This document shows positions 1 through 64,000 of a DNA stretch of 64,000 nucleotides, piece after piece. Numbering within the stretch: position 1 is the first letter of the stretch; every line of letters begins with the position of its first letter. The notes beneath the pieces are model-generated. The model made no database searches and was not told where the DNA came from. It saw only the letters and a program-made list of their open reading frames with translations. A program made the position numbers and the translations under genes. The stretch is from Bacteroidales bacterium (GTDB taxonomy: Bacteria; Bacteroidota; Bacteroidia; Bacteroidales; ML635J-15): positions 62,001 to 126,000 of the forward strand of contig JAGCDJ010000042.1 in the NCBI GenBank assembly GCA_017651185.1, given 5' to 3'.

Positions 1-2
1 TC

Positions 3-977
3 ATATTGCTCTACATGTTCATATCACTGATGGAGGACTCGGGCTATATGTCGCGAGCCGCCTTCCTTATGGACAAGATGATGCACGGAATGGGACTTCA
101 CGGCAAATCGTTCATACCAATGGTAATGGGCTTCGGATGCAACGTACCTGCAATAATGGCAACACGCTCCATCGAAAGCAAAAGCAGCCGACTGATAACA
201 ATACTTGTAGTGCCGTTCATGTCGTGCAGTGCGCGATTACCTGTGTATCTGCTTCTTGCTGGCGCATTCTTCCCCAGTTACGCCGCCACAATAATGATTT
301 GTCTATATCTGCTTGGAATATTGGTGGCTGTAATTACCGCCAAACTTCTGCGACTGACGGCATTCAAACAGGACGAAACCCCATTTGTAATGGAACTTCC
401 ACCCTACCGCTGGCCTACATTACGGGCAACTTTGAAGCACATCTGGGAAAAATGCTACCAGTACATAAAGAAAATAGGAACGGTAATACTTCTTGCCTCG
501 GTAATAACCTGGGTACTAAGTTATTATCCGCACACTGAGACTTCCGACACAAACATTGCACAAAACGAAACGGAAACAACAAGCGCCATCGAACAGCAAT
601 ACGAGAATTCCTACCTCGGCATGATTGGAAAATTCATTGCTCCAGTTATGTCGCCAATGGGATTCGACTGGAAGATAAGCGTAGCGGTACTGTCGAGCAT
701 ACCGGCAAAGGAAATTGTAGTAAGCACGCTGGGCGTTTTGTATGGCAGCGAAGATGAGGACCTTGGCGAAGCCCTGCAAAAATCCGGCGACCTGAACATT
801 GCCTCGGCATTGGCACTAATGGTATTCATGCTGCTGTTCTTCCCTTGCATAGCAACTATTGGAGCAGTTGCAAGCGAAACCAAAAAGGTAAAATGGGCAT
901 TTTTCTCGGTATTCTACAACACGGCTGTTGCATGGATTGCGGCGTATGTCACATATCTTATTGCCAATTTATTCTAA
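3..977 (+). CDS. feoB: FeoB C-terminal fragment, mirror copy cut by the window edge
   Basis: This is the last ~325 residues of the ferrous iron transporter FeoB, in frame from the window edge (ATA at 3) to the stop at 975-977. It is identical to the end of the complete feoAB gene at 9620-12019 and carries only transmembrane Gate and core segments. It has no G domain and no start. It is the left-arm image of the palindrome, so it is probably not a separate gene or a pseudogene. An in-frame TTG near its start is internal to the real gene. Confidence 0.9.
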   Translation: MLLYMFISLMEDSGYMSRAAFLMDKMMHGMGLHGKSFIPMVMGFGCNVPAIMATRSIESKSSRLITILVVPFMSCSARLPVYLLLAGAFFPSYAATIMICLYLLGILVAVITAKLLRLTAFKQDETPFVMELPPYRWPTLRATLKHIWEKCYQYIKKIGTVILLASVITWVLSYYPHTETSDTNIAQNETETTSAIEQQYENSYLGMIGKFIAPVMSPMGFDWKISVAVLSSIPAKEIVVSTLGVLYGSEDEDLGEALQKSGDLNIASALALMVFMLLFFPCIATIGAVASETKKVKWAFFSVFYNTAVAWIAAYVTYLIANLF

Positions 978-1007
978 GTTCACTGATTTATAATAAGCCA
1001 TAAACCT

Positions 1008-1045
1008 AATTCGGACGGTGCAAAAGCCGTCCGAATTATTTTTTA
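1008..1045 (+). terminator. Intrinsic terminator of the mirrored feoB
   Basis: An 11-bp perfect stem (AATTCGGACGG with its complement, loop TGCAAAAG) is followed on the plus strand by ATTTTTT. It is the image of the hairpin at 9560-9589. Confidence 0.8.
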
Positions 1046-1068
1046 CTAATTAATAGCAATGTTTTACG

Positions 1069-2766
1069 CTATTGCACTTTTAGGAATTTCGACTTGATGA
1101 TTTTGCCATCCTCTGTACTCAACCTGACGACATATTGCCCTGCCTCCAACGAAGAGACATCAACAGACATCATAGGATTATCTTCCGACATCACCAACCT
1201 GCCTGTCATATCGTAGATTTCCAATGCGGCAAAACGCATTTCTCCACCAGCAATATACAACCTGTCCGACACGGGATTCGGGAACACTGAAACCCCATTG
1301 ATGCCACTGGCTTCCACAAATTCAGGGTCATAGCCCTCAACAAGTTGCACATCAAGCGATTCTACGGCATTGTCGGTAATATCGACAGAGAATGTCTTGT
1401 GAATGTAACCGTCGGCATAGAACGAAACGTTGTAGTGTCCCGCCTTCAAGAACCTGTAATACTCTCCGGTTGGAAGAAATGAATAAACTTGCGAATTGAA
1501 ATAGTCGTGTCCATCAATGAAAACCATTGCCTTTAAAGGTTCGCCAGTCACCGAATCGGTAACAAAACCGCGAAGTCCAAATGTTGCACGCTTCATATAT
1601 GCAAGCATAGGCGGAATATTGCGCGATGTGTAGCTTGGCAGCAAGTCGTTCGACAACTTCTTGTCGATGCTCAACTCCAAGGTCACCTCACGGCAACGCT
1701 TAAAGTAGTTCATGTAGTCCTGACGGCTGCCTGTAATCGTGTACCAAGCATAACCATTTATATAACCGTTCTGATAGTCGGATGTCATATACGACTGGTC
1801 GTGGCAGACCTCGCGTGCCAATTCTACATATTCTGTCGCAACAAACCTCCACCAGGCATCGTCAGCAGGTAGTGCAGGGTCAGTATCAAACGGGTAGTTA
1901 ACAACCTCGGCGCCACTATGAAGATTGGCAGACAGAACAAACTTATGTTCATCGGCATAACGCATGAACGCTTCGGTTTCGAAAGCATAGTCCTTTTCGT
2001 CGGGATGTTCGCCAGCAATAGCATCAGGAAAATTGCGGTTCATGTCGATGATGTGATCGAAACCATCACCGTTGCGCGTATAACGCATGGAATAATCCAC
2101 ATTGTCAGCACCGCCAATATAAGTTCCTTCAGGATTCGACAGCGGATTAATGAAAATCTCCATATTGTTAACCAGATTCGTGACTTCCGAATCAGTTCCA
2201 TAATCGCGCAACAACTTATCAATAAGCCTCAGGCAAACCATTCCGCCAATCAACTCATCGCCATGCATCTGACCGCCGAGGAAAAATTCAGGTTCTGTCT
2301 CATCGTCGTTCACATTGTCGGATATTTTTACCGAGAGCAACTTATAACCCGACAATGTTGTCCCAATGGTATCCAACTTGCAAATTTCGGGATAAGTTTC
2401 GGCAAAATATTGCATCATTTCACAGTAAATGCCGTAGGTTGGATAGCGGTTCCAGTTGAACATATCCGAAAGCGACCCTGCCATAAGCAAGTCCGACTTA
2501 CGCTCGTAGTATTCGCGCACTGGCTCGCAATCGATTCCGAAACTGCGAAAACTTGCAAACTCTTGCCTATTGGCGTATGCGTAGCAGTAGCCATCACGGT
2601 AAGCATCAATTGAAATTATATTGGAAAATTCGTTAAGCCGCTGCGGTTCAACGCGAAATCTAAAATACAATTCGCCCCTACTATCAAGGATTTCCTTTGG
2701 CGACAACTGCGACATTGCCATCAGAGCGAGCAGAATGAAAACAAATGTACTGTACAACCTTTTCAT
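1069..2766 (-). CDS. Secreted M14 zinc carboxypeptidase with T9SS sorting domain (left-arm copy)
   Basis: This 565-residue protein is identical to the one at 7831-9528, where the domains are described. The only difference is orientation: this copy is in the left arm of the palindrome. It should be counted once unless reads prove both arms. Confidence 0.85.
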   Translation of the reverse strand: MKRLYSTFVFILLALMAMSQLSPKEILDSRGELYFRFRVEPQRLNEFSNIISIDAYRDGYCYAYANRQEFASFRSFGIDCEPVREYYERKSDLLMAGSLSDMFNWNRYPTYGIYCEMMQYFAETYPEICKLDTIGTTLSGYKLLSVKISDNVNDDETEPEFFLGGQMHGDELIGGMVCLRLIDKLLRDYGTDSEVTNLVNNMEIFINPLSNPEGTYIGGADNVDYSMRYTRNGDGFDHIIDMNRNFPDAIAGEHPDEKDYAFETEAFMRYADEHKFVLSANLHSGAEVVNYPFDTDPALPADDAWWRFVATEYVELAREVCHDQSYMTSDYQNGYINGYAWYTITGSRQDYMNYFKRCREVTLELSIDKKLSNDLLPSYTSRNIPPMLAYMKRATFGLRGFVTDSVTGEPLKAMVFIDGHDYFNSQVYSFLPTGEYYRFLKAGHYNVSFYADGYIHKTFSVDITDNAVESLDVQLVEGYDPEFVEASGINGVSVFPNPVSDRLYIAGGEMRFAALEIYDMTGRLVMSEDNPMMSVDVSSLEAGQYVVRLSTEDGKIIKSKFLKVQ

Positions 2767-2785
2767 TGGATAACATTTTGATGTG

Positions 2786-2793
2786 CAAACTTA
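2786..2793 (-). promoter_or_regulatory. Bacteroidetes -7 box (TAAGTTTG) for the M14 gene, left arm
   Basis: This is the image of 7804-7811 and matches the TAnnTTTG -7 consensus 19 nt before the start codon. Confidence 0.5.
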
Positions 2794-2810
2794 CAAAAAA
2801 ATATCACAAC

Positions 2811-2839
2811 AAAAAAGGGAAAGCATACGCCTTCCCTTT
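2811..2839. terminator. Terminator hairpin after the EF-G paralogue, left arm
   Basis: This is the image of 7758-7786. The stem AAAGGGAA / TTCCCTTT is flanked by a T run in the direction of the EF-G gene. Confidence 0.75.
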
Positions 2840-2862
2840 CTGTTTGTATGAAAAATAATCTT

Positions 2863-5016
2863 TTAGTCTTCTTCCTGCTTGTTTGCTTCGTATTCCTTGA
2901 GCAATGCATCCTGTACATCGGGTGGAACCTGCTGGTATTCAGCAAAGCTCATGCTGTACATTGCACGACCGCCGGTATTAGCGCGAAGTGAAGTAGAGAA
3001 TGTTGCCATTTCTGCCAGAGGAACGCGAGCGGTAATCTTCTGGAATCCCTTTTCGCTCGACATACCCTGAACGATAGCACGACGACCATTCAAGTCGCTG
3101 ATAACATCACCCATTCTGTCGCCTGGAACTAGAACTTCGAGGTCGTAAACAGGTTCCATAATCTTCGGTCCTGCAAGTTTGAATGCCTGGCTGAATGCGT
3201 TACGAGCTGCAATGATGAATGCGATTTCCTTTGAATCAACCGGGTGCATCTTACCATCGTAAACAAATACTCTGATGTCGCGAGCGTAAGAACCAGTCAA
3301 AGGACCTTCTTCCATCTTCTGCATCAAGCCCTTCTTAATTGCTGGCATGAAGCTAGCATCGATAGCACCACCTACTACGCAGTTGTAGAACTCGAGGCGT
3401 CCACCCCACTTCAGAGGAATTTCTTCCTTTGCCTTGATGGTCATAACCTGTTCCTTACCGTCAATCTTGAACTTACCAGTTGTGTCAACACCTTCTACGA
3501 TAGGTTCAATGAGGAGTGCAACTTCACCAAACTGACCAGCACCACCCGACTGCTTCTTGTGACGGTAGGTTGCATTAGCTACCTTGGTAATAGTTTCGCG
3601 GTATTCGATTCTTGGCTTGTCGAACTGAGCTGCAATCTTGTAAACATTGTCAAGGTGCCACTTCATAATATTAATATGGTATTCGCCCTGACCCATAACG
3701 ATGAGCTGACGCAATTCGATGTTGTTTTCCGACAACAAGGTTGGATCTTCGTCCTTCATGCTGTTGATAGCAGCGATGAGCTTTTCAGATTCGCTTTCGT
3801 TAACTGCCTTTACTGCTACTCTGTACTTGTATGCAGGGTACTGGATTGCAGGTATTTCGTTGTCTTCGCCTATTGCAACGAGGGTCTGTCCGTACTTTGT
3901 GCCTTTCAGTTTAACGGTAGCACCTATATCACCAGCAGCGAGAGAATCAACTTTGTTCTTGGTCTTACCTGCGCAAGCGTAGATAGCCGAAAGTCTTTCC
4001 TTAGTGTTGGTCTTCGGGTTGTAGAGGTCGATACCTTCGGTAATGGTACCGCTGAGAACCTTGAAGTAGCAAATTTCACCGATATGCTCTTCGGTTGAGG
4101 TCTTGAAGATATAAAGAACCGGCTTTGCGCTTGAGTCGCACTTGATTTCGCGTCCTTCGGTATCCTTAATGTGCTCCATCTTGTCTGGAGAAGGAACTAC
4201 ATCAGCGATGAATTCCATAAGTCTCTTAACACCGAGGTCGGTGCGAGCGTTCACGCAGAAAATCGGGAAAATACCTCTTGCTGGCAAACCCTTTACGATA
4301 CCTCTCATCATTTCTTCTTCGGTAAGAGTGTCGTTCGAGAAGAAGATGTCCATGAGTTCTTCGTCTGCCTCAGCAGCGATTTCGATAATCTGGTTCTTGT
4401 ATTCCTGTGCCTTGTCTTCGTATTCAGCAGGGATGTCCTTAATTTCGATATTGTTGCCATTCTGAACATACATCTTGTGAGAAATCACATCGATGAATGA
4501 AGTGCAGCCAACACCAGGATTTACTGGGAACTGAGCGACAACAGCGTTAGGACCAAAAGCTTCACGGATAGATTCGATTGTGTGGTCGAAGTTAGTCTTT
4601 TCGTGGTCGAGCTGGTTGAGGGCGATAATCATAGGCTTACCTGCCTGTTCGAGGTAACGACCGTGGATTTCGGTACCAACTTCAACGCCGTTCTGAGCGT
4701 TAACGACCATAAGTGCTATATCTGTAGCGAACAAAGAAGAAACAACGCCACCGATGAAATCGTCCATACCCGGGCAATCGAGGATGTTGAACTTGGTGTT
4801 GCCGAGTTCCGAATACATTACGGTTGAATAAAGCGAGTTACCGTTTTCCTGCTCGATGAGACGGTAGTCCGATACGGTGTTCTTGCTGGCGATGTCGCCC
4901 TTGCGGGTGATAACTCCGCCAACCTGCAACATGCTTTCAGCCAAAGTCGTCTTTCCTGCGCCAGAATTACCGACCAGCGAAATGTTTCTAATTTGTTGGG
5001 TTTGATAATTTTTCAT
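2863..5016 (-). CDS. Elongation factor G paralogue, EF-G2-like (left-arm copy)
   Basis: This 717-residue protein is identical to the one at 5581-7734, which carries the full description. Being the image of that gene in the palindrome, it is probably the same locus assembled twice. Confidence 0.85.
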   Translation of the reverse strand: MKNYQTQQIRNISLVGNSGAGKTTLAESMLQVGGVITRKGDIASKNTVSDYRLIEQENGNSLYSTVMYSELGNTKFNILDCPGMDDFIGGVVSSLFATDIALMVVNAQNGVEVGTEIHGRYLEQAGKPMIIALNQLDHEKTNFDHTIESIREAFGPNAVVAQFPVNPGVGCTSFIDVISHKMYVQNGNNIEIKDIPAEYEDKAQEYKNQIIEIAAEADEELMDIFFSNDTLTEEEMMRGIVKGLPARGIFPIFCVNARTDLGVKRLMEFIADVVPSPDKMEHIKDTEGREIKCDSSAKPVLYIFKTSTEEHIGEICYFKVLSGTITEGIDLYNPKTNTKERLSAIYACAGKTKNKVDSLAAGDIGATVKLKGTKYGQTLVAIGEDNEIPAIQYPAYKYRVAVKAVNESESEKLIAAINSMKDEDPTLLSENNIELRQLIVMGQGEYHINIMKWHLDNVYKIAAQFDKPRIEYRETITKVANATYRHKKQSGGAGQFGEVALLIEPIVEGVDTTGKFKIDGKEQVMTIKAKEEIPLKWGGRLEFYNCVVGGAIDASFMPAIKKGLMQKMEEGPLTGSYARDIRVFVYDGKMHPVDSKEIAFIIAARNAFSQAFKLAGPKIMEPVYDLEVLVPGDRMGDVISDLNGRRAIVQGMSSEKGFQKITARVPLAEMATFSTSLRANTGGRAMYSMSFAEYQQVPPDVQDALLKEYEANKQEED

Positions 5017-5066
5017 ACAATTTCTTTAATTTTTATTAATGAATATATTTTCTAATTTTTGGGTTG

Positions 5067-5097
5067 CAAAGATAATTACAATTAATTGATAATGCAA
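5067..5097 (-). promoter_or_regulatory. Promoter of the EF-G paralogue, left arm
   Basis: This is the image of the promoter at 5500-5530 (TATCTTTG box at 5067-5074, TTG at 5095-5097). Confidence 0.55.
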
Positions 5098-5179
5098 GGG
5101 AAAAAATAATTGAATGTGGAGACAAAAAATTTTGCATTTAGAGCCCTACAGATTATTGTTTCTTGCATTTTTCTTACAG

Positions 5180-5200
5180 ATGCTGAAACAAGTTCAGCAT
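5180..5200. repeat. Dispersed hairpin repeat ATGCTGAA/TTCAGCAT, left arm
   Basis: This is a 21-nt imperfect palindrome with an 8-bp stem. It is the mirror of 5397-5417, and an exact copy also occurs at 12119-12139 outside the palindrome. Confidence 0.8.
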
Positions 5201-5284
5201 GACATACAGAGGAGGGACTTGGTAGGGTGTTGGTACGAGGTTGATACGAAGCAGGGCTTTGTTCAAATTTATTTCGCAAAAAAT

Positions 5285-5312
5285 ATAGGGGCGCAATGCA
5301 TTGCGCCCCTAT
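5285..5312. repeat. 28-nt perfect palindrome forming the axis of the inverted repeat
   Basis: The core GCAATGCATTGC is flanked by complementary GGGGC / GCCCC arms and AT ends. Related elements are dispersed in this genome: a half copy at 12173-12189 (ending in GCGCCCCTAC) and relatives at 14976, 15018, 20456 and 61752. It is thus probably a natural repeat element at which the assembly folded back. Confidence 0.85.
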
Positions 5313-5396
5313 ATTTTTTGCGAAATAAATTTGAACAAAGCCCTGCTTCGTATCAACCTCGTACCAACACCCTACCAAGTCCCTCCTCTGTATGTC

Positions 5397-5417
5397 ATGC
5401 TGAACTTGTTTCAGCAT
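5397..5417. repeat. Dispersed hairpin repeat ATGCTGAA/TTCAGCAT, right arm
   Basis: This element is identical to 12119-12139, with TGTC before it and CTG after it in both places. It is an intergenic hairpin element of unknown function. Confidence 0.8.
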
Positions 5418-5499
5418 CTGTAAGAAAAATGCAAGAAACAATAATCTGTAGGGCTCTAAATGCAAAATTTTTTGTCTCCACATTCAATTATTTTTTCCC

Positions 5500-5530
5500 T
5501 TGCATTATCAATTAATTGTAATTATCTTTG
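5500..5530 (+). promoter_or_regulatory. Promoter of the EF-G paralogue
   Basis: TTG at 5500-5502 and TATCTTTG at 5523-5530, about 20 nt apart, fit the Bacteroidetes -33 / -7 pattern. This leaves a 5' leader of about 45 nt before the ATG at 5581. Confidence 0.6.
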
Positions 5531-5580
5531 CAACCCAAAAATTAGAAAATATATTCATTAATAAAAATTAAAGAAATTGT

Positions 5581-7734
5581 ATGAAAAATTATCAAACCCA
5601 ACAAATTAGAAACATTTCGCTGGTCGGTAATTCTGGCGCAGGAAAGACGACTTTGGCTGAAAGCATGTTGCAGGTTGGCGGAGTTATCACCCGCAAGGGC
5701 GACATCGCCAGCAAGAACACCGTATCGGACTACCGTCTCATCGAGCAGGAAAACGGTAACTCGCTTTATTCAACCGTAATGTATTCGGAACTCGGCAACA
5801 CCAAGTTCAACATCCTCGATTGCCCGGGTATGGACGATTTCATCGGTGGCGTTGTTTCTTCTTTGTTCGCTACAGATATAGCACTTATGGTCGTTAACGC
5901 TCAGAACGGCGTTGAAGTTGGTACCGAAATCCACGGTCGTTACCTCGAACAGGCAGGTAAGCCTATGATTATCGCCCTCAACCAGCTCGACCACGAAAAG
6001 ACTAACTTCGACCACACAATCGAATCTATCCGTGAAGCTTTTGGTCCTAACGCTGTTGTCGCTCAGTTCCCAGTAAATCCTGGTGTTGGCTGCACTTCAT
6101 TCATCGATGTGATTTCTCACAAGATGTATGTTCAGAATGGCAACAATATCGAAATTAAGGACATCCCTGCTGAATACGAAGACAAGGCACAGGAATACAA
6201 GAACCAGATTATCGAAATCGCTGCTGAGGCAGACGAAGAACTCATGGACATCTTCTTCTCGAACGACACTCTTACCGAAGAAGAAATGATGAGAGGTATC
6301 GTAAAGGGTTTGCCAGCAAGAGGTATTTTCCCGATTTTCTGCGTGAACGCTCGCACCGACCTCGGTGTTAAGAGACTTATGGAATTCATCGCTGATGTAG
6401 TTCCTTCTCCAGACAAGATGGAGCACATTAAGGATACCGAAGGACGCGAAATCAAGTGCGACTCAAGCGCAAAGCCGGTTCTTTATATCTTCAAGACCTC
6501 AACCGAAGAGCATATCGGTGAAATTTGCTACTTCAAGGTTCTCAGCGGTACCATTACCGAAGGTATCGACCTCTACAACCCGAAGACCAACACTAAGGAA
6601 AGACTTTCGGCTATCTACGCTTGCGCAGGTAAGACCAAGAACAAAGTTGATTCTCTCGCTGCTGGTGATATAGGTGCTACCGTTAAACTGAAAGGCACAA
6701 AGTACGGACAGACCCTCGTTGCAATAGGCGAAGACAACGAAATACCTGCAATCCAGTACCCTGCATACAAGTACAGAGTAGCAGTAAAGGCAGTTAACGA
6801 AAGCGAATCTGAAAAGCTCATCGCTGCTATCAACAGCATGAAGGACGAAGATCCAACCTTGTTGTCGGAAAACAACATCGAATTGCGTCAGCTCATCGTT
6901 ATGGGTCAGGGCGAATACCATATTAATATTATGAAGTGGCACCTTGACAATGTTTACAAGATTGCAGCTCAGTTCGACAAGCCAAGAATCGAATACCGCG
7001 AAACTATTACCAAGGTAGCTAATGCAACCTACCGTCACAAGAAGCAGTCGGGTGGTGCTGGTCAGTTTGGTGAAGTTGCACTCCTCATTGAACCTATCGT
7101 AGAAGGTGTTGACACAACTGGTAAGTTCAAGATTGACGGTAAGGAACAGGTTATGACCATCAAGGCAAAGGAAGAAATTCCTCTGAAGTGGGGTGGACGC
7201 CTCGAGTTCTACAACTGCGTAGTAGGTGGTGCTATCGATGCTAGCTTCATGCCAGCAATTAAGAAGGGCTTGATGCAGAAGATGGAAGAAGGTCCTTTGA
7301 CTGGTTCTTACGCTCGCGACATCAGAGTATTTGTTTACGATGGTAAGATGCACCCGGTTGATTCAAAGGAAATCGCATTCATCATTGCAGCTCGTAACGC
7401 ATTCAGCCAGGCATTCAAACTTGCAGGACCGAAGATTATGGAACCTGTTTACGACCTCGAAGTTCTAGTTCCAGGCGACAGAATGGGTGATGTTATCAGC
7501 GACTTGAATGGTCGTCGTGCTATCGTTCAGGGTATGTCGAGCGAAAAGGGATTCCAGAAGATTACCGCTCGCGTTCCTCTGGCAGAAATGGCAACATTCT
7601 CTACTTCACTTCGCGCTAATACCGGCGGTCGTGCAATGTACAGCATGAGCTTTGCTGAATACCAGCAGGTTCCACCCGATGTACAGGATGCATTGCTCAA
7701 GGAATACGAAGCAAACAAGCAGGAAGAAGACTAA
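5581..7734 (+). CDS. Elongation factor G paralogue (EF-G2-like) lacking the catalytic His
   Basis: The 717 residues have EF-G domain order: a GTPase domain with P-loop GNSGAGKT (16-23), then beta-barrel, domain IV and domain V. The switch II motif reads DCPGM (80-84) where canonical EF-G has DTPGH, so the histidine that activates hydrolytic water is replaced by Met. G4 is NQLD (134-137) instead of NKxD. Canonical EF-G sits in the str operon with rpsL/rpsG, and none of those genes is here. EF-G2 of Bacteroides thetaiotaomicron is reported to promote translation without GTP hydrolysis and to matter during starvation and gut colonisation. Assignment to that group is inferred from the altered motifs and taxon. 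It has its own promoter and a terminator after the stop. Confidence 0.85.
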   Translation: MKNYQTQQIRNISLVGNSGAGKTTLAESMLQVGGVITRKGDIASKNTVSDYRLIEQENGNSLYSTVMYSELGNTKFNILDCPGMDDFIGGVVSSLFATDIALMVVNAQNGVEVGTEIHGRYLEQAGKPMIIALNQLDHEKTNFDHTIESIREAFGPNAVVAQFPVNPGVGCTSFIDVISHKMYVQNGNNIEIKDIPAEYEDKAQEYKNQIIEIAAEADEELMDIFFSNDTLTEEEMMRGIVKGLPARGIFPIFCVNARTDLGVKRLMEFIADVVPSPDKMEHIKDTEGREIKCDSSAKPVLYIFKTSTEEHIGEICYFKVLSGTITEGIDLYNPKTNTKERLSAIYACAGKTKNKVDSLAAGDIGATVKLKGTKYGQTLVAIGEDNEIPAIQYPAYKYRVAVKAVNESESEKLIAAINSMKDEDPTLLSENNIELRQLIVMGQGEYHINIMKWHLDNVYKIAAQFDKPRIEYRETITKVANATYRHKKQSGGAGQFGEVALLIEPIVEGVDTTGKFKIDGKEQVMTIKAKEEIPLKWGGRLEFYNCVVGGAIDASFMPAIKKGLMQKMEEGPLTGSYARDIRVFVYDGKMHPVDSKEIAFIIAARNAFSQAFKLAGPKIMEPVYDLEVLVPGDRMGDVISDLNGRRAIVQGMSSEKGFQKITARVPLAEMATFSTSLRANTGGRAMYSMSFAEYQQVPPDVQDALLKEYEANKQEED

Positions 7735-7757
7735 AAGATTATTTTTCATACAAACAG

Positions 7758-7786
7758 AAAGGGAAGGCGTATGCTTTCCCTTTTTT
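7758..7786 (+). terminator. Intrinsic terminator after the EF-G paralogue
   Basis: The stem AAAGGGAA / TTCCCTTT is extended by GC / GC around GTAT and followed by TTTTTT. It starts 23 nt after the EF-G stop. Confidence 0.8.
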
Positions 7787-7803
7787 GTTGTGATATTTTT
7801 TTG

Positions 7804-7811
7804 TAAGTTTG
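7804..7811 (+). promoter_or_regulatory. -7 box (TAAGTTTG) of the M14 carboxypeptidase
   Basis: It matches TAnnTTTG. TTTTTTG ends at 7787, giving a slightly short -33 spacing. It lies 19 nt before the ATG at 7831. Confidence 0.55.
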
Positions 7812-7830
7812 CACATCAAAATGTTATCCA

Positions 7831-9528
7831 ATGAAAAGGTTGTACAGTACATTTGTTTTCATTCTGCTCGCTCTGATGGCAATGTCGCAGTTGTCGCCAA
7901 AGGAAATCCTTGATAGTAGGGGCGAATTGTATTTTAGATTTCGCGTTGAACCGCAGCGGCTTAACGAATTTTCCAATATAATTTCAATTGATGCTTACCG
8001 TGATGGCTACTGCTACGCATACGCCAATAGGCAAGAGTTTGCAAGTTTTCGCAGTTTCGGAATCGATTGCGAGCCAGTGCGCGAATACTACGAGCGTAAG
8101 TCGGACTTGCTTATGGCAGGGTCGCTTTCGGATATGTTCAACTGGAACCGCTATCCAACCTACGGCATTTACTGTGAAATGATGCAATATTTTGCCGAAA
8201 CTTATCCCGAAATTTGCAAGTTGGATACCATTGGGACAACATTGTCGGGTTATAAGTTGCTCTCGGTAAAAATATCCGACAATGTGAACGACGATGAGAC
8301 AGAACCTGAATTTTTCCTCGGCGGTCAGATGCATGGCGATGAGTTGATTGGCGGAATGGTTTGCCTGAGGCTTATTGATAAGTTGTTGCGCGATTATGGA
8401 ACTGATTCGGAAGTCACGAATCTGGTTAACAATATGGAGATTTTCATTAATCCGCTGTCGAATCCTGAAGGAACTTATATTGGCGGTGCTGACAATGTGG
8501 ATTATTCCATGCGTTATACGCGCAACGGTGATGGTTTCGATCACATCATCGACATGAACCGCAATTTTCCTGATGCTATTGCTGGCGAACATCCCGACGA
8601 AAAGGACTATGCTTTCGAAACCGAAGCGTTCATGCGTTATGCCGATGAACATAAGTTTGTTCTGTCTGCCAATCTTCATAGTGGCGCCGAGGTTGTTAAC
8701 TACCCGTTTGATACTGACCCTGCACTACCTGCTGACGATGCCTGGTGGAGGTTTGTTGCGACAGAATATGTAGAATTGGCACGCGAGGTCTGCCACGACC
8801 AGTCGTATATGACATCCGACTATCAGAACGGTTATATAAATGGTTATGCTTGGTACACGATTACAGGCAGCCGTCAGGACTACATGAACTACTTTAAGCG
8901 TTGCCGTGAGGTGACCTTGGAGTTGAGCATCGACAAGAAGTTGTCGAACGACTTGCTGCCAAGCTACACATCGCGCAATATTCCGCCTATGCTTGCATAT
9001 ATGAAGCGTGCAACATTTGGACTTCGCGGTTTTGTTACCGATTCGGTGACTGGCGAACCTTTAAAGGCAATGGTTTTCATTGATGGACACGACTATTTCA
9101 ATTCGCAAGTTTATTCATTTCTTCCAACCGGAGAGTATTACAGGTTCTTGAAGGCGGGACACTACAACGTTTCGTTCTATGCCGACGGTTACATTCACAA
9201 GACATTCTCTGTCGATATTACCGACAATGCCGTAGAATCGCTTGATGTGCAACTTGTTGAGGGCTATGACCCTGAATTTGTGGAAGCCAGTGGCATCAAT
9301 GGGGTTTCAGTGTTCCCGAATCCCGTGTCGGACAGGTTGTATATTGCTGGTGGAGAAATGCGTTTTGCCGCATTGGAAATCTACGATATGACAGGCAGGT
9401 TGGTGATGTCGGAAGATAATCCTATGATGTCTGTTGATGTCTCTTCGTTGGAGGCAGGGCAATATGTCGTCAGGTTGAGTACAGAGGATGGCAAAATCAT
9501 CAAGTCGAAATTCCTAAAAGTGCAATAG
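7831..9528 (+). CDS. Secreted M14 zinc carboxypeptidase with T9SS type A sorting domain
   Basis: The 565 residues begin with a signal peptide (1-20, cleaved near MAMSQ). The peptidase domain has the zinc motif HGDE (H168, E171), third ligand H283 in NLHSGAE, the NRNF substrate-binding Asn-Arg (243-245 region) and a catalytic Glu in TLELSIDKK. A carboxypeptidase-regulatory beta-sandwich follows (about 405-480). The last ~75 residues are a T9SS sorting domain (FPNP..., YDMTG, LEAGQY, ending KFLKV). It should be exported by Sec, then moved across the outer membrane by T9SS and cleaved or anchored there. It probably trims C-terminal residues of host or dietary peptides; specificity cannot be read. 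It is transcribed alone and is convergent with feoAB. Confidence 0.92.
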   Translation: MKRLYSTFVFILLALMAMSQLSPKEILDSRGELYFRFRVEPQRLNEFSNIISIDAYRDGYCYAYANRQEFASFRSFGIDCEPVREYYERKSDLLMAGSLSDMFNWNRYPTYGIYCEMMQYFAETYPEICKLDTIGTTLSGYKLLSVKISDNVNDDETEPEFFLGGQMHGDELIGGMVCLRLIDKLLRDYGTDSEVTNLVNNMEIFINPLSNPEGTYIGGADNVDYSMRYTRNGDGFDHIIDMNRNFPDAIAGEHPDEKDYAFETEAFMRYADEHKFVLSANLHSGAEVVNYPFDTDPALPADDAWWRFVATEYVELAREVCHDQSYMTSDYQNGYINGYAWYTITGSRQDYMNYFKRCREVTLELSIDKKLSNDLLPSYTSRNIPPMLAYMKRATFGLRGFVTDSVTGEPLKAMVFIDGHDYFNSQVYSFLPTGEYYRFLKAGHYNVSFYADGYIHKTFSVDITDNAVESLDVQLVEGYDPEFVEASGINGVSVFPNPVSDRLYIAGGEMRFAALEIYDMTGRLVMSEDNPMMSVDVSSLEAGQYVVRLSTEDGKIIKSKFLKVQ

Positions 9529-9551
9529 CGTAAAACATTGCTATTAATTAG

Positions 9552-9589
9552 TAAAAAATAATTCGGACGGCTTTTGCACCGTCCGAATT
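9552..9589 (-). terminator. Intrinsic terminator of feoAB
   Basis: An 11-bp stem AATTCGGACGG / CCGTCCGAATT (9560-9589) is followed on the minus strand by ATTTTTT. It lies between the convergent M14 and feoAB genes; the T run serves feoAB. Confidence 0.85.
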
Positions 9590-9619
9590 AGGTTTATGGC
9601 TTATTATAAATCAGTGAAC

Positions 9620-12019
9620 TTAGAATAAATTGGCAATAAGATATGTGACATACGCCGCAATCCATGCAACAGCCGTGTTGTAGAATACCGAGAAAAATGC
9701 CCATTTTACCTTTTTGGTTTCGCTTGCAACTGCTCCAATAGTTGCTATGCAAGGGAAGAACAGCAGCATGAATACCATTAGTGCCAATGCCGAGGCAATG
9801 TTCAGGTCGCCGGATTTTTGCAGGGCTTCGCCAAGGTCCTCATCTTCGCTGCCATACAAAACGCCCAGCGTGCTTACTACAATTTCCTTTGCCGGTATGC
9901 TCGACAGTACCGCTACGCTTATCTTCCAGTCGAATCCCATTGGCGACATAACTGGAGCAATGAATTTTCCAATCATGCCGAGGTAGGAATTCTCGTATTG
10001 CTGTTCGATGGCGCTTGTTGTTTCCGTTTCGTTTTGTGCAATGTTTGTGTCGGAAGTCTCAGTGTGCGGATAATAACTTAGTACCCAGGTTATTACCGAG
10101 GCAAGAAGTATTACCGTTCCTATTTTCTTTATGTACTGGTAGCATTTTTCCCAGATGTGCTTCAAAGTTGCCCGTAATGTAGGCCAGCGGTAGGGTGGAA
10201 GTTCCATTACAAATGGGGTTTCGTCCTGTTTGAATGCCGTCAGTCGCAGAAGTTTGGCGGTAATTACAGCCACCAATATTCCAAGCAGATATAGACAAAT
10301 CATTATTGTGGCGGCGTAACTGGGGAAGAATGCGCCAGCAAGAAGCAGATACACAGGTAATCGCGCACTGCACGACATGAACGGCACTACAAGTATTGTT
10401 ATCAGTCGGCTGCTTTTGCTTTCGATGGAGCGTGTTGCCATTATTGCAGGTACGTTGCATCCGAAGCCCATTACCATTGGTATGAACGATTTGCCGTGAA
10501 GTCCCATTCCGTGCATCATCTTGTCCATAAGGAAGGCGGCTCGCGACATATAGCCCGAGTCCTCCATCAGTGATATGAACATGTAGAGCAATATGATGTT
10601 TGGCAGAAATTCGGCAACAGCGCCAACACCGCCTATTATGCCGTCAACGACTAGCGAACGCCATGCACCTTCGGGCATAATTCCATTGAGATAATTGCCA
10701 AGAGCATCGAATCCTGCCGCAATCCAGTCCTGCGGATATGTACCCAACCAGAATGTTACGCTGAACATCAACCACATTACAATAACAAATAGCGGAAAAC
10801 CTAACCATTTGTTTACTATTAGCTTATCGAGGCGGCGGGTTTTCTTGTTGGCCTCGATATTGCCCTCGGTGTAGGTTTCGTGCAAAGCGCCAGAAATAAA
10901 ACCGTACTTTGCATCGCTGATAGCGGTTTCTGCATCAATGTCAAGTTGTTTTTTTACTTCTTCGGATGAAATCGTTGCTTGCTTTTCCAGTTTGTCGTAC
11001 GACTTGCTGTTTTGTAGCAGTTTCGCGACTTCCTTGTCGCCTTCCATCATCTTTATTGCCCAGTATCTGGCAGGGAACTGTTGCGGAAAATCTTCGGTTT
11101 CGTGAAGAATATCAGCAAGTTTCGAAATTTCTGGCTCCAATATTGTGCCGTAGTTTATGTGTACATGCCTTGCCGACTTGTTGGCGCCCTCGAACATGTC
11201 AATAATTGTATCGAGAAGTTTGTCGAGTCCTTTGCCTGTTTTTGCCACTGTCGGAACCATCGGGATACCAATCATTGAACCGAGGTTTTGGTAGTCGAGT
11301 TGTGCGCCTGTAGCTTCGAGTTCGTCGTACATGTTCAGTGCTACTACCACTCGCTGGCTCAAGTCGATTAGTTCGGTTGTGAGGTAAAGGTTGCGCTCGA
11401 GGTTTGAGGCAACAACAACGTTAACAATCACATCGGGCATTGATTCGAGCAGGTTGCGGCGTACGAACAGTTCTTCGGGCGAGTAGGCCGACAGCGAGTA
11501 AGTTCCGGGCAAGTCGGTAATGTTGAAATGGTAGCCCTTGTAGTTGAAGTGTCCTGTTTTTACATCCACAGTTACTCCGCTGTAGTTGCCCACATGCTCG
11601 TTGCCACCCGACAAAGCGTTGAACAGCGAAGTTTTTCCACTGTTGGGGTTGCCTACGAAGGCAATGTTTATGATGTTGCGCTGTGTGGTTTTGCTGCGTT
11701 TTGCTCCGCATGTCAATCCGCATGAGTCGCAGTCGGTGCAAGCGAAGAAGTTAGGCGCTTTTGCATCCTCGGCAGTAAGTACCGAGTTGGCTTCTGCTTC
11801 TGGCAGCACTTCGATGAGGTTGGCTTCGCTGCGGCGTAACAGCACATCGTAGCCCATTATGGTGTATTTTATCGGGTCGTTTAGCGGTGCATCGATGACC
11901 GATGTAACCTTGCGACCACGCACAAATCCCATCTCCATTATCCTTTTCCTGAACCCGCCGTGTCCCGAAACCTTGACGATAACGGCCGATTCTCCATTGT
12001 GCAGTTCCGATAGTTTCAT
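9620..12019 (-). CDS. feoB: FeoA-FeoB fusion, ferrous iron transporter
   Basis: I chose ATG at 12019 (799 residues) over the upstream ORF start at 12070 because the FeoA domain begins exactly there (MKLSELHNGES) and a promoter -7 box lies in the 5' extension. Residues 1-75 are a FeoA SH3-like domain. A linker holds a C-x2-C-x2-C-x3-C cluster (C94, C97, C100, C104). The G domain has P-loop GNPNSGKTS (123-131), DLPGTYS and NMYD, followed by the helical GDI region and the multi-pass core with two Gate domains. It imports Fe2+ across the inner membrane under low oxygen. The fusion is common in Bacteroidetes. A single-gene transcript with its own promoter and terminator is implied. Confidence 0.95.
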   Translation of the reverse strand: MKLSELHNGESAVIVKVSGHGGFRKRIMEMGFVRGRKVTSVIDAPLNDPIKYTIMGYDVLLRRSEANLIEVLPEAEANSVLTAEDAKAPNFFACTDCDSCGLTCGAKRSKTTQRNIINIAFVGNPNSGKTSLFNALSGGNEHVGNYSGVTVDVKTGHFNYKGYHFNITDLPGTYSLSAYSPEELFVRRNLLESMPDVIVNVVVASNLERNLYLTTELIDLSQRVVVALNMYDELEATGAQLDYQNLGSMIGIPMVPTVAKTGKGLDKLLDTIIDMFEGANKSARHVHINYGTILEPEISKLADILHETEDFPQQFPARYWAIKMMEGDKEVAKLLQNSKSYDKLEKQATISSEEVKKQLDIDAETAISDAKYGFISGALHETYTEGNIEANKKTRRLDKLIVNKWLGFPLFVIVMWLMFSVTFWLGTYPQDWIAAGFDALGNYLNGIMPEGAWRSLVVDGIIGGVGAVAEFLPNIILLYMFISLMEDSGYMSRAAFLMDKMMHGMGLHGKSFIPMVMGFGCNVPAIMATRSIESKSSRLITILVVPFMSCSARLPVYLLLAGAFFPSYAATIMICLYLLGILVAVITAKLLRLTAFKQDETPFVMELPPYRWPTLRATLKHIWEKCYQYIKKIGTVILLASVITWVLSYYPHTETSDTNIAQNETETTSAIEQQYENSYLGMIGKFIAPVMSPMGFDWKISVAVLSSIPAKEIVVSTLGVLYGSEDEDLGEALQKSGDLNIASALALMVFMLLFFPCIATIGAVASETKKVKWAFFSVFYNTAVAWIAAYVTYLIANLF

Positions 12020-12039
12020 TACAATCCAATTTAACGCTA

Positions 12040-12070
12040 CAAAGGTATTGCGGATACACGAAGTGTGCAA
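12040..12070 (-). promoter_or_regulatory. Promoter of feoAB
   Basis: On the minus strand, TACCTTTG (12040-12047) is preceded by TTG (12068-12070) with a 20-nt spacer. The -7 box ends 20 nt before the chosen ATG, supporting the start at 12019. I saw no clear Fur or DtxR operator. Confidence 0.6.
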
Positions 12071-12118
12071 TCACTATTTGTTGGGATTTTTTTGAATTGA
12101 CAATCATTCCCCAATGTC

Positions 12119-12139
12119 ATGCTGAACTTGTTTCAGCAT
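12119..12139. repeat. Dispersed hairpin repeat ATGCTGAA/TTCAGCAT
   Basis: This is an exact copy of the element at 5397-5417, here between feoAB and the TonB receptor gene. Confidence 0.8.
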
Positions 12140-12172
12140 CTGCAATGGATGTAATGGGCAATTAATAACACA

Positions 12173-12189
12173 GTGCATTGCGCCCCTAC
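12173..12189. repeat. Half copy of the GTAGG...CCTAC palindromic element
   Basis: TGCATTGCGCCCCTAC matches the right half of the axis element at 5285-5312, extended to the CCTAC end. The left half is degenerate. Confidence 0.6.
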
Positions 12190-12209
12190 AAAATGTTGAA
12201 TAATAATGC

Positions 12210-14492
12210 CTACAGCGAAATTTTCAGTCCGAAATATATGCTTCTCGGCAGACTTGGACCGTATATGTAGCCGGCATCGCGGAGTTCGTCTTGGTCGAAG
12301 TCGTTCTGGTAGCTGTTGAAAATGTTTTTCATGCCGAGACTTGCTTCAAGGTTAACATCGTCCTTTATTTTGAAGGTGTACGAAAGTTTCATGTTCATGT
12401 CGAAGAACGGCTTGCTGATGGTTTCTGCATCCTCGCTTATGTATCCTGCGAAATGCTGGATTAGCATCTTGCCAGTATATGTTCCCGAAAGTGCAATGTC
12501 GAAGTTTCGCAACGGATTGTAGTAGACTGTCAGGAAACCGTAGGTGTCGGGAGTGCGGAACATACGCCTTTGTGCCACAACGGTTTCGCTCCATTGTTCG
12601 GGTTGCTTGTATCGGCTTTGCTGGTAGGTGAAACCGGCTTGAATTTCCACTTTCTTTATTGGAATGTACTTTAGTTCAAAGTTTACGCCAGCAACGGTTG
12701 CTCCGCTTCCGTTTGTTCTGGTTAGCAATAGGTTGCCAGCAGCATCGTGACCATTTTCTTCAAGAATGAACACATCGTTAAGCACGGTGTAGAATCCTTC
12801 GACAAGGAAATCAATTGCCGACTTTGACCATTGTGTATTGAAATCTATGGATGCGTTTGCCGAGTGCGACTTTTCAGGTCTTAATGCTGGGTCGATGCTG
12901 ATGAGCGAAACTTCTCCGCCGACAGCGGCAATGTGCAAATCTTCGTTGAATGCCTGAGGAGCGCGGAAGCCCATTGCGTAACCAGCGCGCATCGACATCC
13001 ATTTCAGCGGCGAATACCTTATGTTGCAACGCGGACTGATTATCGGATTTTTTATCATGTTGTGCTTGTCGATTCTTCCGCCGATGAGGAATGATAGCTT
13101 TGTTATCTTCCATTCGTTCTGTATGAATGCGCTGTATATGTTGATTTTTTGCTTGATAATTCTGTTGTAGCCAATCGACTCGTCATAAAGTGAGTTGTAG
13201 TTGTATTCAATACCAGTTGTGAGCGTGGCGGGCATAAATAGGAACTTATCCATGAAGAATACATACTGGAATCCGCTTACCGATGCAAAATCTTTGGTAT
13301 TGCCGTATGCGTTTGGATCTTGCCCTGTGCCATAGTAACTGCTGCGGTTTATGTTTTGCAATGATGAATATATCTCGAACCAATGCTTGCTGTTCTTCGA
13401 GAAGATGTCGTATTTTGCACCGGCGCAGTGTATGTTGTGGTCGGTTTGTTCGGTAATGTCGGCTTCGTGTGCTGGTTGAGTGAGTTTGTTGCCTCCGCGA
13501 CGGAATTCATCCATAGTGTGGTATTCGAGCGTGAGTTTGGTGTAGTCGCCTGTTTTAAGGTAACCGCGGAAGCCGATGTTCTTGGCGTTAATCTTGCCGA
13601 TTTCGGTAAAACCGTCGCCATCGTAGTCAAACGGACTGCGCTGACGGGCCGATGCGAATATTGTTATGCCTGCCTTGTTGTCGTTCGAAACCACCGATGC
13701 GTTGAGCGTGGTGTTTACATCGGCTTTCTTCATTCCGATTAGCGTGGTGGTGTTGCCGAGCGAAAGGCTGTTGAACTGCGGTTCGCGTGTAAGTATGTTT
13801 ATTGTTCCTGCTACGGCGTTTGATCCGAAAATTGCCGAACCGCCACCGCGAATAACTTCCACTTTCTCAATCATGTTAACAGGAATCTGCTCAAGTCCGT
13901 AAACCTGCGACAATGCGCTGCTTACGGCTCTGCCATCAATAAGAATCTGCGAGTAGGAACCTTCCAGTCCGTTTATTCTCACTTGCTGGAATCCGCAGTT
14001 CTGGCAGTTTGTTTCCAACCTTAAGCCGGGTTGGAAGTTGAGACCTTCGGCAAGGCAAACCGAGTTGGTGTTTTCAAATGTCTTTGGCGATATAACGCCC
14101 ACAACCACAGGTGCTTCCATTCTGCTAGTCTGGTTCTTGTTTGCCGAAACCACGACATCGTTTAGCATTATGGCATCTTCCTCAATTTCGAAGTTCAGCT
14201 CAATCATTTTGCCTTTTTCCACATCAACTACCTTTTCCTGCGACATGTAGCCGATGCTTTGTGCTACAATGGTAAGTTTTCCAGTTGGTAGGTTGTTGAG
14301 GTGGAAGTGTCCAGTAGCATCGGTGGCGGTGCCTATCGATGTTCCTTTCACCATTATGTTTATGTATGGCAGATGTTCGCCACTCTGCTTGTCAACCACA
14401 TGACCGAAAATGTTTGCATCGGTCTTGTTTGTCTGTGCCATCATGCATAGACTTACAGTTAGCATTACTGCTAACAAAATATAATTCTTCAT
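12210..14492 (-). CDS. TonB-dependent outer membrane receptor (metal/siderophore type)
   Basis: The 760 residues have a signal peptide (1-19), a CarboxypepD_reg-like N-terminal extension (about 25-115: GHVVDKQSGEHLPYINI), a plug domain (about 120-235, with RINGLEGSYSQILIDGR and VEVIRGGGSAIFGSNA) and a 22-strand barrel ending in aromatic-rich strands. It is not a SusC: it is shorter and no SusD partner follows. It would import a ligand through the outer membrane using TonB energy. The preceding His-rich gene suggests a metal or metal complex, but the substrate is not determined. A pair of Cys in the plug (NCQNC) is notable. It is probably cotranscribed with 14550-14903 (57-nt gap). Confidence 0.9.
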   Translation of the reverse strand: MKNYILLAVMLTVSLCMMAQTNKTDANIFGHVVDKQSGEHLPYINIMVKGTSIGTATDATGHFHLNNLPTGKLTIVAQSIGYMSQEKVVDVEKGKMIELNFEIEEDAIMLNDVVVSANKNQTSRMEAPVVVGVISPKTFENTNSVCLAEGLNFQPGLRLETNCQNCGFQQVRINGLEGSYSQILIDGRAVSSALSQVYGLEQIPVNMIEKVEVIRGGGSAIFGSNAVAGTINILTREPQFNSLSLGNTTTLIGMKKADVNTTLNASVVSNDNKAGITIFASARQRSPFDYDGDGFTEIGKINAKNIGFRGYLKTGDYTKLTLEYHTMDEFRRGGNKLTQPAHEADITEQTDHNIHCAGAKYDIFSKNSKHWFEIYSSLQNINRSSYYGTGQDPNAYGNTKDFASVSGFQYVFFMDKFLFMPATLTTGIEYNYNSLYDESIGYNRIIKQKINIYSAFIQNEWKITKLSFLIGGRIDKHNMIKNPIISPRCNIRYSPLKWMSMRAGYAMGFRAPQAFNEDLHIAAVGGEVSLISIDPALRPEKSHSANASIDFNTQWSKSAIDFLVEGFYTVLNDVFILEENGHDAAGNLLLTRTNGSGATVAGVNFELKYIPIKKVEIQAGFTYQQSRYKQPEQWSETVVAQRRMFRTPDTYGFLTVYYNPLRNFDIALSGTYTGKMLIQHFAGYISEDAETISKPFFDMNMKLSYTFKIKDDVNLEASLGMKNIFNSYQNDFDQDELRDAGYIYGPSLPRSIYFGLKISL

Positions 14493-14549
14493 TTTGTGCT
14501 TTTTGTAAAAATCCTATCGTTTGCCTAGTTAGGCATTGTTTACCACTTT

Positions 14550-14903
14550 TTATGAGAATAATGTGGCGATAGGAGGGTCGCGAGGACGGGAAAACAACTG
14601 CTTTTCGTCTTGCGGATTACTTTGGATGTATGCCTTGGGAACGAAAAGTGTTGGCGTTAGGAAGACCTGTGAAAAATCTTGAATTTCGTTTTCGATTACG
14701 GGGCAATTTCCCAGAAATGCGATGAGGTTTATTTCATCATCATTATGCTGGTGTTTTTCGGGTGAGAATGGATTGTACGGGTGCGAATGCACGATTATTA
14801 TTCCCCTAACGTTATGACTATGAGGGAATATAGTGTTGCTTAGGAACATTCCTACGAACAATGTCAGAAACAATGCGCATAATATTTTCCGTAGCTTCTC
14901 CAT
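14550..14903 (-). CDS. Small His-rich membrane-anchored or exported protein
   Basis: The 117 residues have an N-terminal hydrophobic helix (about 6-24) followed by two His clusters, HSHNVRGIIIVHSHPY and EKHQHND, then a low-complexity tail. I do not recognise a named family. The position directly upstream of a TonB receptor, with one promoter for both, and the His clusters suggest metal handling at the envelope. This is inference. The basic, proline-rich C-terminus has no recognisable motif. Confidence 0.65.
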   Translation of the reverse strand: MEKLRKILCALFLTLFVGMFLSNTIFPHSHNVRGIIIVHSHPYNPFSPEKHQHNDDEINLIAFLGNCPVIENEIQDFSQVFLTPTLFVPKAYIQSNPQDEKQLFSRPRDPPIATLFS

Positions 14904-14920
14904 GCCTTTAAATTGCGGTG

Positions 14921-14949
14921 CAAAAGTATATAAAAGTTTGAAGATTCAA
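14921..14949 (-). promoter_or_regulatory. Promoter of the His-rich protein / TonB receptor operon
   Basis: Minus-strand TACTTTTG (14921-14928) and TTG (14947-14949) are spaced 18 nt, 17 nt upstream of the start at 14903. Confidence 0.6.
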
Positions 14950-14975
14950 TGATTTAAATATTTAAAAACATGTAG

Positions 14976-14995
14976 TCTCGCAATGCTTTGCGAGA
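14976..14995. repeat. Short palindromic element TCTCGCAA/TTGCGAGA, copy 1
   Basis: A hairpin preceded by TGTAG; the core GCAATGCTTTGC differs by one base from the axis element core. It is followed 22 nt later by a second copy. Confidence 0.7.
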
Positions 14996-15017
14996 TAAAT
15001 ATCCCAAAAACACGTAG

Positions 15018-15037
15018 TCTCGCAATGCCTTGCGAGA
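15018..15037. repeat. Short palindromic element TCTCGCAA/TTGCGAGA, copy 2
   Basis: This is nearly identical to 14976-14995 (core GCAATGCCTTGC), with the same GTAG in front. It sits directly downstream of the gene ending at 15043 and could act as its transcript end, though no T run follows. Confidence 0.7.
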
Positions 15038-15042
15038 TACTA

Positions 15043-15642
15043 TTAATACATTTTGTTCAGATTCTCAATTGTCTGCATTGTCGATTTGCACATGAAAATG
15101 TGCAGCAGAAAGTCGGGAAGGTTTGCTGGTCCGCCGGTTTCGGTGAAATAATCCACCTCTGTCGAATTTTTGCCTTTGGGGGTAAAAATGTATGTCGCTT
15201 TCAGGCGTGTTATGCGTTCGTACTTGTCGTTGCGTGGTCGGTAGTCGGGCAGACAGATGTTTGTAATCGTAATGCTACCATCATCGTTGTGCTTAACTTT
15301 ATATTCTACAAACACTTCGCGGTCTTTCATGAAGAATGGTGCTTCAATTATGTTGCGGAATATTCCCGATGCCGAATCCTTTTCCAAGATACTGCTTTCG
15401 ATGCAGTTGTAAATCCATTTTGTATGGTTCTCGGCATTGCAGAATATGTCTATGCACTTGTCTGTCGGCTTGTTGATTAGAAATTTGCATTTGACTTGAT
15501 AGTCCTTGCCACTTTCGCAGATACGATAATATATAGGTGTGTCACAGTTGCAATTGCGCCAGTTTTCTTGTGCGTTTGCGCAAAAAGAAGCGAACATTGC
15601 GACTATTGCAATAATAATCGTATGTTTAATGCTTTGTGTCAC
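15043..15642 (-). CDS. Exported START/SRPBCC-like lipid-binding domain protein
   Basis: The 199 residues have a signal peptide (1-24, ANAQ) and then one START-like helix-grip domain: the pattern FCNAENHTKWIYNC, FMKDREVFVEY, and a C-terminal helix (LLHIFMCKSTMQTIENL) is typical. It should bind a hydrophobic ligand in the periplasm; the ligand is unknown. Translation probably starts at GTG 15642, which overlaps the TGA of the aminotransferase gene (GTGA), implying coupling. It is the last gene of a four-gene operon. Confidence 0.7.
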   Translation of the reverse strand: MTQSIKHTIIIAIVAMFASFCANAQENWRNCNCDTPIYYRICESGKDYQVKCKFLINKPTDKCIDIFCNAENHTKWIYNCIESSILEKDSASGIFRNIIEAPFFMKDREVFVEYKVKHNDDGSITITNICLPDYRPRNDKYERITRLKATYIFTPKGKNSTEVDYFTETGGPANLPDFLLHIFMCKSTMQTIENLNKMY

Positions 15643-16382
15643 TGTCCGATGTTTTGGTTTATGACTTCGTTGAATTTCTGCATGAGCAGCCGCAATTTTT
15701 CGTTTTCGACATCGAACTTCACATCGTCCATTGTTGCTATTGGTAGAATCTTTGGTGATGTGCCAGATATGAATGCCGCATCGAAATTGGATATTTCCGA
15801 CAGGTCTATGTCCTTTTCCTCATAGACAAATCCGTTGCGTTTTGCGGTGTCGATTATGTATTTGCGCGTAACACCTTTCAGAATGTCCTTCTCCTGTGCC
15901 GAAACCAGTTTGTCGCCATTGATGAAGAAAATGTTGGAGCGTGTGCCTTCGGTTATCTTGTTGTGCGTGTTTACATACACGGCTTCAAATATCTCGTTGT
16001 CGGCGATGAACTTGTCAACGGTATCACGCAGGTTCTGGTTCCAAATCTTGTTGTGCGGATTCTGGCGCTCGTAAGCGAAAGTTTTGGTAGGAACGCCCAT
16101 TTTGTATTGTTCGGCAGTAGGGTAGTGGTGGGGAATTTCGTGGCAGATGTATTCCATAGTTTTGCTTTCGCTGTCGTAAATGGCTTCTACCTTTATGTTG
16201 CCGTTTTCTATGTTGTTGTCGGCTATACACTTGTACAGCATACTGCCGAACTGTATATTTTCGATTTTTAAATTGCTATCGACGGAAGCAAGCGTATTTT
16301 CGAACCTTGTGAAATGGTCGCTCAAAAAGAGAGGTTTTCTGTTTATAATCCTGAGAACCTCGTAACTTGTAATTTTTGTCAT
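15639..16382 (-). CDS. Class IV PLP-dependent aminotransferase
   Basis: The 247 residues (ATG at 16382; the upstream in-frame TTG is less likely) show fold-type IV features: the probable PLP lysine in NKIWNQNLRD, EGTRSNIFFI, and the GVTR / SGTSPKILPI cofactor phosphate loops. The family includes branched-chain and D-amino-acid aminotransferases and aminodeoxychorismate lyase, and the sequence alone does not decide. It lies 2 nt after the MTA phosphorylase gene. The last step of methionine salvage, amination of ketomethylthiobutyrate, is done by such enzymes in some bacteria, so a salvage role is possible. Confidence 0.8.
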   Translation of the reverse strand: MTKITSYEVLRIINRKPLFLSDHFTRFENTLASVDSNLKIENIQFGSMLYKCIADNNIENGNIKVEAIYDSESKTMEYICHEIPHHYPTAEQYKMGVPTKTFAYERQNPHNKIWNQNLRDTVDKFIADNEIFEAVYVNTHNKITEGTRSNIFFINGDKLVSAQEKDILKGVTRKYIIDTAKRNGFVYEEKDIDLSEISNFDAAFISGTSPKILPIATMDDVKFDVENEKLRLLMQKFNEVINQNIGQ

Positions 16383-16384
16383 TT

Positions 16385-17137
16385 TCAAATGTTTTTAATT
16401 GCCTCTACGAGAATTTCTCGCATCACGTCGACGCTTTTCTTGAAGTTTTCGAGTATCATTTCAAGAGAAACAGGATTTTCGTCATCTTTCCAGCAGTCGT
16501 AGTCGGTTGCTATCGAGAGCAATGCGTAGTTTAGTCCTGCTTCGTTGGCAAGGGCGGTTTCGGTTGCCGTTGTCATGTTGATGAGGTCTGCTCCCCACAT
16601 GCGGAACATCTTCGATTCTGCCTTTGATGAAAATCTTGGACCTTCGATGGTTATGATGGTAGCAACCTCGTGGACTGGTGCGTTTTGCTTTTTGGTCGCT
16701 TCTGCCAATATTTCGCGCAGACGGCTGTTGTATGGATGTGCCATTGGGCAGTGTACCATATTGCCTGGCTCAAATTCTTCGTAGAAGGTGTTTGTTCTGT
16801 GCTTTGTGAAGTCGATGAACTGGTCTGGAACAGCGAAATGTCCTGGAGCTATTTCTTCGCGTAAGCTGCCGCAGGCGGTTGTAGCAATTACATTCTTGCA
16901 GCCAAGTTTCTTGAGCGCCATAATGTTGGCACGGTAGTTTACATTGCTTGGCGTGATTGTATGTTCCAGTCCGTGACGAGAAACTATTGCCACTTTCTTT
17001 CCGCAGATGCTACCTGTAATTATCGGTGAAGATGGTTCTCCGAAAGAGGTAGTTATTATCTGTGATGATTGATTTTCGAGTATGTTGCTTTTTTCGAGGC
17101 CAGTACCGCCTATTATTCCAATGGTGTTATTATTCAT
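16385..17137 (-). CDS. S-methyl-5'-thioadenosine phosphorylase / purine nucleoside phosphorylase
   Basis: The 250 residues from ATG 17137 show IGIIGGTGLE at the N-terminus, SRHGLEHTITPSNVNYRANI (phosphate and base site) and EGPRFSSKAES with INMTTATET. These are the MTAP/PNP family motifs. It cleaves MTA (or a purine nucleoside) with phosphate to free base and sugar-1-phosphate. TATET replaces the usual VPE-type stretch at the ribose site, so substrate preference is uncertain. The chosen start overlaps the upstream stop in ATGAATAA, which favours it over the longer ORF start at 17161. Confidence 0.85.
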   Translation of the reverse strand: MNNNTIGIIGGTGLEKSNILENQSSQIITTSFGEPSSPIITGSICGKKVAIVSRHGLEHTITPSNVNYRANIMALKKLGCKNVIATTACGSLREEIAPGHFAVPDQFIDFTKHRTNTFYEEFEPGNMVHCPMAHPYNSRLREILAEATKKQNAPVHEVATIITIEGPRFSSKAESKMFRMWGADLINMTTATETALANEAGLNYALLSIATDYDCWKDDENPVSLEMILENFKKSVDVMREILVEAIKNI

Positions 17138-18002
17138 CGTCTTCATCGTCTTCGTCATCATCGTCGGTTATAGCAGAAGCCCTTACCATAAAGTCCGCCT
17201 TCTTTGAATTTTCCGGTTTTGCATGTTCGGTTGCGTATTCGGGGTCTTTTGCCAGTTCCATGTCGTATACGAGAACCGGTTCTTCGGGGAAGAGTTTCAA
17301 TCCCAATGCTATGATTCTCTTGGCTTCGTCAGTATCAGGCGTTTCCTTTGTCAAAAGCCATGATGCATATATGTCAAACGCTTCAATCATGGCAAAGTCG
17401 GTATCTTTTTCCCTGCGTTTTCCTTTCTCTGCTAAGTTTTCAAGGTTCTGGATTATGGGGTTTGCCGTCGCTGTATCGCCTGTTATTGCTGCGAGGCATC
17501 CGTTTAGAGCAACGAAGTTGTCGTCTGAATAGGTCTTTAATATTTTACGTACCTTTGAGTTTGCTTTGGAATATTTGCCAACGCTTACATAGTGGTCTAC
17601 ATAGTACATGCCAATTACGGCAATGTCTTTAAGCAGGTCGTCGTTGTCGGGGAAAAGGACTTTTGCCTTCTTGTCCTTTTTCTTTGCGTTGACAGAATAG
17701 CGCAAAGCTAGGTCATACGACTGAAGGTATTCTGGAGTTTTGTCAAGAAGTTTTGGGTCGTCGAGGCACATCGTGAAAATCTTTGCGTATGCGTATGCCG
17801 AATATAGGTATAGTTCTGCATCGTTTTTGTATTTTTCCAGCACCATCATCTTGTCGCACTTGAATGCAAGGTCTTCCCATTGTTCGTTCTCAAAATATTT
17901 AGCTAATTTACTGTGTACGCCGTTTTTTACCTGTGCGATTGCAGAAATACCGCCCAAGAACATCGACACCATCAGTAATATTGTTACGACTAACCTTCTC
18001 AT
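17130..18002 (-). CDS. Exported TPR-like protein with acidic tail
   Basis: The 290 residues start at ATG 18002 (MRRLVVTILL), where a signal peptide begins; the ORF extends 21 codons further but those overlap the promoter box. The body is helical with TPR-like spacing (ALRYSVNAKKKDKKAKV, YVDHYVSVGKYSKANSKVRKIL). It ends in a run of Asp/Glu (DDDDEDDEDDE) encoded by GAY/GAR codons. The function is unknown. It is the first gene of the operon with MTA phosphorylase, an aminotransferase and a START-like protein, and is translationally coupled to the next gene. Confidence 0.7.
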   Translation of the reverse strand: MRRLVVTILLMVSMFLGGISAIAQVKNGVHSKLAKYFENEQWEDLAFKCDKMMVLEKYKNDAELYLYSAYAYAKIFTMCLDDPKLLDKTPEYLQSYDLALRYSVNAKKKDKKAKVLFPDNDDLLKDIAVIGMYYVDHYVSVGKYSKANSKVRKILKTYSDDNFVALNGCLAAITGDTATANPIIQNLENLAEKGKRREKDTDFAMIEAFDIYASWLLTKETPDTDEAKRIIALGLKLFPEEPVLVYDMELAKDPEYATEHAKPENSKKADFMVRASAITDDDDEDDEDDE

Positions 18003-18020
18003 ATAAAAACAAATTGTCTG

Positions 18021-18028
18021 CAAAGGTA
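18021..18028 (-). promoter_or_regulatory. -7 box (TACCTTTG) of the TPR/MTA phosphorylase operon
   Basis: It matches TAnnTTTG on the minus strand, 18 nt before ATG 18002. No good -33 element is seen. Confidence 0.45.
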
Positions 18029-18099
18029 GTTGCTTTTTTCTAAAGCACCTATTCTTTACAGACAAAATTATGTTAATATTTATTAACTACGGTTGATAA

Positions 18100-19413
18100 C
18101 TATCTTCTGCCTATTCCGAAATACTGGAAACCAAATTTTCTTACTTCTGCGGGGTCGTAAATGTTTCGTCCGTCGAAAATGAGTTTTTGTTTCATCTTTG
18201 TTAGCTGTTTGTAGTCTAAAACCCTAAATTCTGTCCATTCGGTTACGAGCAGTAGTGCATCAGCATTTTCTGTTGCCTCGTATGGTGATTTACAAAGAGT
18301 TATCATGTCACCAAGGCGACGCTTTGCTTCGTCCATGGCAACTGGGTCGTATGCAAAAATTTCAGCACCCATGCTGGTGAATTTTTCTGCGAGAACGAGT
18401 GCAGGTGCTTCGCGCATGTCGTCGGTGTTGGGTTTGAACGCCAGGCCCCACATCGCAATCTTCTTGCCCTTGAGGTCTCCGTTGAAATACTTGTAGACCT
18501 TGTCGTATAGCGTTTCCTTCTGGCGGTTGTTTACATTTTCGACTGCTTTAAGTATTTCGAGCGAGTATCCGTAGTCACTTGCCGACTTGATAAGTGCTTT
18601 CACGTCTTTGGGGAAGCACGAACCACCATATCCGGTACCTGCGTATATGAAATACGGTCCAATGCGCTTGTCGGTTCCAATGCCTCGGCGGACGCTGTTG
18701 ATGTCGGCTCCGACCTTGTCGCAGAAGTTGGCGATGTCGTTGATGAAGGAAATCTTGGTGGCCAACATTGCATTTGCTGCGTATTTGGTGATTTCTGCCG
18801 ATGGAATGTCCATGTAGATTATTGGATGTCCGTTGAGTACGAATGGTTTGTACAACCTGTCCATGATTTCGCGTGCCTTGTCGCTGTCAACGCCTACTAC
18901 GATCCTGTCGGGATGGAGATTGTCCTTTACGGCATCGCCTTCCTTCAGGAATTCGGGATTGGATGCAACGTCGAACTTTATGTCTATGTTTCGTGCTGCT
19001 ATTTCTTCGGCAACGGCCTTGCGAACTTTTTCAGCAGTCCCTATTGGCACGGTGCTTTTTGTGACAACAACCATGTAGTTGTTTATGTTGCGACCAATTT
19101 CGTGTGCAACTGCAAGCACATATTGCAGGTCGGCACTTCCGTCCTCGTCTGGCGGTGTGCCCACGCAGATAAATGCGGCATCGGCATCCTTAATTGCTTC
19201 GGCATAGTCGCTGGTAAACGAAAGCAAACCCTTGCGCATGTTGTTGTCGACCATGTCCTTTAGTCCTGGTTCCCATATTGGGAGTATGCCGTTGTTCAGG
19301 TTTTCTATCTTCTTGCGGTCGATGTCGAGGCACGAAACTTTTACGCCCATTTCCGAGAAGCAGGTTCCCGAAACAAGTCCAACATAACCGGTGCCAATAA
19401 CAGCTATCTTCAT
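18100..19413 (-). CDS. ugd: UDP-glucose 6-dehydrogenase
   Basis: The 437 residues have an NAD-binding Rossmann start ([13 protein letters not shown]), the [12 protein letters not shown] segment, STVPIGT, the catalytic Cys266 in [10 protein letters not shown] and the C-terminal UDP-binding domain. It oxidises UDP-glucose to UDP-glucuronate with two NAD+ for capsule or exopolysaccharide synthesis. The closely related UDP-N-acetylmannosamine dehydrogenases are less likely given the motifs. It overlaps purC by ATGA (19410-19413), so the two are translationally coupled although metabolically unrelated. Confidence 0.93.
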
Positions 19414-20360
19414 TTGAGTTCGGTTAAGAATTTATTTACGTTGTTGAAAATTCTTTCTTCAAGGTTGTCCGATTCCGATTTCTGGAATTTTTCGCCAGTA
19501 ATCTTTTCATACAATTCGATGTAGCGGTCCGATATTCCGTTTACAATTTCTTCGGTCATTTCGGGAACTTGCTGTCCTTCCTTGCCTTGGAAACCGTTGT
19601 CCATCAGCCATTCGCGTACAAATTCCTTCGAGAGCTGTCTTTGTGGCTTGCCAGCGTCAAAGTTTGCCTGATAGGTGTCGAGGTAGAAATAGCGCGATGA
19701 GTCGGGCGTGTGGATTTCATCGATGAGGTAAATCTTGCCGTCCTTCTTGCCAAATTCGTACTTGGTATCAACAAGGATAAGTCCCATCTTGTTGGCAATT
19801 TCGCTACCACGTTCGAAAAGTTTGAGCGAGTATTCTTCCAGTTTCTTGTATTCGTCTTCTGGAATCAATCCGCGGCTGATGATTTCTTCGCGCGAGATGT
19901 TTTCATCGTGCATGCCGAGTTCTGCCTTTGTAGTAGGAGTAAGGATTGGCTTTTCGAATTTCTGGTGTTCCTTCATTCCGTCGGGAATCGGAACTCCGCA
20001 GATTTGTCTTGCTCCGTTCTTGTATTCACGCCACGAACTGCCTGTAAGATAGCCGCGTACAATCATTTCTACGGGGTATCCTTCGCACTTGTGACCAACG
20101 GTTACCATCGGGTCGGGCGAACCTATCTTCCAGTTTGGAACGATGTCGGAAGTGAGGTCGAGGAATTTCGATGCTATCTGGTTGAGTACCTGTCCCTTGA
20201 ACGGAATGCCTTTTGGTAGTATAACGTCGAATGCGGAGATTCTGTCGGTAACGACCATTACCATCAGTTCGTCGTTGATGTTATATACGTCGCGAACCTT
20301 GCCGTTGTATAGGCCTTTCTGGTTTGCGAATTTGAAGTTTGTCTTTGTTAATGCTTTCAT
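19410..20360 (-). CDS. purC: Phosphoribosylaminoimidazole-succinocarboxamide synthase
   Basis: The 316 residues are the longer form of SAICAR synthetase common in Bacteroidetes and eukaryotes. The N-terminal [26 protein letters not shown] (ATP and AIR binding), [11 protein letters not shown] and [23 protein letters not shown] motifs are diagnostic. It joins aspartate to CAIR using ATP in purine synthesis. ATG 20360 fits the family N-terminus. It is followed by ugd in the same transcript. Confidence 0.95.
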
Positions 20361-20455
20361 GAGTGTTTTTATTTTTTGTTTCTATGTTTCTAAGTTTCTA
20401 TGCCTGCGGCGTTTCTAAGTTTATGGTTGTTTGATATTGTTTGATTTTGTTTCTT

Positions 20456-20483
20456 GTAGGCTCGCAATGCATTGCGAACCTAC
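20456..20483. repeat. GTAGG...CCTAC palindromic element
   Basis: GTAGG and CCTAC ends surround TCGCAATGCATTGCGA, a near-perfect 28-nt palindrome of the same family as the axis element. It lies between purC and the SRPBCC gene. Confidence 0.75.
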
Positions 20484-20508
20484 AGATATATTCATTGTCA
20501 ATTCAAAT

Positions 20509-20916
20509 TTAATACGGTATCATCTTCAATGCATCTGCCAGTCTGTTTATACCTTCGTTGAGTTTCCCTTTGAGCATTGGGCGCATGAGTAGCGGTACAT
20601 CGGCGCGTATGGTTATTCGTCCTGCGGTTTCGTATTCGCTGAGCGATTTCAGTTGTATCCAGGCCGTGAATCCCATCTTTGTGCCTTCCTCGGTGCCGAG
20701 TTTTATCAGCTTGTATTCTTCCTTTTCGAGAATTTTGACAACAAAGGTCTGTCCTTTTACCGTAACGGTGCACGAATCTTCGGTTGCATTTATTTCTGCA
20801 TCGGCTTCTGGCGGAATCATCCGTGTGATGTTGCGCAAGTCGCTCCAATAAGCGAAAATTCGCTGGTCGGAATTATTGATCCTTACCGTTTTGCTTACTG
20901 CTTCGAGGTCTTTCAT
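20509..20916 (-). CDS. SRPBCC (START/Bet v1-like) domain protein
   Basis: The 135 residues form one helix-grip domain: an N-terminal strand, then IFAYWSDLRNITRMIPP, alternating strands (CTVTVKGQTFVVKILEKEE, KMGFTAWIQL, AGRITIRADV) and a C-terminal helix. It has no signal peptide, so it is cytoplasmic. Small-ligand binding is the usual role; the ligand is unknown. It lies 12 nt after pyrE and is probably cotranscribed with it. Confidence 0.75.
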   Translation of the reverse strand: MKDLEAVSKTVRINNSDQRIFAYWSDLRNITRMIPPEADAEINATEDSCTVTVKGQTFVVKILEKEEYKLIKLGTEEGTKMGFTAWIQLKSLSEYETAGRITIRADVPLLMRPMLKGKLNEGINRLADALKMIPY

Positions 20917-20928
20917 TGTTAGCGGTTT

Positions 20929-21561
20929 TTACTTTTTCCAAGTGTCTGGGCTGGTTCTCCACTGTTTCAGCACTTCTATGTCGCTTTCGGTAATGTAACC
21001 TATTTCCTTGGCTTGTTCAACGAGTACATTGTAGTTGCTGAGCGTTACGAGCTTGACATTTGCATCCTTGAATGCGTCAACCGACTTCTGGAATCCGTAG
21101 GTGAAGATTGCTGCCATACCTACAACTTCGCTTTTTGCTTCGCGCAGAGCCTTTACAGCATTCAGACTGCTTCCGCCTGTTGAGATGAGGTCTTCGATGA
21201 CAAGCACCTTGCTGCCTTCGGGAAGTTCACCTTCGATGAGGTTGCCAAGTCCGTGGTCTTTTGCCTGCGAGCGGACATATACGAAAGGCTTGTGCAACTT
21301 GTCGGCTACAAGTGCTCCCTGAGCGATTGCTCCTGTTGCAACGCCGGCTATAACGTCGTATTCACCGAAGTTTTCCTTAATAACTTCGATGAACGAATCG
21401 CGTACGAAATCGCGTACATCGGGGAAAGACAAAGCCTTGCGGTTGTCGCAGTATATTGGCGAGTTCCATCCTGATGCCCACACGAAATGATTTGTAGGTT
21501 CAAGTTTTATTGCTTTTATTTGCAAAAGTTTTTCAGCTACTTGTTTGGCTATTGTGTTCAT
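20929..21561 (-). CDS. pyrE: Orotate phosphoribosyltransferase
   Basis: The 210 residues start at ATG 21561 (MNTIAKQVAEKLLQI); the ORF runs 26 codons further, into the NUDIX gene on the other strand. The PRPP loop VLVIEDLISTGGSS and YVRSQAKDHG (flexible catalytic loop) are clear. It converts orotate and PRPP to OMP in pyrimidine synthesis. Its start codon is separated from that of the divergent NUDIX gene by only 12 nt. Confidence 0.93.
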   Translation of the reverse strand: MNTIAKQVAEKLLQIKAIKLEPTNHFVWASGWNSPIYCDNRKALSFPDVRDFVRDSFIEVIKENFGEYDVIAGVATGAIAQGALVADKLHKPFVYVRSQAKDHGLGNLIEGELPEGSKVLVIEDLISTGGSSLNAVKALREAKSEVVGMAAIFTYGFQKSVDAFKDANVKLVTLSNYNVLVEQAKEIGYITESDIEVLKQWRTSPDTWKK

Positions 21562-21573
21562 AACTTTAAATTT

Positions 21574-22170
21574 ATGATAAAAATATTCTATAACGACAGG
21601 ATTTTGGCTTTTTCCGAAAGCGTCAATCCCGATTTTCAATTTGCAAATGTATTACATTTTGACGATAAAACCGAATTGGCAATAAAACTTTTTTTGAACT
21701 CATCTAATGAATATAATCTCCTGATTATAGGTGTTTCAGATGCTGTTGCAATGTCTCTGTTGAAAAAAGTTTTCCGCGTTATAGAGGCGGGCGGTGGCAG
21801 GGTACACGATTCGCAGGGACGTACTTTGTGTATTTTCCGTTCTGGACGCTGGGATCTGCCAAAAGGATGGCTCGAAAAAGGCGAAACTCTAGACCAATGT
21901 GCCGTGCGCGAGGTCTGCGAGGAGTGCGGACTTAATGCTGCCGACATTGTCAACGAAGGCAAGCTAATTACAACCTACCATATTTATCCATTCAAGGATG
22001 CATTCGCTTTGAAAGTTACGCATTGGTATAGAATGAAATATACTGGTATTGGCACAACCAAACCGCAAACCGAGGAAGATATAACCGAGGTGAAATGGGT
22101 TAGTGAAAGTGAGATGGAGGCGGTGAAGAGAAATACGTATGGGAATATAAGGATGGTGCTTGAAAGATAG
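21574..22170 (+). CDS. NUDIX hydrolase
   Basis: The 198 residues from ATG 21574 (MIKIFYNDRIL) have a unique ~65-residue N-terminal region followed by a NUDIX domain with an intact box: G-WLEKG-E-TLDQCAV-REVCEECGL. Residues before it (GRTLCIFRSGRWDLPKG) are the usual substrate-side strand. It hydrolyses a nucleoside diphosphate linked to another moiety; the substrate is not readable. The extra 29 N-terminal codons of the ORF are antisense to pyrE and unlikely to be translated. Confidence 0.88.
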   Translation: MIKIFYNDRILAFSESVNPDFQFANVLHFDDKTELAIKLFLNSSNEYNLLIIGVSDAVAMSLLKKVFRVIEAGGGRVHDSQGRTLCIFRSGRWDLPKGWLEKGETLDQCAVREVCEECGLNAADIVNEGKLITTYHIYPFKDAFALKVTHWYRMKYTGIGTTKPQTEEDITEVKWVSESEMEAVKRNTYGNIRMVLER

Positions 22171-22187
22171 ATTTTTTGCATAATTTG

Positions 22188-22217
22188 TTGTATGTAACAA
22201 AATAAATCATATATTTG
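22188..22217 (+). promoter_or_regulatory. Promoter of the FISUMP-domain secreted protein
   Basis: TTG (22188-22190) and TATATTTG (22210-22217) are 19 nt apart, 16 nt before the ATG at 22234. Confidence 0.65.
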
Positions 22218-22233
22218 CCGAAAATATTGTGTT

Positions 22234-24660
22234 ATGAAAAGATTCTTGTTGGCAGTCATTGCTTGTATATTTTGCGGTTTAGTTTGCGCGCAGAGCGATT
22301 ATTCTGTACGCGCAGAATTTATAGGACAGGGCATAGGTACATATTATGCTGGGGAACAGCATTATCAGCAGTTGGATAGCATTGTTGTTGTAAACCATAC
22401 AAAGAATTGGGAGCGAACTATCGAGTATCCTGATACAATTCTTATTGCTAGGTATCATGGCACAGGTGGAATCGAACAAACTTCAACCGTCAGCGATGCT
22501 CTTTCGCAAAATGTTCCCAATCCGTTTGATGGAGAAACCGAAGTCGAATTGTATGTCGCTGAAAATAACAAGGTTTTGCTACAGGTATATGATATGGTAG
22601 GAAAACTTTATGCGCAATATGAGGAATGGCTTTCTGCTGGAATGTACCGTTTTTCCATTTGCCTGACGATGGCGCAGGCGTATTTGCTTTCGGCAAATGT
22701 TGGAAGCAAGTCGTATTCCATAAAGATGGTAAATCTTGGCAATGGAGGCGGAAATACGATTTCTAATCTTGGTTCGGTTGTTCCCAAATTGACAATTGAT
22801 AACGGAAATGCTCAAAACGAAACATTAAGTATATCCGACAGCATGTCGTATGTCGGCTACACAACCTACGATGGAAGTGTGTATGAAAGCAGACCATTGA
22901 GTAAACTATGGTGTGCAGGAACTGATACCTTGTATTTTGACATTCCATATTGCTATGATAAGACCACGGTTCTTCGTATTCAAGATTGTGTGCCGTTTTC
23001 GTACAATGGTCGGATGTATGCGGAAAGCGGACACTATGTATTGGAGGAACTGCAATCTGTATGTGGTGCCGACAGCATTGTGGAATTGGATTTCCGCATT
23101 GGTGGACAAATTGAGACGGAATTTTACATTGAGACAAACGATGGTGAGTACCAATGGGGCGACACATTACTGAGGGACAGTGGCATTTATCGCCGTCAAT
23201 TTACTTCGGTACACGGTTGCGATAGCATTGTCACTCTATATTTGACATTGTATGTGAACGAAAGAACGATTTCTTGCAGATTTTCTGGTATTGGAATAAG
23301 TACGATAGATGAAATGGAAAGGCATTATCAGCGGTTGGACAGCATATCAATAACTAATGAGCGAAATCATTTGCAATGGATGATGCACTATCCAGACACA
23401 ACACTTACTACGGTAACTGTTCAAGATAAGCTGACTGTTGTTAATGAAAATGGTGTGCCATTAATATATGGAGCCGATGATATTATCATAAAGGGGTACA
23501 CAACATTTAGGGGAGTAGTGTTTGAAAGCATGGAGATTAGGCAGATGATGCACCTTTATATGGATTCAGTATTATATTTCCATATCCCGTATTGTCGCGA
23601 CAAGATTATTGCGTATGATATTCATGATTGTGAACCTTTTACTTATCATGGGCAAACATATTCGGAAAGTGGTCATTATGTACTTGAGGAACTCGAAACC
23701 GCTTTGGGGTGCGACAGCATTGTGGAATTGGACTTGACTATAGGCGATTTCGCTTTCAATGAAATTGAAATATACACATGCGATGAGTCGTATCAGCTTG
23801 ATGATACTTTGATTACGGAAAGCGGCATATATCGTCGTCATTATACTTCAGTGCATGGTTGTGACAGCATTGTGGCGTATATTGTTTCACTTGGCAACGG
23901 AATTACCGATGAGCGAGATGGCAATACCTATTGTACCGTGCAGATTGGCGACCAAGTGTGGATGGCTGAAAATTTAAGGTATCTGCCGAATGTAAATTCA
24001 ATAAGTAGCATGTCCGAAAATTATTATAATAGGTGGGATGATACAGTGCGATGTTTCGTATATGGATACGATGGTACTGATGTGGAAGAAGCTAAAATGA
24101 CAGACAATTATACAAAATACGGAGTGCTGTATAATATTTCTAATGTGTTGTGGGGTGAGGGTGATTATTATATTGGTGATTCGCTTGTGAGGGTAGACAC
24201 GCTATGTCCTGCGGGATGGCATATACCTACTGACAGCGAGTGGACTAAGATGGAAGTTTTCCTAGAAAATAACGGATATAATTTTGATGGATATATGGAT
24301 ACTGATTACGATAGGGAAACGCATAATGTTATAGCGAAGCCGTTGGCATATACATCCGACTGGACTGTATGCAACGAAAGAAATACTGTAGGTTGGTTGC
24401 AGAATAAGAATAATAAAAGTCATTTTAGTGCATTGCCTGGCGGTTGGGCGAATGTTCAGACAGGAGTTTATGTCGGACTACATGATTTTGGCTGTTGGTG
24501 GACTAAAACTATGGATAGTAGTTTTCTTTTCGATGAGAATAATAATATGGTATTCACTAGATTTTTTAGGAGATTGGATTTTGATTCGTCAAGCACATTA
24601 AGGGAATCTATAAATCTATGTAAATCAGCTATGAGTGTAAGGTGTATAAGGGATTATTAA
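22234..24660 (+). CDS. Large secreted protein with internal sorting-like module, repeats and FISUMP domain
   Basis: The 808 residues have a signal peptide (1-20). Residues 90-169 resemble a T9SS type A sorting domain (NVPNPF, LLQVYDMVGK, LSAGMYRF, SIKMVNLG) but are internal. Two ~320-residue units follow a duplicated plan: a module starting near 26 and again near 350 (HYQxLDSI, YPDT), then ESGHYVLEEL...DSIVELD and SGIYRR...HGCDSIV repeats. From about 553 to the end is a 'Fibrobacter succinogenes major paralogous' domain (VQIGDQVWMAENL, CPAGWHIPTDSEW, ALPGGW, MSVRCIRD), a C-type-lectin-like fold. It is probably a surface or secreted binding protein. Its stop overlaps that of the convergent gene. 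Confidence 0.8.
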   Translation: MKRFLLAVIACIFCGLVCAQSDYSVRAEFIGQGIGTYYAGEQHYQQLDSIVVVNHTKNWERTIEYPDTILIARYHGTGGIEQTSTVSDALSQNVPNPFDGETEVELYVAENNKVLLQVYDMVGKLYAQYEEWLSAGMYRFSICLTMAQAYLLSANVGSKSYSIKMVNLGNGGGNTISNLGSVVPKLTIDNGNAQNETLSISDSMSYVGYTTYDGSVYESRPLSKLWCAGTDTLYFDIPYCYDKTTVLRIQDCVPFSYNGRMYAESGHYVLEELQSVCGADSIVELDFRIGGQIETEFYIETNDGEYQWGDTLLRDSGIYRRQFTSVHGCDSIVTLYLTLYVNERTISCRFSGIGISTIDEMERHYQRLDSISITNERNHLQWMMHYPDTTLTTVTVQDKLTVVNENGVPLIYGADDIIIKGYTTFRGVVFESMEIRQMMHLYMDSVLYFHIPYCRDKIIAYDIHDCEPFTYHGQTYSESGHYVLEELETALGCDSIVELDLTIGDFAFNEIEIYTCDESYQLDDTLITESGIYRRHYTSVHGCDSIVAYIVSLGNGITDERDGNTYCTVQIGDQVWMAENLRYLPNVNSISSMSENYYNRWDDTVRCFVYGYDGTDVEEAKMTDNYTKYGVLYNISNVLWGEGDYYIGDSLVRVDTLCPAGWHIPTDSEWTKMEVFLENNGYNFDGYMDTDYDRETHNVIAKPLAYTSDWTVCNERNTVGWLQNKNNKSHFSALPGGWANVQTGVYVGLHDFGCWWTKTMDSSFLFDENNNMVFTRFFRRLDFDSSSTLRESINLCKSAMSVRCIRDY

Positions 24661-25373
24661 TTCTTGTTTCCTTCCTCAATTTTCCTTATCACATCAATTT
24701 TGCCGACATCTAGGACTTTATTGTTGTCGTGAATGTATCCGCCGATGGGTTCTGTTTTCGATATTTTCAGCAGTTCGGGGATAATGGGGAAGGACCCTTC
24801 ATTGTCGATGAGGTCGAAAATGCGATAGTTGCAGACATATATTCCGCTGAAAGCCATTTCGTTGTAGCAGTCACGCTCGATGGTGATTATTGACTTGTCG
24901 TTCTTAAGGTCGCGCCATCCGCAAAGGCGGTTGTCTGTATCGAAAAGCAGATGCTTCGAACTTTCGCGGTGCATGACGGCAAGAGTTGCAACATTTTGCG
25001 TTGAGCAATGGTGGTCGTACAATGCTTTCAGGTCAAGGTCGGAAAAAATGTCGACATTGTGAACCAGAAAGTTGTCACCTTCGTTGAAAAACCGCTTGAC
25101 ATTCTTTAGTCCGCCGCCAGTGTTTAGTAGTAATTCACGCTCATCGGAAATCTCTATTTGTACGCCGAAATCGTTGTTTTTCACGAAGTCTATTATCTGT
25201 TCGGCAAAATGGTGAACATTCACAACTATGTAGTCGACACCAAAACCGCGAAGTTTTTCTATCTGGTGCTGAATCATTGGTTTTCCGCTGATTGGAACCA
25301 TTGCTTTGGGCATGGTGTTGGTCAACGGTGCGAGACGAGTGCCGAGTCCGGCAGCGAAAATCATTGCTTTCAT
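24657..25373 (-). CDS. Sugar-phosphate nucleotidyltransferase (MurU/ManC-like)
   Basis: The 238 residues begin MKAMIFAAGLGTRLAPLT and continue PKAMVPISGKPMI, the nucleotide-binding signature of the NTP-transferase family. The metal-binding Asp lies in HNVDIFSDLD. The length fits single-domain enzymes such as MurU (N-acetylmuramate-1-phosphate uridylyltransferase) or mannose-1-phosphate guanylyltransferase; no hexapeptide domain follows. The exact sugar is not decidable. Its stop codon shares bases with the stop of the gene on the other strand. Confidence 0.8.
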   Translation of the reverse strand: MKAMIFAAGLGTRLAPLTNTMPKAMVPISGKPMIQHQIEKLRGFGVDYIVVNVHHFAEQIIDFVKNNDFGVQIEISDERELLLNTGGGLKNVKRFFNEGDNFLVHNVDIFSDLDLKALYDHHCSTQNVATLAVMHRESSKHLLFDTDNRLCGWRDLKNDKSIITIERDCYNEMAFSGIYVCNYRIFDLIDNEGSFPIIPELLKISKTEPIGGYIHDNNKVLDVGKIDVIRKIEEGNKN

Positions 25374-25389
25374 TTGCGAAAATTTTCCG

Positions 25390-25397
25390 CAAAGGTA
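25390..25397 (-). promoter_or_regulatory. -7 box (TACCTTTG) of the nucleotidyltransferase
   Basis: It matches TAnnTTTG on the minus strand, 16 nt before ATG 25373. No convincing -33 was found. Confidence 0.45.
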
Positions 25398-25423
25398 AAG
25401 AAAAATTAATGATTCAAAAGGTC

Positions 25424-25490
25424 AAAACGGAATGTCATCCTGAACTGCTTCCTGAGCGGAGTCGAAGGGCAGGATCTGATTCCGTTTTTT
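25424..25490. terminator. Long two-step hairpin, possible bidirectional terminator and dispersed repeat
   Basis: AAAACGGAAT pairs with ATTCCGTTTT at the ends, enclosing a second stem ATCCTG / CAGGAT. Plus-strand reading ends in TTTTTT. It lies between the stop of 25519-26007 and the start of 24657-25373. The inner part resembles intergenic repeats often seen in this phylum. Confidence 0.6.
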
Positions 25491-25518
25491 AGGTGGGCAG
25501 TTTGAAGTTTTTCTCCCG

Positions 25519-26007
25519 TTATTCCTTCTGCTTTTCAATTGTTTCCTTGTATTTCTTAATGTCTGCCACATCGCGGACGGTGCGAAAATCTGTTATCGAC
25601 CAATCGTATTGCAATTCTTGTTTACCCGATTCGTTGGTGACGAGTTTCGCATTTTTGTATGAAAGCGTTATGTACTTGTACTTGAATTCTCCGCTGTTTT
25701 TTCCCGCATTTAAGTCTTCGAGAATCTGAACCTCCATAAGTACGGTGGCTTCGAGTATCGATTTTTCAAAGGTGCTTTGTGGCTGGTCGTATGTCCATGA
25801 AGGAGGGCATTGCTCGTGACCTTTGCCTGTGCATTCCAAATATGTAAGTCTTCGGTACGAATCATATTCTGCAATAACAGTTTTGTATGTTACTTCCTCC
25901 GTGAATTTGTTGCACTTGCCACCTTCAAGGTGTACTGTTAGTCCTTGTGCGCTTACTGCCGAAATACTAATAATCGCAATGATTATTGCTACAAAAAGAT
26001 TTTTCAT
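25519..26007 (-). CDS. Hypothetical exported protein
   Basis: The 162 residues have a signal peptide (1-20, AVSAQ). The mature part has three Cys (GKCNKF, LECTGKGHEQCPPSW) and a beta-rich middle (GEFKYKYITLSYKNAKLV). The C-terminus is charged and helical (DVADIKKYKETIEKQKE). I recognise no family. It is transcribed alone. Confidence 0.65.
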   Translation of the reverse strand: MKNLFVAIIIAIISISAVSAQGLTVHLEGGKCNKFTEEVTYKTVIAEYDSYRRLTYLECTGKGHEQCPPSWTYDQPQSTFEKSILEATVLMEVQILEDLNAGKNSGEFKYKYITLSYKNAKLVTNESGKQELQYDWSITDFRTVRDVADIKKYKETIEKQKE

Positions 26008-26053
26008 GTTAGATTCCCTATTTTATCGTTAAACTTTTGAATATTATCGGTGA

Positions 26054-26061
26054 CAAATATA
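26054..26061 (-). promoter_or_regulatory. -7 box (TATATTTG) of the hypothetical exported protein
   Basis: It matches the TAnnTTTG consensus on the minus strand, 46 nt before the start at 26007. Confidence 0.4.
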
Positions 26062-26144
26062 ATGCTTTTGGTTTAAAGCATGCATACTTTTTCTGGAAAA
26101 AATCAAAAATTGTAAATCGTACTTCGTAAATCGTAAATATTTTT

Positions 26145-26152
26145 TATTTTTG
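26145..26152 (+). promoter_or_regulatory. -7 box (TATTTTTG) of trxB
   Basis: It matches TAnnTTTG, 27 nt before ATG 26180. The -33 region is not clear. Confidence 0.5.
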
Positions 26153-26179
26153 CCGAAATTTGAGTTTAATTAAAAGAAT

Positions 26180-27112
26180 ATGACAGAAAAAGTTAAATGC
26201 CTGATTATAGGTTCAGGTCCTGCTGGTTTCACTGCAGCAATATATGCGTCGAGAGCAAATTTAAGTCCAGTTGTTTACGAAGGTTTGCAGCCGGGCGGTC
26301 AGTTGACAATTACTACCGAAATTGAGAATTTTCCAGGTTATCCCAATGGAGTTACCGGTCCCGAAATGATGAATCAGCTTCGCGAGCAGGCAAAGCGCTT
26401 CGGCACAGATGTTCGCAGTGGTATTATTACCGAGGTTGATTTTTCGCACCGTCCTTTCCATGTAGTTGTTGACAATGGTGATGAAATTGATGCCGAAGTT
26501 GTGATTATTGCTACTGGTGCAACAGCCAACTATCTTGGACTTGAGTCGGAGCAGAAGCTCAAGGGCTTTGGTGTATCGGCTTGTGCTACCTGCGACGGAT
26601 TTTTCTATCGCAAGAAGGATGTCGCAGTAGTTGGTGGTGGCGATACTGCTGCCGAGGAAGCTACCTATCTCGCAGGCATTTGCAACAAGGTTTATATGAT
26701 TGTTCGTCGTGACGAACTTCGTGCCTCAAAGGCAATGCAGCAGCGCGTAATGGAAAATCCGAAAATCGAAGTGCTTTGGAACTGCAATACAAAGGAAGTA
26801 CTTGGTAACGAGATGGATGGTGTGACTGGCGCTCGTCTGCTCAACAACAAGACCAACGAGGAAAAGGTAATCGACATTAGTGGTTTCTTTGTTGCTATCG
26901 GTCATACGCCTAACACAAAGGTATTTGCAAAGTACATTGACCTTGACGATAAGGGTTACATAAAGACAGTTCCTGGTACAGCTAAGACCAATGTTCCTGG
27001 TGTGTTTGCATGTGGCGATGTTCAGGATCCAAATTACCGTCAGGCAATTACGGCTGCCGGTTCGGGATGCAAGGCTGCTATTGATGCAGAGCATTTCTTG
27101 TTGGAATACTAG
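26180..27112 (+). CDS. trxB: Thioredoxin reductase
   Basis: The 310 residues show the FAD motif GSGPAGFTAAIYASRA, the redox-active CATC pair (about 135-138), the NADPH motif GGGDTAAEEA and the C-terminal FAD contact GVFACGDVQD. It passes electrons from NADPH to thioredoxin in the cytoplasm. Length and motifs are typical of the low-molecular-weight bacterial enzyme. A hairpin lies before the next gene, nth. Confidence 0.95.
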   Translation: MTEKVKCLIIGSGPAGFTAAIYASRANLSPVVYEGLQPGGQLTITTEIENFPGYPNGVTGPEMMNQLREQAKRFGTDVRSGIITEVDFSHRPFHVVVDNGDEIDAEVVIIATGATANYLGLESEQKLKGFGVSACATCDGFFYRKKDVAVVGGGDTAAEEATYLAGICNKVYMIVRRDELRASKAMQQRVMENPKIEVLWNCNTKEVLGNEMDGVTGARLLNNKTNEEKVIDISGFFVAIGHTPNTKVFAKYIDLDDKGYIKTVPGTAKTNVPGVFACGDVQDPNYRQAITAAGSGCKAAIDAEHFLLEY

Positions 27113-27134
27113 AAACATAAATTTTGTAATATTT

Positions 27135-27166
27135 ATCCTGCCGTGCTTGCGCGGTAGGATGTTTTA
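27135..27166 (+). terminator. Hairpin between trxB and nth
   Basis: The stem ATCCTGCCG / CGGTAGGAT has one G-T pair and is followed by GTTTTA. The T run is weak, so this may only partly stop transcription; nth starts 10 nt later. Confidence 0.5.
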
Positions 27167-27175
27167 TGCTCGAAA

Positions 27176-27823
27176 ATGACTAAGAAAGAAAGATACGAAA
27201 AGGTTCTTGCTTGGTTCAAGCAGAATATGGGCGAGGTGGAGACCGAATTGCATTACGGTTCGCCATTCCAGTTGCTTGTGGCGGTGATGTTGTCGGCACA
27301 ATGTACCGACAAACGCGTGAATATGGTAACACCGGCATTGTTTGAGGCTTATCCCGATGCACAGTCGATGAGCAAGGCAAGCGATGCGGACATTCTGTCT
27401 TATGTCAAGTCGGTTACATATCCCAATGCTAAGGCAAAACATCTGCTCGAAACAGCAAAAATCGTAGCCGAAAGTTATGGCGGCGAAGTCCCTGATGATG
27501 ACAAACTTTTGCAGAAACTTCCTGGTGTTGGACGCAAGACTGCCCATGTGGTTCAGGCTGTCCTTTTCAATCGTCCAGAAATGCCCGTGGATACTCATGT
27601 TTTCAGGGTGTCGGCGCGCATAGGGTTGACGACAAATGCAAAAAATGTGCTTCAGACCGAAAAGCAACTCGTAAAATACATTCCAAAGTCCGATATTCCC
27701 GATGCTCACCACTATCTGATACTCCACGGACGGTATGTTTGCACGGCTCGCTCTCCAAAGTGTACATCATGCGGAATATCAGCATATTGTGCGTTTTATC
27801 AACAAAATACTAACATTGGTTGA
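27176..27823 (+). CDS. nth: Endonuclease III, DNA glycosylase/AP lyase
   Basis: The 215 residues have the helix-hairpin-helix LPGVGRKTAHVV with catalytic Lys, the catalytic Asp in VDTHVFRVSAR and a C-terminal [4Fe-4S] cluster C-x6-C-x2-C-x5-C (CTARSPKCTSCGISAYC). It removes oxidised pyrimidines and nicks AP sites in base excision repair. Confidence 0.95.
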   Translation: MTKKERYEKVLAWFKQNMGEVETELHYGSPFQLLVAVMLSAQCTDKRVNMVTPALFEAYPDAQSMSKASDADILSYVKSVTYPNAKAKHLLETAKIVAESYGGEVPDDDKLLQKLPGVGRKTAHVVQAVLFNRPEMPVDTHVFRVSARIGLTTNAKNVLQTEKQLVKYIPKSDIPDAHHYLILHGRYVCTARSPKCTSCGISAYCAFYQQNTNIG

Positions 27824-27868
27824 AATTTGGATACTTATAATTATTTTCGCGACCGAGAATATTGAGTT

Positions 27869-29647
27869 ATGGAGAAGGATATAGTAAAGTATATCGGAGA
27901 GGTATTGTCCGACTTGTATGTTGTTGATTCAAAGTCGGTAACAATCTCATTAGAAAGAACAAAACCTGGAATCGACGGCGATTTCACGGTTGTGGTTTTC
28001 CCGTTCACGAAGTATAGCAAGAAGAGTCCTATGGATACTGCCAAGGAAATTGGCGTTTCGTTGAAGGCTCGTTGCGAGGACATTGATTCCTACAATGTGA
28101 TTCAGGGATTCTTGAATATTACAATGACGCACGAATATTGGTTGAAGCGACTTAACAATCTTGCAGCACTGGCTAAAAAGAAGGACACTTCAAAGAAGCC
28201 GTTGATAATGGTTGAATTTTCGTCGCCAAATACCAACAAGCCGTTGCATCTTGGTCATTTGCGTAACAATTTCCTCGGAGATTCTGTGTCACGCATCATA
28301 AAGGCCGCTGGAAACAATGTTATGAAGGTTAACCTTGTGAACGACAGGGGAATTCATATTTGCAAGTCGATGATTGCTTGGTTGAAGTGGGGTAACGGCG
28401 TTACTCCTGAATCGGCAGGCAAGAAAGGCGATAAACTTGTCGGTGACTTCTATGTGCTGTTCAGCAATAAGTACAAGGAAGAAATTGCTGCTTTGAAAGC
28501 AACTGGACTTAGCGATGAGGAAGCCGAGAAGAAGTCGGCTCTTATGGCAGAAACCCGTGAAATGCTTCAGAAGTGGGAAGCAGGTGACGAGGAAGTTCGC
28601 CGTGTATGGAAAATGATGAACGAATGGGTATATGCTGGTTTCGATGAGACTTACAAGAAAATCGGCATTTCATTCGATAGAATATATTATGAATCACAGA
28701 CATATCTGCTTGGTAAGTCGATAGTGCAGAAAGGTCTCGACCGTGGCGTTTTTGTTCGCGATGCCGATACATCTGTTTGGATTGACCTTACCAACGAAGG
28801 TCTCGACCGCAAAATCTTGCTCCGTAGTGATGGCACTACCGTTTACATGACTCAGGACATTGGTACTGCAGCTCAGCGTTTCGATGAATATCATCCCGAC
28901 AAGATGATATATGTTGTTGGTAATGAGCAAGATTATCATTTCGCAGTACTGAAGAAGGTCGTTCAGCGTTTGGGCGAGGACTACTACGACAAGATTTTCC
29001 ATCTTTCGTATGGTATGGTCGAGCTTCCCGAAGGCAAGATGAAGTCGCGTGAAGGTACTGTTGTCGATGCCGACGACCTTGTTGCCGACATGATTGAAAC
29101 TGCCCGTGCAATTTCCGAGGAAAACGGCAAGCTTGGCGACTTGAGCGAAGCAGAACGTAACCGCATCATCGAAATGATTGCAATAGGCGCACTCAAGTAT
29201 TTCATCCTCAAGGTTGACCCGAAGAAGCAGATGGTTTTCAATCCTAAGGAATCCATCGATTTCAACGGAAATACTGGACCTTTCATACAATACACACACG
29301 CACGTATCTGCTCAATATTGCGTAAGGCAAAAGAACAGAATATCAATCTTACAAAGCGTATTTCCGAGGATGTCCATCTGCTCGACAAGGAGGTAAGCAT
29401 AATTTCCAACTTGTGCTCGTTTGACAGGGTTGTTGAGGAGTCGGCCAAGAAGTTCGACCCGGGACAGGTTGCCAACTATGTGTATAATTTATGCAAGGAA
29501 TTCAACCAGTTCTACCACGACTATTCCATCCTCAACGAGAATGATCCTAATGTGATTTTGCTCCGTCTGCGCTTGTCACAACAGGTTGCAAAGACCATAA
29601 AGGATGGCATGGGATTGCTAGGAATCGAAGTTCCGGAAGTAATGTAA
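27869..29647 (+). CDS. argS: Arginyl-tRNA synthetase
   Basis: The 592 residues have the N-terminal Add1 tRNA-recognition domain (1-110), the class I HIGH-type motif HLGHLRN after SPNTNKP, a KMSK-type loop KMKSREG and a C-terminal DALR anticodon-binding domain (about 470-592). It charges tRNA-Arg. ATG 27869 fits the family N-terminus. Confidence 0.95.
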   Translation: MEKDIVKYIGEVLSDLYVVDSKSVTISLERTKPGIDGDFTVVVFPFTKYSKKSPMDTAKEIGVSLKARCEDIDSYNVIQGFLNITMTHEYWLKRLNNLAALAKKKDTSKKPLIMVEFSSPNTNKPLHLGHLRNNFLGDSVSRIIKAAGNNVMKVNLVNDRGIHICKSMIAWLKWGNGVTPESAGKKGDKLVGDFYVLFSNKYKEEIAALKATGLSDEEAEKKSALMAETREMLQKWEAGDEEVRRVWKMMNEWVYAGFDETYKKIGISFDRIYYESQTYLLGKSIVQKGLDRGVFVRDADTSVWIDLTNEGLDRKILLRSDGTTVYMTQDIGTAAQRFDEYHPDKMIYVVGNEQDYHFAVLKKVVQRLGEDYYDKIFHLSYGMVELPEGKMKSREGTVVDADDLVADMIETARAISEENGKLGDLSEAERNRIIEMIAIGALKYFILKVDPKKQMVFNPKESIDFNGNTGPFIQYTHARICSILRKAKEQNINLTKRISEDVHLLDKEVSIISNLCSFDRVVEESAKKFDPGQVANYVYNLCKEFNQFYHDYSILNENDPNVILLRLRLSQQVAKTIKDGMGLLGIEVPEVM

Positions 29648-29729
29648 CGCATATATATATTATTGTATATAGTCTCCAACGTTTTAAGAAAAATATTCGA
29701 TTGTTGGCTTAACTCTCGAAAATTTTATC

Positions 29730-29737
29730 TAACTTTG
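29730..29737 (+). promoter_or_regulatory. -7 box (TAACTTTG) of the lipoprotein / sugar transferase pair
   Basis: It matches TAnnTTTG, 29 nt before ATG 29767. TTG at 29704-29706 is a little too far upstream for an ideal -33. Confidence 0.5.
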
Positions 29738-29766
29738 CCATCTTATAACTAAAAATTAGTTAACGG

Positions 29767-30654
29767 ATGAAGAGAATATTGTTATTGACGTTCATTTTTG
29801 CGTTGGCTTTTTGTTCGTGCAAAGAAAATGATCCCACAGAGGGAGTCCCAGCATATATTCGTGTCGATGAGGCAATTATAGATATTACTGACCCTGCACA
29901 AGGTTCGGCATTGCACAATGTTTCCGACTGCTGGTTGTCGGTGGACGGAAATACAATCGGTATTTTTGAGATTCCTTTTGAAGTGCCAGTGTTGGCACGT
30001 GGCAATGTGCATATCGAGATTGAACCTGGAATAAAGACGTCGGGACTTGATGCCGACAGGGATGTGTACACGATGCTTACAAATTATTATATAGACACGG
30101 TGCTTACTCTTGATTCGACAATGGTGCTTGTTCCGCATTATTCGTATCGTTCGGGAGTTAACTTTATATTGGTTGAGAGTTTTGACCAGCTTGGTTCCAA
30201 GTTTGAGAAGGCAGATTCGAGCACTTACGATTTTTCGATTACTCAGGATGGCGCCTTGGAAGGTTATTCGATGAAGATAGAAATCCCGAAGGACGACTAT
30301 AGCGGACATTTTGAGTGCAGATCGTCCAATGTATATCCAATATCTGAAAATGGCGTGACGTTCCTTGAGATGAGTTACAAGTGTAATGACTACTTTAACT
30401 TTGGAATGTTTGGCGTGGTTGAAAGTGCTACGGCAACATCTGGTGTACGCGAAAATGTCATTACATTGTATCCTACCGATGGAAAATGGAAGCGCATATA
30501 CGTTAATCTGAACTATAATGTTACCAATTCCAATTCTAATTGTGGGCAGTTCCAACCGTTCTATACGGCAGTTAGGATTGATACGTTGAGTCCAGTAGGA
30601 CAGAATTCGGAAATATTCATTGATAACATAAAGTTGTTGCATCTTGAAAATTAG
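29767..30654 (+). CDS. Hypothetical lipoprotein
   Basis: The 295 residues start with a lipoprotein signal (LAFCSCKEND, lipidation probably on the second Cys). The rest is beta-rich: a carboxypeptidase-regulatory-like N-terminal part (IEIPFEVPVLARGNVHIEIEPGI) and a C-terminal half with VYPISENGVTFLEMSYKCNDYFNFGMFG, like a carbohydrate-binding jelly roll. The function is unknown. It abuts the sugar transferase gene, so a role in envelope polysaccharide is possible. Confidence 0.7.
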   Translation: MKRILLLTFIFALAFCSCKENDPTEGVPAYIRVDEAIIDITDPAQGSALHNVSDCWLSVDGNTIGIFEIPFEVPVLARGNVHIEIEPGIKTSGLDADRDVYTMLTNYYIDTVLTLDSTMVLVPHYSYRSGVNFILVESFDQLGSKFEKADSSTYDFSITQDGALEGYSMKIEIPKDDYSGHFECRSSNVYPISENGVTFLEMSYKCNDYFNFGMFGVVESATATSGVRENVITLYPTDGKWKRIYVNLNYNVTNSNSNCGQFQPFYTAVRIDTLSPVGQNSEIFIDNIKLLHLEN

Positions 30655-30660
30655 GTGAAA

Positions 30661-32076
30661 ATGCAGAAGGCAAGGCAGAATCTGAAATACATAGTGTTCG
30701 ATTATTTAGCGGCTGCGTTCACGTGGGGGCTTTTCTACTGCTATAGGAAGCTAGAGATTGAGCCTTCGCGTCTAGGTTATGCTGTGCCTTTGGAATTGGA
30801 CTGGAAGTTTTACGTGTCGATGGTGGCAATTCCTGTTTTCTGGCTCTTGCTTCATCTCATGAGCGGATACTATCGAACTCCGTTCCGCAAGTCGAGGGTG
30901 CATGAATTAGGTACGACCGCAGCGGTCACTTTGCTGGGCGTGGTGATACTTTTCTTCGCATTTGTACTCGACGACTGGGTAGGAAACTACAAGCAATATT
31001 ACAGTATGTTTGGCCTTTTGCTCTTTATGCAGTTCGGCTTTACATACATTCCACGTGTGATTATAACGACGGTAACGAACAATCGTGTTCATACACGTAA
31101 ACTTCGCTTTAATACTCTTATGGTCGGAAGCAACGACAAGGCGGTGGAATTGTATCGTGAACTTGAGTCGCAGAAAATATCGTCGGGGTTGAATTTCATA
31201 GGTTTCGTTTATGTCGACGAGCAGGACAGTTACCAGATGGAGAAGTTTGTGCCTAATTTCGGAAGCGTTAACGATATCCGCGAAATAATATCAAAGTACA
31301 AGATTGAGGAGATTGTAATAGCCATAGAGTCGAAGGAGCATTGTAAGATTACACGAATAATCAACAAGTTATATGGCGTTAATGTTTCGGTGAAGGTTGT
31401 GCCTGACATGTACGACATGCTAATAGGCAAGGTACGCATATCTTCTATAATAGGTATGCCGCTTATTCAGATAAACCAGAACATAATGCCAGTATGGCAG
31501 CTTTTTGCCAAGAGGTTTTTCGATATTGTATTGAGCATCTTGGCTATGATTGTGCTGTCGCCGTTGTATCTTGTGTTGTCAATAGCTGTAAAGATAAGTT
31601 CTCCGGGACCAGTTTTCTACAGCCACGAGCGTATAGGTCTAAACCATAAGCCGTTCAAGATTTATAAGTTTCGTTCGATGTATGTCAATTCCGAGCAGAA
31701 CGGACCTGCTTTAAGCAGCAAGGACGATCCGCGCATAACTAAGATTGGCAAGATAATGCGAAAGACGCGTATGGACGAAATTCCGCAGTTCTACAATGTG
31801 TTACGTGGCGACATGAGTTTGGTTGGACCAAGACCAGAACGCGAATACTATATCCAGCAGATAGTGCAAAAGGCACCGCATTACTTGCATCTTTTGTCTG
31901 TGCGTCCCGGTATAACATCTTGGGGACAAGTGAAATACGGTTATGCAGAGAATGTGGACCAGATGGTGGAAAGACTGAAATACGACATATTGTACATTGA
32001 GAACCGTTCGTTGCTTATGGACTTGAAAATCCTCATATATACAGTGAAGATTGTATTTCTTGGCAAGGGTTTGTGA
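30661..32076 (+). CDS. Polyprenyl-phosphate sugar-1-phosphate transferase (exopolysaccharide initiation)
   Basis: The 471 residues have four N-terminal membrane helices, a nucleotide-sugar-binding-like domain (about 145-250), a fifth helix (IVLSILAMIVLSPLYLVL) and the C-terminal catalytic domain with KFRSM, MDEIPQFYNVLRGDMSLVGPRPE and ITSWGQV. This is the WbaP/WcaJ family, which starts polysaccharide repeat units on undecaprenyl phosphate at the inner membrane. I prefer ATG 30661 to the GTG at 30655 that directly follows the lipoprotein stop. The sugar is unknown. No other glycosyltransferases follow, so this is not a full capsule locus. Confidence 0.9.
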   Translation: MQKARQNLKYIVFDYLAAAFTWGLFYCYRKLEIEPSRLGYAVPLELDWKFYVSMVAIPVFWLLLHLMSGYYRTPFRKSRVHELGTTAAVTLLGVVILFFAFVLDDWVGNYKQYYSMFGLLLFMQFGFTYIPRVIITTVTNNRVHTRKLRFNTLMVGSNDKAVELYRELESQKISSGLNFIGFVYVDEQDSYQMEKFVPNFGSVNDIREIISKYKIEEIVIAIESKEHCKITRIINKLYGVNVSVKVVPDMYDMLIGKVRISSIIGMPLIQINQNIMPVWQLFAKRFFDIVLSILAMIVLSPLYLVLSIAVKISSPGPVFYSHERIGLNHKPFKIYKFRSMYVNSEQNGPALSSKDDPRITKIGKIMRKTRMDEIPQFYNVLRGDMSLVGPRPEREYYIQQIVQKAPHYLHLLSVRPGITSWGQVKYGYAENVDQMVERLKYDILYIENRSLLMDLKILIYTVKIVFLGKGL

Positions 32077-32113
32077 TGAAAAATGGATTTTTTGAAAAAA
32101 AAGTCGATTTTAT

Positions 32114-32144
32114 TTTGTCCTTCCAAAAAAATGTACTACTTTTG
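32114..32144 (+). promoter_or_regulatory. Promoter of the HU gene
   Basis: TTTG (32114-32117) and TACTTTTG (32137-32144) with a 19-nt spacer match the Bacteroidetes consensus very well, leaving a ~60-nt leader. Confidence 0.7.
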
Positions 32145-32210
32145 CAATCCCTAAAAATCAATAGGGAATAGAGACGATAAATTATTTATAAACAATTAAA
32201 TATTAAGAAA

Positions 32211-32501
32211 ATGACTAAGGCAGACATTGTAAATGCAATTTCCGAAAATACCGGAATCGAAAAAATGGTAGTCCAAAAGACTGTTGAAGCTTTCATGGAA
32301 TCAGTTAAGGGTTCTTTGATTAAGGGCGAAGACGTATTTTTAAGAGGATTTGGAAGTTTTGTAGTTAAGACTAGAGCTGAAAAGACAGCAAGGGATATGG
32401 CTAAGAACACAACTATCACAATCCCAGCTCACAATATTCCAGCTTTCAAGCCGGCTAAATCATTTGTAGCAGAAGTAAAGGATAACAACAAGGTTAAATA
32501 A
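32211..32501 (+). CDS. HU-family DNA-binding protein
   Basis: The 96 residues show the HU/IHF fold: MTKADIVNAISENTG, GEDVFLRGFGSFVVKTRAEKTARDM and the DNA-binding arm with TITIPAHNIPAFKPAKSF (the conserved Pro in place). It is a nucleoid protein that bends DNA. It is followed after 8 nt by the tiny basic protein gene. Confidence 0.93.
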   Translation: MTKADIVNAISENTGIEKMVVQKTVEAFMESVKGSLIKGEDVFLRGFGSFVVKTRAEKTARDMAKNTTITIPAHNIPAFKPAKSFVAEVKDNNKVK

Positions 32502-32509
32502 TTACGATT

Positions 32510-32602
32510 ATGCCAAGCGGAAAGAAGAGAAAAAGACATAAAATGTCGACTCACAAGAGGAAAAAACGTCTTCGTAAGAATAGACATAAAAAGAAAAAAT
32601 AG
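32510..32602 (+). CDS. 30-residue AURKAIP1/COX24-domain basic protein
   Basis: An ATG-TAG frame of 30 codons, more than half Lys/Arg, begins MPSGKKRKRHKM and repeats HKRKKRLRKN. This matches the small AURKAIP1/COX24 (mS38-like) proteins annotated in Bacteroidetes between HU and RNase G genes. The mitochondrial relative sits on the small ribosomal subunit, so a ribosomal role is plausible; that is inference. It is easy to miss because of its length. Confidence 0.8.
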   Translation: MPSGKKRKRHKMSTHKRKKRLRKNRHKKKK

Positions 32603-32632
32603 TATTTTCTTTTTTTGAATTAAAAGATTATT

Positions 32633-32669
32633 CAAACCTTCGGGGGCATTTCCGAAGGTTTGATTTTTT
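32633..32669 (+). terminator. Intrinsic terminator after HU / COX24-like gene
   Basis: An 11-bp perfect stem CAAACCTTCGG / CCGAAGGTTTG, loop GGGCATTT, is followed by ATTTTTT. It separates the pair from the RNase G gene 12 nt further on. Confidence 0.9.
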
Positions 32670-32681
32670 GGCGGCAACTAA

Positions 32682-34259
32682 TTGAGAGGCGAAGTGGACG
32701 AGGAGAAAATAGAAGTATGTAGCGAGTTGTTTCTCGATGTAAGAAGCTCGGAAGTCAATATCGCGTTGCTCAACAACAAGCGTCTTGTTGAGCTTAGTAC
32801 CGAATACAGCAATGTGGATTTTTCTGTCGGTGACATTTACCTTGGCAGAGTCAATAAACTTATGCCCGGGTTGAATGCCGCTTTCGTTGATGTAGGGTAT
32901 AGGAAGGATGCCTTTTTGCATTACCTCGACCTCGGGTCGGGATTTTTGACTTTGAAGAAGTTTGTCAGGATGGGAATGGCAAAAAACAGCAACGCTCTGA
33001 CAAACATCAAGGTAGAACCCGATATTGACAAGCAGGGGAAGATTGGTGATATGCTAAAGGTCGGCGAATATGTGCTCGTGCAGATTGCAAAGGAACCAAT
33101 TTCGTCGAAAGGTCCGCGTTTGACTTGCGAGATTTCAATAGCAGGACGTAATCTTGTACTGTTGCCGTTCAATAATAGGATTTCTGTAAGTCAGAAGATT
33201 AAGTCGAGCGAAACTCGCAAGCGCCTGCGCAGTTGGATTGAAGGTCTTGTGCCAAAGAACTATGGTGTAATAGTACGTACCGTTGCTCAGGATAAAAATG
33301 TGCTCGAACTCGACAAGGAGCTGACCTCGTTGCTCGACAAGTGGAAAAATATGTTTGAGCAGTTGTCGTCTGTCGAACCGCCAAACATTGTCCTAGGTGA
33401 GATGGACAGGACTACGGCGTTTCTGCGCGATATGCTCAACTCTTCGTTTCATCAGATTGTCGTGAACGACGTTGACATGTTCAACGAGGTAAAGAAGTTT
33501 ATCTCCGAAATAGCTCCAGAAAAGACTAAAATCGTTAAGTTGTACACCGACCGTACGCCTATCTTCGATAACTACGGAATAGAAAAGCAGATAAAGACAG
33601 CCTTTGGTCGCACTGTGCCTATGCGTTCGGGTGCATATATTGTCATCGATCATACCGAGGCGGGACATGTCATTGACGTTAATTCGGGCAACAGGACAAA
33701 CTCCAAGAACGACCAGGAAACTAATGCATTGGAAGTCAATCTGATTGCAGCAGAGGAAATTGCTCGTCAGTTGCGGCTCCGCGATATGGGTGGCATTATT
33801 GTGGTTGATTTTATTGATGTGCACGATAGCGAAAGCAAGAAGGCGATATATGACAAGATGAAGGAATGCATGGCAAACGACCGTGCAAAATATCATCTGA
33901 CGCAGTTGAGCCGTTTCTGCCTGATGGAAATAACTCGTCAGCGCGTGCGTCCTGCAACCGACAAGAAGACGGCAGAAACATGCCCGTGCTGCAATGGAAC
34001 AGGAAAGATACAGGCAAGCATAAATCTCACAGATGAGATTGAAAACCAATTGAAATATATACTACGCAAGAACCAAACCAAGAAGATTACAATAAAGACG
34101 CATCCGTTTGTCGAGGCGTATATCAACAAGGGAGTTTTCAAGTCGTTGCGAAAGCAATGGCAGAAGCAGTATGACTGTAAACTGGAGGTTCTTCCGATGA
34201 TGGCGTACTCGTATATGGAATATCACTTCTTCGATGAATTTGATGAAGAATTGATGTAA
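32682..34259 (+). CDS. rng: Ribonuclease G/E
   Basis: The 525 residues have an S1 domain (about 40-130, starting VGDIYLGRVNKLMPGLNAAFVDVG), an RNase H-like and DNase I-like core with the metal-binding Asp pair (HVIDVNSGN..., GGIIVVDFIDVHD) and the zinc-link CPCCNGTGK. It processes rRNA and decays mRNA. There is no ATG in frame at the 5' end: TTG 32682 or GTG 32694 must serve, and the latter gives the usual short N-terminus. The preceding terminator means it needs its own promoter or read-through. Confidence 0.92.
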   Translation: MRGEVDEEKIEVCSELFLDVRSSEVNIALLNNKRLVELSTEYSNVDFSVGDIYLGRVNKLMPGLNAAFVDVGYRKDAFLHYLDLGSGFLTLKKFVRMGMAKNSNALTNIKVEPDIDKQGKIGDMLKVGEYVLVQIAKEPISSKGPRLTCEISIAGRNLVLLPFNNRISVSQKIKSSETRKRLRSWIEGLVPKNYGVIVRTVAQDKNVLELDKELTSLLDKWKNMFEQLSSVEPPNIVLGEMDRTTAFLRDMLNSSFHQIVVNDVDMFNEVKKFISEIAPEKTKIVKLYTDRTPIFDNYGIEKQIKTAFGRTVPMRSGAYIVIDHTEAGHVIDVNSGNRTNSKNDQETNALEVNLIAAEEIARQLRLRDMGGIIVVDFIDVHDSESKKAIYDKMKECMANDRAKYHLTQLSRFCLMEITRQRVRPATDKKTAETCPCCNGTGKIQASINLTDEIENQLKYILRKNQTKKITIKTHPFVEAYINKGVFKSLRKQWQKQYDCKLEVLPMMAYSYMEYHFFDEFDEELM

Positions 34260-34276
34260 AAGATGTAAAAGGCAAC

Positions 34277-34309
34277 AAAAAAAGGCAACCGAAAAGGTTG
34301 CCTTTTTTG
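34277..34309. terminator. Bidirectional terminator between rng and the adhesin gene
   Basis: The stem AAAAGGCAACC / GGTTGCCTTTT has a loop GAAAA, with A run before and T run after. It serves both convergent genes. Confidence 0.9.
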
Positions 34310-34326
34310 ATTAATAGCATGGTTTC

Positions 34327-36528
34327 TTATTCCATTATTGTGATTCTTTGGGTTGTGATGCCATTTTCTGTCTTTATGACAATCAGGTAGCTTCCCGACT
34401 TGAAATTATCCACTGAAATGCTCATTGTTGCATCTCCGCCATTGTTGTATTCGGCAATTTTCTTGCCTACAATGTCGCAGATTGTTATCGACTTGATGCC
34501 TTCGCCTTCAATGTTCAATATGTCCTTTGCAGGAACTGGGTAAACATTAATTTCTGACATTTCGTTTTCTTCGATTCCAACGGTGGTAATTGTCAAATGG
34601 AGGGTTACAATACTGTCGCATCCGTTTTCAGCAACGAAATTCTGTACGTAGTCGCCACTAGTGTTGTATTCTGTTCCGTTCCAAGTGAACGAATCCTCAG
34701 CTTCTTCGGTAATTTCGTTGGTAAATGAATTGTTGATAGTCAAATGCAAGGTAATTAAGCTGTCGCATTCTTCTGGGTCGGTTGCTGGAATTGTATGGTA
34801 GTAGTCGTCGCTTTCGGTGTACACTTGTTCGTACCATGTGTAACTGTCGCATGCAGTTACGTTTTCTTCGCGTGAAGGTGCTTCGGTGATAGTCAGGTGC
34901 AGAGTTACAACGCTGTCGCAACCATTTACTGCGGTAAGAGTTTGTGTATGGTTTCCGCTTTCTGTGTATGATTGTTCGTTCCATGTGTAAATTCCACATG
35001 CTGTGGCCGAAAATTCGCTAGTAACAGGTTGGTTGATTGTCAAGTGGAGAGTTACTACGCTGTCGCAACCGTTTGCTGCTTGGAATGTTTCTGTATAGGT
35101 GCCACTTGTTGTGTATGTTTCGCCGTTCCAAGAGAAAGAACTGCAAGCGATTTCGTTAATTTCGTTTGATGCAGGTTGATTGATTGTCAAGTGAAGTGTA
35201 ACAATGCTATCGCAATCATTTACAGTTGAGAATGTTTCTGTATAGGTGCCACTTGTTGTGTATGTTTCGCCATTCCAAGTGAAAGAACTGCAAGCAGTTT
35301 CTGTAATCTCATTGTTGACGGGATTGTTGATTGTAAGGTGCAATGTTACAACACTGTCACATCCATTTGCTGCTTGGAATGTCTGAATGTAATCACCGCT
35401 TGTATTGTATGATTGCTCGTTCCAAGTATAAGAACTGCATTCAGTTGCTGAAAATTCGTTAGCAACAGGATAGTTTATATTTAGATGGAGAGTAACTGTG
35501 CTGTCGCAACCACAGAATGAAGTAAATGTATTGTTGTAGTTTCCACTGGTGGTGTATGTTTGATTATTCCATGTGTATGATTCACATGCGTTAATTGTTG
35601 ATTCATTATTAGACGGATGTCCAATAGTGAGGTGAAGAGTTACGATGCTATCACGAGGACCAACTGTGTAGGTCTTTGTGTAGTCGCCAGATTCAGTGTA
35701 TTCTGTTCCGTCCCATGTGAAGGATTCGCAAGCAGATTGAGTGATTTCGTTATATATGGGGTTATAAATGAATTCAATGTCATCAATGTAAAGTGCATCG
35801 TTTGCAGAACCACCGCCTGGAATAGCGTTGGTAGAGAAAGTTATTAGCACAAACTGTGGGTCATTCGATCCGTATCCCTCATATATTATCGGTGTTGAAT
35901 GGCGTTGCCATGTGCTTCCATTGTTTGTGAAGTTGTATGATGGAACTCCGCCTACAATGTGATTTAGATAGCCGCTTGGATTTGCTGCTAATGGGTCTTT
36001 TAAATTGTAATTGTCGTGTATGTAGAGATGACAGCAAGCTTCTGAATTGTTGTCTGCATTTACTACCTTTGCCCAGAATACTATTGAGTCTGGTTTTGCG
36101 TTAAGACGGTGGTTGAAGTCATTGTCATCAATTTTTGTCTCGTTGCAGTTGCTCGCGTCGTCGGGTGTTGTTGATGCAAGGTGCATTATTCCACTAGTGA
36201 GGGCTCCATTGGCAATCCTAGAGAATGCTGATGTTGCGTAAATTTTGCACGAATATCCTGTTGTTCCAGAACGGACATCGGTAGATCTTTCATGTCTCGT
36301 TTCTGTTGCAGTTCTGCAAGCAATACCAAAAATGTTAACAGAAGATGGTAACTCGCAACTTGCTGATGGGAATGAATTCCAGCCAGTAGGTTCAGTTGTT
36401 GCAGAACCTGGCCAATTTTCAAAATCGCCGTTTTCCAATTGATAAACTTGTGAGAAAGAATTCTCTGCTTTGAAAATTAGTGCTGCAGTAATCATTACTG
36501 CTGCGCACAAAAATGTTAATTTCCTCAT
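34327..36528 (-). CDS. Secreted repeat adhesin with T9SS type A sorting domain
   Basis: The 733 residues have a signal peptide (1-27, NSFSQ), a ~230-residue N-terminal jelly-roll-like domain (QLENGDFENWPG; ALYIDDIEFIYN), eight tandem repeats of ~43 residues (pattern ACxSFTWNGxxYxxSGxY, GCDSIVTLHLTI) and a C-terminal sorting domain (INVYPVPAKDILNI, ITICDIVGKK, FKSGSYLIVIKT). It is probably translocated by T9SS and displayed on the surface. The N-terminal domain resembles PCMD/glycan-binding modules. It is transcribed alone and convergent with rng. Confidence 0.88.
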   Translation of the reverse strand: MRKLTFLCAAVMITAALIFKAENSFSQVYQLENGDFENWPGSATTEPTGWNSFPSASCELPSSVNIFGIACRTATETRHERSTDVRSGTTGYSCKIYATSAFSRIANGALTSGIMHLASTTPDDASNCNETKIDDNDFNHRLNAKPDSIVFWAKVVNADNNSEACCHLYIHDNYNLKDPLAANPSGYLNHIVGGVPSYNFTNNGSTWQRHSTPIIYEGYGSNDPQFVLITFSTNAIPGGGSANDALYIDDIEFIYNPIYNEITQSACESFTWDGTEYTESGDYTKTYTVGPRDSIVTLHLTIGHPSNNESTINACESYTWNNQTYTTSGNYNNTFTSFCGCDSTVTLHLNINYPVANEFSATECSSYTWNEQSYNTSGDYIQTFQAANGCDSVVTLHLTINNPVNNEITETACSSFTWNGETYTTSGTYTETFSTVNDCDSIVTLHLTINQPASNEINEIACSSFSWNGETYTTSGTYTETFQAANGCDSVVTLHLTINQPVTSEFSATACGIYTWNEQSYTESGNHTQTLTAVNGCDSVVTLHLTITEAPSREENVTACDSYTWYEQVYTESDDYYHTIPATDPEECDSLITLHLTINNSFTNEITEEAEDSFTWNGTEYNTSGDYVQNFVAENGCDSIVTLHLTITTVGIEENEMSEINVYPVPAKDILNIEGEGIKSITICDIVGKKIAEYNNGGDATMSISVDNFKSGSYLIVIKTENGITTQRITIME
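34585..35755 (-). repeat. Eight tandem ~129-bp repeats inside the adhesin gene
   Basis: The repeats encode ACxSFTWNGETYTTSGTY...GCDSVVTLHLTINQP units. Units 4 and 5 are close to identical over long stretches, suggesting recent duplication and copy-number change. The first unit lacks the second Cys and the last unit lacks the first. Confidence 0.85.
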
Positions 36529-36671
36529 GTTAAATTATTTTAAAAATTTTCGGCGCAAAAGTGCATTATTTCCGTGTTACGGGTAGTTTTTACGCCGTTT
36601 ATTTATTAACAGTGTTGTTGATAATTTTGCGTTGAAAATTAGTGTGTTAATGTTTTTATTAACAACCTATA

Positions 36672-38228
36672 CTAAATTTTTGGCTTCATCGTTATGGCCG
36701 GAATTATCATTTCCTGAAGCGAAATTCCTCCGTGCTGGAAGGTATTCTTGTAATATTTCACATAGTAGTTGTAGTTGTTCGGGTATGCGAAAAAGTCATC
36801 GTTGCAGGAGAAAATGTATGTGGAACTTATGTTTGTCTTTGGCAAGTAAGCTTCGGCGGGATTTGTTATCTCATACACTTCCTTTGGGTTGTATGCGAGG
36901 TTGCGTCCCTGCTTGTAGCGCAGGTTGGTTGTTGTTGCCTTGTCGCCAATGACTTTCAAAGGATTGGAAATCTGTATGCTTCCGTGGTCGGTGCCAATGA
37001 CGAGGTATGCTCCCTGCTCGGCAAATGCCTTTAACATGTCGAACAATGGCGAAAGTTCAAACCATGACTTCGTAATCGACAAATAGGCCTCGGTGGTGTT
37101 GGTTAGTTCGCGCACCATGCGCTGGTCTGTTCCGGCATGCGAAAGCGAATCCACAAAGTTGACCACTATAGAGACAAACTTGTTCTGAACAATAGTCTTT
37201 ACATTGTCGGTCACTGCCTTGCAGTTCTTGATGTCGGTAATCTTGTCGAAATGCAGACCAGTCCTTATGTTGAAACGGTTCATCATCGAGCGAAGCATGT
37301 CTTCCTCGTAGAGATTTTTGCCGCCTTCCTCGTCATCGTTTTTCCAAAGTTCGGGGTAAAGCTTGTTTATTTCCGATGGCATAAGTCCCGAAAATATTGA
37401 GTTGCGCGAATATTGCGTCGAGGTTGGCAATATCGAGTAGAACATATCTTCTTCGGCGGTGGTGTAGAACTGGCTCAAAATCGGTTCAATGACTTTCCAC
37501 TGGTCGAAGCGCAGGTTGTCGATGAGCAGGAAAAGCACGGTTTTGCCTTCGTTTAGCAATGGAAATACCTTTTCGCGAAGCAGGTTGGGGGAGAGCAGGG
37601 GCTTGTCGTCGCAATCGGGACGGAACCACTTTGTGTAGTTGCGCTTGATGTACTTTGAGAAACTGTTGTTTGCCTCGTCCATCTGCATCCTGAACACCTC
37701 GTCCATAGTGCTGTCCTTCGATTCCATCAGTTGCATTTCCCAGTAAACCAGTTTCCTGTAAACTTCACACCATTCCTTGTGGTTGGAGACTTCGTTAATC
37801 TTCATGCCAAGTTTTCCGAATTCCATCTGGTACGATGAGGTTGTCTTTTCGGTAATGAGGCGTTGCTTATCGATGTTTTTCTTTATTGTCAGCAGTATCT
37901 GGTTGGGGTTCACTGGTTTGATGAGGTAGTCGGTAATCTTTGAGCCGATTGCCTCGTCCATGATGTCCTCTTCCTCGCTTTTTGTAATCATTATTACAGG
38001 TGTATGCGGAAGTATGTCCTTTATTTGCGAAAGCGTTTCCAGTCCGCTAAGTCCGGGCATGTTCTCGTCGAGGAATATTATGTCGTAGTCGTTTGTGCGC
38101 GAAAGTTCTATCGCATCGGTTCCATTTGTTGCTGTATCAACCTCATATCCTTTTCCTTGCAGGAAAATAATGTGCGGTTTCAGAAGGTCTATTTCGTCGT
38201 CGGTCCAAAGGATTCGTATCTGTTTCAT
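36672..38228 (-). CDS. porX: PorX, T9SS response regulator with PglZ-type phosphodiesterase domain
   Basis: The 518 residues have a receiver domain (1-120: acidic D10-D11, phospho-acceptor D54 in FLDENMPG, conserved Lys in KPVNP), a helical linker (125-210) and an alkaline-phosphatase-superfamily PglZ domain (metal ligands in LLIDNLRFDQW, PTSTQYSR, TDHGS). This fusion is the PorX architecture. In Porphyromonas gingivalis PorX, with histidine kinase PorY, controls T9SS genes and acts with SigP, and the PglZ domain has phosphodiesterase activity on short nucleotides. porY is not in the window. No sigma-factor gene is adjacent. Confidence 0.93.
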   Translation of the reverse strand: MKQIRILWTDDEIDLLKPHIIFLQGKGYEVDTATNGTDAIELSRTNDYDIIFLDENMPGLSGLETLSQIKDILPHTPVIMITKSEEEDIMDEAIGSKITDYLIKPVNPNQILLTIKKNIDKQRLITEKTTSSYQMEFGKLGMKINEVSNHKEWCEVYRKLVYWEMQLMESKDSTMDEVFRMQMDEANNSFSKYIKRNYTKWFRPDCDDKPLLSPNLLREKVFPLLNEGKTVLFLLIDNLRFDQWKVIEPILSQFYTTAEEDMFYSILPTSTQYSRNSIFSGLMPSEINKLYPELWKNDDEEGGKNLYEEDMLRSMMNRFNIRTGLHFDKITDIKNCKAVTDNVKTIVQNKFVSIVVNFVDSLSHAGTDQRMVRELTNTTEAYLSITKSWFELSPLFDMLKAFAEQGAYLVIGTDHGSIQISNPLKVIGDKATTTNLRYKQGRNLAYNPKEVYEITNPAEAYLPKTNISSTYIFSCNDDFFAYPNNYNYYVKYYKNTFQHGGISLQEMIIPAITMKPKI

Positions 38229-38289
38229 GGTGTTTTCGTTTATTTATTAAAGATAACGAGAAAATTATTTAATTATTTTTCGTTATATC

Positions 38290-39090
38290 TTATTTCCCAC
38301 CCCTTGGATCAACATCCGTATGCAGATATGTTTCCGTAATGATGTAGTTGCGTTCGTTTTCGTACACTTCTCCTTCATATTCAGTGTGACTTGTGTTGAC
38401 TATGTTTTTGGTGCTATAATCGCCACAATATCCGTATGAATAGTTTATCTTATAACTTTCGTCACCTTCGTTGCTATAATCAACTAATTCAGAATATATT
38501 AGGATGCCCTCTTTGTCTTTCTTCTCTTTGTCCCATTCCTTTATGGCACTGAAATCGTATATCCATGCGAACTGTCGTACCAAAATGTCATTTTTGCTGT
38601 CGGCGTATGCACGCATTGAGGCAATTGATTTAGTGTCAAGATCTTTTGGCGCTTTGTCGGTGTCGAGTATGAAACCAATGTCATTGCCTGTGAACTGGTC
38701 GTAAAAGCTGATGCCTTTCTTGAAAATCATATCCATTTTTTGTGAAGCAATGCCGCAATACACCTCTTTGCATTGTACCGAATCAATTTTTTCGCCTTTA
38801 TAATGAATCTTGAACATACGAATGTATGTTTCGTAGTCGAACTGTCCTGTTATACAACCGTATTCTATTATTCGGTTTTGCGCATCGTATCTACAATATT
38901 CGGCGAGAGTTTCATTTTCGTCACCATCAAACTGGGCAGTTATCAAAATCGGCCTCGATTCATCTACATACTTGCCATTCCTCGAATTATCGACATCGTA
39001 GGGTGATTGTGCCGACATGCTATTGATTGAACCTTCGCACAAAATTATTGCGAGTATTGAAATGATGGTGGCTAATACTCTTGTTTTCAT
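38290..39090 (-). CDS. Hypothetical exported protein
   Basis: The 266 residues have a signal peptide (1-28, SMSAQS). The mature part alternates charged and aromatic strands (ILITAQFDGDENETLAEYCRYD, IRMFKIHYKGEKIDSVQCKE, YKINYSYGYCGDYSTKN), like RHS/YD-type or YARHG-like beta domains, but I recognise no family. It lies 33 nt downstream of porW and 61 nt upstream of porX on the same strand, so it may belong to the T9SS transcript by position only. Confidence 0.65.
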   Translation of the reverse strand: MKTRVLATIISILAIILCEGSINSMSAQSPYDVDNSRNGKYVDESRPILITAQFDGDENETLAEYCRYDAQNRIIEYGCITGQFDYETYIRMFKIHYKGEKIDSVQCKEVYCGIASQKMDMIFKKGISFYDQFTGNDIGFILDTDKAPKDLDTKSIASMRAYADSKNDILVRQFAWIYDFSAIKEWDKEKKDKEGILIYSELVDYSNEGDESYKINYSYGYCGDYSTKNIVNTSHTEYEGEVYENERNYIITETYLHTDVDPRGGK

Positions 39091-39123
39091 TGTTATAATA
39101 GGTTAAAGGATTGCTTTGTGCAA

Positions 39124-41826
39124 CTATTTGTTGTAGTTGGCGTTGTAGAACTCAAGGTATGCATTCAGGTTCTTGCTGGCAGTAAGTTGCTTGAAATTAT
39201 CGGCTGAAATTACAAATATCTTGTAGTCTACATTTCTAAGTTTATTGAAGACATCCTCGCTGTTGGCAATCATCTTCGAGTAGTTGACCGACTGACGCAT
39301 ATTGCGGAATGGGCGCACCGTAATCAGCGAATAGTTGCTGTTGAAGGTGCTTGTAACTACATTGAAGGTTCGCATGTTGAAGTTGAAGATGTTGAAGTTG
39401 CGGATTTCAAATGCAAGTCGCTTGTCGTCAACTTGTTCCGACTTGAAGTAAACAACATAGTAGTGTTCTGCCATCTCGTCGAAGGTGTATTCTGCTTCTA
39501 TGGTTTCTTCTGCGTACGATTCCTCTTCTCCTTCCTTTTTCTGCTGCTTTACGACTTCGGGCCGCGATTTCAGGTCGGCAATCAAAGCGTCAATGTCGCC
39601 TGTGCCAAAGTAAGCGAGAATATTTTCTGCTGCCTGTCTAAGTTCGTGCTTCGGGTGGCGGTCGATGAAGTCGAGCAATGCCAGTTTGAACTTGGTTGTA
39701 TCGGCATTTCTTGCGGTGCACATTGTGTTGAGGAAGTCAAAATTCGGCACCAAGTCGCTGTCGCTGTTGTTGTTAATGAAGTTTGTCGCATTGCGTTGTA
39801 CAGTACTCCATTCTCCTCTCATGAAAGCATCGTAGGTTGTAGCATAAAGCTGTTCGTCGCGTTTGCGTATTTCCTCCTGTTCCTTTACAAAGTTTGGATT
39901 TTGTAGCAGTTTAGCATAATTGGTGTTGCCGTACTTGCTGATAATAAGTCCTTTGTATTTTTCTGCCTGCGGAAAATCCTTGACAAGCGTATTAAGTATG
40001 TACAGGTCGTAGTAGGAGAGGAGTTGGTAGTCGGTGTTCGGATAGCGGCGGTTCAAATCCTCGTAGCTGTTGATAGCTTTGGGGTAGTCGCCAAACTTTT
40101 CCTTATAAATTTTGCTGGCATAATACAATGCATTTTCGATTCGCTTGTGCGATTCCTGCATTGCTGAATCTGTCAAAGGCAAGTCCTGCAGGTAGTATTC
40201 GCGGCTCTTTGGGTCTTCGTTCTTAGGTTTTGCATCGGCAACAACGCTGTCTGATGCTTCGCTGTCATCACCCATATCAAACGATACGACTGTCTTGTCT
40301 CTGCGTCGCCAATGGTCTTCGTTTTTCCTGTTGCCCCACTTCTTCTGGAATTCGTTCTTTCCGTAACTTAATTGTGCTGGGTTGTAGAAGTACCATTTCC
40401 CCGATGAACTTCCTACTGTATTGGTTTCGCCACGCTTCTGGTCGAAAAGGTAGGAGTTGAGGCTTTCCTGTTGGGCAAGTTCGCGTTCAAGACGTTCCTG
40501 CTCTAAAACCTTTGCGATAAGTCCGTCAATCAACTTGTTGCGTTCCTTGTCGCTCATCTGGGCGATTTTCTGCACGCTGTCCTCGAATTCAATTACATCG
40601 GTATAAGTGACAAGTTCGGACAGATTCTTCGACAATGCCTGTATCTCCTTGAAGTTTTCGTGACTTTCGGGCAGGAACTGCATGCAGGTGTCGTAGTATA
40701 GGTAGGCATTCTTGTATTCAAGTTTTGCAAAGTAAATTTCACCTAATTTCATGCACGACAATGCTTTCTGGTAGTCGTTGCCCATGCTTACTTCCGATGA
40801 TTTCCTGTAATGTTCAATTGCTTCGGTTTCCTTGCCCGACCTCATTTCTACTTCTGCCATTGCGTAGTAAATCTGGTCGCGATACTCCTTGTTCTTTTCA
40901 TCCTTGAGCATCTTGTTCAGCAACTTGAAAATTTCCTTGTTGCTGCCTTTCCCGCTGTGGCATTTTGCCATGTTTATGCGGGCGTTGAACTCCATTTCGT
41001 AGATTCTGTTGCGCTTCGATGCTGCTTCGTAGCATTTGTAAGCATCGTTCATCTTGTTTTCCTTTTCGTTGAGTTGCGCAAGAATGTATGTGTATCTTAG
41101 CTTGTCTGTACGCTTTTTGGTCTTTTCGATTGCAGTTTTCAGTTTTTCGGCTGCTTCTTCGGTGTTGTTTTGTTTCAGGTAATAGTCGGCGCAAACTGCT
41201 GCATAGTAACCTTCGGTTTTCTTGTTGATTTTTTTGTCGGCATCAATCTTGTCGAGAACTTCTTTTGCCTCCTTGAATTTCTTGTCTTCGCAGAAAGTTC
41301 TTACGAGGTACATTGCCATTTCGGGTTGTGCCTTTGAGTTCGGATATTGGCGGAGAGCAAATTCAAGGTTTGTTCTTGCCTGCAGGTAGTCGCGCTTGAT
41401 GAAGTACGCTTTTCCCATAAGCAAGTAACAGCGGTCAACCCATTTGTTGAACTCGTTCTGCGCCATAAATTCCTTTTCTTTAGGAGTCATAGCTTTGCCC
41501 GATGGCTTTGGCTTTTTTGTGATGGAGTGAAGTTTTATGCCTTTAGCAGATTTCTGGATTGCCTTTTCCATTTCACCGTTGGCAATGCTGGCATTTTCTT
41601 CCTTGCTATCGGTAAATACGCTGAGTGTCAATGCGTAGTTGTCGCTATTCTGGTCGTTTATCTTGTTGATGCCTTTCTTGTACGACTCGCGTCCGTTGAA
41701 GTAAATGTTGTACTTCAGCGTTGTACTGTGATAGAAGCGGTTCATTGGCGTGTTTTTTTCGGTTGAACACGCTGCTATTGCCGCCAACGAGAACAATATC
41801 ACTAATATTTTTACAAGTCGCTTCAT
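39124..41826 (-). CDS. porW: PorW/SprE, TPR lipoprotein of the type IX secretion system
   Basis: The 900 residues start with a lipoprotein signal (LAAIAACSTEKN). The segment FYHSTTLKYNIYFNGRESYKKGI just after the Cys is characteristic of PorW/SprE, followed by many TPR units (YLLMGKAYFIKRDYLQARTNLEFALRQYP; YYAAVCADYYLKQNNTEEAAEKL) and a charged middle. PorW is an outer-membrane lipoprotein facing the periplasm that links the PorKLMN trans-envelope complex to the outer-membrane translocon. It is last in an operon with glycogen synthase, DUF4270 and glmS. Confidence 0.88.
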   Translation of the reverse strand: MKRLVKILVILFSLAAIAACSTEKNTPMNRFYHSTTLKYNIYFNGRESYKKGINKINDQNSDNYALTLSVFTDSKEENASIANGEMEKAIQKSAKGIKLHSITKKPKPSGKAMTPKEKEFMAQNEFNKWVDRCYLLMGKAYFIKRDYLQARTNLEFALRQYPNSKAQPEMAMYLVRTFCEDKKFKEAKEVLDKIDADKKINKKTEGYYAAVCADYYLKQNNTEEAAEKLKTAIEKTKKRTDKLRYTYILAQLNEKENKMNDAYKCYEAASKRNRIYEMEFNARINMAKCHSGKGSNKEIFKLLNKMLKDEKNKEYRDQIYYAMAEVEMRSGKETEAIEHYRKSSEVSMGNDYQKALSCMKLGEIYFAKLEYKNAYLYYDTCMQFLPESHENFKEIQALSKNLSELVTYTDVIEFEDSVQKIAQMSDKERNKLIDGLIAKVLEQERLERELAQQESLNSYLFDQKRGETNTVGSSSGKWYFYNPAQLSYGKNEFQKKWGNRKNEDHWRRRDKTVVSFDMGDDSEASDSVVADAKPKNEDPKSREYYLQDLPLTDSAMQESHKRIENALYYASKIYKEKFGDYPKAINSYEDLNRRYPNTDYQLLSYYDLYILNTLVKDFPQAEKYKGLIISKYGNTNYAKLLQNPNFVKEQEEIRKRDEQLYATTYDAFMRGEWSTVQRNATNFINNNSDSDLVPNFDFLNTMCTARNADTTKFKLALLDFIDRHPKHELRQAAENILAYFGTGDIDALIADLKSRPEVVKQQKKEGEEESYAEETIEAEYTFDEMAEHYYVVYFKSEQVDDKRLAFEIRNFNIFNFNMRTFNVVTSTFNSNYSLITVRPFRNMRQSVNYSKMIANSEDVFNKLRNVDYKIFVISADNFKQLTASKNLNAYLEFYNANYNK

Positions 41827-41835
41827 TTCAGTTTT

Positions 41836-43689
41836 TTATTCGACTGTTACGGATTTTGCAAGATTTCGTGGCTGGTCGACATTGCAACCTCTCATCACGG
41901 CGATGTAGTAGGCAATGAGCTGCAACGGTACTACTGTCAGAAGCGGAGCAAGTGCGAAGTCGGAGTAGGGGACTTCTATTACATAGTCTGCCATTTCCTT
42001 GATTGTTGTGTCGCCTTCGGTGACGATGGCTATAACAACGCCCTTGCGTGCCTTTACTTCCTGGATGTTGGATACAATCTTGTCGTATGATTTGTCCTTG
42101 GTCGCCAATACGATAACAGGCATTCTCTCGTCAATGAGGGCGATAGGTCCGTGCTTCATTTCGGCTGACGGATAACCTTCGGCATGGATGTACGAAATTT
42201 CCTTCAGTTTCAATGCGCCTTCGAGTGCGACAGGGTATAGGTAGCCGCGTCCGAGGTAGATGCTGTTAGTAGCATCCTTTATCTTTTCTGCAATCTGCTT
42301 TATGCTTTCGCTCTTCTGGAGTATAAGTTCTACCTTCTGAGGGATTGCGTAAAGTTCATCAACTAAGTCGGTAAATTCCTTTTCGGTAAGTCCCTTGTTT
42401 GCAAGACCAACCTGCATAGCCATCATTGTCAGCACCGTAATCTGTGTTGTGAATGCCTTTGTTGATGCCACACCGATTTCTGGTCCAGCGTGGGTGTAAA
42501 CACCTGCTACAGTTTCGCGTGGAATGCTAGAACCGACAACGTTGCATATTCCAAGAACTATTGCACCTCTTTCCTTTGCGAGCTGTATTGCTGCAAGAGT
42601 ATCGGCAGTTTCTCCACTTTGGCTTATTGCTATTACAATGTCGCCCTTGTTGATGATTGGATTTCTGTATCTGAATTCCGATGCGTATTCCACTTCGGTA
42701 GGTATGCGGGCAAACTCCTCGAATAGGTATTCGCCAACAAGACCGGCATGCCAGCTTGTTCCACAGGCAACGATTATGATTCGCTTTGCCTCTTTCAGTT
42801 CGTTCATAACGGTGTGAAGTCCACCGAGAGTCAAGTTTTTGCTGTCTAAGCTCAGACGACCGCGGTATGTGTCGGCAATTGCTCGTGGCTGCTCGTAGAT
42901 TTCCTTGAGCATATAGTGGTCGAAACCGTTCTTTTCGATTTCATCGAGGCGAAGGTCAACCTGCTGGATGTCGATTTTTGCCCTGCGGTCCTTGAGGTTT
43001 GCAAGGTTGAACCCTGTTCTGCTGATTGTTGCTACATCAAGGTCGTTGAGGTAGATTACCGAATTGGTATATTCTATAATAGGTGTAGCATCAGATGCGA
43101 CAAAGTATTCGCCGTTGCCAAGTCCGATTACGATTGGGCTACCCTTGCGGGCAACAGTCAGCGTTTCGGGGTCTTCGGCACTCATTACAACGATTCCGTA
43201 TGCGCCTTCTACCAGTTGCAATGCTGCGCGGACAGCATCGTCGGGGGTAAAGTTTTCGTCCTGTGCGTGGCTTTCTGTATAAATGTACTCAATGAAATTG
43301 ACAAGCACTTCGGAGTCGGTTTCGCCCTTGAAAGTATAGCCCTTTTCTTCGAGAGTGGCTTTCAGTTTTGCATAATTCTCAATGATTCCGTTGTGGATGA
43401 GAATGAATTTCCCGTTCATCGAGACATGCGGATGTGCATTTATATCGTTTGGTTCTCCGTGAGTTGCCCAACGGGTATGTCCAATACCTATATTTCCTTT
43501 TGTATCCTTGTCCTTTACATGGTCTTCGAGGTCGCTGACTTTTCCGTGGCATTTATATACATTGAACTTGCTGCCGTTGTACATTGCGATTCCGGCAGAG
43601 TCGTAGCCTCTGTATTCCAATCGTTTCAGTCCCTTTATCAAAACTTCGTATGCATCTCTATTGCCTATGTATCCAACAATTCCGCACAT
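41836..43689 (-). CDS. glmS: Glutamine-fructose-6-phosphate aminotransferase (isomerizing)
   Basis: The 617 residues start MCGIVGYIG, with Cys2 as the glutaminase nucleophile, followed by GHTRWATHGEPNDINAHPH. Two SIS domains follow (SQSGETADTLAA, STKAFTTQ) and the end is PRNLAKSVTVE, the usual C-terminus. It makes glucosamine-6-phosphate for peptidoglycan and lipid A. It lies 9 nt before porW and 4 nt after the DUF4270 gene. I saw no glmS ribozyme. Confidence 0.97.
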   Translation of the reverse strand: MCGIVGYIGNRDAYEVLIKGLKRLEYRGYDSAGIAMYNGSKFNVYKCHGKVSDLEDHVKDKDTKGNIGIGHTRWATHGEPNDINAHPHVSMNGKFILIHNGIIENYAKLKATLEEKGYTFKGETDSEVLVNFIEYIYTESHAQDENFTPDDAVRAALQLVEGAYGIVVMSAEDPETLTVARKGSPIVIGLGNGEYFVASDATPIIEYTNSVIYLNDLDVATISRTGFNLANLKDRRAKIDIQQVDLRLDEIEKNGFDHYMLKEIYEQPRAIADTYRGRLSLDSKNLTLGGLHTVMNELKEAKRIIIVACGTSWHAGLVGEYLFEEFARIPTEVEYASEFRYRNPIINKGDIVIAISQSGETADTLAAIQLAKERGAIVLGICNVVGSSIPRETVAGVYTHAGPEIGVASTKAFTTQITVLTMMAMQVGLANKGLTEKEFTDLVDELYAIPQKVELILQKSESIKQIAEKIKDATNSIYLGRGYLYPVALEGALKLKEISYIHAEGYPSAEMKHGPIALIDERMPVIVLATKDKSYDKIVSNIQEVKARKGVVIAIVTEGDTTIKEMADYVIEVPYSDFALAPLLTVVPLQLIAYYIAVMRGCNVDQPRNLAKSVTVE

Positions 43690-43693
43690 AATG

Positions 43694-44974
43694 CTAATAT
43701 TTTGAGTAATAAACTAATATCTTAACGCTATAATTCTCGTGAGCACCGCCATACAACATTGCCCTATACGGTACAATCCTATTGTCGTTTGCCACCAGGT
43801 ATATTCCATTGTCTGGTTCTCCATTCTGTAAACTTTGCAGGTGTAATGGAATATTGAATGTGTATGAGTTGTCGCTTGCATCAAACTGACCGCCAAAGTA
43901 TTTGCTGTTGGACTTGTAGTCTTCGAGGAAGTCGAACAGTCCGCTGCTGAGTATCCTTGTCATGCTCATTGCCTTTGGTGAGGGTAGGTAGTCGGTAGTC
44001 GTACCTTCCTTTATTGTCACTTTGAGCTGTGCCTTATTTATTATTATGTTTGTTGAGTCGAACATGTTTGCAAGTTCTGGAAACTTAATTTTTGTCTTCA
44101 TTCCAGCAAGTCCTTGTATGTAGCAGTACTTTGATGGCTGCTCGGGGTTGTCGATGGCATCCTTAAGTTCGCTGTCGGCATTGGTATAGTCGTGCGAGTA
44201 CAAGTTTATTTTTGCAGCATATTCGCCGATAATGAAGTCGAACGTGCAGGTGTCATTGTATGTAAGCACCATTTTTGACTTGCTATTGATAAGGTTGAGA
44301 GCATATAGGCAACCATCGCCTGAATTTAGTTCGGTGGTTACATATATTCCCTTGAAGAACTTTACAAAGTCCTCGTTGCTCCAGGTTGTTTGTCCTACAT
44401 TCTGCCTTATGATGTTTTCCACCAAGTTCTGTGGCATTTCAACCTTTATTATGCTGTCGCTGTCGGCAGTGATGTCTGTAGATTGCAGAAGTTCGTACTG
44501 CGAGGCATCGAAATGTGTGTCATCGTAATAGGTTGAATCGTATGAAATGCTGGTTAGCAACCTGTTGACATTAATTTTCATGGATGATTCTGCGCTGCCG
44601 TATATTTCATCGTATTTCAGTTGCAGTGTAAGTTTTACGCCCGAAAGATCTGCGGTGTCGATTTCGCGGTTGAACTGTACATTGTTTGATGATAGCAGTA
44701 CTTGGAATGCGCATGATGCATTTGTCTGTCCGAAAATTTCATCGTTTACAATGCCTATGGGGTTCACTGTCCTGTTTTGTGTTTCTACATGTGTGTCCCT
44801 TACTGCGAAAGTTTGTATGCCTAAGGTGTCGCACTTGAACTCCATCATGTCGCTGTTTGGCATTATGCCGGTGCCTATTGCCGAGTCATCGTCCTTGCAG
44901 GCATTGGTTGCAAAGGCAAGAATTGCCGTCAGGGCGAGTACTATTAGGAACTTTGCATTAAAGATTCTATTCAT
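43694..44974 (-). CDS. DUF4270 lipoprotein
   Basis: The 426 residues have a hydrophobic signal ending in ATNACKDDDS, probably lipidated at that Cys. GTGIMPNSDMMEFKCDTLGIQTFAVRDTHVETQNRT is the start typical of the DUF4270 family, which is restricted largely to Bacteroidetes. The body is beta-rich with the family's C-terminal strands (DNSYTFNIPLHLQSL, NDNRIVPYRAMLYGG). The function is unknown. DUF4270 genes recur between glycogen synthase and glmS, as here. Confidence 0.85.
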   Translation of the reverse strand: MNRIFNAKFLIVLALTAILAFATNACKDDDSAIGTGIMPNSDMMEFKCDTLGIQTFAVRDTHVETQNRTVNPIGIVNDEIFGQTNASCAFQVLLSSNNVQFNREIDTADLSGVKLTLQLKYDEIYGSAESSMKINVNRLLTSISYDSTYYDDTHFDASQYELLQSTDITADSDSIIKVEMPQNLVENIIRQNVGQTTWSNEDFVKFFKGIYVTTELNSGDGCLYALNLINSKSKMVLTYNDTCTFDFIIGEYAAKINLYSHDYTNADSELKDAIDNPEQPSKYCYIQGLAGMKTKIKFPELANMFDSTNIIINKAQLKVTIKEGTTTDYLPSPKAMSMTRILSSGLFDFLEDYKSNSKYFGGQFDASDNSYTFNIPLHLQSLQNGEPDNGIYLVANDNRIVPYRAMLYGGAHENYSVKILVYYSKY

Positions 44975-44979
44975 CAGTC

Positions 44980-45786
44980 TTATTTTTCGATGACGGTATT
45001 GTAGAAGTTTTCACAGTTTGCTGCCAATGTGTCGTTGTCAGAATATTCGAGCATTGGTTTTCCGCTGTCCTGTATGTATTTTATTATTTCGGGATTGATA
45101 TCCTGTGAACCAAGTATTATTCCGTCGGAATAGTCGATTGCAAACTTTGTTATGTTCTCCCATGTAGGTTCGCTTATTCTTTCAAGGTCTTCTATTTTCA
45201 CTTCCTTTTCTACAAGTTTCTTGGCAAAGTCGTTGTTGATGCTACCCGAGAAACTGTCGTTGTATATGGTGTAGACAACCTTGCAGTTGTTTGCAAAAAG
45301 AGGGTCGTACTTGTATACTTTTCTCATCATGAACGGGAATATTGCCGAGAACCAGCCGTGGCAGTGTACAATGTTTGGTGCCCAGCCAAGTTTCTTGACT
45401 GTTTCGACGACGCCTTTCGAGAAAAATATCGATTTTTCGTCTGCAGTGAAATTGTCTTCGCTCTTGTCGGTGACTATGTATTTTTTCTGGAACAAGTCTT
45501 CGTTGTCGATGAAATATACCTGCATTCTTACTGGCTGTATCGAGGCAACCTTTATTATAAGCGGATGGTCGGTGTCGTTTATCACAAGGTTCATTCCGCT
45601 GAGTCTTATGACTTCGTGCAACTGGTTTCTTCTTTCGTTTATTACGCCGAACTTAGGCATGAATATACGAATTTCGTTTCCAAGTTCCTGAATTCCCTGC
45701 GGAAGTTTGCGGCAAGCCAGCGACATCTCATTGTCAGGTACATATGGTGCTATTTCCTGTGCTACAAATAAAACTTTCAATTTCAT
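44980..45786 (-). CDS. Short glycogen/starch synthase (GT5 N-terminal domain only)
   Basis: The 268 residues match the N-terminal Rossmann half of GT5 glycogen synthase: KVLFVAQEIAPYVPDNEMSLACRKLPQGI, RIFMPKFGVINERRNQLHEVIRLSG, HCHGWFSAIFPF. The C-terminal GT1-like half, which holds most ADP-glucose contacts, is absent, and no second frame encodes it nearby. This short form is usual at this locus in Bacteroidetes, so it is not a frameshift. Whether it makes glycogen is doubtful. It is first in the operon with DUF4270, glmS and porW. Confidence 0.82.
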   Translation of the reverse strand: MKLKVLFVAQEIAPYVPDNEMSLACRKLPQGIQELGNEIRIFMPKFGVINERRNQLHEVIRLSGMNLVINDTDHPLIIKVASIQPVRMQVYFIDNEDLFQKKYIVTDKSEDNFTADEKSIFFSKGVVETVKKLGWAPNIVHCHGWFSAIFPFMMRKVYKYDPLFANNCKVVYTIYNDSFSGSINNDFAKKLVEKEVKIEDLERISEPTWENITKFAIDYSDGIILGSQDINPEIIKYIQDSGKPMLEYSDNDTLAANCENFYNTVIEK

Positions 45787-45822
45787 GCGTTATGTTTTTT
45801 ACTTCAAAAAATATTTAAGGCA

Positions 45823-45830
45823 CAAAAATA
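45823..45830 (-). promoter_or_regulatory. -7 box (TATTTTTG) of the glgA-like/DUF4270/glmS/porW operon
   Basis: It matches TAnnTTTG on the minus strand, 36 nt before ATG 45786. The -33 region is not distinct. Confidence 0.5.
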
Positions 45831-45981
45831 ATAAAAATTTTTTCAATACGAAAGTTCAAAATAAACGAAAAGTTTTGAAAAATATTGTATGGGGAAAATG
45901 CTTGATATTCCACATTCGCTTTTTGTGTAGGAATATTAGAGAGTAGATATAGACGTGAGTTCGAGGTGGTGAACTGTAAGT

Positions 45982-46884
45982 CTAACGTATAAAAACTTGT
46001 TTTACAGGTTTCCCGCGCCATACCTCTGGCATTTCTAGTCCAAGTATGTATGCAATGCTTGCTGCCACATCATATTGTGCAATCGGGTCGTCGTACATAT
46101 AACTGGAACGCACGTTTTTTCCGAAGATTACGAGCGGACTTTCCATGTCTTCCATTGCCAGACTGCCATGTCCATGGTCGTGTCCGCCATGGTCGCCGGT
46201 TACGATGATTATTGTATTGTCGTATATGCCAGCATCCTTTAGTGCTTGTATTATGCGACCGACGCACTTGTCTGCGCGTTCCATGTAGTCGTAGTAACCT
46301 TCGGAGTACCATCCGTATTTGTGTCCAGGACCATCGGGACCATCGAAGCAGGCAGCGTAAAATATTGGTTTGCTTTCGGTTATGTATTTTACAATGTGGT
46401 CGCAATTTTTCTCAACTGGTTCCCATCCATCGCTGAAGAAATGTACGTGACTTATTGCAAGAGTGTCAATGACATACTTAATGCCGTCCCATTCGAAGGT
46501 GCAGCCGGTTTCGGCATCGGGATATTGGTCGCGGATAATTGAGAATATTGTAGGGAAAATGCCATTTTGGTTTGTTGTTGAAGATGGTAAGTCGTGTTTT
46601 TTAGAGTCCCATGTTGTGTATCCGTGCATTTCGGGACCTACGCCCATGAACATTGAAGCCCAATTTACTCCTGAGTCCGAAGGCAATACCGAGCGCTTGT
46701 GCATGTTGCAACTGCCGTTTTTTATTAGGTTGCGTATGTTCGGTATGTTGTTGCGGGTATTGTCGAGGTCGTGGGCAGCCCAGCCGTCAAGACCGATAAG
46801 GATTACATGTTCTGCTAGTTTTTGTGCTTGCATTTGCACCGATATCGCCAGTATTGCGATTAGTATCATGGTTAGTTTTTTCAT
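45982..46884 (-). CDS. Exported alkaline-phosphatase-superfamily phosphodiesterase
   Basis: The 300 residues have a signal peptide (1-20, MQAQ). Metal and catalytic motifs of type I phosphodiesterase/nucleotide pyrophosphatase are present: ILIGLDGW, nucleophile region LPSDSGVNWASM, FDGPDGPGHKYG and TGDHGGHDHGHG. It probably hydrolyses phosphodiesters or nucleotide pyrophosphates in the periplasm or outside the cell. It is monocistronic. Confidence 0.87.
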   Translation of the reverse strand: MKKLTMILIAILAISVQMQAQKLAEHVILIGLDGWAAHDLDNTRNNIPNIRNLIKNGSCNMHKRSVLPSDSGVNWASMFMGVGPEMHGYTTWDSKKHDLPSSTTNQNGIFPTIFSIIRDQYPDAETGCTFEWDGIKYVIDTLAISHVHFFSDGWEPVEKNCDHIVKYITESKPIFYAACFDGPDGPGHKYGWYSEGYYDYMERADKCVGRIIQALKDAGIYDNTIIIVTGDHGGHDHGHGSLAMEDMESPLVIFGKNVRSSYMYDDPIAQYDVAASIAYILGLEMPEVWRGKPVKQVFIR

Positions 46885-46901
46885 TGTATATAAGTTTTTT
46901 G

Positions 46902-46909
46902 CAAATGTA
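46902..46909 (-). promoter_or_regulatory. -7 box (TACATTTG) of the phosphodiesterase gene
   Basis: It matches TAnnTTTG on the minus strand, 17 nt before ATG 46884. Confidence 0.5.
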
Positions 46910-46972
46910 CTTTATTTTTTGCCAAGCGGCACAACTGTTTGCGATTTTGTTGTCTGCATTTTGAAAAAAATT

Positions 46973-47002
46973 TTTGATTTATTGGTTTTTGTAATATCTT
47001 TG
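46973..47002 (+). promoter_or_regulatory. Promoter of the POT peptide transporter
   Basis: TTTG ends at 46976 and TATCTTTG covers 46995-47002, an 18-nt spacer. It lies ~50 nt before ATG 47055. Confidence 0.65.
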
Positions 47003-47054
47003 CCTTTTGTTAATACGGACTGTGTCCGATAGGTTTAATTTAAAATAACTAAGT

Positions 47055-48719
47055 ATGTTTCAACAGTTTTTTACAGAACACCGTACATTGGTGTTTTTGA
47101 TCGGGGTCTTGATAGTTGTGATTCCGTTCTTGATCTATTATGTAGTTACCGCACTGAAGCATCATCCAAAGGGTTTGATTGCAGCAGCCCTCAGTAACAT
47201 GGGCGAGCGTTTTGGCTACTACATCATGAATGCTGTGTTGGCATTGTTCATCGTGTCGAAGTTCGGATTGTCTGACGCGCAGGCAGGTGCCATCTATTCG
47301 GTGTTCTACTGTCTCATCTATATTCTAAGTCTAGTGGGTGGTATAATTGCTGACAAGACGCAGAACTACAACCGCACCATTCAGTGGGGTTTGATAGTGA
47401 TGGCGTTGGGTTATGTGGCATTGTCTATTCCTCTGTTCGGCACTGATGCCAACGGTTTCATCGTTGATAGCGGTGCTACATGGTGGACGATACTTATCGT
47501 TACTTGCTTGGCATTGTTGCTCATTGCTTTCGGTAACGGTTTGTTCAAGGGTAACCTTCAGGCACTTGTCGGAAAGATGTACGACAACTTCGAGGCTGAG
47601 GCAGCAAAGAAAGGTCCTGAAGCTCTTGCAGAAGCAAAGGATAGACGCGACAGCGGTTTCCAGATTTTCTACGTATTCATCAACATCGGCGGTGTTATCG
47701 CTCCGTTTATCGCTCCGTTGATTCGTGAGTGGTGGTTGAAGATTCACAATTTTGTTTACAATGCTGATATGCCGGCTCTTTGCCACGATGTAATCAATGG
47801 TGGCGATGTTACCGAAAAATTCACAGCAACAATGTCGCAGTCGGTTATTGATCCGTCATTGGTTCAGGGTACTACCGAATTCTGCTCTTCATATATTGAT
47901 GTATTCAACTCAGGTATCCACTTCTCGTTTATTGCATCGGTTATTGCAATGGCAATCTCGTTGATAATCTTCCTCATTTCCAAGAAGAAATTTCCACAGC
48001 CAGCAAAGAAGGACACTGCAAAGGTTGTTGAATATACAGCAGAAGAAAAGGCTGCAATGGCAAAGGAAATCAAACAGCGTATGGCTGCTTTGTTCGCAGT
48101 TCTCGGTATTGCAATCTTCTTCTGGTTCTCATTCCATCAGAACGGACAGTCGCTGTCGTTCTTCGCTCGCGATTTCGTAAGCTCAGAAGCTGTTGCTCCA
48201 GAAATTTGGCAGGCACTTAACCCATTCTTCGTAATTGTACTTACACCTATAATTATGATTGCTTTCGCAGCATTGACACGCAAGGGCAAAGCAATATCGA
48301 CACCTAAGAAAATCGGCATCGGTATGGGTATCGCAGCATGTGCATATTTGTTCCTGATGGTTCTTTCGTTTGTAAACAATTATCCTTCAGCAGAAGATTT
48401 CAGAGCTTTGTTAGACCCAGTTAAGTTAGGTCCTTGGGTACTCATTGTTACTTATTTCTTCCTTACCGTTGCTGAACTCTTCATTTCACCGTTGGGACTT
48501 TCGTTTGTATCGAAGGTTGCTCCGCGTCACATGGTAGGTCTCTGCCAGGGCTTGTGGCTTGGTGCTACCGCAGTAGGTAACATCTTCCTGTGGATTGGTC
48601 CTTTGATGTACAACGCATGGCCAATACAGTACTGCTGGTTGGTATTCGCAATAGTTTGCGTAATTTCAATGGCAGTTATGTTCGGTATGGTTAAGTGGCT
48701 CGAAAGAGTTGCAAAGTAA
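47055..48719 (+). CDS. POT/PTR2-family proton-coupled oligopeptide transporter
   Basis: The 554 residues have 12 or more predicted membrane helices. GERFGYYIMNAVLALF is the proton-coupling ExxERFxYY-type signature after the first helix, and FYVFINIGGVIAPF is the PTR2 signature. It imports di- and tripeptides with protons across the inner membrane. The longer loop between helices 6 and 7 (about 240-325) is usual for Bacteroidetes members. This fits a peptide-using organism that also secretes a carboxypeptidase. It has its own promoter and terminator. Confidence 0.92.
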   Translation: MFQQFFTEHRTLVFLIGVLIVVIPFLIYYVVTALKHHPKGLIAAALSNMGERFGYYIMNAVLALFIVSKFGLSDAQAGAIYSVFYCLIYILSLVGGIIADKTQNYNRTIQWGLIVMALGYVALSIPLFGTDANGFIVDSGATWWTILIVTCLALLLIAFGNGLFKGNLQALVGKMYDNFEAEAAKKGPEALAEAKDRRDSGFQIFYVFINIGGVIAPFIAPLIREWWLKIHNFVYNADMPALCHDVINGGDVTEKFTATMSQSVIDPSLVQGTTEFCSSYIDVFNSGIHFSFIASVIAMAISLIIFLISKKKFPQPAKKDTAKVVEYTAEEKAAMAKEIKQRMAALFAVLGIAIFFWFSFHQNGQSLSFFARDFVSSEAVAPEIWQALNPFFVIVLTPIIMIAFAALTRKGKAISTPKKIGIGMGIAACAYLFLMVLSFVNNYPSAEDFRALLDPVKLGPWVLIVTYFFLTVAELFISPLGLSFVSKVAPRHMVGLCQGLWLGATAVGNIFLWIGPLMYNAWPIQYCWLVFAIVCVISMAVMFGMVKWLERVAK

Positions 48720-48739
48720 TTCAAACATTGCTATTATAT

Positions 48740-48769
48740 AAAAGGCGGACGATTGTCCGCCTTTTTTTG
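48740..48769. terminator. Bidirectional terminator between the POT gene and lpxB
   Basis: The 10-bp stem AAAGGCGGAC / GTCCGCCTTT has loop GATT, followed by TTTT. Confidence 0.9.
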
Positions 48770-48795
48770 TTGTTGTTTGAAAAATTTCTTTAAAA

Positions 48796-49920
48796 TTAGA
48801 TTCTTTTGGTAATGTCCTCGGCAATGCGTTTGTATACGCCTTTTTCACCAAGTTTTCCGTATAGTTCATCGTAATCGCTTTCGATGGATGGGCGTTTTGT
48901 GCCACCTACTATAATTTTGCCAAGTTCCTCGGTCGCATTTTGCACTGTAAGGTCATCCTGAATGAGTTCTCGCACACTTGGTTTGTCGAGAATTAGATTT
49001 ACCAGTGAAATGTATTTTACTCCCGAAAACCTTGATACCTGTCTTGCTATGAATACCGAAAATGCATCGGCCTTGTAGCAAACCACCTGCGGAACGCCAA
49101 ACAATGCAGCTTCGAGCGTTGCTGTGCCTGATGTTACAATTCCTGCTTCGGCATGGGAGAGAATTTCGTAGGTGCTGTTAAAAAGCAATTCCATGTTTTC
49201 TGGTTTGTCGGTAAGAAACTGGTTGTAAAATTCCCTGTCGATGGCTGGTGCGCCTGTGATTAGGAACAGGTATTGTGGAAATTTTTTAGCAGTTTCGACC
49301 ATTATTGGCAGCATACGGCTGATTTCCTGTCGGCGGCTGCCTGCCATTGTTGCAATTATGGGTTTGTCGGGAAGATTGTGCATTTGACGGAACTCGTCAA
49401 TGCTTTTTGCCTTGTACGATGCAATCACGTCGACAAGCGGATGCCCAAAATATTCGACATCAATGTCATATTTTGCGTAAAAAGCTTTCTCGAACGGAAG
49501 AATAGTGTACATCCTGTCGGTATTGTCGCGAACCTTGTACACGCGGTTCGACTTCCATGCCCAGACGTTTGGCGAAATGAAATACAGCACTTTGAAACCT
49601 TGTTTCTTTGCCCATTTGGCAATGCGGAAATTGAATCCGGGGTAATCGACAAGCACAAGGGCATCGGGTTTGAAGTCTGTAATTTGTTGCTTTACAAGCT
49701 TTATGTTTGCAAAAATTGTCGACAGGTTCTTAGCAACCTCTACGAAACCCATAAATGCCAAGTCCTTGATGTGCTTGTGCAATTTTACGCCTTGTGCCGA
49801 CATCAGGTCACCGCCCCATCCTTCGATGGTGGCGTCGTGGTCGGCAATTTTTATTTGCTCCACAAGGAATGACCCGTGCAGGTCACCCGATGCTTCGCCG
49901 GCAATTACGAAATACCTCAT
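48796..49920 (-). CDS. lpxB: Lipid-A-disaccharide synthase
   Basis: The 374 residues are GT19: RYFVIAGEASGDLHG at the N-terminus, then ISPNVWAWKSNRV and GTATLEAALFGVPQVVCYK. It joins UDP-diacylglucosamine and lipid X in lipid A synthesis at the inner membrane. Its ATG directly follows the stop of the small membrane protein gene with no gap, so the two are coupled, with surE before them. Confidence 0.95.
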   Translation of the reverse strand: MRYFVIAGEASGDLHGSFLVEQIKIADHDATIEGWGGDLMSAQGVKLHKHIKDLAFMGFVEVAKNLSTIFANIKLVKQQITDFKPDALVLVDYPGFNFRIAKWAKKQGFKVLYFISPNVWAWKSNRVYKVRDNTDRMYTILPFEKAFYAKYDIDVEYFGHPLVDVIASYKAKSIDEFRQMHNLPDKPIIATMAGSRRQEISRMLPIMVETAKKFPQYLFLITGAPAIDREFYNQFLTDKPENMELLFNSTYEILSHAEAGIVTSGTATLEAALFGVPQVVCYKADAFSVFIARQVSRFSGVKYISLVNLILDKPSVRELIQDDLTVQNATEELGKIIVGGTKRPSIESDYDELYGKLGEKGVYKRIAEDITKRI

Positions 49921-50238
49921 TTAATATTTCATGAATGTGAGGACAACAAATATCAGCGTGTAAATTACCAGCGAGATTACCAGACCCTTAACTGCATACC
50001 AATAATCCAACTTCTTGAAAATGAAGTAGGGGATAAGGTCGGCAAAAACGCAGAGGCTTGGCGGTAGAATCGATTTGATTTCGATAAGTCTGTTTATGAA
50101 ATCTACAAATCCCCATCCGTACATGAAGTGTTCGATTAGGAAATAGATGAAGAATGCAATTATCGGTACAATAATACCAATCAACAGACCGAAAATCGGT
50201 TTGTTGAACCTTTTTATCATGTTTGGTCTTGCTTCCAT
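49921..50238 (-). CDS. Small membrane protein
   Basis: The 105 residues carry three predicted membrane helices (about 14-38, 59-72, 82-101). The first conserved part is MIKRFNKPIFGLLIGIIVP, so translation may start at ATG 50220; the longer start at 50238 lies 1 nt after the surE stop. The family is unknown. Position between surE and lpxB suggests an envelope role, by context only. Confidence 0.7.
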   Translation of the reverse strand: MEARPNMIKRFNKPIFGLLIGIIVPIIAFFIYFLIEHFMYGWGFVDFINRLIEIKSILPPSLCVFADLIPYFIFKKLDYWYAVKGLVISLVIYTLIFVVLTFMKY

Positions 50239-50239
50239 A

Positions 50240-51007
50240 TTATAAATTCCAATTTTTTAGTTCGTTAATCAATTTGTATTCAGTGAAATCGGCTCGTACA
50301 GGAACAATTGCTGCGTAATTTTCTGCAAGGGCATTTTCGTCGCAGTCGGGATTTTCGGGTTCCATGTTCACTATGTGTCCGCGCTGATAGTATGCTATAT
50401 TTCCAAAGTGGTCGGTTGTTTCCTCAAAGTCCTCGTACCAGTAGCTCTTTGTCTGCGTACATATTTTGAATCCCTTGAATTTGTCAGGCGTTGTGACAGG
50501 GTAGTTTACATTTAAACTTACCTGATTTGGTAGTCCATGTTCTAGAACTTTCTCTATGAGTGCTGGTGCGGTTTTTTCTATCGTTTCAAAATCGGCATCT
50601 GCATCGTGTGTTATAATAGAAAGTCCAATTGATGGAATTCCGTAAAATGATGCTTCGATTGCTGCGCCCATAGTTCCCGAGTAGACAACGCTAATTGCCG
50701 AGTTTGAACCATGGTTTATTCCCGAAAGCATAAGGTCTGGTTTGCGAGGAAGGATTTTGGTAAGAGCTCCCTTTACACAATCGACTGGGGTTCCGTACAG
50801 AACATATTTTTCAAGTTTTTTGCTGCTGTGTCTTATTTCGTATCGTATGGGTGTGGTTAATGATACCGAATGCGATTTCCCCGACTGTGCGTTTACAGGG
50901 GCGACAACTACGAGTTTGCCGTATGGCTGAGCTATGCGTATGAGCGTGTCGATGCCCTTCGAGGCAATTCCGTCGTCGTTTGATATTAGTATAAGGCGTT
51001 CTTCCAT
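50240..51007 (-). CDS. surE: 5'/3'-nucleotidase SurE
   Basis: The 255 residues begin LILISNDDGIASKGI with the metal-binding Asp pair, followed by SGKSHSVSLTTP and LMLSGINHGSNSA. It dephosphorylates nucleoside 5'- and 3'-monophosphates. It heads the surE, membrane protein, lpxB gene string. Confidence 0.94.
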   Translation of the reverse strand: MEERLILISNDDGIASKGIDTLIRIAQPYGKLVVVAPVNAQSGKSHSVSLTTPIRYEIRHSSKKLEKYVLYGTPVDCVKGALTKILPRKPDLMLSGINHGSNSAISVVYSGTMGAAIEASFYGIPSIGLSIITHDADADFETIEKTAPALIEKVLEHGLPNQVSLNVNYPVTTPDKFKGFKICTQTKSYWYEDFEETTDHFGNIAYYQRGHIVNMEPENPDCDENALAENYAAIVPVRADFTEYKLINELKNWNL

Positions 51008-51010
51008 ATA

Positions 51011-51409
51011 TTATATGCTTAGGTCAACAATTCTAACCAGATACCATTTGCTGTCGAAAACTGCGAAGGTAAATGTTATGTAAATGCCGTTTTCAATTCC
51101 AATCTGTTCTACTATGTATTTGTCGTTTTCCTTTTTGAATTTGTTTTTTGAGTATTCGTCTTCGAGTATTAAGAACCACCAATCGTCGGCAGATAGTTTT
51201 TCTGTTATCATATCATCGTGTTCTTCTTCTATTTCTCCATATTGTGAGTATGTGAATGTGAGCGGAAATTGTGTGCGCTCCTTTTGAAAAACAGAATCGG
51301 TAACAAATGATTTCCAAAATGTTTTGAAATTTTCTGTCTTTTGTGCGAAAATGCTGGTTGCCGAAAGCAGAAGTACAATAACAAATATTAATGATTTTAA
51401 GTTCTTCAT
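51011..51409 (-). CDS. Hypothetical small exported protein
   Basis: The 132 residues from ATG 51409 (MKNLKSLIFVIVLLLS) have a signal peptide ending FAQ. The mature domain (FKTFWKSFVTDSVFQKERTQFPL; YITFTFAVFDSKWYLVRIVDLSI) resembles DUF4348-like secreted proteins of Bacteroidetes, which I cannot confirm. The longer ORF overlaps rsgA and is rejected. It lies 19 nt after rsgA and 3 nt before surE. Confidence 0.65.
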   Translation of the reverse strand: MKNLKSLIFVIVLLLSATSIFAQKTENFKTFWKSFVTDSVFQKERTQFPLTFTYSQYGEIEEEHDDMITEKLSADDWWFLILEDEYSKNKFKKENDKYIVEQIGIENGIYITFTFAVFDSKWYLVRIVDLSI

Positions 51410-51428
51410 TTGCATAATGTTTTTGTAA

Positions 51429-52358
51429 TTAGTAATCTTCTCGTCTGTGTTTTTCGTCTTCGTCGAAATAAATGTTGGTGTACGAATGGTATCTGCTCCA
51501 TGCGATGTCGCCATTTTCTACTGCTTCCTTCACGGCACAACCCGGTTCGCTGGTGTGAGTGCAGTTGTAGAAGCGACATTTTTCGGCAGTCTTGAAGATT
51601 TCGGGGAAATAGTGTGAAATGCAGTTGCGTTCAAGTTCCACAAGTCCGAATGCACGAACCCCAGGAGTATCGATTATATATCCGCCAAAGTCGAGTTTTA
51701 GCATTTGAGCAAAGGAGGTCGTGTGCTTGCCCGAATCGTGAGAATCGGAAATGCTTGCTGTTTTGAGGTTTAGTCCGGATACGGCATTGACTATTGAGGT
51801 TTTTCCAACTCCACTTTGTCCCGAAATTAAACTGACCTTGTCTTTTAGAATTTCGCGCACGGCATCGAGGTTGTGCTTTTTCGTTACCGAAACATCAAGC
51901 ACCTTGTAGCCAATTTCGGCGTAAGTTGCCATAAGTTCGGCGACTTGGTCAAATTCCTCTGGCTTGTAAATGTCTATCTTGTTGAAGATTATAATTGTCG
52001 GAATGCTGTAAGATTCTGCCGACACAAGGAAGCGGTCGAGGAAAACGGTTGTGGTTTCGGGGTGGTGCATTGTGAATACGAATACTGCCTGGTCGATGTT
52101 GGCGGCAATCACATGCGATTGCTTCGACAAGTTTGTAGATTTGCGGATTATGCAGTTTCGGCGTTCGTGTATGCTTGCAATTGTCGCTGGTTCTATAGAA
52201 ATGTCAAACTCGACAATATCACCGACTGCTACGGGATTTGTCGAGTTGTAACCCTTTTGCCTAAGTTTTCCTTTGATTACGCAGTCGTATTTTTGGTCAT
52301 TGCATGCTACTATGCAGTTGCTGCCGTTAGACTGTATAACCGTTCCTGTTTTAAGCAT
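51429..52358 (-). CDS. rsgA: Ribosome small-subunit-dependent GTPase A
   Basis: The 309 residues from ATG 52358 (MLKTGTVIQ; an in-frame GTG lies two codons upstream) have an N-terminal OB fold, a circularly permuted GTPase (NKID G4 before P-loop GQSGVGKTS, then DTPGVRAFG) and a zinc motif C-x4-C-x-H-x5-C. It helps 30S maturation. It starts 5 nt after the kamE stop. Confidence 0.94.
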   Translation of the reverse strand: MLKTGTVIQSNGSNCIVACNDQKYDCVIKGKLRQKGYNSTNPVAVGDIVEFDISIEPATIASIHERRNCIIRKSTNLSKQSHVIAANIDQAVFVFTMHHPETTTVFLDRFLVSAESYSIPTIIIFNKIDIYKPEEFDQVAELMATYAEIGYKVLDVSVTKKHNLDAVREILKDKVSLISGQSGVGKTSIVNAVSGLNLKTASISDSHDSGKHTTSFAQMLKLDFGGYIIDTPGVRAFGLVELERNCISHYFPEIFKTAEKCRFYNCTHTSEPGCAVKEAVENGDIAWSRYHSYTNIYFDEDEKHRREDY

Positions 52359-52363
52359 CGGCA

Positions 52364-53155
52364 CTATTTGTTGTTCAATCGCCTGTCGAGTTCCTGCGCA
52401 ACGAACGATGCTACATCGTCGGCGTAGCTATTTGCACCGAAACCAGCATCGTAACCGAGTTCCTGTGCAAGTTCGTGGCTTATACGCGGACCGCCGCAAA
52501 TGAGGATAACCTTGTCGCGCAGACCTTCTGCCTCAAGCATTTCGACAAGTTCTGTCATGTTCTTGATGTGAATGTCCTTCTGTGTTACTGTTTGCGAAAC
52601 AAGCAGAGCGTCGGCGTGCATTTCTATTGCCTTGGCGATGAATTCTTCGTTTGGCACCTGGCTTCCCATGTTAAGAGCCTCAAACATATCGTAACGCTCT
52701 ATGCCATAGTGACCAGCATAACCTTTCATATTCATTATGGCGTCGATGCCTACGGTGTGAGCATCGGTTCCGGTGCTTGCGCCAACGACAACTATCTTGC
52801 GTCCAATGTGTTCGCGGATGAAATCATCTGTTTCCTTCATGCCCATTACAGTCGATTCAACCTTAGGAACATGTATGTTGGTATAGTCAACGGTATGAGT
52901 GCTGCTTCCGTAGCAGTTGAAGAATGTGAAACCTTCGGTAAGTTCCTTTGAATAAACGACTAGCGGATTTTCGAACCCCATTTTCTTGAGGAGTTGCTTT
53001 GCGGCTTCTTCTGCTTCGGCACCAGCGGGTACAGGCAATGTGAAGCTTATCTGGGTTTTGCCGTCGTTCATTGTGTCGCCGTATGGCTTTATTTTCGTTA
53101 AGTCTAAGGTTTTGTCAAAATCCTTAGCTTCCATTGAGTATAGTCCTTCACTCAT
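52364..53155 (-). CDS. kamE: D-lysine 5,6-aminomutase beta subunit
   Basis: The 263 residues carry the cobalamin motif DAHTVG with His133, the base-off axial ligand, and Lys144, the residue that binds PLP in the Clostridium sticklandii enzyme; the numbering coincides. GASTGTDAHTVGIDA and GYAGHYGIERYDMFEALNMG are strongly conserved in this family. With KamD it moves an amino group in lysine or beta-lysine during lysine fermentation to acetate and butyrate. The catalytic alpha subunit gene kamD, normally next to it, is absent here. The upstream gene is ybjQ and downstream is rsgA. Confidence 0.9.
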   Translation of the reverse strand: MSEGLYSMEAKDFDKTLDLTKIKPYGDTMNDGKTQISFTLPVPAGAEAEEAAKQLLKKMGFENPLVVYSKELTEGFTFFNCYGSSTHTVDYTNIHVPKVESTVMGMKETDDFIREHIGRKIVVVGASTGTDAHTVGIDAIMNMKGYAGHYGIERYDMFEALNMGSQVPNEEFIAKAIEMHADALLVSQTVTQKDIHIKNMTELVEMLEAEGLRDKVILICGGPRISHELAQELGYDAGFGANSYADDVASFVAQELDRRLNNK

Positions 53156-53177
53156 TGCAAATCAATTTTAGAGGCGC

Positions 53178-53185
53178 AAAGATAC
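53178..53185 (-). promoter_or_regulatory. -7 box (TATCTTTG) of kamE
   Basis: It matches TAnnTTTG on the minus strand, 22 nt before the start at 53155, so kamE probably has its own promoter and may drive rsgA too. Confidence 0.5.
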
Positions 53186-53261
53186 AATTAATTTACGATT
53201 TATGAAATACGATTGGCGATTTAATTTTTAAAGGATGGCAGATATCAAATCTGCCCATACT

Positions 53262-53573
53262 TTATATGAATTTTACTGCTGTTCCGTAGGCAACTATTTC
53301 GGCAGCGCCTTCCATAACAGCAGATGTGCAATAGCGCATTCCGATAATTGCATCTGCACCAAGTGCTTCGGCTTCCTTTGTCATGCGTTCGGTTGCAATA
53401 CTGCGTGCTTCTATAAGCATATCGGTGTAACCTTGTATTTCGCCACCGACTATTGTTTTCAATCCTGCCAAAATGTCGCGTCCAATGTGTTTTGACTGTA
53501 CTACTGTTCCCTTTACTATTCCAAGAACTTCAAAGTTCTTTCCTGGAATTGTTTCAATACTTGCTAATAACAT
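53262..53573 (-). CDS. YbjQ/UPF0145 family protein
   Basis: The 103 residues match the small pentameric YbjQ fold: VLGIVKGTVVQSKHIGRDILAGLKTIVGGEI, GADAIIGMRY, VAYGTAVKF. Some members are annotated as heavy-metal-binding, without firm proof. It is transcribed after the esterase gene with a 22-nt gap. Confidence 0.88.
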   Translation of the reverse strand: MLLASIETIPGKNFEVLGIVKGTVVQSKHIGRDILAGLKTIVGGEIQGYTDMLIEARSIATERMTKEAEALGADAIIGMRYCTSAVMEGAAEIVAYGTAVKFI

Positions 53574-53595
53574 AACTTTATTTTTTAATGATTAA

Positions 53596-54354
53596 CTATT
53601 TTTGTTTTTCGAATATCCAGTTCAAATTGTTGTCGCTGAATGCGTTGGTGCATGTGGCGACATGGTCGCTTCCCTTTTCAACGATTAGGTTTGTCGTACC
53701 ACCGTATTTCTCGATTTCCTTTATGGTTGGCTTTACTGATGAAACTGTTGCTATATTGTCCTTTGTGCCGACTACGCAACAAAAAGGTGTCTTGGCGAGA
53801 TTTTTCGGATATACATTGCGTGGATACGAGGCGACAGCCATTGCTGCTGCAAAAGTGTCGGGATAATCGGAAACCATGCGCCAAACGCCAGCGCCACCGC
53901 TCGATGACCCCAAAATATACACTCGTTTGCTGTCGATGTCAGTGTTGTCGGCAATTAACTTGTCAATCAGTTGCTTTGCTGCTGAACTTGCCTTCGAGTC
54001 GCTGTCGTTCCAGAAGTGGTTTTTGTCGCATTGCGGGGCGACGACAATAGATTTTATGTTGTTGCGTTCCAAATAGTTTACAATGTTTCGTATCGCATGT
54101 CCGCGTATTTGCGACTTGTTGTCGTCTCCACGGTAAGAACTGCTGTGCAGGAATATAACTAATGCGGATTTACCATTTGCTGTACTGCACAGTTTTGCTT
54201 CGCGGTAGGGGAGTGTTAGGTTTTCGTTTGAAAATGAACGGAATGCAAACTTCCGATAGTATTCGGCATTGCCAGTAGTGTCGTAGTTCTGTTGCGAAAA
54301 AAGCGACAAAACTATGCTGAAAGTTGCAATGATGGTGGTTATAATCCTTCTCAT
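53596..54354 (-). CDS. Exported alpha/beta-hydrolase (esterase-like)
   Basis: The 252 residues have a signal peptide (about 1-20) and an alpha/beta-hydrolase fold: LVIFLHSSSYRG (oxyanion strand), nucleophile Ser in ILGSSSGGAGVW, an Asp near VVGTKDN and the catalytic His in KGSDHVATC. It resembles secreted dienelactone-hydrolase or PHB-depolymerase-type esterases; the substrate is unknown. Its ATG overlaps the ispE stop (ATGA). Confidence 0.83.
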   Translation of the reverse strand: MRRIITTIIATFSIVLSLFSQQNYDTTGNAEYYRKFAFRSFSNENLTLPYREAKLCSTANGKSALVIFLHSSSYRGDDNKSQIRGHAIRNIVNYLERNNIKSIVVAPQCDKNHFWNDSDSKASSAAKQLIDKLIADNTDIDSKRVYILGSSSGGAGVWRMVSDYPDTFAAAMAVASYPRNVYPKNLAKTPFCCVVGTKDNIATVSSVKPTIKEIEKYGGTTNLIVEKGSDHVATCTNAFSDNNLNWIFEKQK

Positions 54355-55169
54355 TTCAGTTCGATAAATTCAATTTTGCAGTTTGGAATTTCAAACTTTT
54401 GTGGTTTTGCCTCAAAAATACCATACATTGTTGACCCTGACCCTGACATTTGGGCAAAAACTGCTCCATTTTCGTATAGTTTGCGTTTGATATCGGCAAG
54501 CATTGGGTTTTCGGCAAAAACTGTTGGTTCAAAGTCGTTCTTTATGCGGTCTTTCCATTGTTGCAACGGAAGTTTTACCGATTCTTCGAGACGAAATAGA
54601 GGTTCTGCCGGGTGGCACTTGGCGTATGCTTTTGCTGTGTTTACCGAAATTGGAGGAAGAACAATAGCGAGTGTTTTGCCTGTCAGGCATAATTCCGTTT
54701 CGTGAAAAATATTTCCTGTTCCTTCGGCTAACATAGGTCGATTGTGTATGAAAAACGCGCAGTCGGCACCTAGTCGTGATGCGTATGCAAGCATTTGTTC
54801 CACAGATAGTTTTAGAGAAAACATGTCGTTTAGCATCTTTATTGTGAATGCTGCATCCGACGAACCTGCACCCAAACCGCTTCCGAAAGGTATGTGCTTG
54901 TAAAGCACAAATTTAACTGGTGGTAAGTCGAAATCGTCCTTTAGCATTTTGTATGCCTTGTAGCAGAGGTTTTTTTCAATTTCGCAGTCTATCTTTATGC
55001 CTCGGTTGTCGAAAATGAATTTTTCTGACGGCATTATTTCCATTGCATCGGTTATGTTTATCGGGTAAAATACGGTGCAAATGTCGTGGTAACCATCGTT
55101 GCGTCGGCCAACTATGTCAAGTCCGATGTTTATTTTTGCGTTAGGGAAAGATATAGTCTTGTCTATCAT
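54351..55169 (-). CDS. ispE: 4-diphosphocytidyl-2-C-methyl-D-erythritol kinase
   Basis: The 272 residues are a GHMP kinase: FPNAKINIGLDIVGRRNDGYHDI at the N-terminus, ATP loop PFGSGLGAGSSDAAF and the C-terminal MSGSGSTMYGIF. It phosphorylates CDP-methylerythritol in the MEP isoprenoid pathway. ATG 55169 overlaps the dnaG stop by 4 nt. Confidence 0.95.
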   Translation of the reverse strand: MIDKTISFPNAKINIGLDIVGRRNDGYHDICTVFYPINITDAMEIMPSEKFIFDNRGIKIDCEIEKNLCYKAYKMLKDDFDLPPVKFVLYKHIPFGSGLGAGSSDAAFTIKMLNDMFSLKLSVEQMLAYASRLGADCAFFIHNRPMLAEGTGNIFHETELCLTGKTLAIVLPPISVNTAKAYAKCHPAEPLFRLEESVKLPLQQWKDRIKNDFEPTVFAENPMLADIKRKLYENGAVFAQMSGSGSTMYGIFEAKPQKFEIPNCKIEFIELK

Positions 55170-57238
55170 ATTGTTACTCGTCCTTGTGTGATTGACAAAT
55201 CCTTTATTTCCTGCGTTATAGCATTTATTTTTTTTAGGATTTCAATTGTTTTGTTGTCGTTTTCGGCAGATTCTTTTTTGAGCATCTCTATTTCTTCTGA
55301 TTGGTTTTCGTCTTCCGAATTCCAGTTTGCTTCGAGGGTTGCTAGTTTCGACTTGAGTTTCTTCCCCGTCTCCATCTGTGCCTTAAGTTCTGCAGAAAGT
55401 CGCTTCTTTTCATCCTTTCTTATTTCGAGGACGTATTTTCTATAAACATCGGTGATTATTTCACCTAATTTATTTTCTTCCTTGTAGTATGTAGAACCAT
55501 GCTTTTCCCACATTTTGCTTAATTCGTAGGATGATGCGCAAGCGTCTGCTGCCACGCTGCTTATTGCTGGGTCGGGACTATTGATGAACTCCTTTTCGGA
55601 AATATCACGTCCATTTATGACTGCGTTAATTATTTCCTTGAAAATCTGTTGGTTTACTTTGTTTCGAAGTTCCGTTATGTTTGCCTTTAGCATTAGTGCT
55701 ACAAGAAGTTCTGCTGCTTTCAGTCGTTGTGGATTTTCGCGGTTGTGGTCCAGAGGATTGTTTATTTCCTTGTTGCCGTACAGAAGCAAAATCCTGATTA
55801 TTTCATGCTCTTTCGACAAGAATCCGATTTCCTTGTTGCCTGTCGCTGTTGGAACTTGTTTCGGTTCTGGCAATTTCGGTTCTGGTTTTGATGGGAATGT
55901 CTGTCCTGTTGGACTTTTCCCATCCATTATTTTTTTTCTGCGGATTTTCATCAGTTCGGAATATAGCGTATTCTCGTCAATTTCAAGGATTTTGCTACAT
56001 TCTTGTAGGTAAACTGTCTGTTTTATCTGGTCTTCGATAACAGAAATAGTCCTTACTATGTCGGTTATCATTGCTGCACGCTTCAGCGGGTCTTTGTCGG
56101 CTTCTGTTTTCGACAGCCGGGTCTTGAATCTAATGAAGTCCTCCTCGTGGGTATTGAGGTATTCAATTGTCTTTTCGCTACCGTATTTCTTTGCAAAAGA
56201 GTCGGGATCTTCGCCATCGGGAAGCAATAGTACCCTGACATTAAGTCCTTGTGCAAGAAGCATGTCGATGCCTCGTATGGATGCGTGTATTCCAGCACTG
56301 TCACCATCGTACAGAACCGTTATGTCGTCGGTTAGACGATGGATAATTCGAATCTGGTCTTCGGTTAAAGATGTTCCCGATGATGCCACGACATTGTGTA
56401 CCCCTGCCATATATAGCGAGATTACATCGGCATAACCTTCGACAAGGTAGCATTTTTTCTGCCTTACAATTTCGGTACGTGCCTGGTATAAACCATATAA
56501 GGTTTTGCTTTTGTTGTATATTTCCGATTCGGGCGAATTGACATATTTTGCAGTTTTTTCTGCCGTCTTGAGTATTCGTCCGCCAAATCCTATGACTTGT
56601 CCCGAAATGCTGTAGACAGGGAACATGACTCTGCCGAAGAAGCGGTCGTATCGCCGTTTTGTTTCCTCGTTGACTATGGTAAGTCCTGTGCGGGTCATGA
56701 AGTCGAGTTTGTAGCCGTCTCTCAGCGCCTGTTCTGTGAATGCATCGCGTTTTTCAAGGCTGTAGCCAAGTCCAAAGGTTTTTATTGCTTCATCGGTAAA
56801 TCCACGTTCGCGGAAATATGAAAGTCCTATTGCTATGCCTTCGGGGTCGTTTAGCAGGTTGTTTTGGAAGTATTTTGCTGCATATTCGTTGAGCATGCGC
56901 ATACTTTCGCGGTCATCGTTCTGCTGTTGCTCTTCGGGCGACAATTCCTTTTCTACGACTTCGATGCCATATTTTCTTGCGATGTATTTCAGTGCCTCGG
57001 GGTAGGTCATCTGCTCGTGCTCCATGACAAATCCGACTGCATTTCCAGATTTGCCGCAACCGAAGCATTTGTAAATTCCCTTTGCCGGACTTACTATGAA
57101 AGATGGAGTTTTTTCGTTGTGGAACGGACAGCAACCTATGTAGTTTACTCCGCGTTTCTTTATGCTCACGAAGTCCTGAACCACCTCGGCAATGTCGGCG
57201 GCGTCCATTATTCGGTCTATGGTAGTGCGGTCTATCAT
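55166..57238 (-). CDS. dnaG: DNA primase
   Basis: The 690 residues have the CHC2 zinc finger (CPFHNEKTPSF...KCFGCGKSG, about 37-63), the RNA polymerase core and a TOPRIM domain (EGYADVISLYMAG; LYDGDSAG), then a helicase-binding C-terminal region with a charged coiled coil (about 600-680). It makes RNA primers at the fork. The length is in the normal range for Bacteroidetes. It is translationally coupled to ispE. Confidence 0.95.
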   Translation of the reverse strand: MIDRTTIDRIMDAADIAEVVQDFVSIKKRGVNYIGCCPFHNEKTPSFIVSPAKGIYKCFGCGKSGNAVGFVMEHEQMTYPEALKYIARKYGIEVVEKELSPEEQQQNDDRESMRMLNEYAAKYFQNNLLNDPEGIAIGLSYFRERGFTDEAIKTFGLGYSLEKRDAFTEQALRDGYKLDFMTRTGLTIVNEETKRRYDRFFGRVMFPVYSISGQVIGFGGRILKTAEKTAKYVNSPESEIYNKSKTLYGLYQARTEIVRQKKCYLVEGYADVISLYMAGVHNVVASSGTSLTEDQIRIIHRLTDDITVLYDGDSAGIHASIRGIDMLLAQGLNVRVLLLPDGEDPDSFAKKYGSEKTIEYLNTHEEDFIRFKTRLSKTEADKDPLKRAAMITDIVRTISVIEDQIKQTVYLQECSKILEIDENTLYSELMKIRRKKIMDGKSPTGQTFPSKPEPKLPEPKQVPTATGNKEIGFLSKEHEIIRILLLYGNKEINNPLDHNRENPQRLKAAELLVALMLKANITELRNKVNQQIFKEIINAVINGRDISEKEFINSPDPAISSVAADACASSYELSKMWEKHGSTYYKEENKLGEIITDVYRKYVLEIRKDEKKRLSAELKAQMETGKKLKSKLATLEANWNSEDENQSEEIEMLKKESAENDNKTIEILKKINAITQEIKDLSITQGRVTI

Positions 57239-57246
57239 TCCAAACT

Positions 57247-57254
57247 CAAATTTA
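57247..57254 (-). promoter_or_regulatory. -7 box (TAAATTTG) very close to the dnaG start
   Basis: It matches TAnnTTTG on the minus strand, but only 8 nt lie between the box and ATG 57238, which would make the transcript leaderless or nearly so. It may be chance in AT-rich DNA. Confidence 0.35.
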
Positions 57255-57332
57255 GCGATTGCAAAATTAAACTAAAAAACGGTACCGTTTGAAATTAGTT
57301 ATTCACAATTTGGCGATGGGCGATGGACTGGT

Positions 57333-58250
57333 TTATTTCATTAATTCCAAAATCCTGCCGATTTTTTCCTCCATGCTTAAATTTCCATCAAACCAATGTA
57401 TTTCTATGCCGTCGCGCTCCATCTTGCGGAACCATGTCATCTGGCGTTTTGCGAAACGATGGATGGAGGTATTCAGTTGCTCAAACATTTCGTCGTAACT
57501 GATTTTGCCTTGCAGATACCAAGCCAAGTACTTGTATTCCAGTCCGTAATATTCCAGACTTTCGTACGAAATGCCGTTTTTTACCAGCCGTTCCACTTCT
57601 TCGACCATTCCGTTTTCGAGGCGTTGTTTCAGTCGGGCTGTGATGCGGTCGCGGCGTTGTTCGCGGTCGAACAATATGCCGATGTTTAGCGAGTTTAGGT
57701 TTCGATTGCTAGTGGTGCAAAGAGGATTGCGCTTTGTGTATTCGGCAATCTCTATGGCACGGATTGCGCGCTTTGCGGTATCGTAGTCGCTGTTGTTGTT
57801 CAAAGGTTTGTATGTGCGTAGAATGATTTCAAGTTCTTCAAGCGATTTGTTTTCCAATGATTTACGCAGGTTGCTGTCTTCGGGGACATTCGGAAGATTG
57901 TAGTTTTTGAGAACTGATTCTATGTAAAGTCCTGTTCCTCCGCACAATACAGGAATCATTCCGCGTGAACGAATGTCGTCGTAGGCTTTGAAAAAGTCGC
58001 TCTGGTACTCAAAGACATTGTATTTTTCACCTGCATCAAGGATGTCAATGAGGTGGTAGGGGATAAGTGTACCGTCAATGGTGTATTCCTCAATATCCTT
58101 GCCTGTTCCTAAATCCATGCCTCGGTATACCTGACGGCTGTCGGCGCTGATGATTTCTGTTCCGATGGCTTTTGCAAGGTGTACGGCAACGCCAGTTTTT
58201 CCGCCCGCCGTTGCGCCCATTATGCTGATGAGGTTGTATTTAGTTTCCAC
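57333..58250 (-). CDS. miaA: tRNA dimethylallyltransferase
   Basis: The 305 residues have P-loop GATAGGKTGVAVHLA, the substrate motif SADSRQVYRGMDLGTGK and GGTGLYIESVL. RAIRAIEIAEYTKRN and FAKRQMTWFRK are the usual tRNA-contacting segments. It adds an isopentenyl group to A37 of tRNAs reading UNN codons. It starts 2 nt after the stop of the AAA gene. Confidence 0.94.
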   Translation of the reverse strand: METKYNLISIMGATAGGKTGVAVHLAKAIGTEIISADSRQVYRGMDLGTGKDIEEYTIDGTLIPYHLIDILDAGEKYNVFEYQSDFFKAYDDIRSRGMIPVLCGGTGLYIESVLKNYNLPNVPEDSNLRKSLENKSLEELEIILRTYKPLNNNSDYDTAKRAIRAIEIAEYTKRNPLCTTSNRNLNSLNIGILFDREQRRDRITARLKQRLENGMVEEVERLVKNGISYESLEYYGLEYKYLAWYLQGKISYDEMFEQLNTSIHRFAKRQMTWFRKMERDGIEIHWFDGNLSMEEKIGRILELMK

Positions 58251-58252
58251 GA

Positions 58253-59395
58253 TTACTTAATGTTCAAATAGTTAATATATCCATTCTCGTTGGATGTTAG
58301 TTCTTCGTCTCCTGCATATATGATTTGCGACGATATAAGGTCCTTGCCGATAAGTTTACGGAAATAGTCTAGGTTCTTGTAAAAATCGGTATTTATTATC
58401 TGTGCAGATTTGATTTCGTATGCTTTCAACTGCAATCCATCTTCCTGTATTACATCAACTTCGTGTTGAGATTTGTCGCGATAGAAAAACAAGTTGTTGT
58501 CGGTTCCTTTGTTGTATATGTTTTTTATCATATCCCCAACAACCATATTTTCAAAGATTTCTCCTCTAAGCGGATGTGTGTTAAGTTGCTCTGTGGTACG
58601 AATGCCTAACAGATAGCATACTAGCCCCGAATCGTAGAAATATATTTTTGCTTTTTTTGTCAGACGTTTGCCGATGTTGCGGTAAAAAGGTCTCAAATGG
58701 AAAATTATATATGAAGCTTCGAGTACATTAATCCACGACTGTATTGTGTGTATTGATACTCCTATTTCATTTGACAGTCCGGAGGCGTTGAATTCCGTAC
58801 CTACGCGCGCAGCACAAAGAACAACGAATCGTCTGAATTCATCCATATTCTTGATGTTCATAATCTGCATGATGTCGCGCTGCAAATATGTATTGTAATA
58901 TTGTCGATATGCGTCTTGGGGCGGAATCTCCTTTGCTATAACTCCCGGATAGAAACCTCTTAGCATAATATTATCTGTACCTATGGATTTGTCGTTGTCT
59001 GTTAGTTCGGAAAATGATAGAGGAAGTAGTGTTAAAAGGGCGGCGCGTCCTGCCAGCGATTGTGTTATGTTCTGCATCAATGAAAAATTGTTGCTTCCAG
59101 TGATAATGTAATGCAGGTCAGGATTTTCGTCAACCATTACCTGGATTATGGAAAAAATCTCAGGCATATTTTGTGCTTCGTCAATAATAAGACACCCTTT
59201 CCCGATTAAAAATTCTTTTCGTCTGACAGCAAATTCATCGCGAACAATTTCATCTTCAAGGTTGATGTATGAATAGTCTGGAAAAGCCATTTTGCAAAGA
59301 GTAGTCTTGCCTGATTGGCGAGGCCCTGTCAGTACAAGCACTTGAAAGTAGTTGCTTAATCGCAAAAGTTCTGTTTGTAAGTCTCTGTTATACAT
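58253..59395 (-). CDS. AAA ATPase with DUF4143 domain
   Basis: The 380 residues start at ATG 59395 (MYNRDLQTELLRLS); the longer ORF begins with TTG inside the promoter. P-loop GPRQSGKTT and Walker B CLIIDEAQNMPEIF are followed by ITGSNNFSL and the C-terminal DUF4143 nuclease-like domain (FFYRDKSQHEVDVIQ). The family is common in anaerobes, often as many paralogues. The role is unknown, with suggestions of mobile or toxin-antitoxin-like behaviour. It lies 2 nt upstream of miaA. Confidence 0.85.
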   Translation of the reverse strand: MYNRDLQTELLRLSNYFQVLVLTGPRQSGKTTLCKMAFPDYSYINLEDEIVRDEFAVRRKEFLIGKGCLIIDEAQNMPEIFSIIQVMVDENPDLHYIITGSNNFSLMQNITQSLAGRAALLTLLPLSFSELTDNDKSIGTDNIMLRGFYPGVIAKEIPPQDAYRQYYNTYLQRDIMQIMNIKNMDEFRRFVVLCAARVGTEFNASGLSNEIGVSIHTIQSWINVLEASYIIFHLRPFYRNIGKRLTKKAKIYFYDSGLVCYLLGIRTTEQLNTHPLRGEIFENMVVGDMIKNIYNKGTDNNLFFYRDKSQHEVDVIQEDGLQLKAYEIKSAQIINTDFYKNLDYFRKLIGKDLISSQIIYAGDEELTSNENGYINYLNIK

Positions 59396-59443
59396 GTGTT
59401 TATGTGTTTGTTTGTCAAAATTGAAGTATAACTTCACTTTTGG

Positions 59444-59477
59444 CAAAAGTACAAAATTAAAATGTAACTATAACAAA
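59444..59477 (-). promoter_or_regulatory. Promoter of the AAA/DUF4143 gene
   Basis: Minus-strand TACTTTTG (59444-59451) with TTTG at 59474-59477 (22-nt spacer), 48 nt before ATG 59395. It rules out the upstream TTG start. Confidence 0.55.
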
Positions 59478-59543
59478 ACCGAAAATTATTTTTTACATTT
59501 ACCAATTAATTTGATATAATTGCAATTTAAATGAATTTTTAGT

Positions 59544-60518
59544 ATGAAAAAATCGATTTTCTTATTGTTCGCAATCGTTTCCGCAGCGGGAATGATTGCG
59601 ATTAGCGGATGCGATAGACCAGAAACTTACACGGTTACTTTCAATCCCAACGGCGGTACAGGCACGATGCAGCCCCAGACCTTTACCGAGGGCGAGGCAC
59701 AGGCACTTACGCGCAATGCCTTTACCTACGACGGCTACACTTTTACGGGCTGGAATACCGTGCAGGGCGGCAGCGGTGCTTCTTATCCCGATGGATATAC
59801 CCTGACCGCAACCGCCGATATGACCTTGTACGCGCAGTGGACAAGCAATGGCACAAATCCGACACCAAGTCCAAGTCCTACACCTGGACCAGCGTCCCCA
59901 AACACCCTTAACGGACACGAGTTTGTTGACCTCGGTTTGCCAAGTGGACTATTGTGGGCTACCTGTAATGTGGGTGCAAATACGCCAGAAGAATACGGCG
60001 ACTACTTTGCTTGGGGCGAAACCGCACCCAAGGAAACCTATAGTTGGAGTACCTATAGATATTGTAATGGTGGAGATGGATACAATACACTCACCAAGTA
60101 TTGCAACAATGCCGAATATGGCAACAACGGCTTTACCGACAACTTGACCACCCTTGAAGCAAGCGATGATGCCGCCACCGCTAACTGGGGAGCAGGCTGG
60201 CGTATGCCGACAAGAGAAGAAATGCAGGAGTTGTTTGATAATTGCACTCACGAGTGGACAACACAAAACGGTGTAAGCGGACGATTGTTCACTGGACCTA
60301 ACGGCAATTCAATCTTCCTGGCCGCTGCCGGCTACCGCGTCGATAGTGGCCTCGACAATGCCGGGTCCTACGGCCTCTACTGGTCGTTGTCGCTCTATAC
60401 GGGCAGCCCTTACGGCGCGTGGCACCTCTACTTCTATTCGGGCACTTACGACATGAACGGCACTTACCGCTGCCTCGGGCTATCCGTGCGGCCCGTGTGC
60501 GTGTCGGTCCAGAACTAA
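59544..60518 (+). CDS. Surface lipoprotein with InlB repeat and DGR-like variable C-type-lectin domain
   Basis: The 324 residues begin with a lipoprotein signal (IAISGC, Cys23). Residues about 27-100 are an InlB B-repeat (YTVTFNPNGGTGTM...GYTFTGWNT...TLYAQW). A Pro/Ser/Thr linker (about 101-118) joins a C-terminal FISUMP/C-type-lectin-like domain (HEFVDLGLPSGLLWATCNVG, YFAWGETAPKE, WRMPTREEM). From residue 263 the DNA turns GC-rich and A-poor, and codons at exposed positions are mostly NNC/NNT, between constant words WS, LYF-S and SVRPV. This matches variable regions of DGR target proteins. No reverse transcriptase is in the window. It likely binds a ligand at the cell surface. Confidence 0.85.
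   Translation: MKKSIFLLFAIVSAAGMIAISGCDRPETYTVTFNPNGGTGTMQPQTFTEGEAQALTRNAFTYDGYTFTGWNTVQGGSGASYPDGYTLTATADMTLYAQWTSNGTNPTPSPSPTPGPASPNTLNGHEFVDLGLPSGLLWATCNVGANTPEEYGDYFAWGETAPKETYSWSTYRYCNGGDGYNTLTKYCNNAEYGNNGFTDNLTTLEASDDAATANWGAGWRMPTREEMQELFDNCTHEWTTQNGVSGRLFTGPNGNSIFLAAAGYRVDSGLDNAGSYGLYWSLSLYTGSPYGAWHLYFYSGTYDMNGTYRCLGLSVRPVCVSVQN
60330..60497 (+). other. Putative DGR variable region (VR)
   Basis: It runs from GYR (residue 263) to SVRPV (residue 318). By eye I count about 27 A in the last ~187 coding bases, far below the surrounding gene. Codons such as TAC, CTC, GAC, CAC, TTC, GGC, TGC occupy positions that are Asn (AAC) in template-like versions of this domain. The G/C-rich TCCGTGCGGCCCGTG at the end would suit an initiation-of-mutagenic-homing site. 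Confidence 0.6.
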
Positions 60519-60551
60519 ATGGATTTACGAATTACGATTATAGATTTACGG

Positions 60552-60582
60552 CAGTCGGCTTTGTTCGGCTGCTGTTTTTTTT
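60552..60582 (+). terminator. Intrinsic terminator of the DGR-like target gene
   Basis: CAGTCG pairs with CGGCTG (one G-T pair) around GCTTTGTT and is followed by CTGTTTTTTTT, 34 nt after the stop. Confidence 0.65.
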
Positions 60583-60621
60583 GTTCAACAGCATTGCGTT
60601 AAAATCTTTGTGAGCAGGTTG

Positions 60622-60651
60622 TTTGTCGGTGTGCGCCTTTCCGTATTTTTG
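60622..60651 (+). promoter_or_regulatory. Promoter of the amidase gene
   Basis: TTTG (60622-60625) and TATTTTTG (60644-60651) are 18 nt apart. Only 6 nt separate the -7 box from ATG 60658, so the transcript should be leaderless or nearly so. Confidence 0.6.
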
Positions 60652-60657
60652 CACTCG

Positions 60658-61755
60658 ATGAAAATGAGACTTATATTTTTGCTTTCGTGTATTTGTTTTG
60701 CTTCGCTTGTGTCGGCGCAGAGCGATACGGTGCGCACGGTTGTCGCCAAGCAGGGCGATGGAATCTACAAGATTCTACGCGAAAACGGTTACGAGGCAAA
60801 AGATTACTACCATGATTTTCTTGAGATAAACAAGGATAAAATTCAGCAGGAAGACCAGTTGATTCTTGGCGAGACATACATTTTGCCCCGTAAGCATGAA
60901 ATTGCTGGACCCGAGCATGTTGTGGTTATCGATACAGTGCCACAGGTTTGCGTTAAGCCAGATTCGGACTCACTTCTTGATTCTATCCCGCCAGTTTGTA
61001 TTCTCGATACGACATCGTCACCTATGCCACAGGTCAAGATGGAGCTCCGCATTGCAGATACGATAAAGGGTACTGCGTTGAAGGGGGCAATTTTCTATCT
61101 TATTGCTGGTCATGGCGGTCCCGACCCGGGAGCGACTTCATACGTTGATGGCGTTATGATTTCGGAGGATGAGTATGCATACGACATAACTTTGCGTCTT
61201 GCAAGGTGCATCGAGGAGCAGTCTGGAAAGGTCTATATGATAATTGATGACCCTGATGATGGTATACGTAGTGGTAAAATCCTAAAGATTGACTACGACG
61301 AATATTGTTACCCTGGTGTTGAGATAAGTCGCGACCATACTACTCGTCTTGTGGAGCGTGCCGAGGCGGTGAACAAGTTGTATTATGCCAATAAGACGAC
61401 AAAATATCAGAGAGTGGTTGAAATTCACATAGATTCGCGTAATAGTGCCACGCGGGTAGATGCGTTTTTCTACTATTGTCACGGCAGTACCAAGGGCAAG
61501 GCACTTGCCGAAAGGATGTACAATGTGTTCCGTCAGAAATATGCTAAGTTCCAGCCCAATCGTGGTTATTTTGGTTCGGTGGAAGAACGCAATTTGTTAG
61601 TTATCAGAAAGGTAATTCCGCCGGCAGCATTCATGGAAGCAGGAAATATAAACAATGAGCGTGACCGAAAGCGTCTGCTCGATCCAAACAACCGTCAGGC
61701 ATTGGCAAATTGGTTGTGCGAAGCGTTAAAACAGGATTATAAGGCAAACCAGTAG
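60658..61755 (+). CDS. Secreted N-acetylmuramoyl-L-alanine amidase (Amidase_3) with LysM-like domain
   Basis: The 365 residues from ATG 60658 have a signal peptide (ending LVSAQ), a LysM-like segment (VVAKQGDGIYKILRENGY...LGETYILP, about 30-75), a linker and an Amidase_3 domain with zinc ligands in IAGHGGPDPGA (His), a Glu in SEDEYAYD, IHIDS (His) and catalytic EAGNINNERD. It cleaves the amide bond between muramic acid and the stem peptide. The in-frame GTG at 60610 lies upstream of the promoter and is rejected. Confidence 0.87.
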   Translation: MKMRLIFLLSCICFASLVSAQSDTVRTVVAKQGDGIYKILRENGYEAKDYYHDFLEINKDKIQQEDQLILGETYILPRKHEIAGPEHVVVIDTVPQVCVKPDSDSLLDSIPPVCILDTTSSPMPQVKMELRIADTIKGTALKGAIFYLIAGHGGPDPGATSYVDGVMISEDEYAYDITLRLARCIEEQSGKVYMIIDDPDDGIRSGKILKIDYDEYCYPGVEISRDHTTRLVERAEAVNKLYYANKTTKYQRVVEIHIDSRNSATRVDAFFYYCHGSTKGKALAERMYNVFRQKYAKFQPNRGYFGSVEERNLLVIRKVIPPAAFMEAGNINNERDRKRLLDPNNRQALANWLCEALKQDYKANQ

Positions 61756-61778
61756 GCGCACAATTATTGTGCACCTAC
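61752..61778. repeat. GTAGG...CCTAC palindromic element
   Basis: GTAGG and CCTAC ends enclose CGCACAATTATTGTGCA, giving a 27-nt near-perfect palindrome that overlaps the amidase stop codon. It is a diverged member of the same family as 20456-20483 and the axis element. Confidence 0.7.
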
Positions 61779-61849
61779 TGCAATTTTGTCATGTTTTGTC
61801 GCATGGCAGAATTTTTGAAAGGGTGGGGTGTCTTTTTATTTAAATTGAT

Positions 61850-62485
61850 ATGGAAAACGATAACATACAGGAAGAAATGAAGGTTGAAGAAGCAACTGAA
61901 AATGTTGAGAATAAGGAAGTAGAAACAACTAACGAAAGCGAAGTCCAGACATCTGAATCCGAAAAAAAGGACGATGCCGAAGCAGAACATGGCAAGAAGA
62001 AAAAGTCACGTTTCGGATTTTCTGACAGGAAACTGAAGGAAGAATCGGCAGAGTCGAACCGCAAGTTGGAGGAACTTCAGGACAAGTATATGCGTCAGGT
62101 GGCAGAGTTTAGCAACTTTAAGAAGCGTACTGCAAAGGAAAAGTTGGAGTTGCGCGAAAGCGTGAAGGCATCGATGCTGCATGACTTTTTGCCAGTAATT
62201 GATGACATAGACCGTGCAATGGAACATTTGTCAAGTTCCGATATCGAAGCGACCAAGGAAGGTGTAAAGTTGATTTACCAGAAGTTTATGGATTATCTGA
62301 AATCGCAGGATTTGACAGAGATCCAGGCAATGGGCGAGGATTTTAACACCGACTTTCACGAGGCAGTCACACAGTTCCCAGTCGAGGACGAGGCCAAGAA
62401 GGGAAAGGTTATCGATGTGATTCAGAAGGGCTACAAGATTAACGACAAGGTTGTCAGATATTCAAAAGTTGTCGTAGGTCAGTAG
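61850..62485 (+). CDS. grpE: GrpE nucleotide exchange factor
   Basis: The 211 residues have an acidic, disordered N-terminus (1-70), a long coiled coil ([33 protein letters not shown]) and the C-terminal beta domain ([41 protein letters not shown]). It releases ADP from DnaK. It is 10 nt upstream of dnaJ. I saw no CIRCE element. Confidence 0.95.
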
Positions 62486-62495
62486 GAGGATAAAT

Positions 62496-63665
62496 ATGGA
62501 AAAGAGAGATTATTACGAAGTGCTCGAGGTCGCCAAAAATGCGACCCCCGAAGAGATAAAGAAGGCATATAGAAAGAAAGCGATTCAGTACCACCCTGAT
62601 AAAAATCCGGGCGACAAGGAAGCCGAGGAGAAGTTTAAAGAGGCGGCAGAGGCATACGAGGTGCTTAGCAATCCCGACAAGCGTGCCCGTTACGACCAGT
62701 TCGGACATGCAGGTATGGGCGGTGCAAGCGGATTTGGTGGCGCTGGCGGATTTTCTATGGAGGATATTTTCTCGCGTTTCGGCGATGTGTTCGAAGGTGC
62801 TTTTGGCGGCGGTTTCAGCAGTTTCTTTGGCGGTGGCGGAAGTCGTGGCGGAGGCAGACGTGCCGTGAATCGTGGCACCAACCTGCGTGTTACTGTAAAG
62901 TTGACACTCGAGGAGATTGCTAATGGTACAACCAAGAAGATAAAGGTAAAGAAATATGTTCCTTGTTCTGCTTGCCATGGCACTGGCGAAAAGGACGGCA
63001 ATTCGAATTCAACTTGTCCGACCTGTAATGGTCGTGGCGTGCAGACGCGTGTAATGCATACTATGCTCGGTCAGATGCAGACAAGCACAACTTGCTCTAC
63101 CTGTGGAGGTTCGGGCAAGGTTATAAAGGATAAATGTACTTCGTGCTACGGCGAGGGAATAGTTTCGGGCGAAGAAACCATAGAACTGAAAATCCCTGCT
63201 GGAGTATACGAAGGAATGCAACTTTCGATGGAAGGCAAGGGCAATGCGGCACGTCATGGCGGTATAAACGGCGATTTGCTGATTGCAATCCAGGAAATCG
63301 AACATCCTGAACTAAAGCGTGAAGGAATAGACCTTGTCTATAATTTATATATAGGTATCCCCGATGCAATCTTAGGTTGCAGTGCCGAAATCCCAACAAT
63401 TGGCAGCAAGGTGAAGATAAAGTTAGAACCTGGAACACAGTCGGGAAAGACATTAAGATTGAAAGGCAAGGGGTTGCCAGACATTAACGGCTATGGTCAT
63501 GGCGATTTGCTGGTTAGGATTAATGTTTTCATACCAAACGATGTAAGCAAAGAAGACAAGAAATTGCTGGAGCAGATGCGCGAATCCGAATCATTTAACC
63601 CGCAAAGCAAGCGAAACGAGTCTTTCTTTTCTAAACTGAAGAATGCGTTTCGTGGAATGGCATAG
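62496..63665 (+). CDS. dnaJ: DnaJ co-chaperone
   Basis: The 389 residues have a J domain with YHPDKNPG (HPD, about 32-34), a Gly/Phe-rich region (75-125) and four CxxCxGxG zinc motifs ([32 protein letters not shown]), followed by the substrate-binding beta domains. It delivers clients to DnaK and stimulates its ATPase. It forms an operon with grpE; dnaK is not in the window. Confidence 0.96.
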
Positions 63666-63773
63666 TGTTTTAGTCTATAATATTTGTTGTTTTGTATTAT
63701 ATTTAAAAACTTTTCAACCGGCATGCAATAAAAAATATTCTGCTGCGTTTTATGAGAGTTTTTAAACTTTATG

Positions 63774-63781
63774 TATTTTTG
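63774..63781 (+). promoter_or_regulatory. -7 box (TATTTTTG) of porV
   Basis: It matches TAnnTTTG, 17 nt before ATG 63799. No clear -33 element is seen. Confidence 0.5.
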
Positions 63782-63798
63782 CGACAAAATATTCTAAT

Positions 63799-64000
63799 AT
63801 GATAAGAAGAATTTCGTTTTTGACAATAATTATTGCACTTGCATGCACTAGCGTTTATTCTCAGACAATTGGTGGTGGTGGAAATGGAAAAGGTAATGGT
63901 ACTACCATTGACGGACGTAATGCTCCTAATACTATTTCAACGGCAGTTTCGTTCTTGACGATTGCTCCTGATACAAGGGCTGGAGGTCTTGGTGATGCTG
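63799..64000 (+). CDS. porV: PorV, T9SS outer-membrane shuttle (5' part only)
   Basis: The first 67 codons run off the window. There is a signal peptide (about 1-22, SVYSQ), a Gly/Asn-rich stretch (GGGGNGKGNG) and then ISTAVSFLTIAPDTRAGGLGDA. The segment FLTIAPDTRAGGLGD is the N-terminal signature of the PorV/LptO barrel, which carries cargo from the SprA translocon to the PorU sortase. The rest lies beyond the window, so the assignment rests on this segment. Confidence 0.8.
   Translation, partial: MIRRISFLTIIIALACTSVYSQTIGGGGNGKGNGTTIDGRNAPNTISTAVSFLTIAPDTRAGGLGDA

Follow-up and report, generated by a model that had tools for sequence, protein, structure and literature searches.

A lipoprotein gene with a C-type-lectin-like end

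The window, meaning the whole stretch of 64,000 nucleotides analysed here from a Bacteroidales genome (G000), contains a lipoprotein gene that ends in a repeat of the type varied by diversity-generating retroelements (DGRs). The features of the gene and of the slot that it occupies are collected in Table 1.

Table 1. Features of the lipoprotein gene and its surroundings (window coordinates)
Feature	Position	Strand	Basis
Lipoprotein gene with C-terminal DGR-type variable repeat	59544..60518	+	Open reading frame, ATG start, 324 aa
Putative lipoprotein signal peptide, lipobox ISGC, Cys23	59544..59612	+	Read from translation
InlB B-repeat / List_Bact_rpt stalk	59628..59837	+	PF09479; also TIGR02543
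C-type-lectin-like (Lcl_C) domain, variable repeat at its C-terminus	59892..60515	+	PF07603, AlphaFold2 model, PDB matches
Variable repeat (VR), 201 nt, gap-free to the G024 template repeat (L071:8581-8781)	60312..60512	+	A-site bias, edges, control ratio
VR 3′ end, position expected for the initiation-of-mutagenic-homing site	60474..60503	+	27/30 identical to remote G024 target L152; putative role, by position only
Insertion slot between miaA and amidase-like gene	58252..60574	.	VR gene and AAA ATPase gene here; comparison with relatives

Residues 29-98 of the protein match the List_Bact/InlB repeat (E 2.8e-14) and residues 134-318 match Lcl_C (E 8e-9). The original prediction had described a lipoprotein with an InlB repeat stalk and a GC-rich, A-poor break at the C-terminus. 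The signal around Cys23 and the PF09479 match agree with the former, and the composition agrees with the latter: GC is 0.51 and A 0.28 over residues 1-256, against 0.63 and 0.13 over the last 68 residues (257-324). Among 201-nt segments across the 64 kb, GC as high as in the VR occurs at a frequency of 1e-4, and A (or T) as low at 6e-4. The match to FISUMP/Fib_succ_major (TIGR02145) reached 21.3 bits, below the curated cut-off of 41.65, and the protein was not assigned to that family. The product would be exposed at the cell surface and may bind ligands.

The C-terminal domain (residues 117-324) was modelled confidently by AlphaFold2, with a mean pLDDT of 95.5. VIA-align matched the model to 11 PDB chains at Z>=5 (Z 5.0-7.2), ten of them C-type lectins or the Legionella Lcl C-terminal domain and the remaining one a Bacteroides fimbrial protein. 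The top-ranked solved structure was the Lcl C-terminal domain of Legionella pneumophila (PDB 8q4e; Z 7.2, rmsd 3.3, 107 residues aligned), which belongs to the same Pfam family (PF07603), at 22% identity. Foldseek alone gave no significant structural match for the domain model, and a sequence profile found no match among PDB chains. Because middling Z values (5-7) are weak singly, the assignment draws on the coherence of the list together with the Pfam match. The domain is confidently predicted to adopt a C-type-lectin fold, with the VR at the 3′ end of its gene as expected of a DGR target.

Beside the VR gene lies an AAA ATPase gene (58253-59446) that is 92.6% identical in G022 and absent in several relatives. 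Elsewhere in the window, positions 1-10597 form a perfect inverted repeat centred at about 5298/5299, with 5290 bases per side being exact reverse complements. Hits on the contig (C42; 134,596 bases, or 2 x 67,298) are symmetric, suggesting that the whole contig is palindromic and that the window gene is therefore present twice with identical sequence. The palindrome is most likely an assembly artefact.

The variable repeat and a template from the same genus

DGRs are natural machines for randomising receptor tips, in which a template is copied with errors at its adenines. Two genomes of the same genus, G024 and G009, hold a complete DGR with a template repeat (TR) directly upstream of a DGR-type reverse transcriptase (RT; L063 and L068), which is related to DGR-type phage RTs. 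In both, translation of the repeat before the RT frame gives GNRNDSSLNNAGSNGNYWSSSLNTDNPNNAWNLNFNSDNYNMNNNNRNYGLTVRPVCVSAQ, in which the variable positions read N. The genomes that carry it are Bacteroidales bins from the rumen or another ruminant gut. The G024 cassette (L071) comprises two Ser/Thr kinase genes, each with a domain of the same type at its end, a MutS-I-like ORF, the TR and the RT. Within L071:2218-9975, the MutS-domain-I-like ORF stands where Avd is usual, and the TR lies within an open frame that continues into the RT; MutS-like accessories of DGRs are known. The cis VR of G024 matches its TR at 144 of 145 non-A sites and keeps 32 of 56 A, a pair that by its sequence fits the classical picture of a DGR.

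The TR of these cassettes (L071, L072) aligns without gaps to the VR of the window, and the variable domains are of the same C-type-lectin type. The G024 targets, however, are protein kinases beside the RT, in a different species, whereas the target in the window is a lipoprotein gene. Relative to the G024 TR, the window VR is changed at 30/56 A sites and 20/145 non-A sites (Fisher 2e-8); substitutions are thus concentrated at template adenines, the template here being that of another species. At codon positions 1 and 2 the counts are 29/54 for A and 5/80 for non-A. Fifteen of the 20 non-A differences fall at third codon positions, as expected for drift between species. Eighteen of the 20 template AAY codons were rewritten at positions 1 and 2, retaining a pyrimidine at position 3 in 18/18 and the exact third base in 16/18. 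The original prediction had pointed to NNC/NNT codons where a template would carry AAC, a pattern that recurs at all 18 rewritten positions.

The ratio of A to non-A change was 3.88 in the VR versus 1.03 in the preceding 399 bases of the adjoining domain, compared with relatives. Homology to the template has sharp edges, beginning at 60312 and ending at 60512, so that the segment first proposed (60330-60497) is real but slightly too short. Alignment with the nearest own-genome paralogue (L003) revealed a mosaic, with 84% identity in the stalk, 74% before the VR and 57% within it. The published criterion for DGRs in cis, that adenines account for over 75-80% of the mismatches between TR and VR, is meant for a TR of the same genome (PMC8144416, PMC7517822); against this TR of a foreign species, with an own-genome TR absent, 30/50 mismatches (60%) lie at A, below that level, or 29/34 (85%) at codon positions 1-2. 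Taken together, the A bias, the rewritten codons, the edges and the paralogue mosaic show that the segment is a copy of a TR placed into the gene. Judged from sequence, 60312-60512 very probably originated as a DGR variable repeat, in agreement with the original prediction and with an independent TR from G024 and G009.

Reverse transcriptase and template in the genome and in mobile elements

No DGR RT was detected in the G000 assembly with Pfam, with the RT of the genus as a query or with a profile of 13 DGR RT sequences; the query and the profile both recovered G024 and G009 as positive controls. The TR pattern TGGAAYNTNAAYTTYAAY had no exact match in G000, and at 2 mismatches no excess over the reversed control. 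BLAST with TR1 against G000 gave at best 78% identity across a short segment and 76% across the greater part of the query, values typical of VRs but too low for a TR. This BLAST left out the window's own VR and so misses diverged VRs; a TR, with its A's intact, would lie closer to the query. The possibility of a hidden TR in G000 was rejected, since neither pattern nor BLAST gave a TR-like copy. A MutS-I-like accessory ORF of the genus cassette type was likewise not found in the assembly, which thus yielded neither a DGR-type RT nor an A-rich TR matching the VR at its non-A sites. The RT and TR that the original prediction had not seen in the 64 kb were thus not found in the whole assembly either. 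The prediction had named the lack of a DGR RT in the complete genome as a refutation, and for the assembly this lack holds. The assembly consists of 52 contigs and is 99.4% complete by markers. Metagenome bins often lack mobile elements, and one VR gene of G000 (L010) sits at a contig end.

Among viral and plasmid records, phage RTs were <60% identical to the RT of the genus, and an exact-seed scan of viral contigs, with that RT as query, found nothing. A scan with a TR pattern identified viral contigs, including rumen ones, with related RTs and their own but different TRs. IMG/VR contigs L200-L209 carry RTs of the same DGR family as G024/G009 with a different TR (..GNGNGTSWNNRGSNGNYWSSSLNSATNGRNLNFNSGGVNPQNNNNRFNGFAVRPVQ). 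A second TR pattern found no viral contigs. The phage TRs recovered match TR1 at 60-77 of 131 non-A sites, and TR1 DNA has no match among plasmid or phage records. Known phages, plasmids and viral contigs were rejected as the source of the RT, the RTs there being <60% identical or paired with different TRs.

Writing in trans and the age of the target

Within G000, 56 stretches match the gene at E<=0.001, about two dozen of which cover the lectin-like domain, and their non-A agreement with TR1 ranges from 0.88 down to 0.40. The most TR-like of these VRs share 0.78-0.83 of non-A sites with each other, versus 97-100% in currently written VR sets. The near-complete non-A match to a TR or to sister VRs that marks a remote target under current writing was not observed, the highest values being 0.83 in G000 and 0.91 in the genus. 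Since no G000 pair shares near-identical non-A sites, there is no sign of recent common writing in this genome.

Elsewhere in the genus, three G024 genes on separate contigs (L161, L163 and L166 on C3, C1 and C9) agree at 98.5-99.2% of their non-A sites and at 44-60% of their A sites, and their upstream parts are 57-67% identical. This is the pattern expected of one template writing remote genes, and by this sequence evidence trans writing happens in G024. The trio belongs to a second template class and the genes are unrelated; BLAST found no second template in the G024 assembly, and the TR pattern may miss that class. In G010 and G007, where no RT was detected, VR pairs agree at 0.977 and 0.969 of non-A sites with upstream parts 66-67% identical. 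Template-derived repeats occur in about half of the genomes of the genus, and this RT/TR in 2/26.

The suggestion that a DGR acts on the window gene from elsewhere is thus supported in that DGRs of the genus write remote genes, as in the G024 trio, but current action is not, given the absent RT, TR and MutS-I-like ORF and non-A agreement of at most 83%. We consider it probable, on the sequence comparisons, that the gene is an orphan target, likely an old one, whose DGR was lost or acts intermittently, and that it is not currently written. A DGR RT would have copied TR RNA, making random errors at its A's, and the resulting cDNA would have replaced the 3′ end of the lipoprotein gene, presumably in this lineage, randomising about 20 residues of the C-type-lectin tip on its InlB-repeat stalk. 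The writer would have been a cassette of the G024/G009 type (kinase-VR target, MutS-I-like ORF, TR and RT), which is absent from the G000 assembly. Writing would have been in trans and in the past, with the DGR since lost or only transiently present, and silent sites in the gene would have drifted since. With a foreign TR as reference, drift at non-A sites and divergence of the template are inseparable, and a fresh rewrite from a divergent TR would look alike.

It is unlikely that the target is active now, written in trans by an RT and TR carried by a plasmid, a prophage or other DNA that the assembly lacks. The 52 contigs and the contig-end position of L010 leave room for such an element, rumen viral contigs do carry related RTs with TRs of their own, G024 shows trans writing, and both trans activity and incomplete loci have been published for Thiohalocapsa PB-PSB1 (PMC10907252). 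However, VR pairs in G000 fall well short of the non-A agreement of written sets, no RT, TR or MutS-I-like ORF was found in the assembly, and neither the phage TRs nor the plasmid and phage records provide a match for TR1.

There is a rather small chance that the gene was diversified in another species and acquired horizontally with its VR, with no DGR action in this lineage. In G007, G008, G009, G020 and G024, miaA lies directly against the amidase region, leaving the miaA-amidase slot empty; in G022 the slot holds the AAA ATPase gene alone, and in G002 and G010 other VR-family members. This variable occupancy marks a site of gain and loss, and makes transfer of an already-diversified gene a real rival. 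In a tree of non-A sites (topology only), the window VR groups with its nearest VRs, those of G022 and G010, and another G000 VR (L027) groups with G023, a mixing of species indicating that templates or targets have crossed between them. However, the rest of the gene is closest to its own-genome paralogue (77% protein identity), and upstream of the VR the G022 and G010 genes are only 75% identical, so neither genome recently supplied the gene as a whole.

That the gene simply belongs to an ordinary Lcl_C/FISUMP-like paralogous family shaped by mutation and selection, merely resembling DGR templates, is highly improbable: the dozens of paralogous stretches and the weak TIGR02145 similarity would fit, but residue selection is not expected to produce the base bias of the VR over its adjoining domain, and against it also stand the exact third base retained in rewritten codons, the sharp edges of homology to a TR that itself lies in no target gene, and the agreement of remote genes at non-A sites without agreement at A sites. 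Diversification by selection only was rejected on this base-specific bias with its in-gene control.

The orphan target preferred here has partial counterparts among known systems. A DGR-diversified surface lipoprotein of Legionella reportedly carries a diversified C-type-lectin tip as well, in a cassette that acts in cis and includes an RT; it is not known to have an InlB repeat. Trans writing has been published for remote C-type-lectin variable proteins of cyanobacterial DGRs, whose genes, like that of the window, lie away from the DGR and have a 3′ end homologous to the TR, but whose genomes carry RT and TR, which the G000 assembly does not (PMC7517822). Thiohalocapsa PB-PSB1 likewise has targets lacking an RT of their own, protein kinases among them as in G024, and trans writing there was inferred from non-adenine identity; its VRs match a same-genome TR at all non-adenine sites, whereas the window VR matches none (PMC10907252). 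DGR surveys are known to miss remote targets (PMC8144416); standard ones start from the reverse transcriptase.

The apparent novelty lies in the genus as a whole: repeats derived from a template are widespread in it, the writer is rare, and the window gene stands as a clear orphan within its assembly. The literature search covered a limited open-access set, and priority is not established. Tentatively, the C-type-lectin genes of the genus could be standing receiver slots, rewritten in trans by DGRs that come and go on mobile elements. Template classes would then be common to several species, and most genomes would own targets but no writer. If this were general, hypermutated receptor repertoires would be much larger than RT counts suggest, and the idea that DGRs serve several species by coming and going would become testable.

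Two further loci in the genus were noted. In L092 (G008) and L104 (G021) the lectin-like domain is nearly identical (398/399 before the VR) within surroundings of 1.9 kb that are 92.6% identical, and four codons differ, three of them inside the VR; as a test of ongoing writing the pair was rejected for its few differences. In G021, a long RT protein (L062, C3:242809), whose C-terminal part may be hydrolase-like, adjoins a gene with a VR-like end (..SVRLVCNKEE), and this RT may be of the defence type.
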